Positions 1 through 64,000 of a DNA stretch of 64,000 bases are shown in pieces (the stretch's first letter is position 1; each line of letters begins with the position of its first letter). The notes under the pieces are model-generated. The model made no database searches. It was not told the DNA's origin and worked only from the letters and a program-made list of their open reading frames with translations. The position numbers were made by a program, and so were the translations under genes. Source of the DNA: Streptomyces sp. P9-A4 (GTDB taxonomy: Bacteria > Actinomycetota > Actinomycetes > Streptomycetales > Streptomycetaceae); assembly GCF_036634195.1 (NCBI RefSeq), contig NZ_JAZIFY010000001.1, forward strand, positions 2,552,501 to 2,616,500. Reading direction: 5' to 3'.

Positions 1-108
1 TACGAACAGCCCGGCCCGGATCATCGAGCGCTTGCGCAGACGTGTGCCCTCGACGTCCGGCGGGGTGACGGGGACGGGCGAGGCGGCTCGGGGACGGGCG
101 TTGCTCAT
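1..108 (-). CDS. N-terminal fragment of an unknown protein, cut by the window edge
   Basis: Only the first 36 codons are in the window; the gene continues off the left end. It starts at an ATG whose complement is at 106-108. The visible N-terminus is polar and proline-rich, then has basic residues (RLRKRS) before a hydrophobic run that begins MIRAGLFV. This would fit an N-terminal cytoplasmic tail before a first membrane segment, but too little is visible to name a family. It runs the same way as the ABC exporter that ends at 216, with about 107 bases between them. Confidence 0.5.
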   Translation of the reverse strand, partial: MSNARPRAASPVPVTPPDVEGTRLRKRSMIRAGLFV

Positions 109-215
109 GACCCCGATTCGGTCCCGGCGGGGGCCGACCGGAATCCGCCGGGATACTCGTCCCGCCGGGCGGCCCGTACTCAGATCGCGCGACGGCTCCC
201 GGCCCCGGCCCCGCG

Positions 216-3200
216 TCACACCCGCTCCGGCTCCTCCTCGTCCACGGCCTCGCCGATGAACGTGCTCCACAGGGCCGCGTACCGGCCGCCCAGCGCGAGG
301 AGTTCCTCGTGGGTGCCGTCCTCCGCGACCCGGCCGTGGTCCATGACGATCACCCGGTCGGCGCGGGCCGCCGTGGTCAGCCGGTGGGCGACGACCAGGG
401 TCGTGCGGCGGCCGGCGAGCCGGTCGGTGGCCTGGTTGACCTGGGCCTCGGTGGCCAGGTCCAGGGCCGCCGTGGCCTCGTCGAGGAGCAGGATGTCGGG
501 GTCGACGAGTTCGGCGCGGGCGAGCGCGATGAGCTGGCGCTGACCGGCGGAGAGGTTGCGGCCCCGCTCGGCCACCTCGTGGAGGTAGCCGCCTTCGAGG
601 GTGGCGATCATGTCGTGGGCGCCGACCGCGCGGGCCGCCGCCTCCACCTCGGCGTCGGTCGCCTCGGGACGGCCGTAGGCGATGGCGTCGCGGATCGTCC
701 CCGCGAAGAGGTACGCCTCCTGCGGGACGACGCCGAGCCGGTGCCGGTACGCGGTGAGGTCGAGGTCCCGCAGGTCGGTGCCGTCGGCGGTGACCCGGCC
801 GCCCGTCGGGTCGTAGAACCGGGCGACCAGCTTGACCAGGGTCGACTTGCCCGCGCCGGTCTCGCCGACGAAGGCGACGGTCTGGCCGGCCGGGATGCGC
901 AGGTCGATGCCGGTGAGGGCGGTCTCGTCCTTGACGGTGCCGTCCTCCCCTCCGTACGCGAAGGAGACGTCCTCGAAGGCGATCTCACCGCGCAGCGAAA
1001 GCACGTCCAGGGGTGCGTCGGCGGCGGCCGTCGACGTGGGCTCCTGGAGGAGTTCCTGCATCCGCCGCAGCGAGACGGTCGCCTGCTGGTAGCCGTCGAA
1101 GACCTGCGAGAGCTGCTGCACGGGGGCGAAGAACAGGTCGATGTAGAGGAGGTAGGCGACCAGGGCGCCGGTGGTGAGCGTGCCCGCCTCGATCCGGTTC
1201 GCGCCGACGATCATGACGGCCGCCGCGGCGACCGAGGACAGCAGGGTGACGAACGGGAAGTAGACCGAGATCAGCCACTGGCCCCGGACGCGCGCCTCGC
1301 GGTAGTGGTCGCTGCGCTCGGAGAACCGTTCCGCCCCGGACCGCTCGCGACGGAAGGCCTGCACGATCCGGAGGCCGGAGACCGACTCCTGGAGGTCGGC
1401 GTTGACCACGCTGATCCGCTCGCGGGCCAGCTCGTACGCCTTCACGCTGGAACGGCGGAAGAAGAACGTGGCGACGGCGAGGACCGGCAGGGTCGCGAAG
1501 ACGACCAGGGCCAGCTGGAGGTCGAGCACCAGCAGCGCGACCATGATCCCGAAGAAGGTGACGACCGAGACGAAGGCGGTGACCAGACCCGTCTGGAGGA
1601 AGGTGGACAGGGCGTCCACGTCCGTGGTCATCCGGGTCATGATCCGGCCGGTCAGCTCGCGCTCGTAGTAGTCCAGGCCGAGCCGCTGGAGCTGGGCGAA
1701 GATCTTCAGCCGCAGCCCGTAGAGGACCCGCTCGCCGGTCCGGCCGGTCATCCGGATCTCGGCGGTCTGCGCGACCCACTGCACGAGCACGGTCACCAGG
1801 GCCAGCGCGGACGCCGCCCAGACGGCGCCGATCGCCAGCCGGTTCACGCCCTGGTCGATGCCGTGCCGGATCAGGACCGGGAGCAGCAGGCCGGCGCCGG
1901 CGTCGAGCGCGACCAGACCGAGGCTGACGAGCAGCGGGAGGCCGAAGCCCCGGAGCAGCCTGCGCAGGCCGTAGGAGTCCTCCGCGGACACGGCGCGGGC
2001 CTCGTCGATGCCGGGGGTGTCGTCGGCGGGCGGCAGGGCCTCGACGGCGGCGAGCAGCTCGGGGGTGGCCCCCGGCGCGGTGCTCTCCCGGTCGGGGGTC
2101 TCCTCGCGCACCCACAGGGTGGGGGTGAGGCCCCGCTCGGCGTCGAACTCGGCGTCCAGCTCGGCCCGCAGCATGCGGTCCTCGGGCGGCGCGGGCGGCG
2201 CGATGTGGCCGGGCGAGACGGCGCCCAGCTCGTCGGGGTCGGTGAGGAGGCGGCGGAAGAGCGGGGAGCGCTCCTCCAGCTCGGCGTGGGTGCCGATGTC
2301 GGCGAGCCGGCCGTCCTCCAGGACGGCGATGCGGTCGGCCAGGCCGAGGGTGGAGCGGCGGTGGGCGATGAGCAGGGTCGTACGGCCCGCCATCACCGAC
2401 TTCAGGGCCTCGTGGATCTCGTGCTCGACCTTGGCGTCGACGGCGGAGGTGGCGTCGTCGAGGAGGAGGAGACGGGGGTCGGTGAGGATGGCGCGGGCGA
2501 GGGCGACGCGCTGGCGCTGGCCGCCGGAGAGGGTGAGGCCGTGCTCGCCGACCTTGGTGTCGTAGCCCTCGGGCAGCTCGGCGATGAACCGGTCGGCCTG
2601 GGCGGCGCGGGCGGCCGTCTCGATCTGCTCCTGGGTGGCGTCCGGGAGGCCGTACGCGATGTTGGCGCGGACGGTGTCGGAGAAGAGGAAGGAGTCCTCG
2701 GGGACGAGGCCGATCGCGGCGCGCAGCGAGTCGAGGGTGAGCTCGCGGACATCGTGGCCGCCGACGAGGACGGCGCCGTGGGAGACGTCGTAGAAGCGGG
2801 GCAGGAGGAGGGAGACGGTGGACTTGCCGGAGCCGGAGGCGCCGACGACGGCGACGGTCTCGCCGGCGCGGATCTCCAGGGAGAAGCCGTCGAGGACGGG
2901 AATGGTCCTGCCGGAGGCGCCCGGGTATCCGAAGCTCACATCGTCGAACTCGACGGTGGCGGGAGCGTCCGCGGGAAGGTCCTTGGTCCCGTCCCGGATG
3001 ACCGGCTCGGTGTCGACGAGGTCGAGGACCCGCTCGACGCCGGCGCGGGCCTGCTGGCCGACGGTGAGGACCATGGCGAGCATCCGGACCGGGCCGACGA
3101 GGGAGGCCAGGTAGGAGGAGAAGGCGACGAAGGTGCCGAGGGTGATCTGGCCCTTGTAGGCGAGCCAGCCGCCGAGGGCGAGGACGGCGACCTGGCCGAG

Positions 3201-3971
3201 GGCGGGGACGGTCTGGAGGGCCGGGGTGTACTTGGCGTTCAGCCGGATCGTCCGCAGCCGGCCGGCGAACAGCTTCCGCCCGGCCTCGCGGATCTTGCCG
3301 GTCTCCTGGTCCTCCTGGCCGAAGCCCTTGACGACCCGGACGCCGGTCACGGCCCCGTCGACGACACCGGCGACGACGGCGGCCTGCTGCTGCGCGTGCC
3401 AGGTGGCGGGGTGGAGGCGGGTACGGCTGCGCTTGGCGATCCACCAGAGGGCGGGGGCGACGGCGAGCGCGACGAGGGTGAGGGGCAGGGACAGCCAGGC
3501 CATCACGGCCAGTGAGATGAGGAAGAGCAGGATGTTCCCGATGGTCATCGGGAGCATGAACAGCAGGCCCTGGATCAGCTGGAGGTCGCTGGTGGCCCGC
3601 CCGACGACCTGCCCGGTGGACAGCTCGTCCTGCCGCCGCCCGTCGAGCCGGGTGATGGTCGCGAACATGTCGGTACGCAGGTCGTGCTGGACGTCCAGGG
3701 CGAGCCGGCCGCCGTAGTAGCGGCGGACGTAGGTGAGGACGTAGACGATGACGGCGGCGCCGACGAGCAGCCCGGTCCAGACGCCGAGGCTCCGGGTCTT
3801 CGTCCCGACGACGTCGTCGATGATCACCTTGGTGACCAGCGGCACGAGCGCGAGCACGGCCATCCCGAGCAGGGACGACCCGAGCGCGAGCAACACGTTG
3901 GCCCTGTACCGCCACGCGTACCCGGCCAGCCTGCGCGCCCAGCCCTGCTGCTTCTCCCCGACCACCGCCAC
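216..3971 (-). CDS. Fused two-half ABC exporter with one degenerate ATP site
   Basis: This 1251-residue protein has the order membrane domain, ATPase, membrane domain, ATPase in one chain. Each half has about six membrane helices. ATPase 1 has Walker A GASGSGKST (about residue 376), signature LSGGQ (about 480) and Walker B ending LLLLDD, so the catalytic glutamate is Asp. ATPase 2 has GETGAGKST (about 1037), signature LSAGQ (about 1142) and Walker B ILLLDE. One composite site is therefore degenerate, as in heterodimeric exporters of the TM287/288 type; here both subunits are fused, joined by an acidic, proline-rich linker around residues 580-660. The likely role is drug or lipid export; the substrate cannot be read from sequence. 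The gene stands alone, with the terminator of the next gene just upstream. Confidence 0.9.
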   Translation of the reverse strand: MAVVGEKQQGWARRLAGYAWRYRANVLLALGSSLLGMAVLALVPLVTKVIIDDVVGTKTRSLGVWTGLLVGAAVIVYVLTYVRRYYGGRLALDVQHDLRTDMFATITRLDGRRQDELSTGQVVGRATSDLQLIQGLLFMLPMTIGNILLFLISLAVMAWLSLPLTLVALAVAPALWWIAKRSRTRLHPATWHAQQQAAVVAGVVDGAVTGVRVVKGFGQEDQETGKIREAGRKLFAGRLRTIRLNAKYTPALQTVPALGQVAVLALGGWLAYKGQITLGTFVAFSSYLASLVGPVRMLAMVLTVGQQARAGVERVLDLVDTEPVIRDGTKDLPADAPATVEFDDVSFGYPGASGRTIPVLDGFSLEIRAGETVAVVGASGSGKSTVSLLLPRFYDVSHGAVLVGGHDVRELTLDSLRAAIGLVPEDSFLFSDTVRANIAYGLPDATQEQIETAARAAQADRFIAELPEGYDTKVGEHGLTLSGGQRQRVALARAILTDPRLLLLDDATSAVDAKVEHEIHEALKSVMAGRTTLLIAHRRSTLGLADRIAVLEDGRLADIGTHAELEERSPLFRRLLTDPDELGAVSPGHIAPPAPPEDRMLRAELDAEFDAERGLTPTLWVREETPDRESTAPGATPELLAAVEALPPADDTPGIDEARAVSAEDSYGLRRLLRGFGLPLLVSLGLVALDAGAGLLLPVLIRHGIDQGVNRLAIGAVWAASALALVTVLVQWVAQTAEIRMTGRTGERVLYGLRLKIFAQLQRLGLDYYERELTGRIMTRMTTDVDALSTFLQTGLVTAFVSVVTFFGIMVALLVLDLQLALVVFATLPVLAVATFFFRRSSVKAYELARERISVVNADLQESVSGLRIVQAFRRERSGAERFSERSDHYREARVRGQWLISVYFPFVTLLSSVAAAAVMIVGANRIEAGTLTTGALVAYLLYIDLFFAPVQQLSQVFDGYQQATVSLRRMQELLQEPTSTAAADAPLDVLSLRGEIAFEDVSFAYGGEDGTVKDETALTGIDLRIPAGQTVAFVGETGAGKSTLVKLVARFYDPTGGRVTADGTDLRDLDLTAYRHRLGVVPQEAYLFAGTIRDAIAYGRPEATDAEVEAAARAVGAHDMIATLEGGYLHEVAERGRNLSAGQRQLIALARAELVDPDILLLDEATAALDLATEAQVNQATDRLAGRRTTLVVAHRLTTAARADRVIVMDHGRVAEDGTHEELLALGGRYAALWSTFIGEAVDEEEPERV

Positions 3972-4084
3972 GAATGGCCTCCCGTCCGTCCTGCTCTACC
4001 GGAAGCCCCAACACGGCCGACGTGCGATTTCATCCCGCCGCAACAAATCGGGGACGAGGTCCCGCCCAAGGTCCCGGCGGGGAC

Positions 4085-4112
4085 CCGGCCGGGGTCCTAG
4101 GACCCCGGCCGG
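4085..4112. terminator. Perfect 28-base palindrome, probable terminator
   Basis: Bases 4085-4112 form a perfect inverted repeat centred on CCTAGG, starting five bases after the stop codon of the TPP-dependent enzyme gene, which ends at 4118 on the minus strand. The position suggests transcription stop for that gene ahead of the ABC exporter. It has no loop of its own and no clear U tract, so an operator role is also possible. Confidence 0.5.
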
Positions 4113-4117
4113 TCCGC

Positions 4118-5800
4118 TCAGAGGTGCGTCGGTTCGAACATCCTCAGGAGGGCCGGGAGGACGACCACCGACGGGCCCGGGGTCGTGAGGGACTTCGTCA
4201 GGTCCGTCGTCAGGGTTTCCGGGGTCGTCAGGGTCGCCGGGACGCCGAAGGACTCCGAGAGGGCCACGAAGTCCGGGCGGGTGAGTTCCGTGCCGGTGGC
4301 CTCGCCGAAGGCGCCGGTCATGTACTCGCGCAGGATGCCGTAGCCGCCGTCGTCGACGATCAGCCACGTCACGTCCAGGCCGTACTGCTTCGCCGTCGCC
4401 AGCTCCGCGATCGAGTACATCGCGCCGCCGTCGCCGGAGACCGCGAGGACCGGGCGGCTCGGGTCGGCCACCGCCGCGCCGAGGGCCGCCGGGAAGGCGT
4501 AGCCGAGGCCGCCGGCGCCCTGCGCGGAGTGCATCGTGTTCGGGTGCTTCGCGTCGAAGGCCGACCACGCCCAGTACGCCAGGATCGTCATGTCCCAGAA
4601 GCTCGGCGACCGCTCCGGCAGCGCCTCCCGTACCGCCGCCACGACCCGCTGCTCCAGCCCCAGGCCCTGGGCCGCGATCCGGTCCCTGACCTTCGCCAGG
4701 ACGGCCGCGACCCGCTCGGGCGCGGTGGGGTCCCGGCGCTCCGGCACCGTCTCCAGGAGCGCCTGGAGCGCGAGCCGGGCGTCCGCGTGGATGCCGAGCG
4801 CCGGGTGGTTCGACTCCAGCTTCCCGGCGTCCGCCTCGATCTGGATCACCCGGCCGCGCGGCGCGAACGTGTGGTAGTTCGAGGACAGCTCACCGAGGCC
4901 CGAGCCGATGACGAGGAGGACGTCGGCGTCCTCCAGGAAGTCGGTGGTGTGCCGGTCCTCCAGCCAGGACTGGAGCGACAGCGGGTGCTCCCACGGGAAC
5001 GCCCCCTTGCCGCCGAAGGTCGTCACGACGGGGATGTCCAGCCGCTCCGCGAGCGCCAGCAGCTTGCCCGAGGCGTCGGAGCGGACGACTCCGCCGCCCG
5101 CGATGACCGCCGGGCGCTCGGCGTTCGCGAGCAGGTGCGCCGCGACCGCCGTCAGCTCGGGGCGCGGGGCGACCTCCTCGGGCGTCGCGTCCATCGCCGT
5201 CACGACCGGCAGGGTGGTCTCCGCGAGGAGCACGTCCTGCGGGATCTCCACCCAGACCGGCCCGTGCGGGGCGGTGAGCGCCGATTCCCAGGCCGCCGCG
5301 ATGGCGGAGGGGATCTGGGACTGCGTACGGACCGTGTGGACGGACTTCACCACGTCCCGGAAGGAGGCCTGCTGGTCGCGCAGCTCGTGCAGGTAGCCGT
5401 GTCGGCCGCCGCCGAGGCCGGCCACCGGGATCTGGCTGCCGATCGCGAGGACGGGCGCGGACGCGGACGCGGCCTCCTGGAGCGCGGCGAGCGACATCAG
5501 CGCGCCGGGCCCGGTGGAGAGCAGCAGCGGGGCGGCCTCACCGGTGATCCGGCCGTAGGCGTCGGCGGCGAAGCCCGCGTTGTTCTCGACGCGGAGGCCG
5601 ACGTACGTCAGTGCCGAGCGGCGCAGGGCGTCGAACATGCCCAGGGCGTGCTGGCCGGGGAGGCCGAAGACGGTGGTGGCGCCGAGGCCGGTGAGGGTCT
5701 CGACGACCAGGTCGCCGCCGATGCGCCCCTTGGGCGGGTCGAGGGCGGCTGCCGTCTGCGCGTCGGTGGGGCGGAGTACCAGGTCGTGGTCGTGGGTCAT
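4118..5800 (-). CDS. TPP-dependent acetolactate synthase-like enzyme, possible 2-ketoarginine decarboxylase
   Basis: A 560-residue protein with the three-domain layout of the acetolactate synthase/pyruvate decarboxylase family. The TPP-activating glutamate is in RVENNAGFA (about residue 71). The TPP/Mg motif begins GDGGAMYS near 455 but ends DDGGYG, where the family usually has NN. The start at 5800 has GAGGG upstream; an open frame continues far upstream but only as a shadow. Next to a guanidinobutyrase/agmatinase-type gene and a PucR regulator, it may be AruI-like: AruI of Pseudomonas decarboxylates 2-ketoarginine to guanidinobutyraldehyde, which is oxidised to the substrate of guanidinobutyrase. 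The family is certain; this substrate is inferred from context only. Acetolactate synthase, oxalyl-CoA decarboxylase or benzoylformate decarboxylase roles remain possible. Confidence 0.8.
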   Translation of the reverse strand: MTHDHDLVLRPTDAQTAAALDPPKGRIGGDLVVETLTGLGATTVFGLPGQHALGMFDALRRSALTYVGLRVENNAGFAADAYGRITGEAAPLLLSTGPGALMSLAALQEAASASAPVLAIGSQIPVAGLGGGRHGYLHELRDQQASFRDVVKSVHTVRTQSQIPSAIAAAWESALTAPHGPVWVEIPQDVLLAETTLPVVTAMDATPEEVAPRPELTAVAAHLLANAERPAVIAGGGVVRSDASGKLLALAERLDIPVVTTFGGKGAFPWEHPLSLQSWLEDRHTTDFLEDADVLLVIGSGLGELSSNYHTFAPRGRVIQIEADAGKLESNHPALGIHADARLALQALLETVPERRDPTAPERVAAVLAKVRDRIAAQGLGLEQRVVAAVREALPERSPSFWDMTILAYWAWSAFDAKHPNTMHSAQGAGGLGYAFPAALGAAVADPSRPVLAVSGDGGAMYSIAELATAKQYGLDVTWLIVDDGGYGILREYMTGAFGEATGTELTRPDFVALSESFGVPATLTTPETLTTDLTKSLTTPGPSVVVLPALLRMFEPTHL

Positions 5801-5855
5801 CGGATCCCTCGGGGCGTGGCGTGGTCGGTGCGGTGCGGCCCGGTGGCCGGGGCGG

Positions 5856-5889
5856 GCCCCGCGTTCCGCCCGGGGGAGGAACGCGGGGC
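5856..5889. terminator. Hairpin between ureohydrolase and TPP-enzyme genes
   Basis: A perfect 12-base stem (5856-5867 with 5878-5889) and a 10-base loop lie 16 bases after the stop of the speB-like gene and before the start of the TPP-enzyme gene. There is no U tract. It may end part of the transcription, so that the downstream gene is made at a lower level. Confidence 0.45.
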
Positions 5890-5904
5890 ACCTCCGACAG
5901 GTTC

Positions 5905-6882
5905 CTACTTCGCCGCGCGGCCCGCCGCGATCTGGCGGGACATGATCGTCGTCAGCTCGTACGCGGTGTGCGAAGCGGCGACCGCCGTGATCTCGGCGTG
6001 GTCGTACGCGGGAGCCACCTCGACGACGTCCGCCGACACCAGGTTGCAGGAGGACAGCCCGCGCAGGATCTCCAGCAGCTCGCGGGAGGTCATGCCGCCC
6101 GCCTCGGGGGTGCCGGTGCCGGGCGCGTGGGCCGGGTCGAGGCAGTCGATGTCGATGGAGATGTACAGCGGGCGGTCGCCGATGCGCTGGCGCAGCTGGT
6201 CGGCGACCTCGTCGGCGCCACGGCGGTAGACGTCCGCCGAGGTGACGATGCCGAAGCCCATCTTCTCGTCGTCGGTGAGGTCCTGCTTGCCGTAGAGCGG
6301 GCCGCGCGTACCGACGTGGGAGAGCGCCTCGGTGTCGAGGATGCCCTCCTCGACGGCCCGGCGGAACGGCGTGCCGTGGGTGTACTCGGCGCCGAAGTAG
6401 GTGTCCCAGGTGTCGAGGTGCGCGTCGAAGTGGAGCAGGGCGACGGGGCCGTGCTTCTTGGCGACGGAGCGGAGCAGCGGCAGCGCGATGGTGTGGTCGC
6501 CGCCGAGGGTCATCATGCGGGCGCCGGAGGCGAGCAGGTCGTCGGCGGCGGCCTCGATGGTCTCGACGGCCTCGTTGATGTTGAACGGGTTGGCGGCGAT
6601 GTCGCCGGCGTCCGCGACCTGGGCGAGGGCGAACGGGGAGGCGTCCTGCGCCGGGTTGTAGGGGCGCAGCAGGCGGGAGGCCTCGCGGATGGCGTTGCCG
6701 CCGAAGCGGGCGCCGGGGCGGTAGGAGACGCCGCTGTCGAAGGGGACGCCGACCACGGCGATGTCGGTGGTGCCGACCTCGTCGAGTCGCGGCAGGCGGG
6801 CGAACGTCGCGGGACCGGCGTACCGCGGGACGCGGGACGAGTCGATCGGGCCGCGCGGGGTGTTCCGGTCGCTGCTGCTCAT
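5905..6882 (-). CDS. speB: Agmatinase/guanidinobutyrase-family ureohydrolase
   Basis: A 325-residue ureohydrolase that would release urea from a guanidino compound, using two manganese ions. The metal ligands are all present: GGDHT (about residue 127), DAHLDTWD (about 152) and [14 protein letters not shown] (about 245). Length and motifs fit the agmatinase branch rather than arginase. The substrate could be agmatine or 4-guanidinobutyrate; the adjacent TPP enzyme and the divergent PucR regulator favour a catabolic guanidinobutyrate pathway. The start ATG at 6882 has an AGGAGG-like site (CTCAGGAGGACCCC) ahead of it. The symbol is given for the family, not for proven substrate. Confidence 0.85.
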
Positions 6883-7016
6883 GGTCGGGGTCCTCCTGAG
6901 GTGGATCGGTCGGGGTCCGCCCGTGGCCCCGGATGTTCACGACGGTAGGTCGCCGGGGCCCTCCGTTGAAGGGTACGTTTCCTCCACTGTCGACACCGGA
7001 AATGTACGAAGGATCC
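6883..7016. promoter_or_regulatory. Divergent promoter region between speB-like gene and pucR-like regulator
   Basis: The 134 bases between two divergent starts must hold both promoters. I saw no clear consensus hexamers or long palindrome. A regulator placed head-to-head with the genes it is thought to control usually binds in such a gap. Confidence 0.4.
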
Positions 7017-8561
7017 ATGACCGTGTCCGTACCGGAACTCGCCTCCCCCACTCCCCCCGCGCCGCCCGTCTCCCTCGCCGCGCTGCTCGCCCGCCGGGAC
7101 CTGGGGCTCCGGCTGCTCGCCGGGCCCGGGGACGTACCGCTGCACTGGGTGCACACCTCGGAGATGGCCGACCCGTATCCGTACCTCCTCGGCGGCGAGC
7201 TGCTGATGACGGCGGGCGTGCAGCTCACCGAGCCGGCGCGGTACGTGGAGCGGGTGGTGGAGGCGGGGGCGGCGGCGCTCGCCTTCGGGGTGACGCCGGT
7301 GTACGACACGGTTCCGGCGGAACTGGTCGAGGCCTGCGCGCGGCACGGGCTGCCGCTGGTCGAGGTGCCGCCGAGGACTCCGTTCACGGCGGTCGCGCGG
7401 GCGGTGTGGCGGCTGATGGCCGAGGCCCGGCTGCACGAGCTGCGCCGGGTGACGGAGGCCCAGCAGTCCCTGGCGGCGGCAGCGGCCCGGCCCGCCCCGG
7501 TCCCGGCGGTGCTCGGCGCGCTCGCCTCGCGGCTGGCGGGGCGGGCGGTCCTCTTCGGGGCGGACGGCACGGAGTCCGCGGCGGCGGGCCGGGCGGTACC
7601 GGCGGAGTCGGCGCGGGCGCTGCGCGAGCTGGCGGGGGTGCTGGGGCCGCGCCCCGGCGGGCCCGCGTCGGCGAGCGGGGACGGCGGCGGGCTGCGGCTC
7701 GCGGCGTACGCGCTGGGCGGCGGGGACGGTCTGACGCTCGGGATCGCCACGGAGCGGCGCGGCCCCGGGGACCACACGATCGCGGGGGTCGCGGTCGTGC
7801 TGCTCTCCCTGCTGACGGCCCCGCACCGGGGTGCGGACGTGACGGTACGGGACGGGGCGCTGGTCCGGCTGCTCCTGGGCGCGGCCCCGGCGGAGGCCGC
7901 GGGCGCCCTGGGCCCCGGCCCGTGGACGGTGGTCCACGCCTCGGGCGGCGACGGCACGCCGTTCGCGGCGGCGAGCCTGGCGGCGGCGCTGGGGACACCA
8001 CTGGTGGACACGGGGGCGGGGGCGGGCGGCGCCACGGCCTCGGGCACAGGCACAGGCACGGGCACGGGCACGGACACGGGCGCGGGCGCGGGCAAAGCCG
8101 CCCCCGGAACCGTCCGTCTCCTCCTCCCCTCCTCCGCCGCCCTCACCCCCCAGGACGGCTGGACCCTCGGGGCGAGCGCCCCCGTCCCCGCCGCCGACCT
8201 CGCCGCCGGGGACGCCCAGGCGGCGCGGGCGCTGCGCCGGGCGGAGGCCACCCGGGTGGCGCTGGTGCGGCACCGGGCGGGCGGTTTCGCGGGGCTGGTG
8301 GACCGGGACGAGGCCGCCGCGTACGCCCGTGAGCTGCTGGCGCCGCTCGGGGAGCCGCTGACCGAGACCCTGCGCGCATGGCTCTCGCTGCACGGCGGCT
8401 GGGACCGGACGGCGGTGGCGACGGGCCTGCACCGCAACACCGTGCGACAGCGGATCGCGCGCTGCGCGGCGCTCCTCGACCGGGACCTGGACGATCCGGA
8501 CGTAAGGATGGAGCTGTGGTTCGCATTGCACTCGGCCCCGAACGCTGGACAGAGGGGTTGA
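7017..8561 (+). CDS. PucR-family transcriptional regulator
   Basis: A 514-residue regulator. The N-terminal PucR domain (residues about 20-130) has the typical HTSEMADPYPYLLGGEL stretch. The C-terminal PucR helix-turn-helix (about 455-505) includes GGWDRTAVATGLHRNT and VRQRIARC. I chose the ATG at 7017 because GAAGGA lies just upstream; an in-frame ATG at 6933 would run through the promoter region. The family controls purine, amino acid and polyamine catabolism, and the head-to-head position suggests control of the ureohydrolase and TPP-enzyme genes. The middle of the protein is low in complexity, with a Gly-Thr/Gly-Ala repeat (see 8043-8090), so this part is probably a flexible linker. Confidence 0.85.
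   Translation: MTVSVPELASPTPPAPPVSLAALLARRDLGLRLLAGPGDVPLHWVHTSEMADPYPYLLGGELLMTAGVQLTEPARYVERVVEAGAAALAFGVTPVYDTVPAELVEACARHGLPLVEVPPRTPFTAVARAVWRLMAEARLHELRRVTEAQQSLAAAAARPAPVPAVLGALASRLAGRAVLFGADGTESAAAGRAVPAESARALRELAGVLGPRPGGPASASGDGGGLRLAAYALGGGDGLTLGIATERRGPGDHTIAGVAVVLLSLLTAPHRGADVTVRDGALVRLLLGAAPAEAAGALGPGPWTVVHASGGDGTPFAAASLAAALGTPLVDTGAGAGGATASGTGTGTGTGTDTGAGAGKAAPGTVRLLLPSSAALTPQDGWTLGASAPVPAADLAAGDAQAARALRRAEATRVALVRHRAGGFAGLVDRDEAAAYARELLAPLGEPLTETLRAWLSLHGGWDRTAVATGLHRNTVRQRIARCAALLDRDLDDPDVRMELWFALHSAPNAGQRG
8043..8090 (+). repeat. Eight hexanucleotide repeats inside the pucR-like gene
   Basis: Eight units of GGCACA/GGCACG/GGCGCG in tandem encode a Gly-Thr then Gly-Ala dipeptide tract. 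The unit is six bases, so slippage would change linker length without breaking the frame. Confidence 0.8.
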
Positions 8562-8638
8562 CCGATCGGTAACTTCGTCCCCAAGAGGGCTGAGCAAGCG
8601 CTTAGACAACCTGGACCGGACACGAAGGAGGGCGACTC

Positions 8639-9796
8639 GTGCGCCGTACCGTATTCAACGAGGACCACGAGGCGTTCCGGGAGACCATCCGCGCCTTCAT
8701 CGAGGCCGAGGTCGTCCCCGTCTACGACGAGTGGTTCGCCGCGGGCCAGGCGCCCCGCGAGTTCTACGACAAGCTCGGTGAGCTGGGCATCTTTGGCATC
8801 AACGTGCCCGAGGAGTTCGGCGGCGCGGGCCTGGACACCCACAAGTTCGAGGCCGTCCTGTACGAGGAGACCTCGCGCGCCGGTGTGCAGTTCGGCGGCT
8901 CCGGCGTCCATGTGCTGCTCGCCCTGCCGTACATCAAGATGCTCGCCACCGGCGACCAGAAGAAGCGCTACCTGCCGAAGTTCGTCACCGGCGAGGAGAT
9001 GTGGGCCCTCGCGATGACCGAGCCGGGCACCGGCTCCGACGTCGCGGGCATGAAGACCACCGCCAAGCTCTCCGAGGACGGCACGCACTACGTCCTCAAC
9101 GGCGCCAAGACCTTCATCACCGGTGGCGTCCACGCCGACCGCGTGATCGTCTGCGCCCGCACCTCCGCCCCGAGCGCCGAGGACCGCCGCTTCGGCATCT
9201 CCCTCTTCGCCGTGGACACCAAGTCCGAGGGCTACTCCATCGGCCGCAAGCTGGACAAGCTGGGCCTGCGCACCTCCGACACGGCCGAGCTGGCCTTCGT
9301 CGACGTCAAGGTGCCGGTCGAGGACCTGCTCGGCGAGGAGGGCAAGGGCTTCTCGTACCTCGGCCACAACCTCGCCTCCGAGCGCTGGGGCATCGCCTTC
9401 GGCGCCTACGCGCAGGCCAAGGCCGCCGTCCGCTTCGCGCAGCAGTACGTGCAGGAGCGCACGGTCTTCGGCAAGACGGTCGCCTCCTTCCAGAACACCA
9501 AGTTCGAGCTGGCCGCCTGCCAGGCCGAGGTGGACGCCGCCGAGGCCGTCGCCGACCGCGCCCTGGAGGCCCTGGACGCGGGCGAGCTGTCCCCGGCCGA
9601 GGCCGCGAGCGCCAAGCTGTTCTGCACCGAGGTCGCGCACCGCGTGATCGACCGCTGCCTCCAGCTGCACGGCGGCTACGGCTACATGAACGAGTACCCG
9701 ATCGCCCGCCTGTACGCCGACAACCGCGTCAACCGCATCTACGGCGGCACCAGCGAGATCATGAAGTCGATCATCGCCAAGTCGATGGGCCTGTAG
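8639..9796 (+). CDS. Acyl-CoA dehydrogenase, long-chain/isovaleryl-type active site
   Basis: A 385-residue FAD-dependent acyl-CoA dehydrogenase that would introduce the alpha-beta double bond in an acyl-CoA. The signature MTEPGTGSD (about residue 126) and the C-terminal GGYGYMNEYPIARLYADNRV are clear. At the site where medium- and short-chain enzymes carry catalytic Glu (YEGTSQ), this protein has YGGTSE. That is the pattern of long-chain and isovaleryl enzymes, whose base lies earlier; the Glu in LASERW (about 248) is the candidate. The GTG at 8639 has AAGGAGG eight bases upstream. The next gene, a TesB thioesterase, starts seven bases after the stop, so the two are co-transcribed. Confidence 0.9.
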   Translation: MRRTVFNEDHEAFRETIRAFIEAEVVPVYDEWFAAGQAPREFYDKLGELGIFGINVPEEFGGAGLDTHKFEAVLYEETSRAGVQFGGSGVHVLLALPYIKMLATGDQKKRYLPKFVTGEEMWALAMTEPGTGSDVAGMKTTAKLSEDGTHYVLNGAKTFITGGVHADRVIVCARTSAPSAEDRRFGISLFAVDTKSEGYSIGRKLDKLGLRTSDTAELAFVDVKVPVEDLLGEEGKGFSYLGHNLASERWGIAFGAYAQAKAAVRFAQQYVQERTVFGKTVASFQNTKFELAACQAEVDAAEAVADRALEALDAGELSPAEAASAKLFCTEVAHRVIDRCLQLHGGYGYMNEYPIARLYADNRVNRIYGGTSEIMKSIIAKSMGL

Positions 9797-9802
9797 GTCC
9801 AG

Positions 9803-10672
9803 GTGCCCGAAGCGCACAGCGCCCTGGACGCCCTGCTCGATCTGCTCGACCTGGAGCGGATCGAGCGGGACATCTTCCGGGGCGAGTCCCGGTCCGCGCT
9901 CGTCCCCCGCGTCTTCGGCGGCCAGGTGGCCGCCCAGGCGCTGGTGGCGGCGGGCCGGACCGTGCCGGAGGACCGGCTCGCCCACTCGCTCCACGCGTAC
10001 TTCCTGCGCGCCGGCGACCCGGGCGCGCCGATCGTCTACACGGTCGACCGCATCCGCGACGGACGCTCCTTCACCACCCGCCGGGTGGTCGCGGTCCAGC
10101 ACGGGCAGCCGATATTCCACCTCTCGGCGTCCTTCCAGACATACGAGGAGGGGCTCGACCACCAGGTCGACATGCCGCCCGCGCCGGACCCGGAGTCACT
10201 CCCCACACCGGCCGAGATGCTCCCCCGCCACCTCCCGCGCGAGGTCGCGGACCGGCTGGTCGAGGCCCGCGCGGCCGTGGACCTGCGGTACGCCGACGTA
10301 CCGCCCTGGGGTTCGGTCGGACAGCCGCGCGAGCCGCGCTCACAGGTGTGGTTCCGTACCAACGGCAAGCTCGCCGACGACCCCCTGCTGCATGTCGTCC
10401 TGGCCACGTACGTCTCCGACATGACCCTGCTCGACTCCGTCCTGCTCGCGCACGGGCGGGGCGGCTGGGCCGTCGGGGACGTGGTCGGGGCCTCCCTGGA
10501 CCACGCGATGTGGTTCCACCGGCCGTTCCGGGCCGACGAATGGCTCCTGTACGACCAGGAGTCGCCGACCGCGTCCGGCGGGCGCGGCCTCGGCCAGGCC
10601 CGGATCTACACCCAGGACGGACGGCTCGCGATCTCGGTCATCCAGGAGGGTGTCGTTCGCGTGCCGCGCTGA
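9803..10672 (+). CDS. tesB: Acyl-CoA thioesterase II (TesB-like)
   Basis: A 289-residue double-hotdog protein of the TesB family, which hydrolyses acyl-CoA to free acid and CoA. The N-terminal hotdog has RVFGGQVAAQAL and HSLHAYFLRAGD; the C-terminal hotdog has SLDHAMWFHRPFRADEW. The Asp-Thr-Gln catalytic set of TesB fits Asp in SLDHAMW, Thr/Ser in its second half and Gln near GLGQARIYTQDG, though I could not align these exactly. It starts with GTG at 9803, right behind the acyl-CoA dehydrogenase gene. Confidence 0.88.
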   Translation: MPEAHSALDALLDLLDLERIERDIFRGESRSALVPRVFGGQVAAQALVAAGRTVPEDRLAHSLHAYFLRAGDPGAPIVYTVDRIRDGRSFTTRRVVAVQHGQPIFHLSASFQTYEEGLDHQVDMPPAPDPESLPTPAEMLPRHLPREVADRLVEARAAVDLRYADVPPWGSVGQPREPRSQVWFRTNGKLADDPLLHVVLATYVSDMTLLDSVLLAHGRGGWAVGDVVGASLDHAMWFHRPFRADEWLLYDQESPTASGGRGLGQARIYTQDGRLAISVIQEGVVRVPR

Positions 10673-10696
10673 TGACCGGACATACCGTCCGATGTC

Positions 10697-11650
10697 ATGG
10701 CAGAGCAGTCGGGGAACGGTGAGAGCACCTTCACGGTGATCGTGGCGGCGACGGCGAACCTGGGGATCGCCGTCGCCAAGGCCGTCGCCGGCGTCGTCAG
10801 CGGATCCAGCGCGATGCTCTCGGAGGCCGCCCACTCCCTCGCCGACACGGTCACCGAGGTCATGCTGCTCACCGCGCTCAAGCGCAGCGGGAAGCCGGCC
10901 GACGAGGACCACCCCGTCGGGTACGCGGGCGAGCGCTACGTCTGGGCGATGCTCGCGGCCGTCGCCACTTTCGTGGGCGGCGCGGTCTTCTCGATCTACG
11001 ACGGCATCCACACCCTCAGCCAGGGCGAGGAGCCGGGCGACCCGCTGATCTCCTACATCGTCCTCGGCGTCGCCTTCCTCCTGGAGGGCTTCTCGCTGCG
11101 GACCGGGGTGAAGCAGGTGAAGGCCGAGGCGGAGCGGGCGCGGGCGCCCTTCGCCCGCTATCTGCGGCTGATGCCCGACACCACCGTCAAGGCGGTGGTC
11201 ATGGAGGACTCCGCCGCCCTCGCCGGACTCATGCTGGCGGCGGGCGGCCTCCTCGGCGTCCAGATCACCGGCTCCGGCGTCTGGGACGGCGTCGCCTCGA
11301 TCCTGATCGGCTGCCTGCTGGTGTACGTGGCCTGGGTGCTCGGCCGCTCCAACGCCGAACTGCTCATCGGCCGGCCGCTCCCCCGCACGATGCGGAAGGA
11401 GGTCCGCGAGGAGCTGCTCTCCGTGCCCCACATCGTGGACGTACTCGATCTGACCACCCTCATCCAGGGCCCCGGCGAGGTCCTGATCGCGGCGAAGGTC
11501 GACTTCCGGGACGTCGCGTCGGCGGCGCAGGTCGAATGGGCCTGCGAGGACGCCGAACAACAGCTCCGCGAACGCTTCCCCCAGATCCGCCGGGTGTACC
11601 TGGACCTGACGCCGGGCGTGGCGCGGCGCCGGGACGGGCGGGAGGGGTAG
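10697..11650 (+). CDS. Cation diffusion facilitator transporter
   Basis: A 317-residue CDF-family metal/proton antiporter. About six membrane helices fill residues 10-205, followed by a cytoplasmic C-terminal domain of about 100 residues. Metal-site motifs are HSLAD (His and Asp, about residue 47-51) and the polar DEDHPVGYAGERY loop after helix 2. A second Asp is in MEDSAALAG. The likely substrate is Zn, Fe or Mn efflux; the sequence does not decide. It begins 24 bases after tesB and may share that transcript. Its stop lies only seven bases from the stop of the convergent phosphatase-family gene. Confidence 0.87.
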   Translation: MAEQSGNGESTFTVIVAATANLGIAVAKAVAGVVSGSSAMLSEAAHSLADTVTEVMLLTALKRSGKPADEDHPVGYAGERYVWAMLAAVATFVGGAVFSIYDGIHTLSQGEEPGDPLISYIVLGVAFLLEGFSLRTGVKQVKAEAERARAPFARYLRLMPDTTVKAVVMEDSAALAGLMLAAGGLLGVQITGSGVWDGVASILIGCLLVYVAWVLGRSNAELLIGRPLPRTMRKEVREELLSVPHIVDVLDLTTLIQGPGEVLIAAKVDFRDVASAAQVEWACEDAEQQLRERFPQIRRVYLDLTPGVARRRDGREG

Positions 11651-11657
11651 GGGACCG

Positions 11658-12431
11658 TCAGGCGAGGCCCGCCGCGTCCAGCGTGTACGCCGTCAGCGGC
11701 TCGTAGTAGCGGGGGTCCAGGACGTGGTCGTCCAGGGGGATCGTGACCTGCATCGTGCCCTCCGCCTCGCCGATGAAGAGCGCGGGGTCGTTGCAGTCCG
11801 CGTAGCCGACGGAGTCGATCCCGCGCTGGCCCGCGCGCCCGGCCCAGCCGTGGTCCGCGATCACCAGGTCGGGGCGGCCGTCCTCGCCGAGCCCGTCCAG
11901 GATCGCGTTCATCGGCTCCGGGGAGTGGGTGTGCCAGAGGCTGGCGCCGCGCTCGAAGACGGCGACGTCCGCGAACTGCACGACGTATCCCTCGTCCGCG
12001 ACGAGCCCGCCGGGGATGCGGACGATGTCGCAGCCCTGGGCGCGCAGCGCGGCGGCGACCCGGCTGTGCACGTCGATCAGCGCGCCGGGGTGGCCGGTCG
12101 CGAAGAGGACCCGCTCACGGCCCGCGGCGGCCTTGCGCAGCCGGGCGGCCATCCGGTCGAGGCCGTCGACGGTGAGCTCGGGATCGATGGTGTCCTGGCC
12201 GACGCGGTGGACCGGGTCGTCGATGACGCCGCAGCGCTCGGCCATCACGGCGAGCACGTCCTGCTCGTCGCTCCAGCGGTCGCCGAGCTCCAGGCCGAGC
12301 CAGTAGTGCCGGTCGCCGTTGGCGAGCTTGCGGTAGTGGGAGAGGTTGTTGTCGCGCGGGGTCGCGACGTCTCCCGCGATCCGGGTGCGGACGAGGTGCT
12401 CGACGAGGGCGGGGCGGCTGAGTATCGGCAT
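11658..12431 (-). CDS. Conserved actinobacterial protein, usually labelled phosphatase
   Basis: About 257 residues, soluble, with no signal peptide. I recognise it as a protein conserved across Streptomyces and labelled phosphatase, but I see no textbook catalytic motif. Conserved-looking stretches are PRDNNLSHYRKLANGDRHYW, FATGHPGALIDVH and VIADHGWAGRAG, the last two with His and Asp residues that could bind metal. In-frame starts are at 12455 (GTG), 12440 and 12431 (ATG); none has a good ribosome site. I took 12431, which puts MPILSR first. A 22-base tandem repeat lies just upstream. Confidence 0.65.
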   Translation of the reverse strand: MPILSRPALVEHLVRTRIAGDVATPRDNNLSHYRKLANGDRHYWLGLELGDRWSDEQDVLAVMAERCGVIDDPVHRVGQDTIDPELTVDGLDRMAARLRKAAAGRERVLFATGHPGALIDVHSRVAAALRAQGCDIVRIPGGLVADEGYVVQFADVAVFERGASLWHTHSPEPMNAILDGLGEDGRPDLVIADHGWAGRAGQRGIDSVGYADCNDPALFIGEAEGTMQVTIPLDDHVLDPRYYEPLTAYTLDAAGLA

Positions 12432-12483
12432 GGGGTTCATTCTGGAGGACGCCACCGCGTGACGGGCAATCGTTCCGTCCCGT

Positions 12484-12562
12484 GGACCCGCCGGAAGCCG
12501 CGGCCGGACCCGCCGGAAGCCGTGGCACGGCCCGCCGGGAGCCGCGGCCGGACCCGCCGGGG
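12484..12562. repeat. 22-base tandem repeat, about 3.6 copies
   Basis: Units begin at 12484, 12506 and 12528 and a partial unit at 12550, with the core GACCCGCCGGAAGCCG. The array fills the gap between the stop of the TetR gene and the start of the phosphatase-family gene, both on the minus strand. Each unit holds short inverted GC runs, so the array could also slow transcription out of the tetR gene. Confidence 0.75.
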
Positions 12563-12563
12563 C

Positions 12564-13166
12564 CTACCCCGCGAGCGCCCCGAAGGCCCCGTGGGCCAGG
12601 CGCTTGAGGAGGGCCTCCATCGGGCCCCGGCCGAGCGCGGCCAGGTGCGGGGTGGAGTTCAGGAGTCCGAAGACGGCGTGGACGGCGGTCCGCGACTCCG
12701 ACTCCCCCGCGTCCGGGTACAGCTCGCGCACGACCGTCACCCACAGTTCCACGTACTGGCGCTGGAGCTGCCGCACCCGCTTGCGGTCCTCGTCCTTGAG
12801 GCGGTCCAGCTCGCGGTCGTGGAGCGTGATCAGCGGCCGGTCGTCGAGGGCGAAGTCGATGTGCCCGTCGATGAGGGCGCCGAGGAGGACGCGCGGGTCC
12901 CCGTCGGATTCGGCCACCCGCAGCCGTCCGCCGGACAGCAGCCGCTCGCTGATGCCGACCAGCAGCTCGGCGAGCATCGCGTCCTTGCCGGGGAAGTGCC
13001 GGTAGAGCCCGGGGCCGCTGATGCCGACGGCGGCCCCTATCTCGTCCACGCCCACGCCGTGGAACCCACGCTCGGCGAAGAGGCGGGCGGCCTCCTTGAG
13101 GATCTGCTCGCGCCGCGTGGGGGCGTCGATCCTGCCGGTGGCGGTGGGGGTCGGAGTCGTGGCCAT
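12564..13166 (-). CDS. TetR-family repressor of the branched-chain acyl-CoA operon
   Basis: A TetR protein of about 200 residues. The N-terminal HTH has EQILKEAARLFAERGFHGVG then AAVGISGPGLYRHFPGKDAM (residues about 15-65). The C-terminal part is an all-helical ligand domain. It is divergent from the methylcrotonyl-CoA carboxylase operon, and two related palindromes lie between them (13188-13233), so it most likely represses both. The inducer is probably an acyl-CoA of the pathway; that is inference. In-frame starts at 13184 (TTG), 13175 and 13166 (ATG) are possible; GGA sits four bases before the last, which I chose. Confidence 0.85.
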   Translation of the reverse strand: MATTPTPTATGRIDAPTRREQILKEAARLFAERGFHGVGVDEIGAAVGISGPGLYRHFPGKDAMLAELLVGISERLLSGGRLRVAESDGDPRVLLGALIDGHIDFALDDRPLITLHDRELDRLKDEDRKRVRQLQRQYVELWVTVVRELYPDAGESESRTAVHAVFGLLNSTPHLAALGRGPMEALLKRLAHGAFGALAG

Positions 13167-13187
13167 GGGTTCCATCCTAGACAACGC

Positions 13188-13233
13188 GGTTAGCGGTCGT
13201 TAACCTGAGCGTCATACGTTAACGCTCATTAAC
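13188..13233. promoter_or_regulatory. Two related palindromic operators between tetR and the liu/mcc operon
   Basis: Site 1 (13188-13205) reads GGTTAGCGGTCGTTAACC, with seven of eight half-site bases symmetric. Site 2 (13218-13233) reads GTTAACGCTCATTAAC, with six of seven symmetric. Both share the GTTAACG half-site. They lie between a TetR gene and a divergent operon, which is where such a repressor usually binds. Confidence 0.65.
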
Positions 13234-13253
13234 CGAGCAAGGGAGCTCGAGGG

Positions 13254-14861
13254 ATGCAGCAGGCACCTGTGCTGGCGAGTGCGGCGGATCCCGCCTCGCC
13301 GGCCTGGCAGGCGAACGAGGCGGCGCACCACGAGCTGGCCGCGACCCTGCGCGACAAGCTCGCCGCCGCGGCACTGGGCGGCGGCGAGAAGTCGCGGGCC
13401 CGGCACACCGCGCGCGGGAAGCTGCTGCCGCGCGACCGGGTGGACACGCTCCTCGACCCGGGCTCGCCCTTCCTGGAGCTGGCCCCGCTCGCGGCGAACG
13501 GCATGTACGGCGACGCGGCCCCGGCGGCCGGGGTCATCGCGGGCATCGGCCGGGTCAGCGGACGCGAGTGCGTGATCGTCGCCAACGACGCGACCGTCAA
13601 GGGCGGCACGTACTACCCGATGACGGTGAAGAAGCACCTGCGGGCCCAGGAGGTGGCGCTGGAGAATCGTCTCCCCTGCCTCTATCTGGTCGACTCGGGC
13701 GGCGCCTTCCTGCCGATGCAGGACGAGGTCTTCCCCGACCGGGAGCACTTCGGCCGGATCTTCTACAACCAGGCCCGGATGTCCGGCGCGGGCATCCCGC
13801 AGATCGCGGCGGTCATGGGCTCGTGCACGGCCGGTGGCGCGTACGTCCCGGCGATGAGCGACGAGGCCGTGATCGTACGGAACCAGGGCACGATCTTCCT
13901 CGGCGGTCCGCCGCTGGTGAAGGCCGCGACCGGTGAGGTCGTCACCGCGGAGGAGCTGGGCGGCGGCGAGGTCCACTCCCGGATCTCCGGCGTCACCGAC
14001 CACCTCGCCGAGGACGACGCCCACGCGCTCCGGATCGTCCGGAACATCGTCGCCACGCTCCCCGGGCGCGGCCCGCTCCCCTGGTCGGTCGAGCCGGTCG
14101 AGGAGCCGAAGGTCGACCCCGCCGGGCTGTACGGCGCGGTGCCGGTCGACTCCCGCACCCCGTACGACGTGCGCGAGGTCATTGCCCGGGTCGTGGACGG
14201 CTCCCGCTTCCAGGAGTTCAAGTCCGAGTACGGGCAGACGCTGGTCACCGGCTTCGCCCGGATCCACGGCCACCCGGTCGGCATCGTCGCCAACAACGGC
14301 ATCCTGTTCGCCGAGTCCGCCCAGAAGGGCGCGCACTTCATCGAGCTGTGCGACCAGCGCGGCATCCCGCTCGTCTTCCTGCAGAACATCACCGGCTTCA
14401 TGGTCGGCAAGGCGTACGAGCACGGCGGCATCGCCAAGCACGGCGCCAAGATGGTCACGGCCGTGGCGACCACCCGCGTCCCGAAGCTGACGGTCGTCGT
14501 CGGCGGTTCGTACGGCGCGGGCAACTACTCGATGTGCGGCCGGGCGTACTCCCCGCGCTTCCTGTGGATGTGGCCCAACGCCAAGATCTCGGTCATGGGC
14601 GGCGAGCAGGCCGCGTCCGTCCTCGCGACCGTCAAGCGCGACCAGCTCGGCGACGACTGGAGCGCGGCGGACGAGGAGTCCTTCAAGGCGCCGATCCGCG
14701 AGCAGTACGACAGCCAGGGCAACGCCTACTACGCGACCGCCCGGCTCTGGGACGACGGGGTCATCGACCCGATGGAGACCCGGCAGGTCCTCGGACTCGC
14801 CCTGACCGCCTGTGCCAACGCGCCCCTGGGAGACCCCCAGTTCGGCGTCTTCCGGATGTGA
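13254..14861 (+). CDS. liuB: Methylcrotonyl-CoA carboxylase carboxyltransferase (beta) subunit
   Basis: A 535-residue carboxyltransferase with two crotonase-like halves. The C-terminal stretch [20 protein letters not shown] followed by [19 protein letters not shown] is the hallmark of methylcrotonyl-CoA carboxylase beta. It would move the carboxyl group from biotin to 3-methylcrotonyl-CoA, a step of leucine breakdown. The ATG at 13254 follows GGGAG. The next gene encodes the biotin-carrying alpha subunit and then HMG-CoA lyase, which act in the same pathway. Annotation as acetyl/propionyl-CoA carboxylase is common for this locus, but the neighbours favour methylcrotonyl-CoA. Confidence 0.88.
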
Positions 14862-14884
14862 AGGGCCCCCAGGAGATGCACAGC

Positions 14885-16810
14885 ATGTTCGACACCGTCC
14901 TCGTGGCCAACCGGGGCGAGATCGCCGTCCGCGTCATCCGCACCCTGCGGGAGATGGGCGTCCGCTCGGTGGCCGTGTACAGCGACGCGGACGCCGACGC
15001 CCGCCACGTACGGGAGGCGGACACGGCGGTACGGATCGGCCCGCCGTCGGCCTCCGAGTCGTATCTGTCCGTCCCGGCGCTGCTCGACGCGGCCCGGCGG
15101 ACCGGCGCGCAGGCCGTCCACCCCGGCTACGGCTTCCTCGCGGAGAACGCCGGCTTCGCGCAGGCCTGCGCGGACGCGGGCCTGGTCTTCATCGGCCCCT
15201 CCGCCGCCGCGATCTCCCTGATGGGCGACAAGATCCGGGCGAAGGAGACCGTGAAGGCCGCGGGCGTGCCCGTGGTGCCCGGCGCCGCGGACCCCGACAT
15301 CGTCGACGCCGCCCGCGAGCTGGGCGCGCCCGTCCTGCTCAAGCCGAGCGCGGGCGGCGGCGGCAAGGGCATGCGGCTCGTCCGGGACCTGACGGTCCTC
15401 GAGGACGAGATCGCGGCGGCCCGGCGCGAGGCGCGTGCCTCCTTCGGTGACGACACGCTGCTGGTGGAGCGGTGGATCGACCGGCCCCGGCACATCGAGA
15501 TCCAGGTCCTCGCGGATACCCACGGGAACGTGATCCACCTGGGCGAGCGCGAGTGCTCGCTCCAGCGGCGCCACCAGAAGATCATCGAGGAGGCGCCGAG
15601 CGTCCTGCTGACCCCGGAGCTCCGGGCGTCGATGGGTGCGGCGGCGGTCGAGGCGGCCCGGTCCTGCGGGTATGTCGGCGCGGGCACGGTCGAGTTCATC
15701 GTGCCGGGCGGCGACCCGTCCTCGTACTGCTTCATGGAGATGAACACCCGCCTCCAGGTCGAGCACCCGGTGACCGAACTGATCACCGGCGTCGACCTGG
15801 TGGAGTGGCAGCTGAGGGTGGCGTCGGGCGAGCCGCTGCCGTTCGCGCAGGAGGACATCCGGCTGGACGGCTGGGCGGTCGAGGCGCGGATCTGCGCGGA
15901 GGACCCCTCCCGGGGCTTCCTGCCCTCGGGCGGTACGGTCCTGGCGCTGAACGAGCCGCAGAGGGGAAGCGTCCGCACGGACTCGGGCCTCTCGGAGGGC
16001 ACGGAGGTCTCGTCCCTCTACGACCCGATGCTGTCGAAGGTCATCGTCCACGCCCCCACCCGCGAGGCGGCCCTGCGGAAGCTGCGCGCGGCCCTGGCGG
16101 ACACGGTCACCCTGGGCGTCCCGACGAACGCGGGCTTCCTCCGCCGCCTCCTCGCCCACCCGGACGTCGTCTCGGGCGCGCTGGACACGGGGCTGGTGGA
16201 GCGGGACGCGGAGAGCCTGATCCCGGAGGGCGTTCCGGAGGAGGTGTACGCGGCGGCGGCGGCCGTACGGCTCGCGCGGCTGGCCCCGCAGGCCCGGGAC
16301 GGCTGGACGGACCCGTTCGACGTGCCGAGCGGCTGGCGCCTCGGCGGCACCGCGAAGCCGCTCGCCTTGCCGTTCCGCGTACCGGGGCACGAGCCCGTCA
16401 TGGCCGGGGCGCCGGCCGGCACCCGGGTCACGGACACCGCGGTGACGGTCGCCCTGGACGGCGTCACCCACACCTTCCGCCACGCCGGCGACTGGCTGGG
16501 CCGCGACGGCGACTCCTGGCACGTCATGGATCACGACCCCGTCGCCGCCGCCCTCTCCGGCGCCCGGCACGGCGGTGCCGACACGCTCGCCGCGCCCATG
16601 CCCGGGACGGTGACCGTCGTCAAGGTCGCCGTCGGCGACGAGGTCGAGGCCGGGCAGAGCCTGCTGGTGGTGGAGGCGATGAAGATGGAGCACGTCATCT
16701 CCGCCCCGCACGCCGGCACCGTCACCGAGCTGGACGTCACCCCCGGCACCACCGTCGCCATGGACCAGATCCTGGCCGTGGTGACCCCCCGCGAGGAGGC
16801 CGCGGAATGA
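14885..16810 (+). CDS. liuD: Methylcrotonyl-CoA carboxylase biotin (alpha) subunit
   Basis: A 641-residue protein with biotin carboxylase and biotin carrier domains in one chain. The biotin carboxylase part starts MFDTVLVANRGEIAVRVIRT, with the ATP-grasp loop GGGGKGMR (about residue 160) and MNTRLQVEHPVTE (about 290). The C-terminal carrier domain has the biotinylation motif VVEAMKMEH, with the lysine near 600. I chose ATG 14885 because AGGAG lies nine bases upstream; ATG 14876 abuts that site. The stop overlaps the HMG-CoA lyase start (ATGA), showing translational coupling. Confidence 0.9.
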   Translation: MFDTVLVANRGEIAVRVIRTLREMGVRSVAVYSDADADARHVREADTAVRIGPPSASESYLSVPALLDAARRTGAQAVHPGYGFLAENAGFAQACADAGLVFIGPSAAAISLMGDKIRAKETVKAAGVPVVPGAADPDIVDAARELGAPVLLKPSAGGGGKGMRLVRDLTVLEDEIAAARREARASFGDDTLLVERWIDRPRHIEIQVLADTHGNVIHLGERECSLQRRHQKIIEEAPSVLLTPELRASMGAAAVEAARSCGYVGAGTVEFIVPGGDPSSYCFMEMNTRLQVEHPVTELITGVDLVEWQLRVASGEPLPFAQEDIRLDGWAVEARICAEDPSRGFLPSGGTVLALNEPQRGSVRTDSGLSEGTEVSSLYDPMLSKVIVHAPTREAALRKLRAALADTVTLGVPTNAGFLRRLLAHPDVVSGALDTGLVERDAESLIPEGVPEEVYAAAAAVRLARLAPQARDGWTDPFDVPSGWRLGGTAKPLALPFRVPGHEPVMAGAPAGTRVTDTAVTVALDGVTHTFRHAGDWLGRDGDSWHVMDHDPVAAALSGARHGGADTLAAPMPGTVTVVKVAVGDEVEAGQSLLVVEAMKMEHVISAPHAGTVTELDVTPGTTVAMDQILAVVTPREEAAE

Positions 16811-17736
16811 CCCTGCCCATGACCGTCCGCGACCCCGCGCTCCCCGCCCGGGTCCGGATCCACGAGGTCGGTGCCCGGGACGGGCTGCAGAACGAGAAGA
16901 CGGCCGTCCCGACCGACGTGAAGGCGGAGTTCGTGCGGCGGCTGGCCGCCGCCGGGCTCGGCACGATCGAGGCGACCAGCTTCGTGCACCCGAAGTGGGT
17001 GCCCCAACTGGCCGACGCGGAGGAGCTGTTCCCGCTCGTCCGCGACCTCCCCGTCCGGCTCCCGGTGCTCGTGCCGAACGAGCGCGGTCTCGACCGGGCC
17101 CTCGCGCTCGGCGCCCGCGAGGTCGCCGTGTTCGCCTCGGCGACCGAGTCCTTCGCGAAGGCCAACCTGAACCGGACCGTCGACGAGGCGCTCGCGATGT
17201 TCGCGCCGACGGTCACCCGCGCCATGGAGGCGGGGCTCAAGGTCCGCGGCTACCTCTCGATGTGCTTCGGCGACCCCTGGGAGGGCGCCGTGCCGGTCGA
17301 GCCGGTCGTCCGGGTCACCAAGGCCCTCGCCGACATGGGCTGCGACGAACTGAGCCTCGGCGACACCATCGGCGTCGCCACCCCCGGTCATGTCCAGGCC
17401 CTCCTGACGGCCCTGAACGAGGCCGGCGTCCCCACCTCCCGTATCGCCGTGCACTTCCACGACACCTACGGACAGGCCCTGTCCAACACCCTGGCCGCCC
17501 TGCGCCACGGGGTGACCACGGTCGACGCCTCCGCCGGCGGCCTCGGCGGCTGCCCGTACGCGAAGAGCGCGACCGGCAATCTCGCCACCGAGGACCTCGT
17601 GTGGATGCTCGACGGTCTCGGCATCGAGACCGGCATCGACCTGGCCGCCCTCACCGCCACGAGCGTGTGGATGGCCGAGCGGCTGGGCCGCCCCAGCCCT
17701 TCCCGTACCGTCCGCGCCCTCTCCCACAAGGAGTGA
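16807..17736 (+). CDS. liuE: Hydroxymethylglutaryl-CoA lyase
   Basis: A 309-residue TIM-barrel lyase that would split HMG-CoA to acetoacetate and acetyl-CoA, the last step of leucine breakdown. It opens with VRIHEVGARDGLQNEK, which holds the metal-binding and catalytic Arg-Asp pair. The glycine-rich signature GGLGGCPYAKSATGN near residue 246-260 carries the conserved catalytic cysteine. Metal-binding histidines are in AVHFHDTYGQAL. The start codon overlaps the stop of the alpha subunit gene by four bases. The acdH gene follows after eight bases. Confidence 0.92.
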   Translation: MTLPMTVRDPALPARVRIHEVGARDGLQNEKTAVPTDVKAEFVRRLAAAGLGTIEATSFVHPKWVPQLADAEELFPLVRDLPVRLPVLVPNERGLDRALALGAREVAVFASATESFAKANLNRTVDEALAMFAPTVTRAMEAGLKVRGYLSMCFGDPWEGAVPVEPVVRVTKALADMGCDELSLGDTIGVATPGHVQALLTALNEAGVPTSRIAVHFHDTYGQALSNTLAALRHGVTTVDASAGGLGGCPYAKSATGNLATEDLVWMLDGLGIETGIDLAALTATSVWMAERLGRPSPSRTVRALSHKE

Positions 17737-17744
17737 CGAACACC

Positions 17745-18905
17745 ATGTCCCTCGACCACCGGCTCTCCGCAGAGCACGAGGAACTCCGCCGTACCGTCGA
17801 GGCGTTCGCGCACGACGTGGTGGCGCCGAAGATCGGCGACCTCTACGAGCGGCACGAGTTCCCGTACGAGATCGTCCGCGAGATGGGCCGCATGGGCCTG
17901 TTCGGGCTGCCGTTCCCCGAGGAGTACGGCGGCATGGGCGGCGACTACCTGGCGCTCGGGATCGCCCTGGAGGAGCTGGCCCGGGTCGACTCCTCCGTCG
18001 CGATCACCCTGGAGGCCGGTGTCTCGCTCGGCGCGATGCCGGTGTTCCGCTTCGGGACCGAGGAGCAGAAGCGCGAGTGGCTGCCGAAGCTGTGCGCCGG
18101 TGAGGTCCTCGGCGCGTTCGGGCTGACCGAGCCGGGCGCCGGCAGCGACGCCGGCGGCACCCGCACCACCGCCGTCCGCGACGGCGACCACTGGGTGATC
18201 AACGGCTCCAAGTGCTTCATCACCAACTCCGGTACGGACATCACGGGTCTGGTGACGGTCACGGCGGTCACCGGCCGCAAGCCCGACGGTCGGCCGCTGA
18301 TCTCCTCGATCATCGTCCCCTCCGGCACCCCGGGCTTCACGGTCGCCGCCCCGTACTCCAAGGTCGGCTGGAACGCCTCGGACACCCGCGAGCTGTCCTT
18401 CACCGACGTCCGCGTCCCGGTGGAGAACCTGCTCGGCGAGGAGGGCCGCGGGTACGCGCAGTTCCTGCGCATCCTCGACGAGGGCCGGGTCGCCATCGCG
18501 GCGCTCGCGACGGGCCTCGCGCAGGGCTGTGTCGACGAGTCGGTGAAGTACGCGCACGAGCGGCACGCCTTCGGCCGTCCGATCGCGGACAACCAGGCCA
18601 TCCAGTTCAAGATCGCCGACATGGAGACGAAGGCGCACATGGCCCGGATCGGCTGGCGGGACGCGGCCTCGCGGCTGGTCCTCGGCGAGCCCTTCAAGAA
18701 GGAGGCGGCCATCGCGAAGCTGTACTCCTCGACGGTAGCGGTGGACAACGCCCGCGAGGCGACCCAGATCCACGGCGGCTACGGCTTCATGAACGAGTAC
18801 CCGGTGGCCCGCATGTGGCGCGACTCGAAGATCCTGGAGATCGGCGAGGGCACGAGCGAGGTCCAGCGGATGCTGATCGCACGGGAGTTGGGCCTGCCGG
18901 CCTGA
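17745..18905 (+). CDS. acdH: Short branched-chain acyl-CoA dehydrogenase AcdH
   Basis: A 386-residue FAD-dependent acyl-CoA dehydrogenase. The FAD signature is LTEPGAGSDAGGTRTTA (about residue 125) and the end has IHGGYGFMNEYPVARMWRDS and EIGEGTSEVQRM. The Glu in GEGTSE sits at the short-chain-type catalytic position, unlike isovaleryl-CoA dehydrogenase, which has Ala or Gly there. It is closest in pattern to the Streptomyces AcdH enzymes linked to breakdown of valine, leucine and isoleucine. It is the last gene of the operon; AAGGAG overlapping the end of the lyase gene is its ribosome site. Confidence 0.88.
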   Translation: MSLDHRLSAEHEELRRTVEAFAHDVVAPKIGDLYERHEFPYEIVREMGRMGLFGLPFPEEYGGMGGDYLALGIALEELARVDSSVAITLEAGVSLGAMPVFRFGTEEQKREWLPKLCAGEVLGAFGLTEPGAGSDAGGTRTTAVRDGDHWVINGSKCFITNSGTDITGLVTVTAVTGRKPDGRPLISSIIVPSGTPGFTVAAPYSKVGWNASDTRELSFTDVRVPVENLLGEEGRGYAQFLRILDEGRVAIAALATGLAQGCVDESVKYAHERHAFGRPIADNQAIQFKIADMETKAHMARIGWRDAASRLVLGEPFKKEAAIAKLYSSTVAVDNAREATQIHGGYGFMNEYPVARMWRDSKILEIGEGTSEVQRMLIARELGLPA

Positions 18906-19002
18906 CGCGGACCCCTCCCCGCGGCGAGCCCGTCGTCCCCTCGGGGCGGCGGGCTTCGCCGTACCCCCGTATCCCCTGCCCCCGCACCCCTATGGAGATT
19001 AG

Positions 19003-19021
19003 TGAGGTTAGGCTAACCTAC
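19003..19021. promoter_or_regulatory. Iron box (DmdR/IdeR site) upstream of desF
   Basis: TGAGGTTAGGCTAACCTAC matches the 19-base iron-box consensus TTAGGTTAGGCTAACCTAA except at the two outer positions. It ends six bases before the desF ATG and overlaps a possible -10 element TAACCT at 19014-19019. DmdR1 with Fe(II) would block transcription here. Confidence 0.85.
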
Positions 19022-19027
19022 GTTCTC

Positions 19028-19933
19028 ATGACGCACGCCGAGACCGCCCCCTTCCAGTTCTTCCCCCTCCAGGTCGACCGGACCCGGCGGCTCGGCCCGT
19101 CCCTGGTCCGGGTCACCTTCACCGGGGACGAGCTGAAGAACTTCGCCGCCGGGGGCCGCGACCAGTCGCTCTCGCTCTTCCTGCCGCACCCCGGCCAGCC
19201 GGCACCCGTCCTGCCGCCGCTGGACGATCCCGACATGTACGCGATCCTCGGCGCCTGGCGCGCGATGCCCGACGACGAGCGGGCCGTGATGCGCTCGTAC
19301 ACCGTCCGCGAGCAGCGCACCGAGCCGGTGCACGAGATGGACATCGACTTCGCGATCCACGAGGACGGCGGCCCCGCCTGCCGCTGGGCCGGACGCGCCG
19401 CGCCCGGCGACCGGGTGGTCGTACTGGGACCGGCCGTCGCGGAGAACACCGGCGTCCGCTTCCGGCTGCCCGAGGACGCCGACTCCGTCGTGATCTGGGC
19501 GGACGAGACCGCCCTTCCGGCCGCCTCGGCGATCCTGGAGTGGCTGCCGGCCGACACCCGCGCCCGGGTCTTCCTCGAAGTGCCCTACTCCGGGGACCGC
19601 ATGGAGCTGTCGACGCGCGCCGACGCGACCGTCACCTGGCTCGTACGGGAGGAGGGGGCGCCGTCCGCCGTGGACGCGGTGCGCGGGGCCGAACTGGCCG
19701 GGGAGGCCCCGTACGTCTGGATCGCGGGCGAGTCGGGCGCGGTGAAGGCACTGCGCCGGCACTTCGTGCGGGAGCGCGAACTCGACCGGCGCCGGGTGAC
19801 GTTCGTCGGCTACTGGCGCAAGGGGCTGTCCGAGGACGCACTGCGCGAGGTCCCGGACGAGACGACACAGGACGAGGCGCGGGACGCGACGCGCGACGAG
19901 GCAGTGCGGGGCGCATCGCAGGACGCGGCGTAG
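19028..19933 (+). CDS. desF: Siderophore-interacting flavin reductase (ferrioxamine reductase)
   Basis: A 301-residue protein of the siderophore-interacting (ViuB-like) family, which uses FAD and NAD(P)H to reduce siderophore-bound iron in the cytoplasm. The FAD-binding stretch is MRSYTVREQR (about residue 87-96), and the NAD(P)H part ends in RRVTFVGYWRKGLSEDAL. The C-terminal 25 residues are an Asp/Arg/Thr-rich tail (DEARDATRDEAVRGA) not typical of the family. The ATG has no ribosome site and follows the iron box by six bases, so the mRNA is probably leaderless. The ferrioxamine receptor gene desE, which precedes desF in S. coelicolor, is missing here. Confidence 0.88.
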   Translation: MTHAETAPFQFFPLQVDRTRRLGPSLVRVTFTGDELKNFAAGGRDQSLSLFLPHPGQPAPVLPPLDDPDMYAILGAWRAMPDDERAVMRSYTVREQRTEPVHEMDIDFAIHEDGGPACRWAGRAAPGDRVVVLGPAVAENTGVRFRLPEDADSVVIWADETALPAASAILEWLPADTRARVFLEVPYSGDRMELSTRADATVTWLVREEGAPSAVDAVRGAELAGEAPYVWIAGESGAVKALRRHFVRERELDRRRVTFVGYWRKGLSEDALREVPDETTQDEARDATRDEAVRGASQDAA

Positions 19934-19958
19934 CCCCGCCCCTCTACCCCCACAGGGC

Positions 19959-19996
19959 CAACGGCCCCCCAGCCCTTTCGGGTTGGGGGGCCGTTG
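19959..19996. terminator. Strong hairpin after desF
   Basis: A 17-base stem (19959-19975 with 19980-19996, one G-T pair) with a four-base TTTC loop. It separates the desF transcript from the desA promoter. There is no U tract, as is common for Streptomyces terminators. Confidence 0.85.
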
Positions 19997-20006
19997 TGCG
20001 ATGAAG

Positions 20007-20025
20007 TTAGGTTAGGCTAACCTTA
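20007..20025. promoter_or_regulatory. Iron box upstream of desABCD
   Basis: TTAGGTTAGGCTAACCTTA differs from the iron-box consensus only near the 3' end. It lies 40 bases upstream of desA and 10 bases after the desF terminator, so the desABCD operon has its own iron-controlled promoter. Confidence 0.92.
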
Positions 20026-20065
20026 CTCAAGCCGACCGAGTCCGCTCCCGGAAGGGCCCCCACAC

Positions 20066-21529
20066 ATGCGTTCCCACCTGCTCAACGACACGACGGCGGA
20101 GAGCTACCGGCGCTCCGTCACCGAAGGAGTGGAGCGGGTGGCGAGGAAACTCGCCGCGACGCGCGGCCCGTTCACGGGCGTGACGCCCGCCGAACTCGCG
20201 CCCGTCATCGACGCCGTCGACCTCGACCTCCCGCTCGGCGACTCCTCCGCCGCCCTCGACGAGCTGGAGAGCGTCTACCTCCGCGACGCCGTCTACTTCC
20301 ACCACCCCCGCTACCTCGGGCACCTCAACTGCCCCGTGGTCATCCCCGCCGTCCTCGGCGAGGCCGTCCTCTCGGCGGTCAACTCCTCGCTGGACACCTG
20401 GGACCAGAGTGCGGGCGGCACCCTCATCGAGCGCAGGCTCGTCGACTGGACCACCGGCCGTATCGGCCTCGGCCCGCTCGCCGACGGGGTGTTCACCAGC
20501 GGCGGCACCCAGTCCAACCTGCAGGCGCTGCTCCTCGCCCGCGAGGAGGCGACGGCGGGACGGACCGACCGGACCGGCCCCGCCGGGCTGGCCGGGCTCC
20601 GCGTCTTCTCCTCCGAGTGCAGCCACTTCAGCGTCCAGAAGTCGGCCACGCTCCTCGGTCTCGGCCAGGACGCCGTCATCTCCATCCCGGTCGACCGGGA
20701 CAAGCGGATGCAGTCCGTCGTCCTCGCCGCCGAGCTGGAGGCCTGCCGCGCCGAGGGCCTGGTCCCGATGGCGATCGTCGCCACCGCCGGCACCACCGAC
20801 TTCGGCTCGATCGACCCGCTGCCCGAGATCGCCGCCCTCGCCGAGGAGTACGGCGCCTGGATGCACGTGGACGCGGCCTACGGCTGCGGGCTGCTGGCCT
20901 CGCCGACCCGCCGCCACCTCCTGGACGGCATCGAGCGGGCCGACTCGGTCACCGTCGACTTCCACAAGTCCTTCTTCCAGCCGGTCAGTTCCTCCGCCCT
21001 GCTGGTCCGCGACGGCGCCACCCTGCGCCACGCGACGTACCACGCGGACTACCTCAACCCGCGCCGCACGGTCGCCGAGAAGATCCCCAACCAGGTCGAC
21101 AAGTCCCTCCAGACCACCCGCCGCTTCGACGCGCTCAAGCTCTGGATGACGCTGCGCGTGATGGGCGCCGAAGGCGTCGGGCAGCTCTTCGACGAGGTCT
21201 GCGACCTGGCCGCCGAGGGCTTCGCGCTGCTCGCCGCCGACCCGCGCTACGACGTGGTGGTCGAGCCGCGGCTCTCCACCCTCGTCTACCGGTACGTCCC
21301 GGAGGCCGTCGTCTCCCCCGAGGAGATCGACCGGGCCAACCTCCACGCCCGCAAGGCCCTCTTCGCCTCGGGCGAGGCCGTCGTCGCCGGGACGACGGTC
21401 GACGGGCGCCAGTACCTCAAGTTCACCCTGCTCAACCCCGAGACCACCGCGGCCGACATCGCCGCCGTCCTCGATCTGATAGCCGGCCACGCCGAGCAGT
21501 ACCTGGGAGAGAACCTTGTCCACGCCTGA
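20066..21529 (+). CDS. desA: Lysine decarboxylase of desferrioxamine biosynthesis
   Basis: A 487-residue PLP-dependent group II decarboxylase that turns lysine into cadaverine, the first step to desferrioxamine. The PLP lysine is in [11 protein letters not shown] (about residue 301). Upstream parts of the fold include the [20 protein letters not shown] phosphate-binding region and [15 protein letters not shown]. It is the first gene of desABCD and overlaps desB by 14 bases. Iron represses it through the box at 20007-20025. Confidence 0.95.
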
Positions 21530-22799
21530 GACGGCTCAGACCCTCGATTTCATCGGCATCGGGCTCGGTCCGTTCAACCTCGGACTCGCCTGCCTGACCG
21601 AGCCGGTCGACGAGCTGAACGGCCTGTTCCTGGAGTCGAAGCCGGACTTCGAGTGGCACTCGGGGATGTTCCTCGAAGGCGCCCACCTCCAGACCCCGTT
21701 CATGTCGGACCTGGTCACGATGGCCGACCCGACCTCGCCGTACTCCTTTCTCAACTACCTGAAGGAGAAGGGCCGGCTGTACTCGTTCTACATCCGCGAG
21801 AACTTCTACCCGCTGCGGACCGAGTACGACGACTACTGCCGCTGGGCCGCCGGGCAACTCTCCTCGGTCCGCTTCTCGACGACGGTCACGACCGTGGACT
21901 TCGACGAGACCGACGAGGTGTACATCGTCTCCACCGACTCCGGCGAGACGTTCCGCTCCCGTCGTCTGGTCCTCGGCACCGGCACCCCCGCGTACGTCCC
22001 CGAGACCTGCCGGGACCTCGGCGGCGACCTGATCCACAACTCGCGCTACCTCCCCAACAAGGAGCAGCTGCAGAGGAAGAGGTCGATCACCCTGGTCGGC
22101 AGCGGCCAGAGCGCCGCCGAGATCTACTACGACCTCCTGAGCGAGATCGACGTCCACGGCTACCGGCTGAACTGGGTCACCCGCTCCCCGCGCTTCTTCC
22201 CCCTCGAATACACCAAGCTCACCCTGGAGATGACCTCCCCGGAGTACGTGGACTACTTCCACGCGCTGCCCGAGCGGACCCGCTACCGCCTGGAGACGGA
22301 GCAGAAGGGCCTCTTCAAGGGCATCGACGGCGAGCTGATCGACGCGATCTTCGACCTGCTCTACCAGAAGAACCTCAACGGCCCGGTCCCCACCCGGCTG
22401 CTCACCAACTCGGCGCTGCGCACGGCCGCGTACGACGCCACGGCGGACACGTACAGCCTCGGCTTCCGCCAGGAGGAACAGGAGAAGGACTTCACCCTGG
22501 AGACCGAGGGCCTGATCCTCGCCACCGGGTACAAGTACGCCGTCCCCGCCTTCCTGGAGCCGGTCCGCGACCGCCTCAACTGGGACGGACAGGGCCGCTT
22601 CGACGTGGCCCGCAACTACGCGATCGACACGACCGGCAGCGGGGTCTTCCTGCAGAACGCCGGGGTGCACACGCACTCGGTCACCTCGCCCGACCTCGGC
22701 ATGGGGGCGTACCGCAACGCTTACATCATCGGAGCGATGCTGGGCCGCGAGTACTACCCCGTCGAGAAGACCATCGCCTTCCAGGAGTTCGCGGCATGA
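21516..22799 (+). CDS. desB: Cadaverine N-monooxygenase of desferrioxamine biosynthesis
   Basis: A 427-residue flavin-dependent N-hydroxylating monooxygenase of the lysine/ornithine N-oxygenase family, which makes N-hydroxycadaverine. It has the FAD motif [14 protein letters not shown] (residues 14-27), the NADPH motif [16 protein letters not shown] (near 193) and the ATGYKY motif (near 335). The start is TTG at 21516, preceded by GGGAGAG; it overlaps desA by 14 bases. The TTG start is rare and may limit translation relative to desA. Confidence 0.94.
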
Positions 22800-23326
22800 C
22801 CGTATCGATACGCCCCTTCGACCCGTCGAAGGACGCCGGGCTGATCCACCCCTGGGTCACCCACCCGAAAGCCGCCTTCTGGATGATGCGGGACGCGACG
22901 CTCCAGGACGTCGAGCGCGAGTACGCGGCGATCACCGCCCACCCGCACCACGACGCCTTCATCGGCCTCGTCGACGGCGAACCGGCGTTCCTGATGGAGC
23001 GCTACGACCCCGCGGAGCTGGAGCTGGTCGGGCTGTACGAGCCCCGGCCGGGCGACGTCGGCATGCACTTCCTCGTCGCCCCCACGGACACGCCCGTGCA
23101 CGGCTTCACCCGGACGGTGATCACCGCCGTGATGAAGGAGCTGTTCGCCGACCCGGCGACCGCGCGCGTGGTCGTCGAGCCGGACGTGGGCAACAAGGCG
23201 GTCCACGCGCTGAACGAGGCGGTGGGCTTCGTACCGGAGCGGGAGATCCGGAAGCCGGAGAAGACGGCGCTGCTGAGCTTCTGCACGAGGGCGCAGTTCG
23301 AGACGGCAGTGGGAGCGACCGCGTGA
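22796..23326 (+). CDS. desC: Acyl-CoA-dependent N-hydroxycadaverine acyltransferase
   Basis: A 176-residue GNAT-fold protein of the IucB/AlcB type. It would add a succinyl or acetyl group from CoA to N-hydroxycadaverine, giving the hydroxamate that binds iron. Visible family features are [12 protein letters not shown] near residue 18-29 and [22 protein letters not shown] near 123-144. It overlaps desB and desD by four bases at either end (ATGA and GTGA), so translation is coupled. Confidence 0.93.
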
Positions 23327-25155
23327 GCACCGTGAACCTCGCGTCCCCCGGGGCCGCGACCTCCTCCGCACCGGCCCCCGCGCCCGCGAACCCCGTCGCC
23401 CACCTCACCCCCGAGCGCTGGGCCGACGCCAACCGCGCCCTGATCCGCAAGGGCCTCGCGGAGTTCGCCCACGAGCGGCTGCTGCACCCGAGGGAGCTGG
23501 GCGAGAGCCGCTACGCGGTGCTCAGTGACGACGGCACGACCGAGTACCGCTTCACGGCGGACCGGTTCGCCCTCGACCACTGGCAGGTCTACCCGGACTC
23601 GATCAGCCGCCATCGCGGGGACGAGCAACTCCCGCTCGACACACTGGAGTTCGTCATCGAACTCCGCGGCTCGCTCGGCCTGAGCGACGAGGTCCTCCCG
23701 GTCTACCTGGAGGAGATCTCCTCCACCCTCGCCGGTACGGCCTACAAGTCGACGAAACCGCCCGTCACCTCCGCCGAGCTGGCCCGCGCCGGCTTCCAGG
23801 CGATCGAGACGGGGATGACGGAGGGGCACCCCTGCTTCGTCGCCAACAACGGCCGGCTCGGCTTCGGTGTGGACGAGTTCCGGGCGTACGCCCCCGAGGC
23901 CGCGAGCGAGATCCGGCTGATCTGGCTGGCCGCGCGCCGGGACCGGGCGACGTTCACGGCGGGCGCGGACATCGAGTACGACTCCTTCGTCCGCGCGGAG
24001 CTGGGCGAGGCGACGGTGGACGGCTTCGCGGCGGCGCTGAGCGCCCGGGGCCTGGACCCGGCGGAGTACCTCCTGATGCCCTGCCACCCCTGGCAGTGGT
24101 GGAACAAGCTGTCCGTGACCTTCGCGGCGGAGGTGGCGCGGGAGCGTCTGGTGTACCTGGGCGAGGGCGACGACGCGTATCTGGCGCAGCAGTCGATCCG
24201 TACCTTCTTCAACACCTCGGACCCGTCGAAGCACTACGTGAAGACGGCCCTCTCGGTGCTCAACATGGGCTTCATGCGGGGGCTTTCGGCCGCGTACATG
24301 GAGGCCACGCCGGCGATCAACGACTGGCTGACCGGTCTGATCGCCTCCGACGGGGTGTTCGCGGCGGCCCGCTTCTCGATCATCCGCGAGCGGGCGGCGG
24401 TGGGCTACCGGCACCTGGAGTACGAGGCGGCGACCGACCGCTACTCGCCGTACCGCAAGATGCTGGCGGCGCTCTGGCGCGAGTCGCCGGTGCCGACCCT
24501 CGCCGAGGGCGAGCGGCTGGCGACGATGGCCTCTCTGCTCCATGTGGACCACGCGGGCGCGTCGTTCGCGGGGGCGCTGATCAAGGAGTCGGGGCAGGCG
24601 CCGACGGCGTGGCTCCGCCGGTACCTGGACGCGTACCTGCTGCCTGTGCTGCACAGCTTCTACGCGTACGACCTGGCGTTCATGCCGCACGGCGAGAACG
24701 TGATCCTGGTCCTGGACGAGCGCGGGGCGGTGGTGCGGGCGATCTTCAAGGACATCGCGGAGGAGATCGTCGTCATGGACCCGACGGCGGTCCTGCCTCC
24801 GGCGGTGGAGCGCGTGCGCGCCGATGTCCCGGAGGACATGAAGCTCCTGTCGGTCTTCACGGACGTCTTCGACTGCTTCTTCCGCTTCCTGGCGGCGACG
24901 CTGGCGACGGAGGGCGTCCTGCACGAGGACGATTTCTGGCGGACGGTCGCGGAGTGCGTACGCGGCTACGAGCGGTCGAAGCCGGAACTGGCGGACCGGT
25001 TCGCCCAGTACGACATGTTCGCGGAGACCTTCGCCCTGTCGGCCCTGAACCGCCTCCAGCTCCGCGACAACAAGCAGATGGTGGACCTGGCGGACCCGTC
25101 GGCGGCCCTCCAACTGGTGGGCGACCTGGTCAACCCGATAGCCCGCTTCGCCTGA
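23323..25155 (+). CDS. desD: NIS siderophore synthetase that trimerises and cyclises desferrioxamine
   Basis: A 610-residue IucA/IucC-family synthetase. It uses ATP to activate the carboxyl of N-hydroxy-N-succinylcadaverine and joins and closes the units to give desferrioxamine E or related products. Family marks are KSTKPPVTSAELARAGFQ, GHPCFVANNGRLGFG, MPCHPWQWWNKL, SIRTFFNTSDPSKHYVKTAL and AYDLAFMPHGENVILVLDE. The GTG start overlaps the desC stop. A hairpin follows the stop by 16 bases and ends the operon. Confidence 0.95.
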   Translation: MSTVNLASPGAATSSAPAPAPANPVAHLTPERWADANRALIRKGLAEFAHERLLHPRELGESRYAVLSDDGTTEYRFTADRFALDHWQVYPDSISRHRGDEQLPLDTLEFVIELRGSLGLSDEVLPVYLEEISSTLAGTAYKSTKPPVTSAELARAGFQAIETGMTEGHPCFVANNGRLGFGVDEFRAYAPEAASEIRLIWLAARRDRATFTAGADIEYDSFVRAELGEATVDGFAAALSARGLDPAEYLLMPCHPWQWWNKLSVTFAAEVARERLVYLGEGDDAYLAQQSIRTFFNTSDPSKHYVKTALSVLNMGFMRGLSAAYMEATPAINDWLTGLIASDGVFAAARFSIIRERAAVGYRHLEYEAATDRYSPYRKMLAALWRESPVPTLAEGERLATMASLLHVDHAGASFAGALIKESGQAPTAWLRRYLDAYLLPVLHSFYAYDLAFMPHGENVILVLDERGAVVRAIFKDIAEEIVVMDPTAVLPPAVERVRADVPEDMKLLSVFTDVFDCFFRFLAATLATEGVLHEDDFWRTVAECVRGYERSKPELADRFAQYDMFAETFALSALNRLQLRDNKQMVDLADPSAALQLVGDLVNPIARFA

Positions 25156-25171
25156 CACCTCCCCCGGAACC

Positions 25172-25216
25172 GATGCGAGCCCCGCCGGAGTACGGTCCTC
25201 CGCCGGGGCTCGCATC
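25172..25216. terminator. Terminator hairpin after desD
   Basis: A 19-base stem with one mismatch (25172-25190 with 25198-25216) and a seven-base loop, 16 bases after the desD stop. Confidence 0.85.
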
Positions 25217-25437
25217 TGCCTTCTGGAGGGTCCCCATACCCCGATCGGGTAGTGGCTGGTGGCGATGGCCCAGCAGGAGGGCATGAGTCCGGCTACCCAT
25301 GAGTATCCGCCGCGGGATCCCGGGCCCGGCGGCGGGGCCGGGCCCCGCGGAACGGACCGCTCCGGGTGGAGCTCCCCTTCCTTCCCCTTGAGAGCCCGCA
25401 GCCGGGAGGAAGGGGCGTACCCCAGGGCCGTTCGAGG

Positions 25438-25746
25438 TCACCGGCTGACGACGAGAGCCATGGCGAGAGCACCGACGAAGCTCACGGCCGTGACGGCCAC
25501 GGCTTGGAGCCTCATCGGGGGGCCGTCCGTGACCAGGGCGACGTACTCGACCGTCACGGCGAAGGTGTCGTGCCCGATCGCGACGGCATGCGCCAGGCAT
25601 TCGACGTTCACGCCCGGGGGCGCGGGCGTCGGCTGCGTCTCCCAGGTGCACCCGCCGTCCAGGCAGTAGGCCGTCGCGACGACCTCCCCCTGCGGGTGCG
25701 GGCCGATCCGGCGCGTGACGGGTACGTCCACCGGTGCCGCCGTCAC
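25438..25746 (-). CDS. Small Cys-containing protein of unknown function with a C-terminal hydrophobic end
   Basis: A 102-residue protein. The start is GTG at 25746, overlapping the stop of the upstream gene in a GTGA arrangement; a longer open frame on the same strand is a shadow of that gene. Cysteines in CLDGGCTW and VECLAHAVAIGH could bind a metal. The last part, AVAVTAVSFVGALAMALVV, is a possible membrane helix. I do not recognise the family with certainty. The coupling with the gene above and the divergent XRE/DUF397 pair suggest one functional module. Confidence 0.65.
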   Translation of the reverse strand: MTAAPVDVPVTRRIGPHPQGEVVATAYCLDGGCTWETQPTPAPPGVNVECLAHAVAIGHDTFAVTVEYVALVTDGPPMRLQAVAVTAVSFVGALAMALVVSR

Positions 25747-26162
25747 GGCGCCTCGATCCGCATCTTCGGCGGGTCGTGCGGGTGGTTCCGGATCTCCACG
25801 ACGCAGTCCACGGCGGCGGATTCGTCGTGCTGCGGCCCGGTGCCCATGTAGAGGTCGAACCACCGCACCAGATGCGCGCACGGCGTGCAGTCCGGAGCCG
25901 GCTCGGGGCGGGGGCGTAGCCCGTGGTCGGCGGACAGGACGAGCGTCGCGGGTACGGGGGTGGTGAGGACCCGGATGGTCGACCACTCGCCCTCGGTGGG
26001 CGCGCGCAGGTCCTCGGGCGACGCGGCCCACTCGGCGCCACCGCCCGGGGGACGCAGGTAGACGCACCCGACCTGGCTGCGCGACACCCTGCCGAGCCGG
26101 GTCGTTCCGTTGCCGACATCGGCCACGAAGGCGCCGGCGGCGGGTTGACTGTGCACGGGCAC
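25743..26162 (-). CDS. Unknown protein divergent from the XRE/DUF397 pair
   Basis: About 139 residues with no signal peptide or membrane helix. The segment with PAPDCTPCAHLVRWFDLYMG and the following acidic/His-rich tail contains a CTPC pair. I chose GTG 26162, which lies six bases after GGAGAGGA; earlier in-frame starts at 26195 and 26189 are possible. The function is unknown. It reads away from the XRE gene at 26257 and is coupled to the small gene below it. Confidence 0.6.
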   Translation of the reverse strand: MPVHSQPAAGAFVADVGNGTTRLGRVSRSQVGCVYLRPPGGGAEWAASPEDLRAPTEGEWSTIRVLTTPVPATLVLSADHGLRPRPEPAPDCTPCAHLVRWFDLYMGTGPQHDESAAVDCVVEIRNHPHDPPKMRIEAP

Positions 26163-26256
26163 GGACACTCCTCTCCGTAGTGGATTCACTACCAAGGGTG
26201 CCCAGAGTGTCCTAGAGTCTGGAACCCTTCAACTAATCGGATGCGAAGGATGAGTT

Positions 26257-27096
26257 GTGGCGAACCGCAAGGAGTTACGACCGAATTCCAGCCCGCAGGC
26301 GGCCTATGGGGCTCATCTGCGCAGGCTGCGGGAGGAGCGGGGCTGGACCCAGGAGGACCTGGCGGGCCCCATGGGCTGTACCAGCCAGCACATCTCCGCC
26401 GTGGAAACCTGTCGCAAACCGCCGACCCTCCCGTTCTCGCGCAAGGCCGACCAGGTCTTCGGCCTCGCCGGAACCAGCGACTCACTCGAACGCGAGTGGC
26501 GGGAACTGAGACACGGTGTGCTGCTGGAGGGTTTCCCGGAGTACGTCGGATACGAGGGGCGTGCCGTCGAGATCCGTTCGTTCCATCTCGGGATCATCCC
26601 CGGGCTGCTACAGACCCGGGAGTACGCACGGGCGTTGACGTACGGCGACGTACGGCGCGGCTCCATCACCCCCGAACAGGCAGAGGAGCACCTCGCGTTC
26701 CTGGCCGACCGGCAGGCGAAGTTGGCGCGAGACCGGCCTCCCATGGTGTTCGTGGTGATGGACGAAAGCTGCATCCGCCGCCCGATCGGGGGCCCCGGCG
26801 TCATGGACGCCCAACTGCAACGGTTGGTCGAGTTCTCCGAGCTGCCGAACACCGTGGTCCAGGTGGCACCCTTCGACATAGGCGAGCGCCGCTCGTTCAA
26901 CCTGCCGGTCAACTTGCTCACGCTGACGGACCGGTCCCTGGTCGCGTACGCCGAGACTCACGCGCAGGGTCACGTAGAGCGCGAAAGCACCGCCGTCCTG
27001 GCCTTGCTGACGGGCTACCATCAACTACAGGCCGCGTCGCTCAGCCAATCTGAATCCGTGGTCGTGATCAATGAGGCACGAAAGGGCACGCCGTGA
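26257..27096 (+). CDS. XRE-family HTH regulator with DUF5753 domain
   Basis: A 279-residue protein with an N-terminal XRE helix-turn-helix (about residues 15-70: LRRLREERGWTQEDLAGP, TSQHISAVE) and a C-terminal DUF5753-type domain (about 100-270: HLGIIPGLLQTREYARAL, FVVMDESCIRRPIGG). This architecture with a DUF397 partner is very common in Streptomyces, as in the WhiJ system that affects development. The start is GTG at 26257 with GAAGGA upstream. Its stop overlaps the DUF397 start by four bases. Confidence 0.88.
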   Translation: MANRKELRPNSSPQAAYGAHLRRLREERGWTQEDLAGPMGCTSQHISAVETCRKPPTLPFSRKADQVFGLAGTSDSLEREWRELRHGVLLEGFPEYVGYEGRAVEIRSFHLGIIPGLLQTREYARALTYGDVRRGSITPEQAEEHLAFLADRQAKLARDRPPMVFVVMDESCIRRPIGGPGVMDAQLQRLVEFSELPNTVVQVAPFDIGERRSFNLPVNLLTLTDRSLVAYAETHAQGHVERESTAVLALLTGYHQLQAASLSQSESVVVINEARKGTP

Positions 27097-27302
27097 CGAC
27101 CGAGTTCCCCCGCTGGTTCACGTCCTCCTACAGCACCACCGGCGGTGAGTGCGTCGAGGTCGCCACCAACCTGGTCGGCTCCCTCGGCTCGGTCCCTGTC
27201 CGTGACTCCAAGCGCCCCACCGGCCCGGTGCTCGACGTCGCCGCCGCCGCCTTCACGGCCTTCGTCACCGGCGTCAAGGGCAGCGCGTTCGGGAACGTCT
27301 GA
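27093..27302 (+). CDS. DUF397 protein, partner of the XRE regulator
   Basis: A 69-residue DUF397 protein. The family pattern is W-F-x-S-S-Y-S then GGECVEVA, then VPVRDSKRP and a C-terminal FTAFV stretch; all are present. Such proteins are thought to bind and modulate the XRE partner encoded just upstream. The GTG start overlaps the stop of that gene by four bases. Confidence 0.88.
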   Translation: MTTEFPRWFTSSYSTTGGECVEVATNLVGSLGSVPVRDSKRPTGPVLDVAAAAFTAFVTGVKGSAFGNV

Positions 27303-27320
27303 CCCGCGCACGTACGCGGA

Positions 27321-27350
27321 ACGCCCGGCCGGGTCTCCCCGGCCGGGCGT
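27321..27350. terminator. Hairpin between convergent DUF397 and hexosaminidase genes
   Basis: A perfect 13-base stem (27321-27333 with 27338-27350) and a TCTC loop lie 18 bases after the DUF397 stop. It can serve both convergent transcripts. Confidence 0.85.
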
Positions 27351-27371
27351 TTCCCGTCTACGTACCGGCTC

Positions 27372-29006
27372 CTACTCCGCCGGCCAGGGCACCTCCGGTG
27401 AGCGGTACCAGTCGATGCCCAGGGCCCGGAAGCGGGGGGCCTGTTCCGCCAGGCGTTGCTTGTAGGTGTCCCAGTCGTGGGTGGACGCCGGGGACCAGCC
27501 CAGTTCCGCCACCCCCGGCAGGCGCGGGAAGGCCATCACGTCGAGGTCGTCCGTCGTGGCCAGGGTTTCCGTCCACAGGGGGGCCTCGACGCCTCGGACG
27601 GCGTCCTCCGGGGCTCCCGGCAGGTACGTCGCCGGGTTCCAGTCGTAGGACTTGCGGACCTCCACATAGCCGGCCCAGGCCAGGCCCAGGCGGGTGTCCT
27701 TCGTGTACTTCATGTCGAGGTACGTGCGGTCCGCGGGCGACAGGATCAGCCCGGCGCCGTTCCGGGCGGCGGCGGCGACCCGCTCCTTCTCCGCGGCGGG
27801 GGTGCGGTCGAGGCCCCAGTACTGGACGAGGGCGCCGGGCGCGGGCGTCGTGCCGGTCAGCTGGTGCCAGCCGACGACCTTCTTGCCGTACTTGGCGACG
27901 ACCGGCTGCACCTTGTCCATGAAGGTCACGTAGTCCGCGTGGCTGGTGGAGTGCGCCTCGTCCCCGCCGATGTGGAGGTACCGGCCGGGGGTCAGCGCGG
28001 CGATCTCGCGGATCACGTCGTCGACGAAGTCGTACGTGACGGGCTTCGGCGCGCAGAGCGAGCTGAGGCCGACCTTGATGCCGGTGTAGAGCGGCGGGGC
28101 GACGCCGTCGCAGTTGAGTTCGGCGTAGGAGGCGAGGGCCGCGAAGGTGTGGCCCGGCATGTCGATCTCGGGGATGACCTCCTGGTAGCGGGAGGCCGCG
28201 TACCGGACGATCTCCTTGTACTGCTCCTTGGTGTAGTACCCGCCGGGGAGGCCGCCGACCTCGGTGGAGCCGCCGTAGGTGGCGAGGCGGGGCCAGGAGT
28301 CGACGGCGATGCGCCAGCCCTGGTCGTCGGAGAGGTGCAGATGGAGGGTGTTGACCTTGTAGAGGGCGAGCTGGTCGATGTACCGCTTCACCTCGTCGAC
28401 GGTGAAGAAGTGGCGGGCGACGTCGAGCATGGCGCCCCGGTAGCCGTAGCGCGGGGTGTCGGTGATGGTGCCGCCGGCGATCTTCCAGGGCCCGGTCTGG
28501 ACGCTGCGGCGCTCGACGGCGGCGGGGAGCTGCTGGCGCAGGGTCTGGACGCCGCGGAAGAGACCCGCGGGGGCGTGGGCCGTGAGGGTGAGGCCGTCGG
28601 GCGCGGAGTGCAGCCGGTAGCCCTCGTCGCCGAGCGCGGTGTCGTCGGGGTCGAGGCGGAGGCGGATGCCGCCTCGGGCCCCGGCCGCGTCGACGACGGG
28701 CAGCGGGAAGCCGGTGGCGGGACGGAGGAGTCCGGCGAGGTAGCGGCCCACGTCCCGCGACTCGGGGGAGGCCCCGTCGACGCCGATGCGGGTGGCGCGG
28801 GTCAGGGTGTAGGGCTCGCCCTCGGGGGTGACGGACGCGGGTACGGGCACGATGCGGCCGAGCGGGCGGACCTCGGGCTCGGCGGCGGCGCCGCCGTTCC
28901 TGCCGTCCGTCCGGCTGTCGGCGACGGCCTCCCCGCAGCCGACCCCGGCGGCGGCGACCAGGAGCAGTGATCCGATCAGGCGCGGAATCCTTCGGCGCTG
29001 TCTCAC
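27372..29006 (-). CDS. Secreted GH20 beta-N-acetylhexosaminidase
   Basis: A 544-residue exported GH20 enzyme that removes terminal GlcNAc from chitin oligosaccharides. The signal peptide is RQRRRIPRLIGSLLLVAAAG, followed by VGCGEAVAD; the Cys might be lipidated, but the -3 residue is not typical of a lipobox. The GH20 N-terminal domain precedes the catalytic barrel, with the Asp-Glu pair in LHIGGDEAHSTS (about residue 348). A later acidic/aromatic stretch is WGLDRTPAAEKERVA. I chose GTG 29006, eight bases after AAAGGGA. A DasR-like site lies 90 bases upstream, which fits aminosugar control. In S. coelicolor the gene after desD also encodes a hexosaminidase (SCO2786). Confidence 0.9.
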   Translation of the reverse strand: MRQRRRIPRLIGSLLLVAAAGVGCGEAVADSRTDGRNGGAAAEPEVRPLGRIVPVPASVTPEGEPYTLTRATRIGVDGASPESRDVGRYLAGLLRPATGFPLPVVDAAGARGGIRLRLDPDDTALGDEGYRLHSAPDGLTLTAHAPAGLFRGVQTLRQQLPAAVERRSVQTGPWKIAGGTITDTPRYGYRGAMLDVARHFFTVDEVKRYIDQLALYKVNTLHLHLSDDQGWRIAVDSWPRLATYGGSTEVGGLPGGYYTKEQYKEIVRYAASRYQEVIPEIDMPGHTFAALASYAELNCDGVAPPLYTGIKVGLSSLCAPKPVTYDFVDDVIREIAALTPGRYLHIGGDEAHSTSHADYVTFMDKVQPVVAKYGKKVVGWHQLTGTTPAPGALVQYWGLDRTPAAEKERVAAAARNGAGLILSPADRTYLDMKYTKDTRLGLAWAGYVEVRKSYDWNPATYLPGAPEDAVRGVEAPLWTETLATTDDLDVMAFPRLPGVAELGWSPASTHDWDTYKQRLAEQAPRFRALGIDWYRSPEVPWPAE

Positions 29007-29095
29007 AGGCTGGGTCCCTTTCGATCGGTTGGGCGCGTCTGTCGACTTGTATATCCGAACCGTCACCATCCGTACCGCTGAGACTCCGAACGGTC

Positions 29096-29111
29096 AAGGT
29101 CTGGACCAAGC
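29096..29111. promoter_or_regulatory. DasR-like operator (dre) upstream of hexosaminidase
   Basis: AAGGTCTGGACCAAGC matches the dre core TGGTCTAGACCA at 10 of 12 positions. It lies about 90 bases upstream of the hexosaminidase start and upstream of the divergent small gene and glmS. DasR releases such sites when glucosamine-6-phosphate is present. Confidence 0.75.
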
Positions 29112-29140
29112 CACACCCGAAAGCCCTGGATCATGACACC

Positions 29141-29160
29141 CCTGCCCGATATCGGGCAGG
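29141..29160. repeat. Perfect 20-base palindrome before the glmS-linked small gene
   Basis: CCTGCCCGATATCGGGCAGG is a perfect inverted repeat without a loop, located between the dre site and the small gene at 29165. It may be an operator rather than a terminator, because it sits at the 5' end of a transcript. Confidence 0.6.
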
Positions 29161-29164
29161 ATTC

Positions 29165-29476
29165 TTGCGGAAGGCGGGGTGGACCCCTCAGTATTCACGG
29201 GTGCTCGAACGCCGACCGTCGCACGACGACCTCATCGACCACCTGGTCCGCAGCACCGCGCTCCAGCGCGGTGAGGCCGCCCGGGTGATCCTCGACGTGC
29301 TGGCGTACTTCGACGAGTCGACCGAGGACTTCGTCCGCCGCCGCCACCGCGAGCTGCAGTCCGGCGGGGCGGTGAACGCCGAGATCTTCGAACGGATCGC
29401 GACGGAACTGCCGCACCGGGCGGTGGCACCACCGGAGCTCTCGCTCCGGCAGTTGCGCCGCATCGTCTACGGCTGA
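29165..29476 (+). CDS. Small conserved protein upstream of glmS
   Basis: A soluble, helical protein of about 104 residues if the TTG at 29165 is used (AGGA lies close upstream), or 91 residues from the GTG at 29201. The core is HDDLIDHLVRSTALQRGEAA and VILDVLAYFDESTEDFVRRR. Coding potential is clear from codon bias. It ends 40 bases before glmS and is probably co-transcribed. I do not know its function. Confidence 0.6.
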   Translation: MRKAGWTPQYSRVLERRPSHDDLIDHLVRSTALQRGEAARVILDVLAYFDESTEDFVRRRHRELQSGGAVNAEIFERIATELPHRAVAPPELSLRQLRRIVYG

Positions 29477-29516
29477 GGCACGGGCACACTCACCAACCTG
29501 GAGGGGTTTCACCTTT

Positions 29517-31334
29517 ATGTGCGGAATTGTCGGTTACATCGGAAAGCGCGACGTCGCCCCCCTGCTCCTTGAGGGCCTGGCGCGTCTGGAGTACCGCGGA
29601 TACGACTCCGCCGGCATGGTCGTCACCAGCCCGAAGGCCTCCGGCCTGAAGATGGTCAAGGCCAAGGGCCGGGTCCGTGACCTGGAGGCCAAGGTCCCCA
29701 AGCGCTTCACCGGTACCACCGGCATCGCCCACACCCGCTGGGCCACCCACGGCGCGCCGAGCGACGTGAACTCGCACCCGCACCTGGACCCCGAGAACAA
29801 GGTCGCCGTCGTCCACAACGGCATCGTCGACAACGCCCAGGAGCTCCGCGCCAAGCTGGAGGCCGACGGCGTCGTCTTCGCCTCCGAGACGGACACCGAG
29901 GTCATCACCCACCTCATCGCCCGCTCCCAGGCCGACACTCTGGAAGAGAAGGTCCGCGAGGCGCTCAAGGTCATCGAGGGCACCTACGGCATCGCCGTGA
30001 TGCACGCCGACTTCAACGACCGCATCGTCGTGGCCCGCAACGGCTCCCCGGTCATCCTCGGCATCGGCGAGAAGGAGATGCTCGTCGCCTCCGACGTCGC
30101 CGCGCTGATCGCCCACACCCGCCAGGTCGTCACCCTCGACGACGGCGAGATGGCCACCCTCAAGGCCGACGACTTCCGTACGTACACGACCTCGGGCGCG
30201 TCCACCACCGCCACCCCGGAGACCGTGGAGTGGGAGGCCGCCTCGTACGACATGGGCGGTCACGACACGTTCATGCACAAGGAGATCTCCGAGCAGCCCG
30301 ACGCGGTCGACCGCGTGCTGCGCGGCCGGATCGACGACCGCTTCTCCACCGTGCACCTGGGCGGCCTGAACCTGGACCCGCGCGAGGCCCGCACCATCCG
30401 CCGGATCAAGATCCTCGGCTGCGGCACCTCGTACCACGCCGGTCTGATCGGCGCCGGGCTCATCGAGTCGATGGCCCGCATCCCCGCCGACGCCGAGCCG
30501 GCCTCGGAGTTCCGCTACCGCAACCCGGTCGTGGACCCCGACACCCTCTACATCGCCGTCTCCCAGTCCGGTGAGACCTACGACGTGCTCGCCGCCGTCC
30601 AGGAGCTCAAGCGGAAGGGCGCCCGCGTCCTCGGCGTCGTCAACGTCGTCGGCTCCGCCATCGCCCGCGAGGCCGACGGTGGCGTGTACGTCCACGCCGG
30701 CCCCGAGGTCTGCGTCGTCTCCACCAAGTGCTTCACCAACACGGTCACCGCCTTCGCGCTGCTCGCCCTGCACCTGGGCCGGATCCGCGACCTGTCCGTC
30801 ACCGACGGCAAGCGGATCATCGAGGGCCTGCGCAAGCTGCCCGCGCAGATCCAGGAGATCCTGGAGTCCGAGGACGAGATCAAGAAGATCGCGGCGGAGT
30901 ACGCGGGCGCCCAGTCGATGATGTTCATCGGCCGTGTCCGTGGCTACCCGGTCGCCCTGGAGGCCTCCCTCAAGCTGAAGGAGATCTCCTACATCCACGC
31001 CGAGGCCTACCCGGCCTCCGAGCTGAAGCACGGCCCGCTCGCCCTCATCGAGCCGGCGCTGCCGACGGTCGCGATCGTCCCCGACGACGACCTCCTCGAG
31101 AAGAACCGTGCCGCCCTGGAGGAGATCAAGGCCCGCAGCGGCCGCATCCTCGCGGTCGCGCACCAGGAGCAGGCCAAGGCCGACCACACCATCATCGTGC
31201 CGAAGAACGAGGACGAGCTGGACCCGATCCTGATGGGCATCCCGCTCCAGCTCCTCGCCTACCACACGGCGCTCGCCATGGGCCGCGACATCGACAAGCC
31301 GCGCAACCTGGCCAAGTCCGTCACGGTCGAGTAG
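29517..31334 (+). CDS. glmS: Glucosamine-fructose-6-phosphate aminotransferase
   Basis: A 605-residue amidotransferase that makes glucosamine-6-phosphate from fructose-6-phosphate and glutamine. Cys2 is the N-terminal nucleophile (MCGIVGYIG). The glutaminase domain ends near 240; the two SIS sugar-isomerase domains follow, with GCGTSYHAG (about 301) and SQSGETYDVLAAVQELKRKG (about 350). The C-terminus is KSVTVE, the typical ending. Streptomyces often have two glmS genes; this one adjoins the hexosaminidase gene. Confidence 0.95.
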   Translation: MCGIVGYIGKRDVAPLLLEGLARLEYRGYDSAGMVVTSPKASGLKMVKAKGRVRDLEAKVPKRFTGTTGIAHTRWATHGAPSDVNSHPHLDPENKVAVVHNGIVDNAQELRAKLEADGVVFASETDTEVITHLIARSQADTLEEKVREALKVIEGTYGIAVMHADFNDRIVVARNGSPVILGIGEKEMLVASDVAALIAHTRQVVTLDDGEMATLKADDFRTYTTSGASTTATPETVEWEAASYDMGGHDTFMHKEISEQPDAVDRVLRGRIDDRFSTVHLGGLNLDPREARTIRRIKILGCGTSYHAGLIGAGLIESMARIPADAEPASEFRYRNPVVDPDTLYIAVSQSGETYDVLAAVQELKRKGARVLGVVNVVGSAIAREADGGVYVHAGPEVCVVSTKCFTNTVTAFALLALHLGRIRDLSVTDGKRIIEGLRKLPAQIQEILESEDEIKKIAAEYAGAQSMMFIGRVRGYPVALEASLKLKEISYIHAEAYPASELKHGPLALIEPALPTVAIVPDDDLLEKNRAALEEIKARSGRILAVAHQEQAKADHTIIVPKNEDELDPILMGIPLQLLAYHTALAMGRDIDKPRNLAKSVTVE

Positions 31335-31401
31335 CACCCGGGCGGGCCTGTCCCCCCGCCCCCCGCGCGCCGGGCCTGTCCCCCGGCGTTCGACCGGACA
31401 C

Positions 31402-31446
31402 GAAAGCGGTCCCCCGTGCATCCCAGGTGCACGGGGGGCCGCTTTC
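31402..31446. terminator. Terminator after glmS
   Basis: A 19-base stem with one G-T pair (31402-31420 with 31428-31446) and a seven-base loop, followed by TTTG. It lies between glmS and the convergent permease gene and can act on both. Confidence 0.85.
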
Positions 31447-31476
31447 TTTGGGGCTCGGTTCGCCTGTCCCGTACGG

Positions 31477-32040
31477 TCAGCTCGCTGCCGGGGCCCCTCG
31501 GCCCGCGCGGGCCAGGGAGGTCGGCCAGCCCGCGACCGCTGCCGTGGCGCCGTACCAGGCGACGAGACCGGCGGCGGCGGCCACCCAGCCGCCCGCCTTC
31601 CCGAGCCCGCCGTTGTCGGCGAGCGCCCCGATGCCGAGCAGCAGGAGCGCCACGAACAGCAGCCCGTACACGCCCTGGCCGAACAGTCCGCCGCCCGATG
31701 CGGCCAGCGTCAGCGTGAGCGCCAGCAGCGCCCACAGGAGCAGGAAGACGCCGATGGCGTCGGCCGAGGCGCCGCCGCCGGCGGCGGTCCCCCAGGTGAA
31801 CCAGAAGGCGCCGAGCGCCGCGAACGCCGTGCCCTCCCCCTTGTCGCCCGCGCGCAGGGCGAGCAGGCCGACGAGGAAGAGCGTCACCCCGCCGACCCAG
31901 GTGGCGAGGCCCGCGGCGTCCGTCGCCGCGACGTTGTCGATGACACCCGTACCACCCAGGCCGAAGGCCAGCAGGGTGAGTCCGAGTGCCAGGTGTCCGA
32001 GAGTGGAAGTGGTGTTTCCCGCGGCGACTTCGTTGTCCAC
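31477..32040 (-). CDS. Acetate uptake transporter family (GPR1/FUN34/YaaH) permease
   Basis: A 187-residue protein with six membrane helices (for example FGLGGTGVI, WVGGVTLFLVGLLAL, VFLLLWALLALTLTLAA, GLLFVALLLLGIGAL). Length and helix number fit the SatP/YaaH acetate/succinate channel family, and GHLALGLTLLAFGL lies where the family has its N-terminal NPAPLGL motif. The GTG start at 32040 follows AAGGGAG. Confidence is moderate because the signature proline motif is not intact. Confidence 0.7.
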   Translation of the reverse strand: MDNEVAAGNTTSTLGHLALGLTLLAFGLGGTGVIDNVAATDAAGLATWVGGVTLFLVGLLALRAGDKGEGTAFAALGAFWFTWGTAAGGGASADAIGVFLLLWALLALTLTLAASGGGLFGQGVYGLLFVALLLLGIGALADNGGLGKAGGWVAAAAGLVAWYGATAAVAGWPTSLARAGRGAPAAS

Positions 32041-32216
32041 GGCGGGCTCCCTTCAGATGCGCAGGTGTACTGCGTGAGCTGCTGTGTTCCGGTGACCTTT
32101 ATGTACCCTTCACAAGCGCACAATTCACCTGAGGAAGTCCGAAATTATGGCCGGAGAACGGCAGTTGACCCTGGTGCCTGACGGGTCATGAGGGGCGGAA
32201 GGAGTCCCCGTACCCG

Positions 32217-32738
32217 TTACGGGATGACGATCACGGGCCGCTGCGCGCGGCGCGCGAGGCGCCCGGCCACGGAGCCGAAGATCCGGCCGACGATCCCGTG
32301 CGTGGAGCCGACCACGATCGCGTCGGCCGAGTACTCCCGGCCGACCTCCTGCAGCTCGTGACAGATGTCCCCGCCGCGCTCGACCAGGATCCAGGGCACC
32401 TCCGACAGGTGCTCCGCGCAGGCCAGTTCGAGGCCGAGGACCTCGGTTCGGTGGTCGGGCACGTCGACGAAGACGGGGGGCTCGCAGCCGGCCCACACCG
32501 TGGTGGGCAGCCGGTTGGCCACATGCACGATGATCAGGCCCGAGCCGGAGCGCCTGGCCATGCCGATGGCGTACGCGAGGGCTCGCTCACTGGACGTGGA
32601 GCCGTCGAAGCCGACGACCACCCCGTGCCGGAAGGCCGGGTCGCAGGCATGACGTGGCTGTTCTACCGCGAGGGGGTCGACCGTGGAATCGGCGACGCGC
32701 TTGCGGTCCGCGGGTTCGGGGAATTCGTGACCGGCCAT
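32217..32738 (-). CDS. Universal stress protein
   Basis: A 173-residue UspA-domain protein. The ATP-binding parts are VVVGFDGSTSSERAL (near residue 40-54) and the terminal GSTHGIVGRIFGSVAGRLAR then PVIVIP, which fits the G-2x-G-9x-G(S/T) motif. An N-terminal extension of about 37 polar residues precedes the domain. Usp proteins respond to stress or dormancy; the partner and stimulus are unknown here. Confidence 0.9.
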   Translation of the reverse strand: MAGHEFPEPADRKRVADSTVDPLAVEQPRHACDPAFRHGVVVGFDGSTSSERALAYAIGMARRSGSGLIIVHVANRLPTTVWAGCEPPVFVDVPDHRTEVLGLELACAEHLSEVPWILVERGGDICHELQEVGREYSADAIVVGSTHGIVGRIFGSVAGRLARRAQRPVIVIP

Positions 32739-33080
32739 CGGTGTCTCGGCGAAGAAGGTCCTCGTGGGAAGGGACGGGGAAAGAAGGGGACGAACGACGG
32801 GTGGCGGCGGAGCTGTGTCCGGGAATCATCTTCCCAAGCCCATACCCCCAAGGGTACGGCGCCACTCCTCTCCTGCCCAGAGCCTGCCGTGCCACTCCTG
32901 GCGTGCCCGCCGCTCACGCGCGGCGTTCCAGGGAGCATGCCCGAGGGGTTCGGGATCTGGCAATGGCGGATGTGCCCTACAGGCGTCCGTACGGGGGCCA
33001 AACGGACGTCGCCGAGAGTGACCGTAACGTTCCGCTCCTCGTTGCCACAGGTCCAGCCCACCGTCGCAGGGAGACCGCCC
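32739..33080. promoter_or_regulatory. Divergent region between usp and a small membrane protein gene
   Basis: This 342-base stretch has no convincing gene. It holds the inverted repeat TACCC-CCAA-GGGTA at 32843-32856, about 105 bases upstream of the usp start. The half-sites look like those of CsoR-type copper sensors, but no sensor or copper gene is nearby. An in-frame GTG at 33018 could extend the downstream gene into this region. Confidence 0.4.
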
Positions 33081-33530
33081 GTGCCCGCACCATCGACCGC
33101 CGCCGGCCAGACCTCCACCGCCCCCGCCCCCCTTCTCTCCGGGCCGCACGGGCTCCGCCGCACCCCCACCACCACATGGGCCGCTCCCGGGGACCCGGAC
33201 GCGGGAGCGGCACCGGGACCGGTGGGCGCGACGCCGGGACCGATGGGCACCGCACCGGGACCGATGGGTGCGGGCCCCGGGTCGCGTACGGGTCCCGGGT
33301 CCGGCGCGGGGACGGCGGGCGCGGGCGACCAGGCCGGTGACGTCGTCCGCTGGGCGGTCTTCTGCTGTGCGCTCGTCCCGGTGGTCCTCGTCGTCTACGG
33401 CGCCTCGCTCGCCGGGGCCGCCGGGACCGCGTTCGGACTCGTCTCGGTGACGGCCGCGTGCTGGGCCCTGCTGCGCCGCTCGGAGCGCGGGCTGCGGGCC
33501 GAGGTCCCGCACGGCAGGCGCCGCGCCTGA
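33081..33530 (+). CDS. Small Gly/Pro-rich protein with two membrane helices
   Basis: 149 residues. The first half is low in complexity, with repeated GPxGxAPGPMG-like units (about residues 45-70). The second half has two hydrophobic segments (WAVFCCALVPVVLVVYGASL and AAGTAFGLVSVTAACWALL) and a basic C-terminus. I chose GTG 33081 because GCAGGGAG lies seven bases upstream; GTG 33018 would add 21 residues. It precedes adpA in the same direction. Function unknown. Confidence 0.65.
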   Translation: MPAPSTAAGQTSTAPAPLLSGPHGLRRTPTTTWAAPGDPDAGAAPGPVGATPGPMGTAPGPMGAGPGSRTGPGSGAGTAGAGDQAGDVVRWAVFCCALVPVVLVVYGASLAGAAGTAFGLVSVTAACWALLRRSERGLRAEVPHGRRRA

Positions 33531-33998
33531 GCGGCCCCGGTGGACGGGGAGCGGGGTGAACGGGGGGGCAAACCGGTCCGAAAAGGAGCCCCCCACCGGG
33601 CCCGCCCCTCCTGGAGTTGACAGGTTCGTACACCCGAACCCATATGTTTTCGGCCAACTTCCATCCGTCGGCGAGTCCTTGGCAAAACGATTGCCCAACC
33701 CTGGTGCCGGCACCCGAGAATGCCCCGCTCCAGGGGCTCGCACCCCCCGCTTACGGGGGTGTTCGCCGTACCGGACCCTCCCCCGGCGACCTCCGGACGG
33801 AAGACTTCGCGATCGATCGCTTCACGCCAAGTGGCCTTGTCGACAATCCACCGGACGGAGAACTTGTCACGCCGGCGGCACGGGACGCAGTAGATTCGAT
33901 CATGGGTACCGAAGACTGGGGTCTCGTGCAAAACCGAGGGGAAACGTGCAGGAGCGACACGACCAGGGAGACGCGAACACCGAGGGGGGCTTAGCGTC
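33531..33998 (+). promoter_or_regulatory. Long adpA upstream region with promoter and operator-like sites
   Basis: This 468-base region is less GC-rich than its neighbours and holds no gene. TTGACA at 33617-33622 is a good -35; TATGTT or CATATG near 33641-33648 could be the -10. Between them is GGTTCG-N6-CGAACC (33623-33640), an inverted repeat well placed for a repressor. GCGATCGATCGC (33809-33820) is a perfect palindrome, and 33821-33835 is a weak match to the BldD box. The mRNA leader would be about 340 bases, a known trait of adpA. Confidence 0.6.
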
Positions 33999-35168
33999 AT
34001 GAGCCAGGACTCCGCCGTACCGGAGGCCGCACGGAAGCTGACCGGACGCCGCCGTCGCGAAGTCGTCGCGGTGCTGCTGTTCAGCGGCGGCCCCATCTTC
34101 GAGAGCTCCATCCCGCTCTCCGTGTTCGGCATCGACCGGCAGGACGCCGGGGTGCCACGCTACCGACTGCTCGTCTGCGCGGGCGAGGACGGCCCGCTGC
34201 GGACCACCGGTGGACTCGAACTGACCGCGCCCTACGGCCTGGAGGCCATCAGCCGCGCGGGCACCGTCGTCGTACCGGCCTGGCGGTCGATCACCTCGCC
34301 GCCGCCGCCGGAGGCGCTCGAAGCGCTGCGCCGCGCCCACGAGGAGGGCGCCAGGATCGTCGGCCTGTGCACGGGGGCGTTCGTCCTCGCCGCGGCCGGC
34401 CTCCTCGACGGCCGGCCGGCGACGACCCACTGGATGTACGCGCCGACGCTCGCCAAGCGCTACCCGTCGGTCCATGTGGACCCCCGGGAGCTCTTCGTCG
34501 ACGACGGGGACGTACTGACCTCCGCCGGCACCGCGGCCGGAATCGATCTGTGTCTGCACATCGTGCGGACCGACCACGGCACCGAGGCGGCGGGCGCGCT
34601 GGCGCGCAGACTCGTCGTCCCGCCGCGGCGCAGCGGCGGTCAGGAGCGCTACCTCGACAGGTCTTTACCTGAGGAGATCGGCGCCGACCCGCTGGCCGAG
34701 GTCGTCGCCTGGGCGCTGGAGCACCTCCACGAGCAGTTCGACGTGGAGACGCTGGCCGCCCGCGCCTACATGTCCCGGCGGACCTTCGACCGCCGGTTCC
34801 GCTCGCTGACCGGTTCGGCCCCGCTCCAGTGGCTGATCACCCAGCGGGTGCTGCAGGCGCAGCGGCTCCTGGAGACCTCCGACTACTCGGTCGACGAGGT
34901 CGCGGGCCGGTGCGGTTTCCGCTCCCCGGTGGCACTTCGCGGCCACTTCCGGCGCCAGCTCGGCTCCTCGCCGGCCGCCTACCGGGCGGCGTACCGGGCC
35001 CGTCGGCCGCAGGGCGAGACCGCCACGGCGGTGCTCGACCCGGTCGTGCCCGCGCAGCTCTCGGCGGGTGTCCGGCGACCCGGGTCGCCGCTCGAGCCGG
35101 GGAAGCCGCAGTCCGACGCCTACGTTCCGGGGCGCGCGTCGCTCCCGGGCCAGCGCAGCGCGCCGTAG
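33999..35168 (+). CDS. adpA: AdpA master regulator of development and secondary metabolism
   Basis: A 389-residue AraC-family activator. The N-terminal DJ-1/PfpI-like domain (about residues 20-200) includes [19 protein letters not shown] and the [20 protein letters not shown] nucleophile-elbow region. The C-terminal double HTH (about 240-335) has [19 protein letters not shown] and [16 protein letters not shown]. Codon 223 (34665-34667) is an in-frame TTA, the bldA-dependent codon conserved in AdpA, between the two domains. GAGGGGGG precedes the ATG. The following gene is orn, as in other Streptomyces. AdpA controls aerial growth and antibiotic genes in the family. Confidence 0.95.
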
Positions 35169-35232
35169 GGGGACCGGCCGACAGGCCCCCCGCGGAAGGA
35201 CCGGCGTGGCCACAAGCCGCGCACCGCAGGAC

Positions 35233-35270
35233 CGACGGGCGCCCGGGGACACCTCCCCGGGCGCCCGTCG
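35233..35270. terminator. Strong hairpin after adpA
   Basis: A perfect 17-base stem (35233-35249 with 35254-35270) and a CACC loop, 65 bases after the adpA stop and upstream of orn. It would keep adpA and orn on separate transcripts. Confidence 0.85.
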
Positions 35271-35404
35271 GCGCGCCCGGACAAGAAGAAGACCCGCTGG
35301 GCCCGGCCGGCCCTTCGCGCCGGATCGCGCCGGGCCGTTCGAGCCTTCGTGCCGGGCGGTCCGGACCCGGCGGGAATGGTCGGGCAGGCCCTAAGGTAGG
35401 ACGC

Positions 35405-36007
35405 ATGAACGATCGCATGGTGTGGATCGACTGCGAGATGACCGGGCTCTCGCTGACGGACGACGCACTCATCGAGGTGGCCGCACTGGTCACCGACTCG
35501 GAACTGAACGTGCTCGGCGACGGAGTGGACATCGTGATCCGCCCGCCGGACAGGGCCCTGGAGACCATGCCCGAGATCGTGCGCCAGATGCACACGTCCT
35601 CGGGGCTGCTCGACGCGCTCGCCGGCGGCACCACGCTCGCCGACGCGGAGGCCCAGGTCCTCGCGTACATCCGCGAGCACGTCAAGGAACCCGGCAAGGC
35701 GCCCCTGTGCGGGAACTCGGTCTCCACGGACCGCGGCTTCCTCGCCCGGGACATGCCCGCCCTGGAGAGCCACCTGCACTACCGGATCGTCGATGTCTCC
35801 TCGGTCAAGGAGCTGGCCCGCCGCTGGTACCCGAGGGCGTACTTCAACAGTCCGGAGAAGAACGGCAACCACCGGGCCCTCGCCGACATCCGCGAATCCA
35901 TCGCGGAGCTGCGCTACTACCGGGAGGCGGTCTTCGTCCCGCAGCCCGGACCGGACTCGGACACCGCGAAGAAGATCGCGGCCCGTCATGTCGTACCGGC
36001 CGAATGA
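35405..36007 (+). CDS. orn: Oligoribonuclease
   Basis: A 200-residue DEDDh 3'-5' exonuclease that degrades two- to five-base RNA and pGpG, the breakdown product of c-di-GMP. Catalytic residues are Asp9 and Glu11 in WIDCEMTGL, an Asp in the middle part, and His about 154 and Asp about 159 in GNHRALADI. Length and sequence are typical. It is needed for normal growth in S. coelicolor and links to c-di-GMP turnover by the GGDEF-EAL protein at 52899. Confidence 0.95.
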
Positions 36008-36045
36008 TCCCCGTTCCGGCCGCGTGAATCCCTTCGCATAGGGCC

Positions 36046-36079
36046 TGCTCGCGCCCCCGAAACAATGCGGGCGCGAGCA
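36046..36079. terminator. Hairpin after orn
   Basis: An 11-base perfect stem (36046-36056 with 36069-36079) with a 12-base loop, 38 bases after the orn stop. TAGACT at 36095-36100 may be the -10 of the tRNA-His promoter. Confidence 0.75.
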
Positions 36080-36145
36080 CCCTCCAAGACCCTGTAGACT
36101 TCTTCTCGGCCGGTCAGGGAAACCTTCGGGGAAACCGCCGGGCAT

Positions 36146-36219
36146 GGTGGGTATAGCTCAGCTGGCAGAGCACCTGGTTGTGGTCCAGGATGTCGCGGGT
36201 TCAAGTCCCGTTACTCACC
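36146..36219 (+). tRNA. tRNA-His (anticodon GTG)
   Basis: A complete cloverleaf with anticodon GTG. Acceptor GTGGGTA (36147-36153) pairs with TACTCAC (36212-36218). The extra G at 36146 faces discriminator C at 36219, the mark of tRNA-His. The T loop is TTCAAGT. No CCA is encoded. A perfect hairpin follows at once. Confidence 0.97.
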
Positions 36220-36226
36220 CTCAGAG

Positions 36227-36260
36227 CGCAGGCCCCGGTTCGAAAGAACCGGGGCCTGCG
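36227..36260 (+). terminator. Terminator of tRNA-His
   Basis: A perfect 15-base stem (36227-36241 with 36246-36260) with a GAAA loop, seven bases after the tRNA, followed by TCGTTGTG. Confidence 0.9.
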
Positions 36261-36518
36261 TCGTTGTGCGCCGGGGCGAACGGCCCGCACCGGCCCCGTG
36301 ACGCCCGGGCCGACGGCCCACATCGCCCCCCTTACGCGCCGGGCCGCCACCCTCACCCGCACATCCGTTTGCCCGCTCACCCGTTCGGGCGAGGTGTCGA
36401 CCCCATCCCCCTGCCCCCGCCAGCGCCTCGACCTGCTCCTCGAAGGCGCCCAGATGAAGATCGCCGAGGACCCGAAGCGGGCCGGCTACTGCATCGAGCT
36501 GGACCTGCTCAAAGGGGT
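36261..36518. other. Gene-free stretch after tRNA-His, possible coding remnant
   Basis: No complete gene is supported between the tRNA terminator and the chitinase terminator. A short in-frame piece at about 36430-36518 on the plus strand reads LLLEGAQMKIAEDPKRAG then YCIELDLLKGV and looks like protein sequence, unlike the Pro/Arg-rich sequence around it. It has no start signal and runs into the next hairpin, so it may be a decayed gene end. This is a weak inference. Confidence 0.3.
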
Positions 36519-36558
36519 GCGCGCCCCGGCCGGTGGTAGGGGTCCGGCCGGGGCGCGC
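36519..36558 (-). terminator. Terminator of the first chitinase gene
   Basis: A perfect 15-base stem (36519-36533 with 36544-36558) and a 10-base loop, about 70 bases after the chitinase stop on the minus strand, followed on that strand by CACCCCTTTGAG. Confidence 0.8.
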
Positions 36559-36629
36559 GGTGTGGGGGGACGGGGGAGGTCGTCGGGTGCGGGTGGGCGG
36601 GGGCGGTCGGCCGCGGGTGACGGGGGCGG

Positions 36630-38132
36630 TCACTTGTAGGCGGCGAAGGCCTTCGTGAAGGCCAGCGGCTGCTGGAGGACCGAGGAGCAGGTGGCGTCCG
36701 CGTAGTCGATCGCGCCGGCCGCGCACTGCTTGTCGCGGGTCGAGGACCACATGGAGAGCCAGCCGAGTTCTTTGGACTTCGCGAAGTCGGCGAGCTGGGT
36801 GGCGTCGTCGACCTTGAAGACCTCGCTCGCGACGTCGTTGACACCGATCATCGGGGTGACGGCGACGGCCTTCCAGGCAGCCGCGTCGGAGAGCCCGAGG
36901 ACACCCTTGACCTGCGCCTGGGTCGCGGTCGCCGCCTGGATCGCGTACGTGCCCATGTCGGCGCTGTAGGCGGGCCCGTAGTCCATCGCCATGATGTTGA
37001 CGGCGTCGGTACGGACCCCGTTCCGCTTCGCGTCGGCGAGCAGGTCCACGCCCGGCTGGGTCAGGCCCTCGGGCATCACCGGCAGGGTGAAGGAGACGTT
37101 CAGGCCGGGGTGGGACCTCTGGAGCTGGGCGATGGCCTGCGCGCGGCGGGTGTTGGCGGCAGTGTCCGGCAGCGCGGCGCCCTCGATGTCGAAGTCGACC
37201 TTGGTCAGCCCGTACTGGTCGATCACCTTGCCGTACGCGGCGGCCAGCGCCGAGGAGGACGAGCAGTTCAGGGCCAGCTCGTGGCCGGCGGCGCCGCCGA
37301 AGGAGACCCGGACGTCCCCGCCCTTGGCGCGCAGGGCGCCGATCTGGGCGGCGACCTTGTCGTTCGCCAGGTCGGTGACACCGCCCCACAGCGGGGCGCA
37401 GGAGCCGCCGGAGGTGACGAAGGCGAGGTTGAACTCCTTGACGCCGGTGGCGTCGGCGGTGGCGAGGAGGTCGTACGCCGGGTAGAGCGAGGTGTCGACG
37501 TAGGGGGCGAACTTCGCGGCGCCGACGGGGGTGCCGGTCGCGGTCGCCGTGGGGGTGGGGGTGGGCGCGGCCGTGGTGGGCGGGGCCGTGGTGGGGGCGG
37601 CCGTGGTGGGCGCGGGGGTGGGCGGCGCCGTCGTGGTCGGGGCGGTGGTGGGGGTGGGCTGCTCGGTGGGGCGGCCACTGGGGGTGGGGGCGGGGCCTCC
37701 GGCGGAGCAGGCGGCCTTGTTGATCAGGCAGCCGGTGGGGTCGCCGGCCGCTCCGGCGGCCGAGGTGACGAAACCGACGGTGACGGAGCCGCCGGGCGCC
37801 AGCTGCTTGTTCCAGCTCGCGGGCCGGACGGTGACATGGCGGCCGGAGACGGTGTGCTCGCCGTTCCAGAGGGAGCCGATGGCCGTGCCGGCCGGGAGGT
37901 CGAACTCCAGGGTCCAGTCGGACTGGGCGGCGGCGGTCTCGTTGGTGACGACGTACTGGCCGGTGTAGCCGCCGGTCCAGGAACTGGTCCTGGTGTACGC
38001 GGCGCCGACCGCCGCCGCCTGGGCCGTACCCGTGAGCGCGAACGCGGCGCCGCCGACGACCGCGGCGGCGACGACCGCACCCGCGATCTTCGTCCTGGTG
38101 CTCGCCCTGCGCCGGTGCGAACTGGTGCCCAT
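36630..38132 (-). CDS. Secreted GH18 chitinase with N-terminal CBM2
   Basis: 500 residues in the order signal peptide, CBM2, Pro/Thr linker, GH18. The signal peptide spans about 1-40 (basic RRRASTRTK, then a hydrophobic core ending AQA). CBM2 (about 42-140) has the typical SSWTGGYTGQYVVTN, SDWTLEFDLPAGTAI and SWNKQLAPGGSVTVGF. The linker (about 150-205) is Thr/Pro-rich. The GH18 part has the catalytic DFDIE in TKVDFDIEGA (about 311-315). The GH18 type resembles small exochitinase/endochitinase D-like enzymes rather than the larger one at 55020. No DasR-like site was found upstream; an inverted repeat TCCTTA/TAAGGA lies at 38232-38252. Confidence 0.9.
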   Translation of the reverse strand: MGTSSHRRRASTRTKIAGAVVAAAVVGGAAFALTGTAQAAAVGAAYTRTSSWTGGYTGQYVVTNETAAAQSDWTLEFDLPAGTAIGSLWNGEHTVSGRHVTVRPASWNKQLAPGGSVTVGFVTSAAGAAGDPTGCLINKAACSAGGPAPTPSGRPTEQPTPTTAPTTTAPPTPAPTTAAPTTAPPTTAAPTPTPTATATGTPVGAAKFAPYVDTSLYPAYDLLATADATGVKEFNLAFVTSGGSCAPLWGGVTDLANDKVAAQIGALRAKGGDVRVSFGGAAGHELALNCSSSSALAAAYGKVIDQYGLTKVDFDIEGAALPDTAANTRRAQAIAQLQRSHPGLNVSFTLPVMPEGLTQPGVDLLADAKRNGVRTDAVNIMAMDYGPAYSADMGTYAIQAATATQAQVKGVLGLSDAAAWKAVAVTPMIGVNDVASEVFKVDDATQLADFAKSKELGWLSMWSSTRDKQCAAGAIDYADATCSSVLQQPLAFTKAFAAYK

Positions 38133-38397
38133 CGGGTGCCTGCCTCTGTGCTGGGGTGTGGGGAGGGGGTGCGGGCAGCACGCTAGCGACCGGGAAGCGG
38201 ACAGAACGGCGTCCGGGGACGCGGACGGGGATCCTTAGGCTCCGCTTAAGGAAGGCATCGGAGCCACGAAAGGTTGGGCGCGGGCAGGGCGGGCGGTTCG
38301 GCCGGGAGCGGCGAGAAGACGGGGGGCGGTTCGCCCCGCCGTCGGCGATGGAGCGGGGTACGGTTCCGTCGCCGTCGGCCGGGGAACGGCGGGCGGT

Positions 38398-39804
38398 TCA
38401 GCCGCCGTTGGCCCTTCGGGTGCCCGTGCCGCCGCGGCGGCGGGGCGGGCGGTGGCCCCGGCGGCCGGACGCGGCGCCCGTGCGGCGGCCGTCGAGGCCG
38501 ATCCAGATCCGGACCTCCGTGCCGCCGAGCACCGAGTGGCCGATGCGGACGTCGCCGCCGGTGGCCTCCGCCATCCGCCGCACGATGTCGAGGCCGAGGC
38601 CCGTGGAGCCGTCCCGGGCGCCGCTGTTGCCGCGGGCCAGCGCGGCGGCGGGGTCGGCGATGCCGGGGCCCGCGTCGGAGACCAGCACGATGACGGCGTC
38701 GTCGCCGTTGTGGACGTCGATGGAGAAGGCCGTGCCCTCGGGGGTGTGCCGGAAGACGTTGCCGAGCAACGCGTCGAGCGCGGCGACGAGCTCGTGGCGG
38801 GCGACCGGGATGCGGACCGGGCGCTCGACGCCCGCGATCCGGACCCGGCGGCCCTCGTCCTCGGCGAGCGCCGACCAGAACTCCATGCGTTCGCGCACCA
38901 CTTCGGCGGCGTCGGAGCCCGCGCCCGGCCCGGTCGCCTGGGTCTGCGGCTTCGCGTCCCGGGCCGTACGGATGATGGTGTCGACCTCGCGCTCCAGCTG
39001 CTCGACGGCGGCGCGGGTCTGGTCGGCGGCCGGTCCCGAGCCGAGCGAGGCGGCGTTGAGCCGGAGCACGGTGAGCGGGGTGCGGAGCCGGTGGGAGAGG
39101 TCGGCGGCCAGTTCCCGTTCGTTGGCGAGGAGTTGGACGACCTGGTCGGCCATGGAGTTGAACGCGACGGCGGCCGACTTGAGTTCGGGCGGGCCCTCCT
39201 CGGGGACCCGCGCGCCGAGCTTGCCCTCACCGAGGTCGTGGGCGGCGCCCGCGAGCCGCTGGGCGGGCTGGACCATCCGGACGCCGAGCCGGTCGGCGAC
39301 GGCGAGGGAGCCGACGATCAGGGCGACGCCGACCCCGGCGAGGACCAGCCAGGCGGTGGCGACGCCGTTGGACACCTCGTTCTCGGGGACGAAGAGTTCG
39401 ACGACGGCGACCTGGGCGCTGCTGAGGGCGGTGGGCTGGAGCAGCGCGTAGCCGCCGGGGACCTCCGCGATGGAGGCCCGGCCGAGCCTGCGGGTGGCGG
39501 CGAGCTCCTCCTCGCCGGCCCGCCGGGTGCCGATCGCGAGGGCCGTACCGCCGGGTTCGGCGGCGGGCACGTGGACGGCGAGCCGTCCGGCGGCGCCGTC
39601 CTCGGTGGTGGCGACGGCCTTCTCGAGTTCGTCGCGGTCGGTGGTGATGGCGAGGACGGGGGCGAGGCCCGCGGCCCGCCGTTCGGCGTTGGAGAACGCC
39701 CGGTCGCGGGCCATCTCCTTGACGACCAGCCCGAGGGGTACGGCGAAGGCGAAGACGACCATGGCGGTGACGGCGAGCGACACCTTGACGAGCGCCCATC
39801 TCAC
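38398..39804 (-). CDS. Sensor histidine kinase
   Basis: A 468-residue membrane kinase. It has one membrane helix at about 8-28, an extracellular sensor (about 30-145), a second helix (about 150-175), a HAMP linker, the dimerisation/phosphorylation helix with ADLSHRLRTPLT (His about 237), and an ATPase domain with GNVFRHTPEGT (N box), DAGPGI (G1) and STGLGLDIVRR (G2). The C-terminus is a basic, low-complexity tail. It overlaps the response regulator gene by four bases, so the two form one system. The signal is unknown. Confidence 0.9.
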   Translation of the reverse strand: MRWALVKVSLAVTAMVVFAFAVPLGLVVKEMARDRAFSNAERRAAGLAPVLAITTDRDELEKAVATTEDGAAGRLAVHVPAAEPGGTALAIGTRRAGEEELAATRRLGRASIAEVPGGYALLQPTALSSAQVAVVELFVPENEVSNGVATAWLVLAGVGVALIVGSLAVADRLGVRMVQPAQRLAGAAHDLGEGKLGARVPEEGPPELKSAAVAFNSMADQVVQLLANERELAADLSHRLRTPLTVLRLNAASLGSGPAADQTRAAVEQLEREVDTIIRTARDAKPQTQATGPGAGSDAAEVVRERMEFWSALAEDEGRRVRIAGVERPVRIPVARHELVAALDALLGNVFRHTPEGTAFSIDVHNGDDAVIVLVSDAGPGIADPAAALARGNSGARDGSTGLGLDIVRRMAEATGGDVRIGHSVLGGTEVRIWIGLDGRRTGAASGRRGHRPPRRRGGTGTRRANGG

Positions 39805-40502
39805 GGCTGCGGCTCCCGGGGCGGTTCCAGCTTCACGCCGACCCCGCGCAGGGTGTGCAGGTAGCGGGGACGGGCGGCCGTTTCACCCAGTTTCCGCCGC
39901 AGCCATGACAAATGTACGTCGATGGTCTGGTCGTCCCCGTACGACTGCTGCCACACCTCGGCGAGCAGTTCCTTGCGCGGGACGACGACACCGGGCCGCC
40001 CGGCGAGGAAGGCGAGCAGGTCGAACTCGCGCCGGGTGAGGTCCAGGGGCGCCCCGTCGAGCTCCGCCTGACGGCGCAGCGGGTCGACGGTGAGCCCGCC
40101 GACCCGGATCACCCGGGAGGGCGGCGCCTCCCCCGCGGCGGACCTCGCCCGGCGCAGCACCGCGGCCATCCGGGCCGTGAGATGGTCCACGGAGAAGGGC
40201 TTCACGAGGTAGTCGTCGGCCCCGGCGTGGAGGAGCCGTACGATCTCCGCCTCGTCGTCCCTGGCGGTCGCGATGATCACCGGGACGTCGGTGATTCCGC
40301 GCAGCATCTTGAGCGCCTCGGACCCGTCGAGATCCGGCAGACCGAGGTCCAGGATCACGACGTCGAAGCGGAAATGGGCGACCTCGCGCAGCGCCTCCAG
40401 AGCCGTGCCGACGCTCCGTACCGTGTGGGAGGCCTCGGACAGCTGGCGGATGAGGGCCGAGCGCACGAACTGGTCGTCCTCGACCACGAGCACACTTGCC
40501 AT
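39801..40502 (-). CDS. OmpR/PhoB-family response regulator
   Basis: A 233-residue response regulator with an N-terminal receiver domain (phosphoacceptor Asp52 in VVILDLGLPDLDG; acidic pocket VEDD at 7-10; Lys in YLVKPFS) and a C-terminal winged helix (LTRREFDLLAFLA, QTIDVHLSWLRRKLGE, LHTLRGVGVKLE). The start is ATG at 40502; a longer open frame upstream is a shadow. Its stop overlaps the kinase start by four bases. Confidence 0.93.
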   Translation of the reverse strand: MASVLVVEDDQFVRSALIRQLSEASHTVRSVGTALEALREVAHFRFDVVILDLGLPDLDGSEALKMLRGITDVPVIIATARDDEAEIVRLLHAGADDYLVKPFSVDHLTARMAAVLRRARSAAGEAPPSRVIRVGGLTVDPLRRQAELDGAPLDLTRREFDLLAFLAGRPGVVVPRKELLAEVWQQSYGDDQTIDVHLSWLRRKLGETAARPRYLHTLRGVGVKLEPPREPQP

Positions 40503-40589
40503 GGGCGGCACCGTACGCCATTCAGGGGAATCATCGGACGATGTCCACCCCCCGGCCCGGCCCTCCCGGGCGTGGTGCACTATGTCCCG

Positions 40590-41162
40590 GTGCGAAGAGG
40601 ACTCGTTCACGCCCTGGCCTGGTCGCTCGCCACCGGCGCGGCGGTCACCCTGTCCTGGTGGGGAGTGCACACCGTGCTGTCCGGAACGGTCTACGACCCT
40701 CCGCGCGCGCTGCCCCTCCCCGCCGGCGCCGCCGACGTGGCGGAGACGGCCGGCGACGACCCGCGGTCCTCGTCGACGCGGCGGCCCGGGACCGGGACGC
40801 CCTCCCCGCCCGCCACCACCAGGGCCACGCCGAGCGCCGACCCCACGACCGCGCCCGCGACCCCTCCGGCGCCCCCCTCGCGGACGCCCAGGCCCACGAC
40901 GAAAGCGCCCACCACCGCCCCGGCGGACTCCGGTTCGGATGTGAAGAGCTACACGGTCGACGGCGGCCGGGTCACCTTCGACATCGGGGACACCTCGGCC
41001 GAACTGGTCTCCGCGATCCCGGCCTCCGGCTGGCAGATGCAGGTGTGGAAGCAGTCCACCTGGATCCGGGTCACGTTCACCGCGGACGGCCGCGAGCTGT
41101 CCGTGTTCTGCGTCTGGCACGACACCGCGCCCCGGGTGGAGATCGAGGACCGAGCGGTCTGA
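40590..41162 (+). CDS. Membrane-anchored protein with Thr/Pro linker, unknown function
   Basis: 190 residues. RRGLVHALAWSLATGAAVT and the following hydrophobic run act as a signal anchor; residues about 45-110 are a Pro/Thr/Ala-rich linker; the C-terminal 75 residues form a small domain with YTVDGGRVTFDIGDTSAELV and WKQSTWIRVTFTADG and a possible beta fold. The start is uncertain (GTG 40590, or 40575 five codons upstream). It is divergent from the two-component genes, so it may be a target or an accessory sensor. I do not recognise the family. Confidence 0.6.
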   Translation: MRRGLVHALAWSLATGAAVTLSWWGVHTVLSGTVYDPPRALPLPAGAADVAETAGDDPRSSSTRRPGTGTPSPPATTRATPSADPTTAPATPPAPPSRTPRPTTKAPTTAPADSGSDVKSYTVDGGRVTFDIGDTSAELVSAIPASGWQMQVWKQSTWIRVTFTADGRELSVFCVWHDTAPRVEIEDRAV

Positions 41163-41187
41163 GGCCCCGGGGCCCCGGCCGGGACGG

Positions 41188-42057
41188 TCAGCGGAAGACG
41201 GACGCCGGCGGTACGGGCGAGGGCTTGGCACTCGCGTCGGTGACCGGCACCGCTCCCCCGGCGAAGTCGGCCAGCGCCCGCCCGTGTTCGACCCGGCCCG
41301 GGTGCGGGTCGGTGGCGACCCGGCGGGTCAGCTCCGCCACCGGCAGCTCCCGGTCCGAGGCGAGCAGCACCGCGTTGCCGAAGCGGCGACCGCGCAGCAC
41401 GGTCGGGTCGGCGGTCAGCGCCAGCTCGGGGAAGACGGCGGCGGCGGTGGCGATCTGGCCGCGCAGATGGGTCAGCGGCGGGCCGTCGGCCAGGTTCGCC
41501 GCGTAGCAGCCGTCGGGGCGCAGCACCCGCCGTACCTCCGCGAGGAACTCGGTGCTGGTCAGGTGCGCCGGGGTGCGGGCCCCGCTGAACACATCGGCGA
41601 TGACCAGGTCGGCCCAGCCGTCCTGGACCTTGCCGAGCCCGGCGCGGGCGTCGGTGGAGCGGACCCGGACGCGGGCGTTGGCGTCGAGCGGGAGTTCCCG
41701 GCGTACGAGCTGGACGAGGCGCCCGTCGAGTTCCACGATCTGCTGGGTGGAGCGGGGCCGGGTCGCGGCGACGTACCGGGCGAGGGTGAAGGCGCCGCCG
41801 CCGAGGTGGACCACCTGGAGCGGGCGGTTCGGCGGGGCGGCGAGGTCGATGACGTGGCCGAGCCGCCGCTGGTACTCGAAGGTGAGGTGCGCCGGGTCGT
41901 CGAGGTCCACATGGGACTGCGGGGCGCCGTCGATGAGGAGCGTCCAGGCGCGCGGGCGCTCCCGGTCGGGTATGAGTTCGGCGAGTCCGCCGTCGACGTT
42001 CTCGACGACGGGGGCGGCGGCCGACGCCGCCCGGTCACGCTGCTTGTTCCTGGCCAC
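41188..42057 (-). CDS. Spermidine synthase-like methyltransferase-fold protein
   Basis: A 289-residue soluble protein with a Rossmann-type methyltransferase fold. The motif VVHLGGGAFTLARYVAAT (about residue 82) is the SAM/decarboxylated-SAM loop and the acidic IVELDGRLVQLVRRE (about 107) follows it. ADLVIADVFSGARTPAHL (about 148) corresponds to the catalytic region of spermidine synthases, although such stand-alone proteins in Streptomyces may not make polyamines. GTG start at 42057. The exact reaction is unknown. Confidence 0.7.
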   Translation of the reverse strand: MARNKQRDRAASAAAPVVENVDGGLAELIPDRERPRAWTLLIDGAPQSHVDLDDPAHLTFEYQRRLGHVIDLAAPPNRPLQVVHLGGGAFTLARYVAATRPRSTQQIVELDGRLVQLVRRELPLDANARVRVRSTDARAGLGKVQDGWADLVIADVFSGARTPAHLTSTEFLAEVRRVLRPDGCYAANLADGPPLTHLRGQIATAAAVFPELALTADPTVLRGRRFGNAVLLASDRELPVAELTRRVATDPHPGRVEHGRALADFAGGAVPVTDASAKPSPVPPASVFR

Positions 42058-42090
42058 GTGCCCATTATCCGGGCACGGGCGGCGGGCGGC

Positions 42091-42561
42091 TCAGTGGCAG
42101 CCGTCGGCCGCCTCGATGAGCCGGGCCGCCTCGCCGAGGGCCTCGCGGAGCACGGCGGGGTCGGTGACCGGGTCGGCGTCCCCGGGCGGCAGCAGCCAGC
42201 CGGCCGGGCGGGGCGCGTCCCCGGCCGGTTCCGGGAGCTCGGGCAGTTCGGGGAGGCGGAGCCCGCGCCCCGAGGTCCGCGTACAGGCGCTGCCGGGGAC
42301 GTCCCAGGCGGCGGCGGTGCCGGGCGGGACGAGGAAGCCCAGGGTGTCGCAGGTGCCGTCGTGCACGACGGGGCCGACGGCGGGGGTGGCGCCGCGCCGC
42401 AGGATGTCCACGGCCTCCAGGCCCTGCCGGACCGGCACGGTCACCAGGTCCCAGGCTCCGGCGGCGGGCTGCGGCCCGTCGGCCTCCGGGGCGGATGTGT
42501 GGCGCATGGCCTCCGGGGCGGGCGCGTGCCACGTGGCCGACTGCGAACCGATCTCCGACAT
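42091..42561 (-). CDS. Unknown protein, resembles the N-terminal prim-pol-like domain of Streptomyces hypothetical proteins
   Basis: 156 residues, with AGGAGGGG six bases before the ATG. The middle (WDLVTVPVRQGLEAVDILRR then TCDTLGFLVPPGTAAAWDVP) resembles small Streptomyces proteins annotated as bifunctional DNA primase/polymerase N-terminal domain, but I see no catalytic residues of that family. It shares this layout with the gene at 50500. It is divergent from the XRE-type regulator at 42787. Confidence 0.6.
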   Translation of the reverse strand: MSEIGSQSATWHAPAPEAMRHTSAPEADGPQPAAGAWDLVTVPVRQGLEAVDILRRGATPAVGPVVHDGTCDTLGFLVPPGTAAAWDVPGSACTRTSGRGLRLPELPELPEPAGDAPRPAGWLLPPGDADPVTDPAVLREALGEAARLIEAADGCH

Positions 42562-42786
42562 GGGGGACCCCTCCTGGCTCCTGAGGAGACACGTGCCGTC
42601 TCTCCCTTACGGTTCAACGCCCGTGCGCGTCAACGGCTACGGCGGGATGCCGCCGCAAAGGATGGCAGTTCATGGCAGATCGCAGGCGAGATATCCGATT
42701 TGTAGCCAAACTCAGCGCGTGCGTCCGGTCACAGCAGGTACGTTCTTGCCGCCGGACACCCGGCAGCACCAGGAGAGGGCTCGGCC

Positions 42787-44073
42787 ATGGCGATGTCACG
42801 GGCAGTTCCCAATCTCGCCTTCCGTCGGCTCCGCGGACAGCACTCCCCGGCGGAGTTCGCCGCGTCGGTCCGCCGGGCGGCGCGGGAGATCGGCGAACAG
42901 GTCGCGTGCGACGCCCGCTACATCGGGCGCGTGGAAGCGGGCGAGATCCGCTGCCCCAACTACGCGTACGAGCGGGTCTTCCTGCATATGTTCCCCGGTC
43001 TGGGCCTCTCCGACCTGGGCTTCTCCGCGCGGGAGACGGTGCGTGGACGGCGGCAGGCCGTCCCGGCCGGGGCTCCGCCCCCCGCGGCCGTCACGACCCG
43101 GAACGATGAGGAGAGCGACGTGCTGCGTCGCGCATTCATGACGAGCGGCTCCGCCACCCTGGCGGTCGCCTCGCTGGGACTCGGCGGCCCCGCCGTCGCG
43201 ATCCCCTCCCCCCGCGGCACCCACCGGATCGGCGACGCCGAGGTACGGGCGGTCGAGGACGCCGTACGGCAGATCCGGCTGCTCGACGACCGGCACGGCG
43301 CCGACGGGCTCTACAAGGTCGCCGCCCAGCCGCTCCGCGCCGCCTACGCGCTGCTCGACACGGGCACCATGACCCGCCGCTCCACCGAGGACCGGCTGCA
43401 CGCGGGGGCGGGCGAACTCGCCCTCTCCGTCGGCTGGCTGGCCCACGACTCCGGCCGCCACGAGGACGCCCGCTCGCACTACGCCGAGGCCCTCGCCACC
43501 GCGCGCGTGGCGGGGAACGCGGCCCTGGAGGCGCACGCCTTCTGCAACACGTCCTTCCTCGCCAGGGACACCGGCCGGTTCCGCGAGGCGGTGCGCGCGG
43601 CGCAGGCGGGGCAGCGGGCCGCGCAGCCGCTGGACTCGGCCCGGCTGCTGTCCCTGCTGTCGCTGCGGGAGGCGGGCGCCTGGGCGGGGCTCGGCGACCG
43701 GTCCGCCTGCGAGCAGGCACTCGGCCGCGCCCACGGCCACTTCGACCGGGGGCCCTCGGGCGGCGACCCAGAGTGGATGTCGTTCTTCGGGGAGCCGGAG
43801 CGGGAGGCCCTGGAGGCCCAGTGCTGGTCGGCCCTGGGCGACTGGGGCCGGGCCGCCCGGCACGCCCACCGGGCCACCGTGCTGCAGAACCCGCACTTCG
43901 CCCGGAACCTGGCGCTCTACCGCGCCCATCTCGCGAAGGACCTGGCGCACGCCGGGCGCCCGGACGAGGCGGCGGCGGAGGCGAAGCGGGTGGTGGACTC
44001 CCTGGAGGGCATCGCCTCGGCGCGCGTCCGGGGGATGCTCGCGGAGACGCGGCAGGTGCTCGCGGCGTACTGA
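42787..44073 (+). CDS. XRE-type regulator with C-terminal TPR-like region
   Basis: A 428-residue protein. An N-terminal DNA-binding-like part (about 25-85) has ACDARYIGRVEAGEIRCPNY, the typical start of large Streptomyces XRE/TPR regulators. A short stretch after it, LRRAFMTSGSATLAVASLGL, is hydrophobic. Residues about 160-425 are helical repeats (GRHEDARSHYAEALATARVA, GRFREAVRAAQAGQRAA, GRPDEAAAEAKRVVDSLEGI). Such proteins, like NsdA/NsdB, tune sporulation and antibiotic production. AGGAGAGGG precedes the ATG at 42787; ATG 42793 is a possible alternative. Confidence 0.78.
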   Translation: MAMSRAVPNLAFRRLRGQHSPAEFAASVRRAAREIGEQVACDARYIGRVEAGEIRCPNYAYERVFLHMFPGLGLSDLGFSARETVRGRRQAVPAGAPPPAAVTTRNDEESDVLRRAFMTSGSATLAVASLGLGGPAVAIPSPRGTHRIGDAEVRAVEDAVRQIRLLDDRHGADGLYKVAAQPLRAAYALLDTGTMTRRSTEDRLHAGAGELALSVGWLAHDSGRHEDARSHYAEALATARVAGNAALEAHAFCNTSFLARDTGRFREAVRAAQAGQRAAQPLDSARLLSLLSLREAGAWAGLGDRSACEQALGRAHGHFDRGPSGGDPEWMSFFGEPEREALEAQCWSALGDWGRAARHAHRATVLQNPHFARNLALYRAHLAKDLAHAGRPDEAAAEAKRVVDSLEGIASARVRGMLAETRQVLAAY

Positions 44074-44176
44074 CGCGCGGTGGACCCCGGTCCGGGCCGG
44101 GCCGGCTGCCGGCCCCGGCTGGACTCGGCCGGCCCCGGCCGCCCCGGCCGACCGCCGTCCGGCCACCGCCCCGTCG

Positions 44177-44779
44177 TTACGCCGGTGACTCCAGGTGCCC
44201 CGTGTCGTTCCAGCGCTCGATCGCCGGGGCGCCGTACGCCCAGCCGAGGACCGAGAGGCTCGTCGGGTCGAGGCGGATGCGGGAGGCGAAGGAGACGTCC
44301 TCGCCCAGCCAGCGCGCGCCGATCGAGCGCAGGATGTGCCCGTGCGCGAAGACCAGGACGTCACGGTCGGCGGAGCGGGCCCAGTTCACGATCGTGTCGG
44401 CGCGGTCCGAGAGCTGCGCCAGGGTCTCGCCGTCCGGGACCCCGTCGCGCCAGATGAACCAGCCGGGGCGGATGTCCTGGATCTGCGGCGGGGTCAGCCC
44501 CTCGTACGCGCCGTAGTCCCACTCCATCAGCGCGTCCCAGGGTTCGGCCCGGTCGCCGAAGCCGGCCAGCTCGCAGGTCTCGCTCGCGCGGACCAGCGGG
44601 CTGGTGCGCACCTCCACGCCGGGCAGGCCCTGCCAGGGGCCGCGGTGCAGGCGCTCGCCGAGCAGTTTCGCGCCGCGCCGGCCCTCGTCGAGCAGCGGGA
44701 TGTCGGTCCTGCCGGTGTGCCGGCCGAGAAGTGACCACTCGGTCTGGCCGTGCCGGGCGAGCAGGATGCGCGGTGCCAT
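44177..44779 (-). CDS. Histidine phosphatase family protein (phosphoglycerate mutase-like)
   Basis: A 200-residue protein of the branch with the RHG motif: [10 protein letters not shown] (residues 6-15) gives the catalytic histidine, EWDYGAYEG (near 87-95) the acidic residue, and [15 protein letters not shown] (near 143) the second histidine. This is the histidine phosphatase/cofactor-dependent mutase superfamily; the substrate is unknown. It is divergent from the PAP2 gene. Confidence 0.88.
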
Positions 44780-44935
44780 GGGAAGGACTCTCCAGGGGTT
44801 TCACGGTGCGGATTCACGGTGCGGGCGTGCCTCTCCCATCATCGCCCAGAGGGATTCGGGGTGACGTCCGGGCAACCCCGGGGCGGCCCACGGCGTCCCC
44901 CTCCCCGGGCAGGACACGTCGGGGGGATCTTTCGC

Positions 44936-45772
44936 ATGCGCAAGCCGCGCTGGTGGCTGGAGTTGTCGTTGGTCGGCGTCGTCTACGCGGGCTACTCCGC
45001 GGGACGGCTCCTGGCCCGGGGCGACGAGGACTCGGCCGTCGGCCACGGGCTCGCGATCCTCCGCCTGGAGGAACGGCTGGGGATCGACGCCGAGCACCCG
45101 CTGAACCGGCTGTTCACGGACGTGCCCGCGCTCGGGGTCCCGGCGGACTTCGCGTACGCCTCCCTGCACTACCTGGTGACCCCGGCGATCCTGGTGTGGC
45201 TGTTCCGCCGCCGCCCCGCCCACTACCGGGCCGCCCGCACCTGGCTGATGGTCTCCACCCTGCTCGGGCTCGTCGGCTTCACCCTGCTGCCCACCTGCCC
45301 GCCCCGGCTGCTCGACGCGGCGCACGGCTTCACGGACACGATGGCGCACTTCAGCGCGTACGGCTGGTGGGGCGGCGAGGCCAGCGCACCGCGCGGGCTC
45401 GGCGGGATGACCAACCAGTACGCGGCGATGCCGAGCCTCCACGTCGGCTGGGCGCTGTGGTGCGGGGTGATGCTCTGGAGGTACGGGCGGACACCGCTCG
45501 CGAAGGCCCTCGGAGTGGCGTATCCGCTGGTCACCGCGGTGGTCGTGATGGGGACCGCCAACCACTACCTGCTGGACGCGGTCGGCGGGGCCGCCGTGAT
45601 GGGCGCCGGGCTGCTGCTGACCCCGTACGCGCTGCGGCTCGCCGGGCGGCTGCGCGGGACGGCGGAAGCTCCCCCGGTTGTCAGTGGCGGATGCGAGACT
45701 TCCCCGGGTGAGCGCATCCCTGGACAGCGGTCTGCCCCAACCCCCGCGGACCACCCGTCGACAACTCGCTGA
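44936..45772 (+). CDS. PAP2-family membrane phosphatase
   Basis: A 278-residue membrane protein with about six helices. It has the PAP2_3/inositol phosphorylceramide synthase-type features: a GGMTNQYAAMPSLHVGWAL stretch with the catalytic His, and a later GTANHYLLDAVGGAAVMGAG with the second His-Asp. The likely role is lipid phosphate dephosphorylation. The last 65 bases overlap the start of the nuclease gene in another frame. GGGGGAT precedes the ATG. Confidence 0.85.
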   Translation: MRKPRWWLELSLVGVVYAGYSAGRLLARGDEDSAVGHGLAILRLEERLGIDAEHPLNRLFTDVPALGVPADFAYASLHYLVTPAILVWLFRRRPAHYRAARTWLMVSTLLGLVGFTLLPTCPPRLLDAAHGFTDTMAHFSAYGWWGGEASAPRGLGGMTNQYAAMPSLHVGWALWCGVMLWRYGRTPLAKALGVAYPLVTAVVVMGTANHYLLDAVGGAAVMGAGLLLTPYALRLAGRLRGTAEAPPVVSGGCETSPGERIPGQRSAPTPADHPSTTR

Positions 45773-46838
45773 GCTGCGCGGCCCGGCCACCCCACCGCGT
45801 CCACTGGACGCGCGGGCCCTCGCGGCGCTGGCCGCCAATCCCGGCTGCCGGCGGCGGGCCCTGCTCGACGGCGCCGGGGTCGACAAGTCCGCGCTCGCCG
45901 CGAAGCTCGGCTCGCCCGCCCCGTTCGGGCAGTCGCAGTTCGCGATCGTGCGGGGCAACTCCTTCGAGGCGAAGGTCAAGGCGGACGGCGGCCGTGAGCT
46001 GCTGCGCCTGATCGGCGTGGAGGAGCCGGGCGCGGTGTCCGTGCCCGATCTCGCGGCGGCCGGACCCGAGGGGCGGGTGGCCAGGACGGCGCTCGCGCTG
46101 CGGGAGGCGACCGACGCGGGGGCGTGGTCGCTGCTCGACCATCCGCTGCTCGCCCTGGAGGTCGCGGGCTCGCCGGTGTACCTGGAGCCGGACGCGGTGG
46201 TGGTCCGCCCCGACGGCGGGTGGACGGTCGTGGAGATCAAGTCGTTCCCGATGGTCGACGGCGCGGCGGACGCGTCGAAGGTGGGCGCGGCGGCCCGGCA
46301 GGCCGCCGTGTACGTGCTGGCGCTCGAGCGGGTGGCGGCCAGGACGGAGGGCGCGCGGGTCGCGCAGTCGGTGCTCCTGGTCTGCCCGAAGGACTTCTCG
46401 AACGTGCCGACGGCCTCGGTCGTCGACGTGCGCAAGCAGCGCTCGGTCACCCGGCGCCAGCTGGCCCGGCTGACCCGGATCGACGAGATCGCGCGGGCGC
46501 TGCCCGAGGGCACCAGCTTCGATGTGGCGGAGCGCTCGGCGGAGGAGCTGACGGCGGCGGTGGAGTCGGTGCCCCACCAGTACGCGCCGGAGTGCCTGGC
46601 CGCCTGCGAGCTGGCCTTCCACTGCCGGTCGCGGTCGCGGGAGACGGGCGCGGTGGAGACCCTGGGCCGTTCGGTACGCGGTGAGCTGGGCGGTCTGACG
46701 ACCGTCGGCGCGGTCCTGGCGGCGGCGCGCGGCGAGGAGGGCGACCCTCAGGACCCGGCGGTGGCGGCACTGCGCAGGGCGCGGGCGCTGCGGCAGGAAG
46801 CGCTGGCGGCGGGTTCGGGGGGTGTGGCATGTCGCTGA
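45708..46838 (+). CDS. Cas4/AddB-type Fe-S PD-(D/E)XK nuclease
   Basis: A 376-residue protein. It has the RecB/Cas4-type nuclease set: Asp162 in YLEPDAVVV, Glu176 and Lys178 in VVEIKSF, and Q198-x3-Y202 in RQAAVYVL. A cysteine at 47 and three C-terminal cysteines C296-x3-C300-x5-C306 match the spacing of the 4Fe-4S clasp found in AddB and Cas4. A conserved RGNSFEAKV stretch precedes the active site. I chose GTG 45708; GTG 45678 is also in frame. It overlaps the PAP2 gene by 65 bases and its stop overlaps the next gene by 10 bases, so it is translationally coupled to both. It is probably the exonuclease of the helicase complex downstream; the function is inferred from motifs and gene order. 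Confidence 0.8.
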   Translation: MSASLDSGLPQPPRTTRRQLAELRGPATPPRPLDARALAALAANPGCRRRALLDGAGVDKSALAAKLGSPAPFGQSQFAIVRGNSFEAKVKADGGRELLRLIGVEEPGAVSVPDLAAAGPEGRVARTALALREATDAGAWSLLDHPLLALEVAGSPVYLEPDAVVVRPDGGWTVVEIKSFPMVDGAADASKVGAAARQAAVYVLALERVAARTEGARVAQSVLLVCPKDFSNVPTASVVDVRKQRSVTRRQLARLTRIDEIARALPEGTSFDVAERSAEELTAAVESVPHQYAPECLAACELAFHCRSRSRETGAVETLGRSVRGELGGLTTVGAVLAAARGEEGDPQDPAVAALRRARALRQEALAAGSGGVACR

Positions 46839-48442
46839 TCTCCACGCTCGCCCGGATGGAGGCCGTCGAGTCGGGCCGGGCGCAGCCGCTCGCGACCGTC
46901 CGGCACCGGCGGCTCTCCGCGCGGCCCCTCGTCCTCGTACCGCTGACGACGGCCGGTGAGGCGGGCGCCCCTCTGGGCGCCCTCGTCGGCACCGGCCCCG
47001 AGGAGCCGCGGCTGCTCGTGGTGCCGCAGCCCCGGGACCGTGACCTGCGGTTCGCGTTCCTCGCCGATCTGGCCGAGGAGGTCCTGCCGTACATCGACTC
47101 CTTCGCGGACGTCGTCGAGACGGCGGAGAAGAGCGAGGTCGACCCCGAGACCGGCAAGAAGGTGAAGGTCGAGGTCGAGCTGTGCGCGGACGCGCCGCAG
47201 CTGATCGTGCCGAGCCGGGCCGGCATCGAGTACGTACGGCTGCTGGGGCGGTCGACGCGGTTCCGGTGGACGGCCGAGCAGGACCCGGAGACACCGTTCC
47301 CCGCGCCGCCGCGCGTCCCGCTGCTCGGGCGCTGGCTGACGCACTTCGGCGACCGGGCCCGGGTGCCCGGCTCCTCGCTGCTGCTGTCGGCGACCGACCT
47401 GCTCAACCGGCACTGGGCGACCGGGCAGTCCTCCCTGGAGGACCAGCACCTCGGCGCGCTGCTCGCCTGGATCGACCCGTCCGACGCACCGGGCGCGGAG
47501 GCGGCGCTGCGGGCGGAGACGGGCCGGGACTCCCAGGGGCAGCTGCTCTGCCCGCCCGCCGGGCCCGCCACCGACCCCGCCTTCGACAACCGGCTGCTCG
47601 CGCCCGCGATCGAGCGGTACGACCGGGCCCGGCAGCGGCTCGGCGCGGCCGAGGACGGCGAGAGCGCCGACTCGGGCCTCGGTGAGCTGCACGCGGCCGA
47701 GCGGGAGCTGCGCCGGCTCGTCGTCTCCCAGCTGAAACCGACCTGGGACGCGGTCTGGCGGGCGGTCGGCCTGCTGCGGGAGCTGCCGGAAGGCACCAGG
47801 GTCGAGGACCGCTGGACCCGCGACCGCTGGTCCTTCACCGCCCACCGGGACCGGGTCACGGCCGGTGAGCCGCCGCAGCCGCGCCGGGACGACGCCGTGA
47901 CGGCGGCCCGGAAGCTCGCCGCGCGCGAGCAGGCGCAGGGCCAGCTGGAGGCGCAGGAGGCGCTCGACGATCCGCTGGTGCTCGCCGGGCGGCGGCTCGC
48001 GGGCGAGGCGTTCGCGGCGGAGGTCGTCGAGGTGACGATGGCGTGGACGGAGTCGAAGCGGCCCGCGCCGCGCCCCCTGCTCACGGTCCGCACGGAGGAC
48101 CGGCCGCACCTGGGCGTGGGGGTCCCCCCGGCCGAAGGCTGGGGGAGGGTGAGGGTGTACCGGTCGCTCGACGGGAAGCCGCAGGCGGCGGAGTTCGTGC
48201 GGTACGAGGAGGACGGGGCGCTGCTGCTGCGGCTGCTCGACCGGATGGGCCGGTCGAAGGAGCCTGCGCCGGGCTCGGTGCCGGAGAAGGGCGAGCGGAT
48301 CTCCTGGACCCTGTTCGAGCACGACCAGCGGGTCGGGCCGCAGCTGCCGGACGCGGAGGAGACCCCCTGGACGCACGGCGGTCCGCCCCGGACCGACGCC
48401 GTGGAACTGCCCGACGCCGTGACCCCGGAGGACGTGCTGTGA
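46829..48442 (+). CDS. Unknown protein coupled to nuclease and helicase genes
   Basis: 537 residues, soluble, no signal peptide, no recognised enzymatic motif. The N-terminal half has alternating beta/helix patterns; the middle (residues about 285-310 and 365-390) is strongly helical, with KLAAREQAQGQLEAQEALDD; the C-terminal third (about 395-500) looks like a beta-rich domain, with LTVRTEDRP and VRVYRSLDGKPQAAEFVRYE. That part could be the 1B/beta-barrel region missing from the compact helicase downstream. A GC-rich repeated element is inserted in frame near 48117-48150. It starts inside the nuclease gene and its stop overlaps the helicase start. Confidence 0.75.
   Translation: MSLISTLARMEAVESGRAQPLATVRHRRLSARPLVLVPLTTAGEAGAPLGALVGTGPEEPRLLVVPQPRDRDLRFAFLADLAEEVLPYIDSFADVVETAEKSEVDPETGKKVKVEVELCADAPQLIVPSRAGIEYVRLLGRSTRFRWTAEQDPETPFPAPPRVPLLGRWLTHFGDRARVPGSSLLLSATDLLNRHWATGQSSLEDQHLGALLAWIDPSDAPGAEAALRAETGRDSQGQLLCPPAGPATDPAFDNRLLAPAIERYDRARQRLGAAEDGESADSGLGELHAAERELRRLVVSQLKPTWDAVWRAVGLLRELPEGTRVEDRWTRDRWSFTAHRDRVTAGEPPQPRRDDAVTAARKLAAREQAQGQLEAQEALDDPLVLAGRRLAGEAFAAEVVEVTMAWTESKRPAPRPLLTVRTEDRPHLGVGVPPAEGWGRVRVYRSLDGKPQAAEFVRYEEDGALLLRLLDRMGRSKEPAPGSVPEKGERISWTLFEHDQRVGPQLPDAEETPWTHGGPPRTDAVELPDAVTPEDVL
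48117..48150. repeat. GC-rich palindromic element inserted in frame (copy 1)
   Basis: GGGGGTCCCCCC followed by GAAGGCTGGGGGAGGG forms a hairpin-capable sequence that encodes VGVPPAEGWGR. I have seen this peptide in many unrelated Streptomyces proteins, which marks a small dispersed element. A related copy is at 50867. Confidence 0.65.
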
Positions 48443-49776
48443 GTCCCGAACCCTTCGACCCCTCGGCGGAGGCCGGCCGGGCGACGGCCGGCATCCTGGC
48501 GGACACCCTGCACGGCACCGCGCGCGGTGTCGTGGTGGACTCCCCGCCCGGGGCCGGGAAGTCGACCCTGGTCGTCCGGGCCGCGCTGGAACTGGCCGCC
48601 GCCGGGCGCCCCCTGATGGTGGTGGCGCAGACGAACGCGCAGGTGGACGACCTGGTGCTGCGGCTCGCCGAGAAGGAGCCCGACCTTGAGGTGGGCCGGC
48701 TGCACTCGAACGACTCCGACCCGTACGACAAGGCGCTCGACGACCTGGAGAACGTACGGAAGTCGGCGAAGGCCGGTGAGCTGGCCGGGCTGCCGGTCGT
48801 GCTGTCCACGGCCGCCAAGTGGGGGCACGTGAAGAACGTCGAGCCCTGGGCGCACGCGATCGTCGACGAGGCGTACCAGATGCGCTCGGACGCGCTGCTC
48901 GCGGTGGCGGGCCTCTTCGAGCGGGCACTGTTCGTGGGTGACCCCGGACAGCTCGACCCGTTCTCCGTGGTGGGCGCGGAGCAGTGGGCGGGGCTGTCGT
49001 ACGACCCTTCGGCGAGCGCCGTCGCGACCCTGCTCGCGCACAACCCGGAGCTGCCGCAGCACCGGCTGCCGGTGTCCTGGCGGCTGCCGGCCTCGGCGGC
49101 GCCGCTGGTGTCGGACGCCTTCTACCCGTTCACTCCGTTCCGCAGCGGCACCGGGCACGGGGACCGGAAGCTGTCGTTCGGGGTGGCGTCGGACGGTTCG
49201 GGTCCCGACCGGGTCCTCGACGAGGCGGCGGAGTCCGGCTGGGGCCTGCTCGAACTGCCCGCCGCGCACACCCCGCGCACCGACCCGGAGGCGGTCGGCG
49301 CGGTGGCGCTGGTGGTGCGCCGGCTGCTGGACCGGGAGGGCACGGCGGTCTCGGAGCGGTCGGAGGCCGCCGTCCCGCTGACGCCGGACCGGATCGCGGT
49401 CGGCACCGCCCACCGCGACCAGGCGGCGGCGGTCCGGGCCGCGCTCGCGGAGCTGGGCGTGACGGGCGTGACGGTGGACACCGCGAACCGGCTCCAGGGG
49501 CGCGAGTACGACGTGACGGTCGTCCTGCACCCTCTGTCCGGGCGGCCGGACGCGACGGCCTTCCACCTGGAGACGGGGCGGCTGTGCGTCCTCGCCTCCC
49601 GGCACCGGCACGCGTGCGTGGTGGTCTGCCGGGCGGGCGTGGCGGACCTGCTCGACGCGCATCCGTCGACGGAGCCGGTCCAGCTGGGGGTCGCGGTGTC
49701 GTTCCCCGACGGCTGGGAGGCGAACCACACGGTCCTGTCCCATCTGGAGGAACACCGGGTGACCTGGACGCCGTGA
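48439..49776 (+). CDS. Compact SF1B DNA/RNA helicase
   Basis: A 445-residue helicase of the Upf1/Dna2-like superfamily 1. Motif I is SPPGAGKST (Lys41), motif II VDEAYQMR (Asp143-Glu144), motif III VGDPGQLDPFS (about 166-176), motif V NRLQGREYDVTVVLHP and motif VI VLASRHRHACVVV with arginines near 386. It lacks the large insertions of RecD or Dna2. The GTG start overlaps the stop of the preceding gene by four bases. With the Fe-S nuclease two genes up, it may form a Dna2- or AddAB-like end-processing complex. Confidence 0.85.
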   Translation: MSPEPFDPSAEAGRATAGILADTLHGTARGVVVDSPPGAGKSTLVVRAALELAAAGRPLMVVAQTNAQVDDLVLRLAEKEPDLEVGRLHSNDSDPYDKALDDLENVRKSAKAGELAGLPVVLSTAAKWGHVKNVEPWAHAIVDEAYQMRSDALLAVAGLFERALFVGDPGQLDPFSVVGAEQWAGLSYDPSASAVATLLAHNPELPQHRLPVSWRLPASAAPLVSDAFYPFTPFRSGTGHGDRKLSFGVASDGSGPDRVLDEAAESGWGLLELPAAHTPRTDPEAVGAVALVVRRLLDREGTAVSERSEAAVPLTPDRIAVGTAHRDQAAAVRAALAELGVTGVTVDTANRLQGREYDVTVVLHPLSGRPDATAFHLETGRLCVLASRHRHACVVVCRAGVADLLDAHPSTEPVQLGVAVSFPDGWEANHTVLSHLEEHRVTWTP

Positions 49777-49948
49777 TCCCGGGCCCGTCGCCCGCCCGAG
49801 CCCGGCCCCGGGCCCGCCCGCCGGGCTCAAACCGGGGCCCGGGGGACACCGGGGGCGTACGCGGGAGGGTTCGCGCCCTTGCGGGGCGCGGGACAATGGA
49901 AGACGGCCCGGGATTCCGGGCCGTGCCTGTGCGAGGAGGAGAAGAACG

Positions 49949-50305
49949 ATGGCGGAACCCGCGGAACGGAGCGGACAGCGGCGGCTCAGGCCGGCACCGC
50001 TGATCTTCGAGCCTGCCGAGGCGACCGCCGACCCGGAGCACTTCTTCGACCTGGAGTCGCTGGAGGACCCGAGGGAGCTGCTGGCCCGCGCGACGGAGCT
50101 GACGCTCGCGTTCCGCGCGGCGACGGACCGGGCCACCGAGTTCCAGGCCATCGCGGCGGCGCAGCTGGCGGACCCGCGCCGGTTCGACCGGCTGACGACG
50201 GCGGACGTCGCCGAACGGGCGCAGTGGACCGAGGACTACGCGCTGAAAATGATCGAGTTCGGCCGCGACCTGATCAGGACGAACGGGCGCCCGGCGGAGG
50301 ACTGA
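49949..50305 (+). CDS. Unknown helical protein downstream of the helicase gene
   Basis: 118 residues, soluble, rich in Glu, Ala and Arg. HFFDLESLEDPRELLARATE and LTTADVAERAQWTEDYALKM are predicted helices. GAGGAGGAGAAG precedes the ATG at 49949. It follows the helicase gene by 172 bases; membership of the same operon is uncertain. Function unknown. Confidence 0.65.
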   Translation: MAEPAERSGQRRLRPAPLIFEPAEATADPEHFFDLESLEDPRELLARATELTLAFRAATDRATEFQAIAAAQLADPRRFDRLTTADVAERAQWTEDYALKMIEFGRDLIRTNGRPAED

Positions 50306-50396
50306 TCCGGGGGGGATGATCCCGGGCGGGGAATCTCGGGGCCTCGCGGGGCCCTCGGGCGGCTCGAAGTGCCTCCGGGTGGCCTGGAATCGCCGT

Positions 50397-50409
50397 CTGG
50401 CATATGCCG
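50397..50409. promoter_or_regulatory. 13-base palindrome shared with the iclR upstream region
   Basis: CTGGCATATGCCG at 50397-50409 is the exact reverse complement of CGGCATATGCCAG at 58350-58362. The core GGCATATGCC is a perfect palindrome. Both lie 90-140 bases upstream of a start codon, as expected of an operator. The binding protein is unknown. Confidence 0.5.
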
Positions 50410-50499
50410 AGGAGGCACGATACTCCTCCCCCTCCCCTCCTGTCCGGGATTCCGCGAACACTCGGCTACCGCGCCGTCACTCCCGGTACATCTGGAGAC

Positions 50500-51159
50500 A
50501 TGACGACGTGGCTGCGCGAAGAGACCCCGCACGACATCTTCCGGTTCCTCCGGGAGGGCGACGAGGTGCGGCACCAGACGGCCCGGGTGACCGCCGACGG
50601 AGCCGCCTGGCTGGCCTCGGCCGCCGGGGGCCGCGGCGAGTCGGCGCTCACCCGCTGGGAGGCCCGGCCGGCCTCGCCGGCGGCGCTGCCCTGCGGCCGG
50701 GTCTTCGACGTCGTCAACGTCGACCCGGTCTTCGGCCGCCGGATGCTGGACCGGCTGTGGGAGGAGGGCCCGGGATCGGGGCCTGTCGCCGTCCACCGGG
50801 GCCGGATGATGCTGTTCACCGCACCGGGGACGGCCCAGCGGCTGCCCGCCCTGCTCGACTGGGAGGTGGGGGTCCCCCCTGCGCGAAGTGCTCGGGGGAG
50901 GGGGGAGCAGGTCCCCCGGCCGCTCTGCCACGGCGTCGGGGACGCCGTCACCGTGCCGCCGCTCGTGCCGTCCGGCACCTCCGGCCCCCGCTGGGTGGTG
51001 GCCCCCGACACCCGGAGCCCGTGGCTGCCGGGGCCCGAGGTCGTGCTCTGGGCCTATGTGCGGGCCGTTCGGACGTACTCCGCCGCCGACGTGCGGGTAT
51101 CGATTTTTCCTCCCGCCGATCCGGATGCTAATGTCTACGACGTCAGCAGGCGCCGCTAG
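50500..51159 (+). CDS. Prim-pol-like unknown protein ending inside tRNA-Lys
   Basis: 219 residues. The stretch CGRVFDVVNVDPVFGRRMLD then GRMMLFTAPGTAQRLPALLD resembles the Streptomyces bifunctional DNA primase/polymerase N-terminal family, without the catalytic acidic residues I would expect. The start is ATG at 50500 with GGAG close upstream; an in-frame ATG at 50404 exists. The stop TAG at 51157-51159 lies inside the acceptor stem/D-arm boundary of the tRNA-Lys gene. Residues near 123-135 come from a dispersed GC-rich element (see 50867). Confidence 0.65.
   Translation: MTTWLREETPHDIFRFLREGDEVRHQTARVTADGAAWLASAAGGRGESALTRWEARPASPAALPCGRVFDVVNVDPVFGRRMLDRLWEEGPGSGPVAVHRGRMMLFTAPGTAQRLPALLDWEVGVPPARSARGRGEQVPRPLCHGVGDAVTVPPLVPSGTSGPRWVVAPDTRSPWLPGPEVVLWAYVRAVRTYSAADVRVSIFPPADPDANVYDVSRRR
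50867..50905. repeat. GC-rich palindromic element inserted in frame (copy 2)
   Basis: GGGGGTCCCCCC, then GCGAAGTGCTCGGGGGAGGG. It encodes VGVPPARSARGRG, a peptide I have also seen across unrelated Streptomyces proteins. The ends match the copy at 48117 and the middle differs. Confidence 0.65.
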
Positions 51160-51223
51160 CTCAGTTGGTTAGAGCAGCTGACTCTTAATCAGCGGGTCCG
51201 GGGTTCGAGTCCCTGGCGGCGCA
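51150..51223 (+). tRNA. tRNA-Lys (anticodon CTT), copy 1
   Basis: A complete cloverleaf with anticodon CTT. Acceptor GCGCCGC (51150-51156) pairs with GCGGCGC (51216-51222), discriminator A at 51223, T loop TTCGAGT. No CCA is encoded. It is identical to the copy at 59312 and is followed by a related terminator. Confidence 0.97.
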
Positions 51224-51230
51224 CAGACAG

Positions 51231-51262
51231 AAGAAGCCCCTCGCGGAAGCGAGGGGCTTCTT
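51231..51262 (+). terminator. Terminator of tRNA-Lys copy 1
   Basis: A perfect 14-base stem (51231-51244 with 51249-51262) with GGAA loop, seven bases after the tRNA. Confidence 0.9.
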
Positions 51263-51291
51263 CGTGTTCCGGGCCGGGCGCGGGCCGAGGA

Positions 51292-52542
51292 TCAGCCCAC
51301 GGCCGGCGGGGTGATCCGTACCGTCCAGGCGCCCGACTCCGTGCGGTCCGTGACCTCGACCCGTACCCCCGTACCGGGCACGGTGAGGGTCTCGCCCTCT
51401 TCGAGGGGGGCGTCCGCGAGCGGCGGATAGACCGAGCGGTCCCAGCAGGCCTCGGTGCGCGGGTGCGCGTCGACCACCTCGACCGGGCCGTCGCCGGAGG
51501 CCGTGCCGCTCCGGATCCGGTAGACGAGCACCCCCTCGACGCAGGTGTCGGCGTCGCTGCCCGCATCGCTCCGGGCCTCGACGGCGAGGGCGCTGTCGGG
51601 GCCGGTGCGGACCACGGCCAGCCGGGTGCCGAGGGTGGTGCCGGCCGTGACCGGGGCGTCGGTCGGCTCCAGGCTGACCATCCGGGGGGCGGTCCCCTGG
51701 ACGCAGGTCACCTGGGCGCGGGAGAGCCAGCCGAGCTTCCACTTGTGCCAGCCGAACAGGTCGGGCGACAGCCCGAACTGGCTGCCCATGACGTCCCAGT
51801 CGCCCACATGGGTGTCCCAGTCGCCCTTGCCGTCCTCCGGGCGGTGGTAGAGGTCGGGCAGGTCGAAGACGTGGCCGGTCTCGTGGGCGAGGACGTTGCG
51901 GTCGGGCGGGTGCCGCTCGAAGACGGTGACGACCCGGTTGATCTCGGTGCCGTCGACCTCCAGCGGGCGTTCGAGGTTGACGACCTTGGTCGCGTCGGAG
52001 TCCACGCCGGGCGCGTCCGGATCGGCGACCAGGTAGACGATGTCGTACCGGGAGAAGTCGACGTCCGCGTCGGCGGCGGCGATCGCGTCGCGGAGGTAGA
52101 CGGCGCGCTTCCCGACGTCCCAGTCACGCCTTATGCCGTATGCGCTGGACGGCTTCGGCATCGGGGTCCAGGTGCGCTGGGGGTGCGGGCGCAGGGTGAA
52201 CCGCCCGTAGGAGGCGCGGCTGAAGAACTGGCTGGTGGCCGGGAAGTGGTCGGCGGCCAGTTCGGCCGGCTGGGTGAGGGGCTCGGCGTCCGGGAAGGAC
52301 AGGAAGATCATGACGGCGTCGAGGGTGCGGTCGGGCCGCGGGTACGACCTGTTCCAGGTGTCGAGGCCGAGCGAGTGATGGGCCGAGGTACGGGGCAGGG
52401 CGCACGGGTTCGGCGCCGGGGCGCCGACGGCCGGGCCTGCGACCAGCCCGGTGGCGGCCAGGGCGGCGAGCGAGGTGAAGGCCGCGGCCCCGGCACGCAG
52501 CCGCGAGCGTTCCACTCCCCCGGGTGGCTGCTGACCCCTCAC
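51292..52542 (-). CDS. Secreted M6-family metalloprotease
   Basis: A 416-residue exported protease. The signal peptide runs to about residue 40 (RSRLRAGAAAFTSLAALAAT, then VGAPAP). The zinc site is HETGHVFDLPDLYH (about residue 219), the HExxHxxxxxD/H layout of the M6/immune inhibitor A family, with an acid Asp-rich region before it. A large C-terminal part is beta-rich. I chose GTG 52542 with CGGAGG five bases upstream; the longer open frame lies over the promoter. The function is probably extracellular protein breakdown. Confidence 0.85.
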   Translation of the reverse strand: MRGQQPPGGVERSRLRAGAAAFTSLAALAATGLVAGPAVGAPAPNPCALPRTSAHHSLGLDTWNRSYPRPDRTLDAVMIFLSFPDAEPLTQPAELAADHFPATSQFFSRASYGRFTLRPHPQRTWTPMPKPSSAYGIRRDWDVGKRAVYLRDAIAAADADVDFSRYDIVYLVADPDAPGVDSDATKVVNLERPLEVDGTEINRVVTVFERHPPDRNVLAHETGHVFDLPDLYHRPEDGKGDWDTHVGDWDVMGSQFGLSPDLFGWHKWKLGWLSRAQVTCVQGTAPRMVSLEPTDAPVTAGTTLGTRLAVVRTGPDSALAVEARSDAGSDADTCVEGVLVYRIRSGTASGDGPVEVVDAHPRTEACWDRSVYPPLADAPLEEGETLTVPGTGVRVEVTDRTESGAWTVRITPPAVG

Positions 52543-52898
52543 GTGGACCTCCGGTTCGGGAATGCGGGACACCCCACCCACCTTGTGATGGTTTGCGGTG
52601 TTTCGCACGTTTCCACTGCCCCGGTCGGGTGAGAGGGCGCCATGGGGGCGACGCGACACGAGCACGTTTCGCCTCACGGAAAGTCACATTCGGTCACGAC
52701 CTCAACGACCCGTGTCAGACCCGCGCAGAAACGATCGTCCGGAGTCCCGCGGTGGTCGGCCTCACAGCTCCGCACGCCCCCCGAGAGCCCCCCGGAGCTG
52801 GAAGGCTCCCCCGCGCTGGCTCTATGATCGGCTCACTCTTCCTTGGCCGACCGTCCCGACCACATGTGACCGGCCCGACTGCACTACGGGAGCGAGCG
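52543..52898. promoter_or_regulatory. Divergent region between M6 protease and cdgA with a BldD-like box
   Basis: This 356-base gap has no supported gene. At 52673-52687, cTcACggAaaGTcAc matches the BldD box nTnACnC(A/T)GnGTnAn at all but two of the specified positions. It lies about 210 bases upstream of the cdgA start. BldD bound to c-di-GMP represses cdgA in S. coelicolor. Confidence 0.6.
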
Positions 52899-54914
52899 GT
52901 GAGCGGAACCCCCGAAGAACCGGTGCACCCGGAGCCGCCGGAGACGCACACGACGCACCCCGCACTCACGGAGCGTCACCCCGAGGCCCACGCCGACCGC
53001 CGCCCCGAGCCCCTGGCGGACCGCCGCGCCGAGCCCGCCGCCGACCATCGCGCCGCGCCCGCCGCCGACCGCCGCGCCGCCGAACTCCGCGACTACGGCG
53101 CCGCCTTCCGGGTCGCCCAGCTCGCCATGGCCGTCGTCGACCAGGACGGCGTGGTCGTCTCGGCCAACGACTCCTTCGGCTCCCTCCTCGGCTCCGACCC
53201 CGGGGCGCTGTGCGAGCAGGCCGCCGCCGACCTCGTCGACCTCGCCTCCGACGGGCGCACCTGGCACGCGTACCGCGAGGTGCTGCGCGGCCGGCGCTCC
53301 CGCTTCCGCTGCACCCGCCGCCTCAAGCACGCTGACGGGCGCTCGCTGTGGGCCGAGGTCACCGTCGCGCCCGTGCCCGACAGCCGGCGCGTGCTGCTGT
53401 CGATCGCGGACATCAGCGACCGGCGCGAACTGCAGGCGCGGCTGCGCCACCTCCAGATGCACGACCCGGTGACCCGGCTGCCCAACCGCGCGCTGTTCTT
53501 CGAGCGCCTCTCGGCGGCCCTTGAGGCCTCGCCCCAGGACGCCGGGGACACCCCGTACGCCGAGGAAACCCCGTACACCGAGGGCGTCCACGGCACCGGG
53601 ACGACCGGACGCGCGGCGGAGCCCCGGGGGCCGGTCCGTTCGTCCTACGAGTCGTACAGGTATGGCAGAACAGGGCGGATCGGACTCTGCTACCTCGATC
53701 TCGACGGCTTCAAAGCGGTCAACGACACCCTCGGCCACCGCGTCGGCGACCGCCTCCTCGCCGCCGTCGCCGCCCGGCTGACGGAGTGCGCGGACAGCGA
53801 CGGATACACCCGCAGCGGCGGCCATCTCGTGGCGCGGCTCGGCGGCGACGAGTTCGCGGTCCTGGTCGAGGACTCCACCGGTACGGAGCAACTCGCCGAT
53901 CTGGCGCGCTCGGTGCTCACCGCGCTCCAGCAGCCCTTCGACCTGGGCGGCCAGCGGCTCTCGGTCTCCGCCTCGATCGGTGTGGTCGAGCGCTCGGGGT
54001 TCGGCACGACGGCGACCGCCCTGATGCAGGCCGCCGACACCACGCTGTACTGGGCGAAGGCCGACGGCAAGGCCCGCTGGACGCTCTTCGACCCGGAGCG
54101 CAACGCGCACCGGATGACCCGGCAGGCGCTCTCCTCCACCCTCCGCCCGGCCGTGGAGCGCGGGGAGTTCGCCCTGGAGTACCAGCCGCTCGTGGACCTG
54201 GCGGACGGGGCGGTGCGCGGGGTGGAGGCGCTGGTGCGCTGGAACCACCCGCAGTTCGGCACGCTCCCGCCGAATCGGTTCGTCGCCATCGCCGAGGAGG
54301 ACGGCTCCATCGTGGAGCTGGGCCGGTGGGTCCTGAACACCGCCTGCCGTCAGGCGCGGCAGTGGCAGAAGGACCATCCGCGCGAGCGCCCGATCTTCGT
54401 GAGCGTCAACGTGGCGGTCCGTCAGGTCTGGGACTCCGACCTGGTCGCGGACGTGGCCGGCATCCTCGCCGAGACCGGTCTCGCCCCGCACCTCCTCCAG
54501 CTGGAGCTGACCGAGTCCGCCGTGATGGGCTCGGCGGGACGGCCGCTCCAGGCGCTCCAGGCGCTGAGCGACATGGGGGTGCGGATCGCGATCGACGACT
54601 TCGGCACCGGCTACTCGAACCTGGCCTATCTGAGCCGGCTGCCGGTCTCGGTGCTCAAGCTGGACGGTTCCTTCGTCCGCGGCTTCCAGGACGAGGAGCA
54701 CGCCAACCCGGCGGACGAGCTGATCGTCGAGGCGCTGGTGCAGCTCGCGCACCGGCTGGGGCTCACCGTCACCGCCGAGTGCGTGGAGACCTCGGGGCAG
54801 GCGAGCCGGCTGCGCAGGATCGGCTGCGACACGGGGCAGGGCTGGCTGTACTCACGGGCGGTGGCCCCGGACCGCATCGCCGAACTGATCGGCACGGAGC
54901 CGCTGCCAGTGTGA
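52899..54914 (+). CDS. cdgA: PAS-GGDEF-EAL c-di-GMP cyclase/phosphodiesterase (CdgA-like)
   Basis: A 671-residue cytoplasmic protein. The first 60 residues are a low-complexity Arg/Ala/Pro stretch (RRAEPAADHRAAPAADRRAA). A PAS domain (about 60-185) is followed by GGDEF (about 210-400; intact active site GGDEF at 315-319, and MHDPVTRLPNRALFFERL at its start) and EAL (about 415-665; intact EAL at 443-445, plus DDFGTGYSNLAYLSRLPV). Both catalytic motifs are complete, so it may make or break c-di-GMP. Architecture and position match S. coelicolor CdgA (SCO2817). I chose GTG 52899 with GGGAG upstream. Confidence 0.9.
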   Translation: MSGTPEEPVHPEPPETHTTHPALTERHPEAHADRRPEPLADRRAEPAADHRAAPAADRRAAELRDYGAAFRVAQLAMAVVDQDGVVVSANDSFGSLLGSDPGALCEQAAADLVDLASDGRTWHAYREVLRGRRSRFRCTRRLKHADGRSLWAEVTVAPVPDSRRVLLSIADISDRRELQARLRHLQMHDPVTRLPNRALFFERLSAALEASPQDAGDTPYAEETPYTEGVHGTGTTGRAAEPRGPVRSSYESYRYGRTGRIGLCYLDLDGFKAVNDTLGHRVGDRLLAAVAARLTECADSDGYTRSGGHLVARLGGDEFAVLVEDSTGTEQLADLARSVLTALQQPFDLGGQRLSVSASIGVVERSGFGTTATALMQAADTTLYWAKADGKARWTLFDPERNAHRMTRQALSSTLRPAVERGEFALEYQPLVDLADGAVRGVEALVRWNHPQFGTLPPNRFVAIAEEDGSIVELGRWVLNTACRQARQWQKDHPRERPIFVSVNVAVRQVWDSDLVADVAGILAETGLAPHLLQLELTESAVMGSAGRPLQALQALSDMGVRIAIDDFGTGYSNLAYLSRLPVSVLKLDGSFVRGFQDEEHANPADELIVEALVQLAHRLGLTVTAECVETSGQASRLRRIGCDTGQGWLYSRAVAPDRIAELIGTEPLPV

Positions 54915-54950
54915 GACCGGGACCGGGACCGTGGGGAGTCCGGGCATGGG

Positions 54951-54989
54951 ACTGCCCCCGACCGGAGGGACATTCCGGGCGGGGGCAGT
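54951..54989. terminator. Hairpin between convergent cdgA and chitinase genes
   Basis: A 10-base outer stem (54951-54960 with 54980-54989) encloses a further short inverted repeat (CCGGA/TTCCGG). It lies 37 bases after the cdgA stop and 31 bases from the chitinase stop. Confidence 0.8.
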
Positions 54990-55019
54990 GGTTCATGAGG
55001 GGGTCAGCGGGTCAGGGCC

Positions 55020-56726
<1,707 letters not shown>

Positions 56727-56807
56727 GTGCGGCCTCCATGGGGGGAGTGCGGGGGTGATGCCGTACAGGAGCTGGAGCAGTGATAACCGGCGCGTGAACA
56801 GTGCGTC

Positions 56808-56840
56808 AATGGTCTGAACCAGATTGAGGACTAGACCAAT
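56808..56840. promoter_or_regulatory. Two DasR-like sites in the chitinase promoter
   Basis: TGGTCTGAACCA (56810-56821) and AGGACTAGACCA (56827-56838) each match the dre core TGGTCTAGACCA at 10 of 12 positions. They lie about 85-110 bases upstream of the chitinase start, spaced 17 bases apart. Direct repeats of this kind are a known feature of Streptomyces chitinase promoters. Confidence 0.8.
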
Positions 56841-57011
56841 TGGAGGAAGAAAGGCCTTGTCAGAGGCGTGCAGCACAAAACGGAACCGCCCGCCACCATC
56901 GGTGACGAGCGGTTTAAGGTTCACTTAGGGGTGAGGCGGAGGTGGTTCGACAATGAACCAACCATCCCTGAGAAACGGGGTTTTCACCCGGCTCCGCCGG
57001 CCCCGCCGGCT

Positions 57012-58094
57012 CTACTGCTCCGGCAGCTCCGGCAGCTCCGGGAGTTCGTACGCGTCCGCGATGAGTTCGTAGCTGCGCAGCCGGGCCTCGCCGCCGTGGC
57101 CGTTCGCCGTGATCATCAGCTCGTCGGCGCCGGTGCGCTTGCGCAGGTCGTCCAGGCCCGAACGGACCTCGTCCGGCGTGCCGTACACGACGTTCGCCAG
57201 CCAGCCGTCCACGAACTCCCGCTCGGCCGGGCTGAATCCGTACGCCTCCGCCTCCTCCGGCGTCGGGACGAGACCCGGGCGGCCGGTGCGCAGCCGCAGC
57301 ATCGCGAGCGCTCCGGCGAGGACCTCCCGGCGGGCCGAGGCCGCCTCGTCGGCGGCGAGCGCCGAGACGCCGATCATCGCGTAGGGGGCGTCGAGGACGC
57401 CCGAGGGCCGGAAGGAGTCCCGGTAGAGGTCGAGCGCCGGGATCGTGTTCCTGGCCGAGAAGTGATGGGCGAAGGCGAAGGGCAGGCCCAGCAGGCCGGC
57501 GAGCCGCGCGCTGAAGCCGGAGGAGCCCAGCAGCCAGACCGGCGGGCGCCCCTTCGGACCCTGGACCGGGCCGGGCACCGCGTGGATGCGGGCGTAGGGG
57601 TGACCGTCGGGGAAGTCGTCGTCGAGGAACCGGGTCAGCTCCGCCAGCTGCTCCGGGAAGTCGTCGGCGCCCTCATTGAGGCTGTCGGACCGCCGCAGGG
57701 CCGCCGCCGTGGCGCCGTCCGTGCCGGGGGCGCGGCCGAGGCCGAGGTCGATCCGGCCCGGCGCGAAGGCCTCCAGGGTGCCGAACTGCTCGGCGATGAC
57801 GAGCGGGGCGTGGTTGGGCAGCATGACGCCGCCCGAGCCCAGCCGGATGCGACGGGTGTGGGCGGCGAGGTGGGCGAGGATCACCGCCGGGGAGGAGGAG
57901 GCGACGCCGGGCATGGAGTGGTGTTCGGCCACCCAGTGCCGGTGGAAGCCGCGCCGCTCGGCGAGCCGGCTCAGCTCGACGCTGGTGGCGAGCGCCTGGG
58001 TGGCGGTCCTGCCGCTGCCGACGGTCACCAGGTCCAGCACGGACAGCGGCACGGGCGCGGAGCCCCGCGCCTCTCCTCGAATAGCGTCGGTCAC
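57012..58094 (-). CDS. LLM-class flavin-dependent oxidoreductase
   Basis: A 360-residue luciferase-like monooxygenase. The start is GTG 58094 with GGAGGG eight bases upstream. The TIM-barrel part has LDLVTVGSGRTATQALATSV, HRHWVAEHHSMPGVASSSPA, GSGGVMLPNHAPLVIAEQFG and PGRIDLGLGRAPGTDGATAA, all typical of the bacterial luciferase family. The C-terminus ends in a PELPELPEQ repeat. The substrate is unknown. It is divergent from the IclR regulator gene. Confidence 0.85.
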   Translation of the reverse strand: MTDAIRGEARGSAPVPLSVLDLVTVGSGRTATQALATSVELSRLAERRGFHRHWVAEHHSMPGVASSSPAVILAHLAAHTRRIRLGSGGVMLPNHAPLVIAEQFGTLEAFAPGRIDLGLGRAPGTDGATAAALRRSDSLNEGADDFPEQLAELTRFLDDDFPDGHPYARIHAVPGPVQGPKGRPPVWLLGSSGFSARLAGLLGLPFAFAHHFSARNTIPALDLYRDSFRPSGVLDAPYAMIGVSALAADEAASARREVLAGALAMLRLRTGRPGLVPTPEEAEAYGFSPAEREFVDGWLANVVYGTPDEVRSGLDDLRKRTGADELMITANGHGGEARLRSYELIADAYELPELPELPEQ

Positions 58095-58487
58095 CTTCGG
58101 GACCCTCCTCGGCACACGTACGGAATCGTTCGATCGGCTCCCGGCGCGGCGCCCGGACCCGTGGATCGGCTTCGACAGGGCGACAACAGGAGGGTGGCTC
58201 CGTTTATTCCGGCGGCTCCACGCCACCGGAGGAGGTCCGAACGCGTCCGCTTCTCCGTAAATAATCTTCTGTCCCCCAAGGGCCGAACATATGGGCGAGC
58301 GCTCTCATGCACGGCTCTGACCTGAGACTCTGCGCGGCACTCATGACATCGGCATATGCCAGAGTGGCGAACCCCAGCACAGGGCCAGGACGCTCCGCAT
58401 CATTCTCGCCAACAGCCGTCCCTTAAAGGGTGCTTGGCGGCTATCGTGGTGCGAAAGCTTGCGGTCACAACCTGGTAGGGGGAAACC
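58095..58487. promoter_or_regulatory. Divergent region between LLM oxidoreductase and IclR genes
   Basis: This 393-base stretch holds no supported gene. A 13-base element CGGCATATGCCAG is at 58350-58362, identical in reverse complement to one at 50397-50409. Some AT-rich positions (CCGTAAATAATCTTC near 58254) stand out from the GC-rich surroundings and may belong to a promoter. Confidence 0.45.
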
Positions 58488-59246
58488 GTGGCGCTGAAGC
58501 CCGAGCCCACCGCGCCGTTCCACTCGGTGCAATACGCCTTGCGCGTCCTGGAGACGATCTCACGGCACGGTGGCGGTGTGACGGACGTCCAGATCGCACG
58601 CGAAGCCGGCCTGCCCGTCGCCCACCTCTCGCCGCTGCTCCTCATGCTCCGCCGCGAGGGATACGTCGAGCAGGTCGCCGACGGCGCGTACGTGATCGGG
58701 GACTCCCTCGTCCTCCTCGGCTCCGGCATGACCCGCCGCGAGGCCCTGGAGACGAAGCTCCAGGAGACCCTGACCGAGCTGCGCGACTCCGTCGGCGCCG
58801 CGGTCTACATCAGCCGGTACATCGACGGCGAGGTGAAGATCACCCAGTTCGCCGACGGCCCGCGCACGCCCAGGGTCAACGAGTGGGTGGACATCCGCTC
58901 GGCGGCGCACGCCAGCGCGGTCGGCAAGTGCCTGCTCACCCAGCTCGACCAGAACGGCCGCCGCGACCACCTCTCGCGGCACAAGACCGCCCGGCTCACC
59001 TCCCGGACGATCACCAACGAGCGGATCCTCTTCTCCAAGCTGGACAGCCAGCCGCCGACCGTCCCGGTGCTCGACCTCCAGGAGTACGCGGTGGGCACGG
59101 TCTGCGCCGCCGTCCCGCTGACGGCGGGCTCCGCCGTGGGCTGTCTGGCGCTCTCCCTGCCGATCGAGCACGCCCACCGGCTGCGCTCGGCGGCCGACAC
59201 GCTGAACCGCAGGGCCGCTCCGGTGGTCATGGCGCTGGCGATCTGA
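58488..59246 (+). CDS. IclR-family transcriptional regulator
   Basis: A 252-residue regulator. The N-terminal winged HTH (about 15-75) has YALRVLETISRHGGGVTDVQ and VAHLSPLLLMLRREGYVEQV. The C-terminal ligand domain (about 85-250) has the typical SAAHASAVGKCLLTQLDQN and a Cys in VGTVCAAVPL. It starts with GTG 58488, six bases after GGGGGA. Its target is unknown; the divergent LLM gene and the palindrome upstream are candidates. Confidence 0.87.
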   Translation: MALKPEPTAPFHSVQYALRVLETISRHGGGVTDVQIAREAGLPVAHLSPLLLMLRREGYVEQVADGAYVIGDSLVLLGSGMTRREALETKLQETLTELRDSVGAAVYISRYIDGEVKITQFADGPRTPRVNEWVDIRSAAHASAVGKCLLTQLDQNGRRDHLSRHKTARLTSRTITNERILFSKLDSQPPTVPVLDLQEYAVGTVCAAVPLTAGSAVGCLALSLPIEHAHRLRSAADTLNRRAAPVVMALAI

Positions 59247-59311
59247 CCACCCCTCCCGCGGGGTGGTCACCACCACCCCGCGGGACCGGGTAGTATTTTC
59301 TCTGTCAGCAA

Positions 59312-59385
59312 GCGCCGCTAGCTCAGTTGGTTAGAGCAGCTGACTCTTAATCAGCGGGTCCGGGGTTCGAGTCCCTGGCGGCGCA
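59312..59385 (+). tRNA. tRNA-Lys (anticodon CTT), copy 2
   Basis: Identical in sequence to the tRNA at 51150-51223. Acceptor GCGCCGC (59312-59318) pairs with GCGGCGC (59378-59384), discriminator A at 59385. No CCA is encoded. The ten bases after it (CAGACAGAAG) also match the other copy. Confidence 0.97.
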
Positions 59386-59396
59386 CAGACAGAAGA

Positions 59397-59424
59397 GGCC
59401 CCTCGCGGAAGCGGGGGGCTTTTT
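59397..59424 (+). terminator. Terminator of tRNA-Lys copy 2
   Basis: Stem GGCCCCTCGC (59397-59406) pairs, with G-T pairs, with GCGGGGGGCT and ends in TTTT; GGAA loop. It is a diverged version of the terminator after the other copy and has a better U tract. Confidence 0.88.
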
Positions 59425-59445
59425 CGTGCCCGCACCTCGGGTTCT

Positions 59446-60108
59446 TCACGCCCTGAGGTACGTCAGGACCGCCAGGACCCGGCGATGGGTCTCCTCCGCC
59501 GGCGGCAGGTCCAGCTTCGCCAGGATGTTGCCGATGTGCTTGCCGACGGCGGCCTCGCTCACCACCAGACGCCGGGCGACCTCCGCGTTGGAGTGCCCCT
59601 CCGCGACCAGGCCGAGGACCTCGCGCTCGCGCGGGGTGAGGGCCTCCAGCGGATCGCGGTGCCGCCGCAGCAGCTGCCGTACGACCTCCGGGTCGACGAC
59701 CGTGCCACCGGCGGCGACCCGCAGGAGGGCGTCCTCGAACTCCTCCACCTGCCCCACCCGGTCCTTGAGCAGATAGCCGACGCCGGTGCCGTCGCCCGTG
59801 TCGAGGAGGTCGGCGGCGTAGCTGCGCTGCACGTACTGGCTGAGCACCAGGACCGGCAGGCCGGGCCGCTCGGACCGGAGCGCGACGGCGGCGCGCAGCC
59901 CCTCGTCCTGGAACCCCGGCGGCATCCGCACATCGGTCACGACCACGTCCGGGCCGTGGGCGGCGACCGCCTCGCGCAGGGCGTCGGCGTCCCCGACGGC
60001 GGCGACGACCTCATGGCCGAAACGGGCCAGCAGCCCGATCAGCCCCTCCCGGAGGAGGACGCTGTCCTCGGCGAGGACGACACGGAGCTTTCGGACAGCG
60101 ATCGGCAC
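59446..60108 (-). CDS. NarL/LuxR-family response regulator
   Basis: A 220-residue regulator with receiver (AEDSVLLREG at the start, phosphoacceptor Asp59 in VVVTDVRMPPGFQD, YLLKDRV) and LuxR HTH (LTPREREVLGLVAEGHSNAE, AAVGKHIGNIL). GTG start 60108 follows GGAGA. Its first 70 bases overlap the end of the histidine kinase gene (60039-60108) in another frame, so translation is coupled. Target genes unknown. Confidence 0.92.
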   Translation of the reverse strand: MPIAVRKLRVVLAEDSVLLREGLIGLLARFGHEVVAAVGDADALREAVAAHGPDVVVTDVRMPPGFQDEGLRAAVALRSERPGLPVLVLSQYVQRSYAADLLDTGDGTGVGYLLKDRVGQVEEFEDALLRVAAGGTVVDPEVVRQLLRRHRDPLEALTPREREVLGLVAEGHSNAEVARRLVVSEAAVGKHIGNILAKLDLPPAEETHRRVLAVLTYLRA

Positions 60109-61340
60109 GGGATCTCCGCTCGGAGGAGGGTCGGCCCGCCCGGCGGGCTCATGATCGTCAGTCTGCCATCGAGGACGGCCAGCCGGTCGGCCAGTCCGGT
60201 GAGCCCGGAGCCCCCGGCCGGGTCGGCGCCGCCGCGCCCGTCGTCCGACACCTCCAGGCGCAGCACCCCGCCCTCGGCCCGCGCGGTGATCCGCGCCCGG
60301 CGGGCGCCGCTGTGCCGGGCGACGTTGGCGAGCGCCTCGCAGCCGGCGAAGTAACCGGCGCTCTCGACGGCGGCGGGCAGCCGGGGCAGGTCGACGTCCG
60401 TGTCGACGGGGACGGCGGACCGGTCGGCGGCGTCGGCGAGGGCCGCGCCGAGACCGTAGTCGGCGAGGACCTGGGGGTGGATGCCGTGGATGAGCTCCCG
60501 CAGCTCGGTCAGGACCTGCCCGGCCTCCGTGTGCGCCTTCGCCAGCTGGTCGGCGAGCGGGCCGGGCGGCGCGTCGAGCCGGGCGAGCCCGAGGGTCATG
60601 GTGAGGGCGACCAGGCGTTGCTGGGCGCCGTCGTGCAGATCGCGTTCGATACGGCGGCGCTCGGCCTCGAAGGCGTCGACGAGTCGCGCGCGGGAGGCGA
60701 TGACCTCGCCGATCCCGGCCGGGGGGTCGCCCTCGCGGGGCGAGAGGAGGGCCCGCGCGAGTGCGGCGCGGGCGCCGGCGACGGCGGCGAGCGGGTAGGC
60801 GAGGGCGACCAGGAGGAGGGCGCCGAGGAGGGCCGCGGCGAAGGCCTCCGGGTAGGAGGTCACCAGATACGCCTTGACGGCCTTGGCCTCCCGGCCGTCC
60901 ACCGCCAGCTGGACGGGGGTGCCGAGGAGGGCGGCGGGCAGGCCGATCGCGACGGCCACCGCGATGAGGTCGAGCGGCCACAGGACGGTGGCGAGGAGCA
61001 GGGCGTACCCGAGTTCGCGCCAGGTCGCCTGCTCCCCCGCCCTGAGCCGGAGCCAGGCGGCGAGGCCGGGGGCGTCGGGGACGCGGTGCGGGTCGGGGGC
61101 CGGGTCGAGGTCGACGAGCCGGAGACGGCGGCGCTCGATCCCGGCGAGCGCGGGTCCGGACAGCAGGAGGAGCGGCAGCCCGACGAGGAACAGGGAGAAC
61201 AGCCCGAGCACCAGGAACACGAGGCAGGCGAGCGCGCCGAGGAGCCCGCCGGTGACCAGATAGCCGACGGACCGCCAGGGCCAGGAGCTACGCGGGAAAC
61301 GGGGCCAGGTCAGGGCCTGCCAGGGATTACGGGGGTCCAT
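60039..61340 (-). CDS. NarL-system sensor histidine kinase
   Basis: A 433-residue membrane kinase. Helices occupy about 25-65 and 110-200. The HisKA_3 domain has ERDLHDGAQQRLVAL (His about 236) and the ATPase domain has CEALANVARHSGARRA, VSDDGRGGA and GSGLTGLADRLAVLDGRL. It lacks a large extracellular sensor, so it may sense from within the membrane. The last 23 codons overlap the response regulator gene. Confidence 0.9.
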   Translation of the reverse strand: MDPRNPWQALTWPRFPRSSWPWRSVGYLVTGGLLGALACLVFLVLGLFSLFLVGLPLLLLSGPALAGIERRRLRLVDLDPAPDPHRVPDAPGLAAWLRLRAGEQATWRELGYALLLATVLWPLDLIAVAVAIGLPAALLGTPVQLAVDGREAKAVKAYLVTSYPEAFAAALLGALLLVALAYPLAAVAGARAALARALLSPREGDPPAGIGEVIASRARLVDAFEAERRRIERDLHDGAQQRLVALTMTLGLARLDAPPGPLADQLAKAHTEAGQVLTELRELIHGIHPQVLADYGLGAALADAADRSAVPVDTDVDLPRLPAAVESAGYFAGCEALANVARHSGARRARITARAEGGVLRLEVSDDGRGGADPAGGSGLTGLADRLAVLDGRLTIMSPPGGPTLLRAEIPCRSLSESSVSSSPRTASSSGRG

Positions 61341-61452
61341 GGGGCCCCACGGTAGGGGGTGGGACGGGGGCGGGGCGATGGTGCTGGAGGGGGGCCCGGG
61401 GGTAGGGCTGGGGCTACCGCGACGGCGGGTGTACGGGGGCGGGGACTCTTCG

Positions 61453-62106
61453 TCAGGGGCCGTCGAGCCGCGCGGCGGCCTCCTCCAGGTCGGCGACGGT
61501 CCCGGACATGATCGTCCGTACGTGCCGGGTGATGTGCCGCACGGGCCAGTCCCACCACGCCACGGCGAGGAGCCGGGCGATGTCCGCGGTGTCGTAGCGG
61601 GTGCGGATGAGCCGGGCGGGGTTGCCGCCGACGATGCCGTAGTCGGGGACGTCGCCGGTGACCACGGCGCCCGCGGCGATGATCGCGCCGTGCCCGATGC
61701 GCACGCCGGGCATGACCGTGGCGCCGTGCCCGAACCACACGTCGTTGCCGACGACCGTGTCGCCGCGGCCGGGCAGGCCGGTGATCAGGTCGAAGTGCTC
61801 CGCCCAGGAGCCCCCCATGGTGGGGAACGGGAAGGTGGAGGGACCGTCCATGCGGTGGTTGGCGCCGTTCATGATGAAGCGGGTGCCCGTCCCCAGCGCG
61901 CAGTACTTGCCGATGACGAGCCGCTCGGGCCCGTAGTGGTAGAGGACGTTGCGCGTCTCGAACGCGGTCGGGTCGTCCGGATCGTCGTAGTACGAGAAGT
62001 CACCGGCCTCGATCAGCGGCGACTTCACCAGCGGTTTGAGCAGCACCACGCGAGGGTGCTCGGGCATCGGGTGGAGCACGGTGGGGTCGGCGGGAATGAG
62101 CGGCAT
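61453..62106 (-). CDS. Vat/CatB-type xenobiotic O-acetyltransferase
   Basis: A 217-residue left-handed beta-helix acetyltransferase. [20 protein letters not shown] includes the catalytic His and the loop typical of Vat streptogramin acetyltransferases and CatB. Hexapeptide repeats follow ([40 protein letters not shown]). The family inactivates virginiamycin-type antibiotics or chloramphenicol, but many members have other substrates. It is divergent from a TetR repressor with a palindrome between them. Confidence 0.87.
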
Positions 62107-62138
62107 CGTGGCGGCGGTTCCTCTCCGGTGAACCTAGA

Positions 62139-62152
62139 GCGACGACTGTCGC
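62139..62152. promoter_or_regulatory. Candidate TetR operator between acetyltransferase and tetR genes
   Basis: GCGAC-GACT-GTCGC is an inverted repeat of five-base arms in the 98-base gap between the divergent genes. It fits an operator shared by both promoters. Confidence 0.45.
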
Positions 62153-62204
62153 GTTAAGATGCTGGCACGTCCCGCCGCCTCGATCAACCGGATGGCGACC
62201 ACCG

Positions 62205-62840
62205 ATGACAGACCCGCCGGACACGACGCCGGACCGCCGCCCGGGCGGTCGGACCGCCCGCGTCCGCGCCCAGGTTCTCGACGCGGTGCGCGCCGAACTC
62301 ACCGAGGGCGGCCACGAAGGGCTCACGATGGAGGGGGTCGCGACCCGGGCCGGAGTGCACCGCGCCACGGTCTACCGGCGTTGGCGCGATGTCGGCGGCC
62401 TGCTCGTCGACGTCATCGACGCGGCCGGTGAGACCGACTGGCAGCCGCCGGACACCGGCTCACTGCGCGGCGACCTGACGGCCCTCAACCGGGAGATCCA
62501 GGAATCCCTGGTCGTCCGGCCGTCGTTCGCCGTGGCCCTGATGGCCGCCTCGTTCCACTCCGAACAGGCCGCGCGGGCCCAGACACGGCTGTGGGCGGAC
62601 CGGTACGCCCAGTGCGAGGTCATCGTCGAGCGCGCCGCCGAGCGCGGTGAACTCCCCGGGCGGCACACGGACGCGCGGAGCCTGCTGATCACCGCCACGG
62701 CGCCGCTCTACCACCGGCTGATGCTCCTGCGCGTCGACCCGGACCCGCGGCTCCCGGAACGGGCCGCGGAGGCGGCGGTTCTGGCGGCCACGGCGGGCGC
62801 CTTCACCGTCCACGGGGAATCAGAGGTCCGTTCGCCGTAG
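62205..62840 (+). CDS. TetR/AcrR-family repressor
   Basis: A 211-residue TetR protein. The HTH (about 20-70) has VRAELTEGGHEGLTMEGVAT and AGVHRATVYRRWRDVGG. The C-terminal part (about 80-200) resembles the TetR_C_16-like helical ligand domain. It is head-to-head with the acetyltransferase gene, which it probably controls. The start is ATG 62205; there is no strong ribosome site. Confidence 0.87.
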   Translation: MTDPPDTTPDRRPGGRTARVRAQVLDAVRAELTEGGHEGLTMEGVATRAGVHRATVYRRWRDVGGLLVDVIDAAGETDWQPPDTGSLRGDLTALNREIQESLVVRPSFAVALMAASFHSEQAARAQTRLWADRYAQCEVIVERAAERGELPGRHTDARSLLITATAPLYHRLMLLRVDPDPRLPERAAEAAVLAATAGAFTVHGESEVRSP

Positions 62841-62850
62841 CGGAAGCGGA

Positions 62851-62910
62851 AGCCGTAGCCGTAGCCGTAGCCGTAGCCGTAGCCGTAGCCGTAGCCGTAG
62901 CCGTAGCCGT
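62851..62910. repeat. Ten copies of the hexanucleotide AGCCGT
   Basis: A perfect microsatellite of AGCCGT units fills 60 of the 86 bases between two convergent stops (tetR and the acyl-CoA ligase gene). Each unit pairs poorly with itself, so this is not an ordinary terminator. Confidence 0.9.
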
Positions 62911-62926
62911 ACGAGAACGGGTCTGC

Positions 62927-64000
62927 CTACGCGTGGTGTTCGCCCATCGGGGAGCGGTCCCGGCGGGTGTACTCCGCACCGAGGGCGGCCGACTTCTCCG
63001 GGGTCAGGAGTTCGTACGGCGCGCCCGGCGTCGGGCGCCACCAGACGGGGTCCTCGCAGAGGAAGGCCGCTCGGCGGAGGGCCACACGGTGGATCTTGTT
63101 CGTGGCCGTGAGGGGCAGTTCCCGCATCACGCGGACGAAGCGCGGTGGCATCTTCGTGCCCAGGTCCGCCTGGTCCGCGAGGAAGGCCGCGAAGGCCGAC
63201 GGGTCGAAGGCCTCCCCCTCGCGCAGCGCGAGCGCCGCCATCACCTGGTCCCCCGCCACCGGGTCCGGTATCGCGTAGACCGCGACCCCCGCCGCCCGGT
63301 CCCAGCGGGCGAGGATGTGCTCGATCATCGCCGCCGCCAGGTTCTCGCTGTCGACCCGCAGCCGGTCGTCCGTACGGCCCGCGAAGTAGAGGTACCCGTC
63401 CGCGTCCCGGTAGAAGAGGTCGCCCGTCCAGTACCAGCCGTCCCGCAGCCGGGCCGCCTCCGCCTCCGGGTTGCGCCAGTAGCCCTCGAAGGGCGACCGG
63501 CCCCGGTTGACGAGCTCGCCGACCGCCTCGGCCGCGTTGAGGAGCCGGCCGGTGGGCGAGAAGCGGGCCCGGGGGCACTCCTCCCCCGACTCCCCGTCGA
63601 TCACCGCCAGGTCGTCGCCCGGCGCGGCCCGCCCGATCGCCCCCGTAGGGGTGTCGGGGGTCCGCTGGATCGCCGCGCCGCCCTCGGAGGAGCCGTACCC
63701 CTCGACGAGCGGGACCCCGAAGCGCTCCCGGAAGCGGGCCGCGTCCACCGCCCCCGCCTCCGTCCCGAAGCCGAGGCGGAGCGGGTGCGCGCGGTCGTCC
63801 GGTCCGGGCGGGGTGGCGAGCAGGTACTGCACGGCCCGGCCCACGTAGGTGAAGTAGGTGGCGCCGTAGCGGCGTACGTCGGGCAGGAACCGGGAGGCGG
63901 AGAAGCGGGCCCGCAGCGCCACCCCGGCCCCGGCGGCGAGCGCGGGCGCCCAGTCCGCGATCACCGCGTTGCCGTGGAACATCGGCATGCAGATGTAGTG
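62927..64000 (-). CDS. Acyl-CoA synthetase, C-terminal part (gene runs off the window)
   Basis: About 358 residues of an ANL-family acyl-CoA ligase are visible; the N-terminus lies beyond 64000. The AMP-binding motif lies in GFGTEAGAVD and EGYGSSEGGA; the C-terminal domain begins WTGDLFYRDADGYLYFAGRT and the catalytic Lys region is PPRFVRVMRELPLTATNKIH. Such enzymes load fatty acids or related acids onto CoA. The best family guess is a FadD/fatty acid transport-type ligase. Confidence 0.88.
   Translation of the reverse strand, partial: HYICMPMFHGNAVIADWAPALAAGAGVALRARFSASRFLPDVRRYGATYFTYVGRAVQYLLATPPGPDDRAHPLRLGFGTEAGAVDAARFRERFGVPLVEGYGSSEGGAAIQRTPDTPTGAIGRAAPGDDLAVIDGESGEECPRARFSPTGRLLNAAEAVGELVNRGRSPFEGYWRNPEAEAARLRDGWYWTGDLFYRDADGYLYFAGRTDDRLRVDSENLAAAMIEHILARWDRAAGVAVYAIPDPVAGDQVMAALALREGEAFDPSAFAAFLADQADLGTKMPPRFVRVMRELPLTATNKIHRVALRRAAFLCEDPVWWRPTPGAPYELLTPEKSAALGAEYTRRDRSPMGEHHA

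Follow-up and report, generated by a model that had tools for sequence, protein, structure and literature searches.

Three overlapping genes of Streptomyces sp. P9-A4 probably encode one DNA2-like helicase-nuclease, divided into separate chains and serving in the processing of DNA ends. DNA2 itself is a repair enzyme of yeast and animals, and the three genes stay together in many actinomycetes of the soil. The genes lie on the forward strand of the window (the whole stretch of 64,000 nucleotides that was analysed) and specify, in order, a nuclease of the RecB or 'iron-staple' PD-(D/E)XK type (45708..46838, GTG start, 376 aa, with an alternative TTG start at 45678 likewise open), a middle protein of no known family (46829..48442, ATG start, 537 aa) and a UPF1/DNA2-type SF1B helicase core (48439..49776, GTG start, 445 aa). 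The reading frames at these positions overlap by 10 bases between nuclease and middle gene and by 4 bases between middle gene and helicase, as the first-pass annotation had described. With start codons chosen by script, the first overlap is kept in 25 of 29 loci and the second in 19 of 26. In DNA2 and in the bacterial enzyme Bad the nuclease and the SF1B helicase are fused in one polypeptide, whereas in the window stop codons part the three genes.

The nuclease matches the Pfam model PDDEXK_1 below its cut-off (E 0.0024) and no model in NCBIfam, PADLOC or PHROGs; the lack of any Cas4 match in NCBIfam and PADLOC led us to reject membership of the Cas4 family. The motifs D162 ... E176-x-K178 ... 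Q198-x3-Y202 (46191..46313, forward strand), whose five residues had been picked out in the first-pass annotation, are invariant in an alignment of 20 homologues drawn from the 29 nuclease loci of our class sample, and each residue is kept by 76-78 of 79 homologues from named genomes (D162 in 76, E176 and Q198 in 77, K178 and Y202 in 78 with one gap each). The four cysteines, putative Fe-S ligands, are encoded on the forward strand at 45846..45848 (Cys47) and 46593..46625 (Cys296-x3-Cys300-x5-Cys306). The last three are invariant in the alignment and present in 79/79 named homologues, while C47 is found in every alignment row reaching that far and in 78/79 named homologues, with one gap; a check on cysteine conservation, which had been suggested at the outset, thus gave a positive answer. 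A Cas4/AddB spacing was first ascribed to them; the last three follow the pattern C-x3-C-x5-C, against x2/x5 in AddB and DNA2. DNA2 and Bad combine RecB-family nuclease motifs with four cysteines spanning the nuclease domain (the iron staple), and the nuclease of the window shares these conserved motifs and has four such cysteines, its own at x3/x5 spacing; it may carry an Fe-S cluster.

The helicase exceeds the Pfam cut-offs for AAA_11 (6e-12) and AAA_12 (5e-7), and its best PDB matches are DNA2 (1e-9) and SMUBP-2 (7e-9), which places it in the same UPF1/DNA2-type SF1B class as the motors of DNA2 and Bad and bears out the Dna2-like motor claimed earlier. Its other matches, in NCBIfam, PADLOC and PHROGs, are weak or sub-threshold: an unnamed phrog (1e-15), IGHMBP2 (3e-8), MkoC (6e-9) and the PLuB-system helicase model, where an E of 8e-16 is far below that model's cut-off. 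The Walker A sequence SPPGAGKS (residues 35-42; 48541..48564, forward strand) is preceded by only about 34 residues. SF1B motifs had been noticed at the outset; across 66 aligned helicases, motifs I, Ia, II, III, V and VI hardly vary, with 64-66 sequences in agreement at each examined position; at one position of motif Ia the window residue is unlike all 66.

The 'AddAB-like' half of the original label had to be abandoned. The motors of AddAB and AdnAB are of the UvrD type, and no UvrD-type SF1A motor was found in Pfam or PDB, the only trace being weak PADLOC hits to GajB (E 0.002). Mokosh, with which the trio shares a UPF1-type helicase core (MkoA/MkoC, E 6e-9), is defined by a phospholipase-D part, and membership was rejected on the same footing, no such domain being detected in the three proteins by Pfam or PADLOC. 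A likeness to AddAB and AdnAB persists in that these are helicase-nucleases of DNA ends, as the trio would be, and AddB carries the Fe-S nuclease type, according to the part of PMC7430649 consulted. The UvrD-Cas4 fusions likewise link a Cas4-like nuclease to an SF1 helicase and have a connection with defence, but their motor is UvrD-type and 3'-5', the two parts are fused, and a middle subunit is not described in the available portion of PMC5704561.

The middle protein had been described as free of known motifs, and scans against Pfam, NCBIfam, PADLOC and PHROGs returned no matching model, the best hit (E 0.11) being at chance level. A profile search of the PDB was likewise unconvincing (best E 0.13), and a comparison with 50,697 phage records gave no match. 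A total of 111 positions are invariant among 20 sequences. The C-terminal TPWTHGGPP (48362..48388, forward strand), invariant in the same number of sequences and retained only in part by the copy on plasmid NZ_CP108489.1, is possibly a docking motif. A crude propensity count gave a long helix at about residues 355-397 followed by some strands; the β-rich C-terminal third proposed initially is thus weakly borne out after residue 397, but more strand was scored in the first third. The idea that this protein completes the helicase gained partial support from a local profile match of residues 394-444 (48008..48160, forward strand) to the part that immediately precedes the helicase core in one-chain enzymes of the TM0106 type. 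Its gene lies between those for nuclease and helicase, the place that the stalk/barrel has in DNA2, and in our best reading it would be a stalk/barrel-like subunit. In eukaryotic DNA2 a stalk-borne barrel is placed between the nuclease and helicase domains (PMC4716839). That enzyme is a single chain and has an OB domain ahead of its nuclease; the trio would have nuclease, barrel/stalk and UPF1-type helicase in that same order, in three chains, and the first ~390 residues of its middle subunit are without a demonstrated counterpart in eukaryotic DNA2.

The closest bacterial comparison is Bad of Geobacillus, a one-chain, monomeric DNA2-like helicase-nuclease (PMC7430649, in part). Bad and the trio both present a Fe-S RecB-type nuclease followed by an SF1B helicase, with conserved motifs in the two activities, and they differ in being made of one chain and three. 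The one-chain actinomycete proteins with a TM0106/TIGR03491 helicase are probably of the same type as Bad; five full chains that were scanned contain an RNase_H_2 domain, which Pfam does not detect in the trio. An unrooted helicase tree of actinomycete sequences only resolves into three groups, namely the trio (17 rows), the two-gene relatives described below and the one-chain TM0106-type proteins (22 rows), and the trio helicases stand apart from the 22 with 98/99 support. The trio helicase thus falls outside the TM0106/Bad-type clade in this unrooted tree. One genome (G107, locus L064) has a decayed helicase with internal stops and keeps a one-chain TM0106-type enzyme.

With 8,000 sequences scored per protein, searches with the three proteins gave 3,732, 3,404 and 4,650 relatives at E <= 0.001, and the best 120 matches of each were Streptomyces wherever named. 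In a sample of 197 genomes from the class, 29 have orthologues of nuclease, middle protein and helicase, and no other genome has an orthologue of any of the three; all 16 sampled members of the window's genus belong to the 29. These counts follow from 30 middle hits (one dropped as chance), 31 nuclease hits (two weak) and 74 helicase hits, of which 29 have E <= 4.1e-91 and the others E >= 5.9e-13. The nuclease adjoins the middle gene in 29/29 loci and the helicase lies alongside in 26/29; in two genomes (G095 and G196) it is 36-49 kb off on the same strand, and the remaining locus ends at a contig end. The middle gene is present in 281/295 Streptomyces genomes. Nuclease and helicase are missing as well from twelve of the remaining 14. 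Five of these twelve (G318, G396, G430, G459 and G474) are assemblies of 50-140 contigs, and the others are more fragmented. The last two of the 14, assembled in 810 and 1,420 contigs, contain pieces near contig starts. In two genomes there is an additional complete trio, with 37-59% identity to that of the window.

Outside Streptomyces we considered the best 80 of at least 589 named loci, which by title belong to Streptosporangiaceae, Thermomonosporaceae, Micromonosporaceae, Parafrankia, Nocardia, Amycolatopsis and a few MAGs, with genera placed in the families to which we take them to belong. Among these best 80, the nuclease adjoins the middle gene in 79, a contig end truncating the one left over. 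The helicase adjoins in 62. For the 18 others, it follows 1-2.5 kb on in four, the contig stops in two, and the examined flank has no helicase in 12, every one of which is a Micromonospora or Verrucosispora. Nine of ten usable neighbour genes of the window have no relative within up to 6 kb on each side in the same best 80 loci, the exception being a GGDEF gene with a relative in 12. The trio thus keeps together while its surroundings nearly all change. The expectation that middle protein and helicase would not be found without the nuclease was upheld for the orthologues in all 197 genomes, but not for a distant middle-like protein and helicase in the plasmid operons described below. Taken together, the identical presence in 29/197 genomes, the conserved order and overlap, the joint loss and a nuclease-middle-like fusion in distant relatives agree with the earlier view of the three genes as one functional unit, and their sequences look like those of proteins under strong constraint rather than in decay.

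In a quick tree with some long branches, relatedness among the middle proteins mostly follows bacterial family: 10 label changes were counted, where shuffling gave a mean of 49.9. The exceptions fall in Micromonosporaceae (5 changes) and in a Nocardia/Amycolatopsis/Parafrankia set (3). The eight core copies included from Streptomyces cluster as one group, with second and plasmid copies outside it. The family-wise clustering and this single core group make inheritance look mostly vertical, with exceptions. The two Streptomyces stretches that were compared (L072 and L073) show largely conserved synteny at the locus.

Copies of the trio on two Streptomyces plasmids (L186, NZ_CP027023.1, and L187, NZ_CP108489.1) lie directly upstream of Wadjet JetABCD and are flanked by SbcCD-like fragments in the former and SbcCD genes in the latter. 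Both have a fourth gene upstream, which in L187 (9971-10816) encodes a 281-aa protein of no known family; a fourth gene precedes the nuclease in 59 of the best 80 of at least 589 non-Streptomyces loci, and it was not found in the window or in two other Streptomyces stretches. In distant relatives a nuclease and a middle-like region form one chain, followed by a helicase, the nuclease parts matching at an hhalign E of 1.4e-8. This two-gene relative stands beside ZacABC in one genome (G246) and as a decayed remnant beside ZacABC in another (G146), and the stretch examined in a third (G176) has no Zac gene. Finally, six plasmid loci (L190, L191 and L193-L196) from four actinomycete genera share an operon of AAA/MoxR ATPase, VWA protein, small protein, middle-like protein and SF1B helicase, in which no nuclease gene is annotated. 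The plasmid copies by Wadjet and SbcCD, the fourth gene, the fusion by ZacABC and the distant plasmid-borne pair are new here. As the pair occurs in plasmid and fused arrangements and in operons with no annotated nuclease, it looks like an exchangeable module. We tentatively extend this to a possible, if rather speculative, scheme in which middle protein and helicase are an exchangeable actinomycete DNA motor; with the Fe-S nuclease and the fourth protein it would correspond in bacteria to MRE11-RAD50/DNA2 end resection, acting together with SbcCD and degrading Wadjet-linearised DNA, and with the MoxR-like and VWA proteins it would serve another plasmid-borne system. The trio would then be, to our knowledge, the first multi-chain DNA2-like enzyme.

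We propose that the helicase acts as a bare SF1B core, moving 5'-3' if it follows its subfamily, and that the middle protein adds the stalk/β-barrel-like part missing from this core and joins it to the Fe-S nuclease, in which case single strands at DNA ends or flaps would be fed through the nuclease as the motor moves. In Streptomyces this core-genome enzyme would most likely process DNA ends, in repair or in the clearing of linear or flapped DNA, and in the mobile copies by Wadjet and Zac the same activity could destroy cut DNA. The first-pass annotation had offered either end processing or defence; both have evidence, as the core copy appears repair-like and the mobile copies lie beside defence systems. 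A defence role of the mobile relatives is favoured by those adjacent loci. That the core copy is itself an anti-phage or anti-plasmid system, its motor opening invading DNA for the Fe-S nuclease to degrade, seems unlikely to us: the Wadjet and ZacABC neighbourhoods and the weak helicase matches to Mokosh and PLuB point that way, but nuclease and middle protein lack PADLOC matches, the middle protein has none among the phage records, and the presence in 281/295 Streptomyces, the largely vertical inheritance and the largely syntenic locus favour maintenance. Repair is thus likelier for the core copy, though not proven.

It is improbable that the three proteins are co-regulated members of one pathway that form no complex. 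The helicase is unlinked in part of the Micromonospora loci and yet retained in two genomes of a genus where it is unlinked, as this would allow, but the stop/start overlaps, the nuclease-middle-like fusion and the exactly matched presence across genomes argue against it. Processing of RNA or R-loops, with a UPF1-type motor and a nuclease trimming RNA or RNA-DNA hybrids, is very improbable, since, although the UPF1/IGHMBP2/DNA2 branch includes RNA helicases, DNA2 is the best PDB match, the mobile copies accompany the DNA-acting SbcCD and Wadjet, and the bacterial relative Bad is an ssDNA endonuclease and DNA motor (PMC7430649, in part).

We know of no earlier multi-chain DNA2-like enzyme, and the trio is not described in the titles and abstract openings of the open-licence papers listed by our searches or in the partial texts of PMC5704561, PMC12839542 and PMC11090510. 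AdnAB is the main helicase-nuclease of Streptomyces according to the part of PMC5869714 consulted, and the trio would therefore be additional: if the proposed reading is true, most of the Streptomyces sampled and many other actinomycetes possess a further, undescribed helicase-nuclease. A DNA2-like enzyme in separable chains would allow the nuclease, stalk/barrel and motor roles to be tested singly, and the linkage with Wadjet and SbcCD gives a testable idea on the events that follow Wadjet cleavage. As minor observations, sbcC/sbcD-like genes lie near the trio in Amycolatopsis pretoriensis (L181), in a Micromonospora (L161) and in a further locus (L035, genome G101), and a 118-aa gene without a family match, which follows the trio in the window (49949-50305), is present in both Streptomyces stretches checked.
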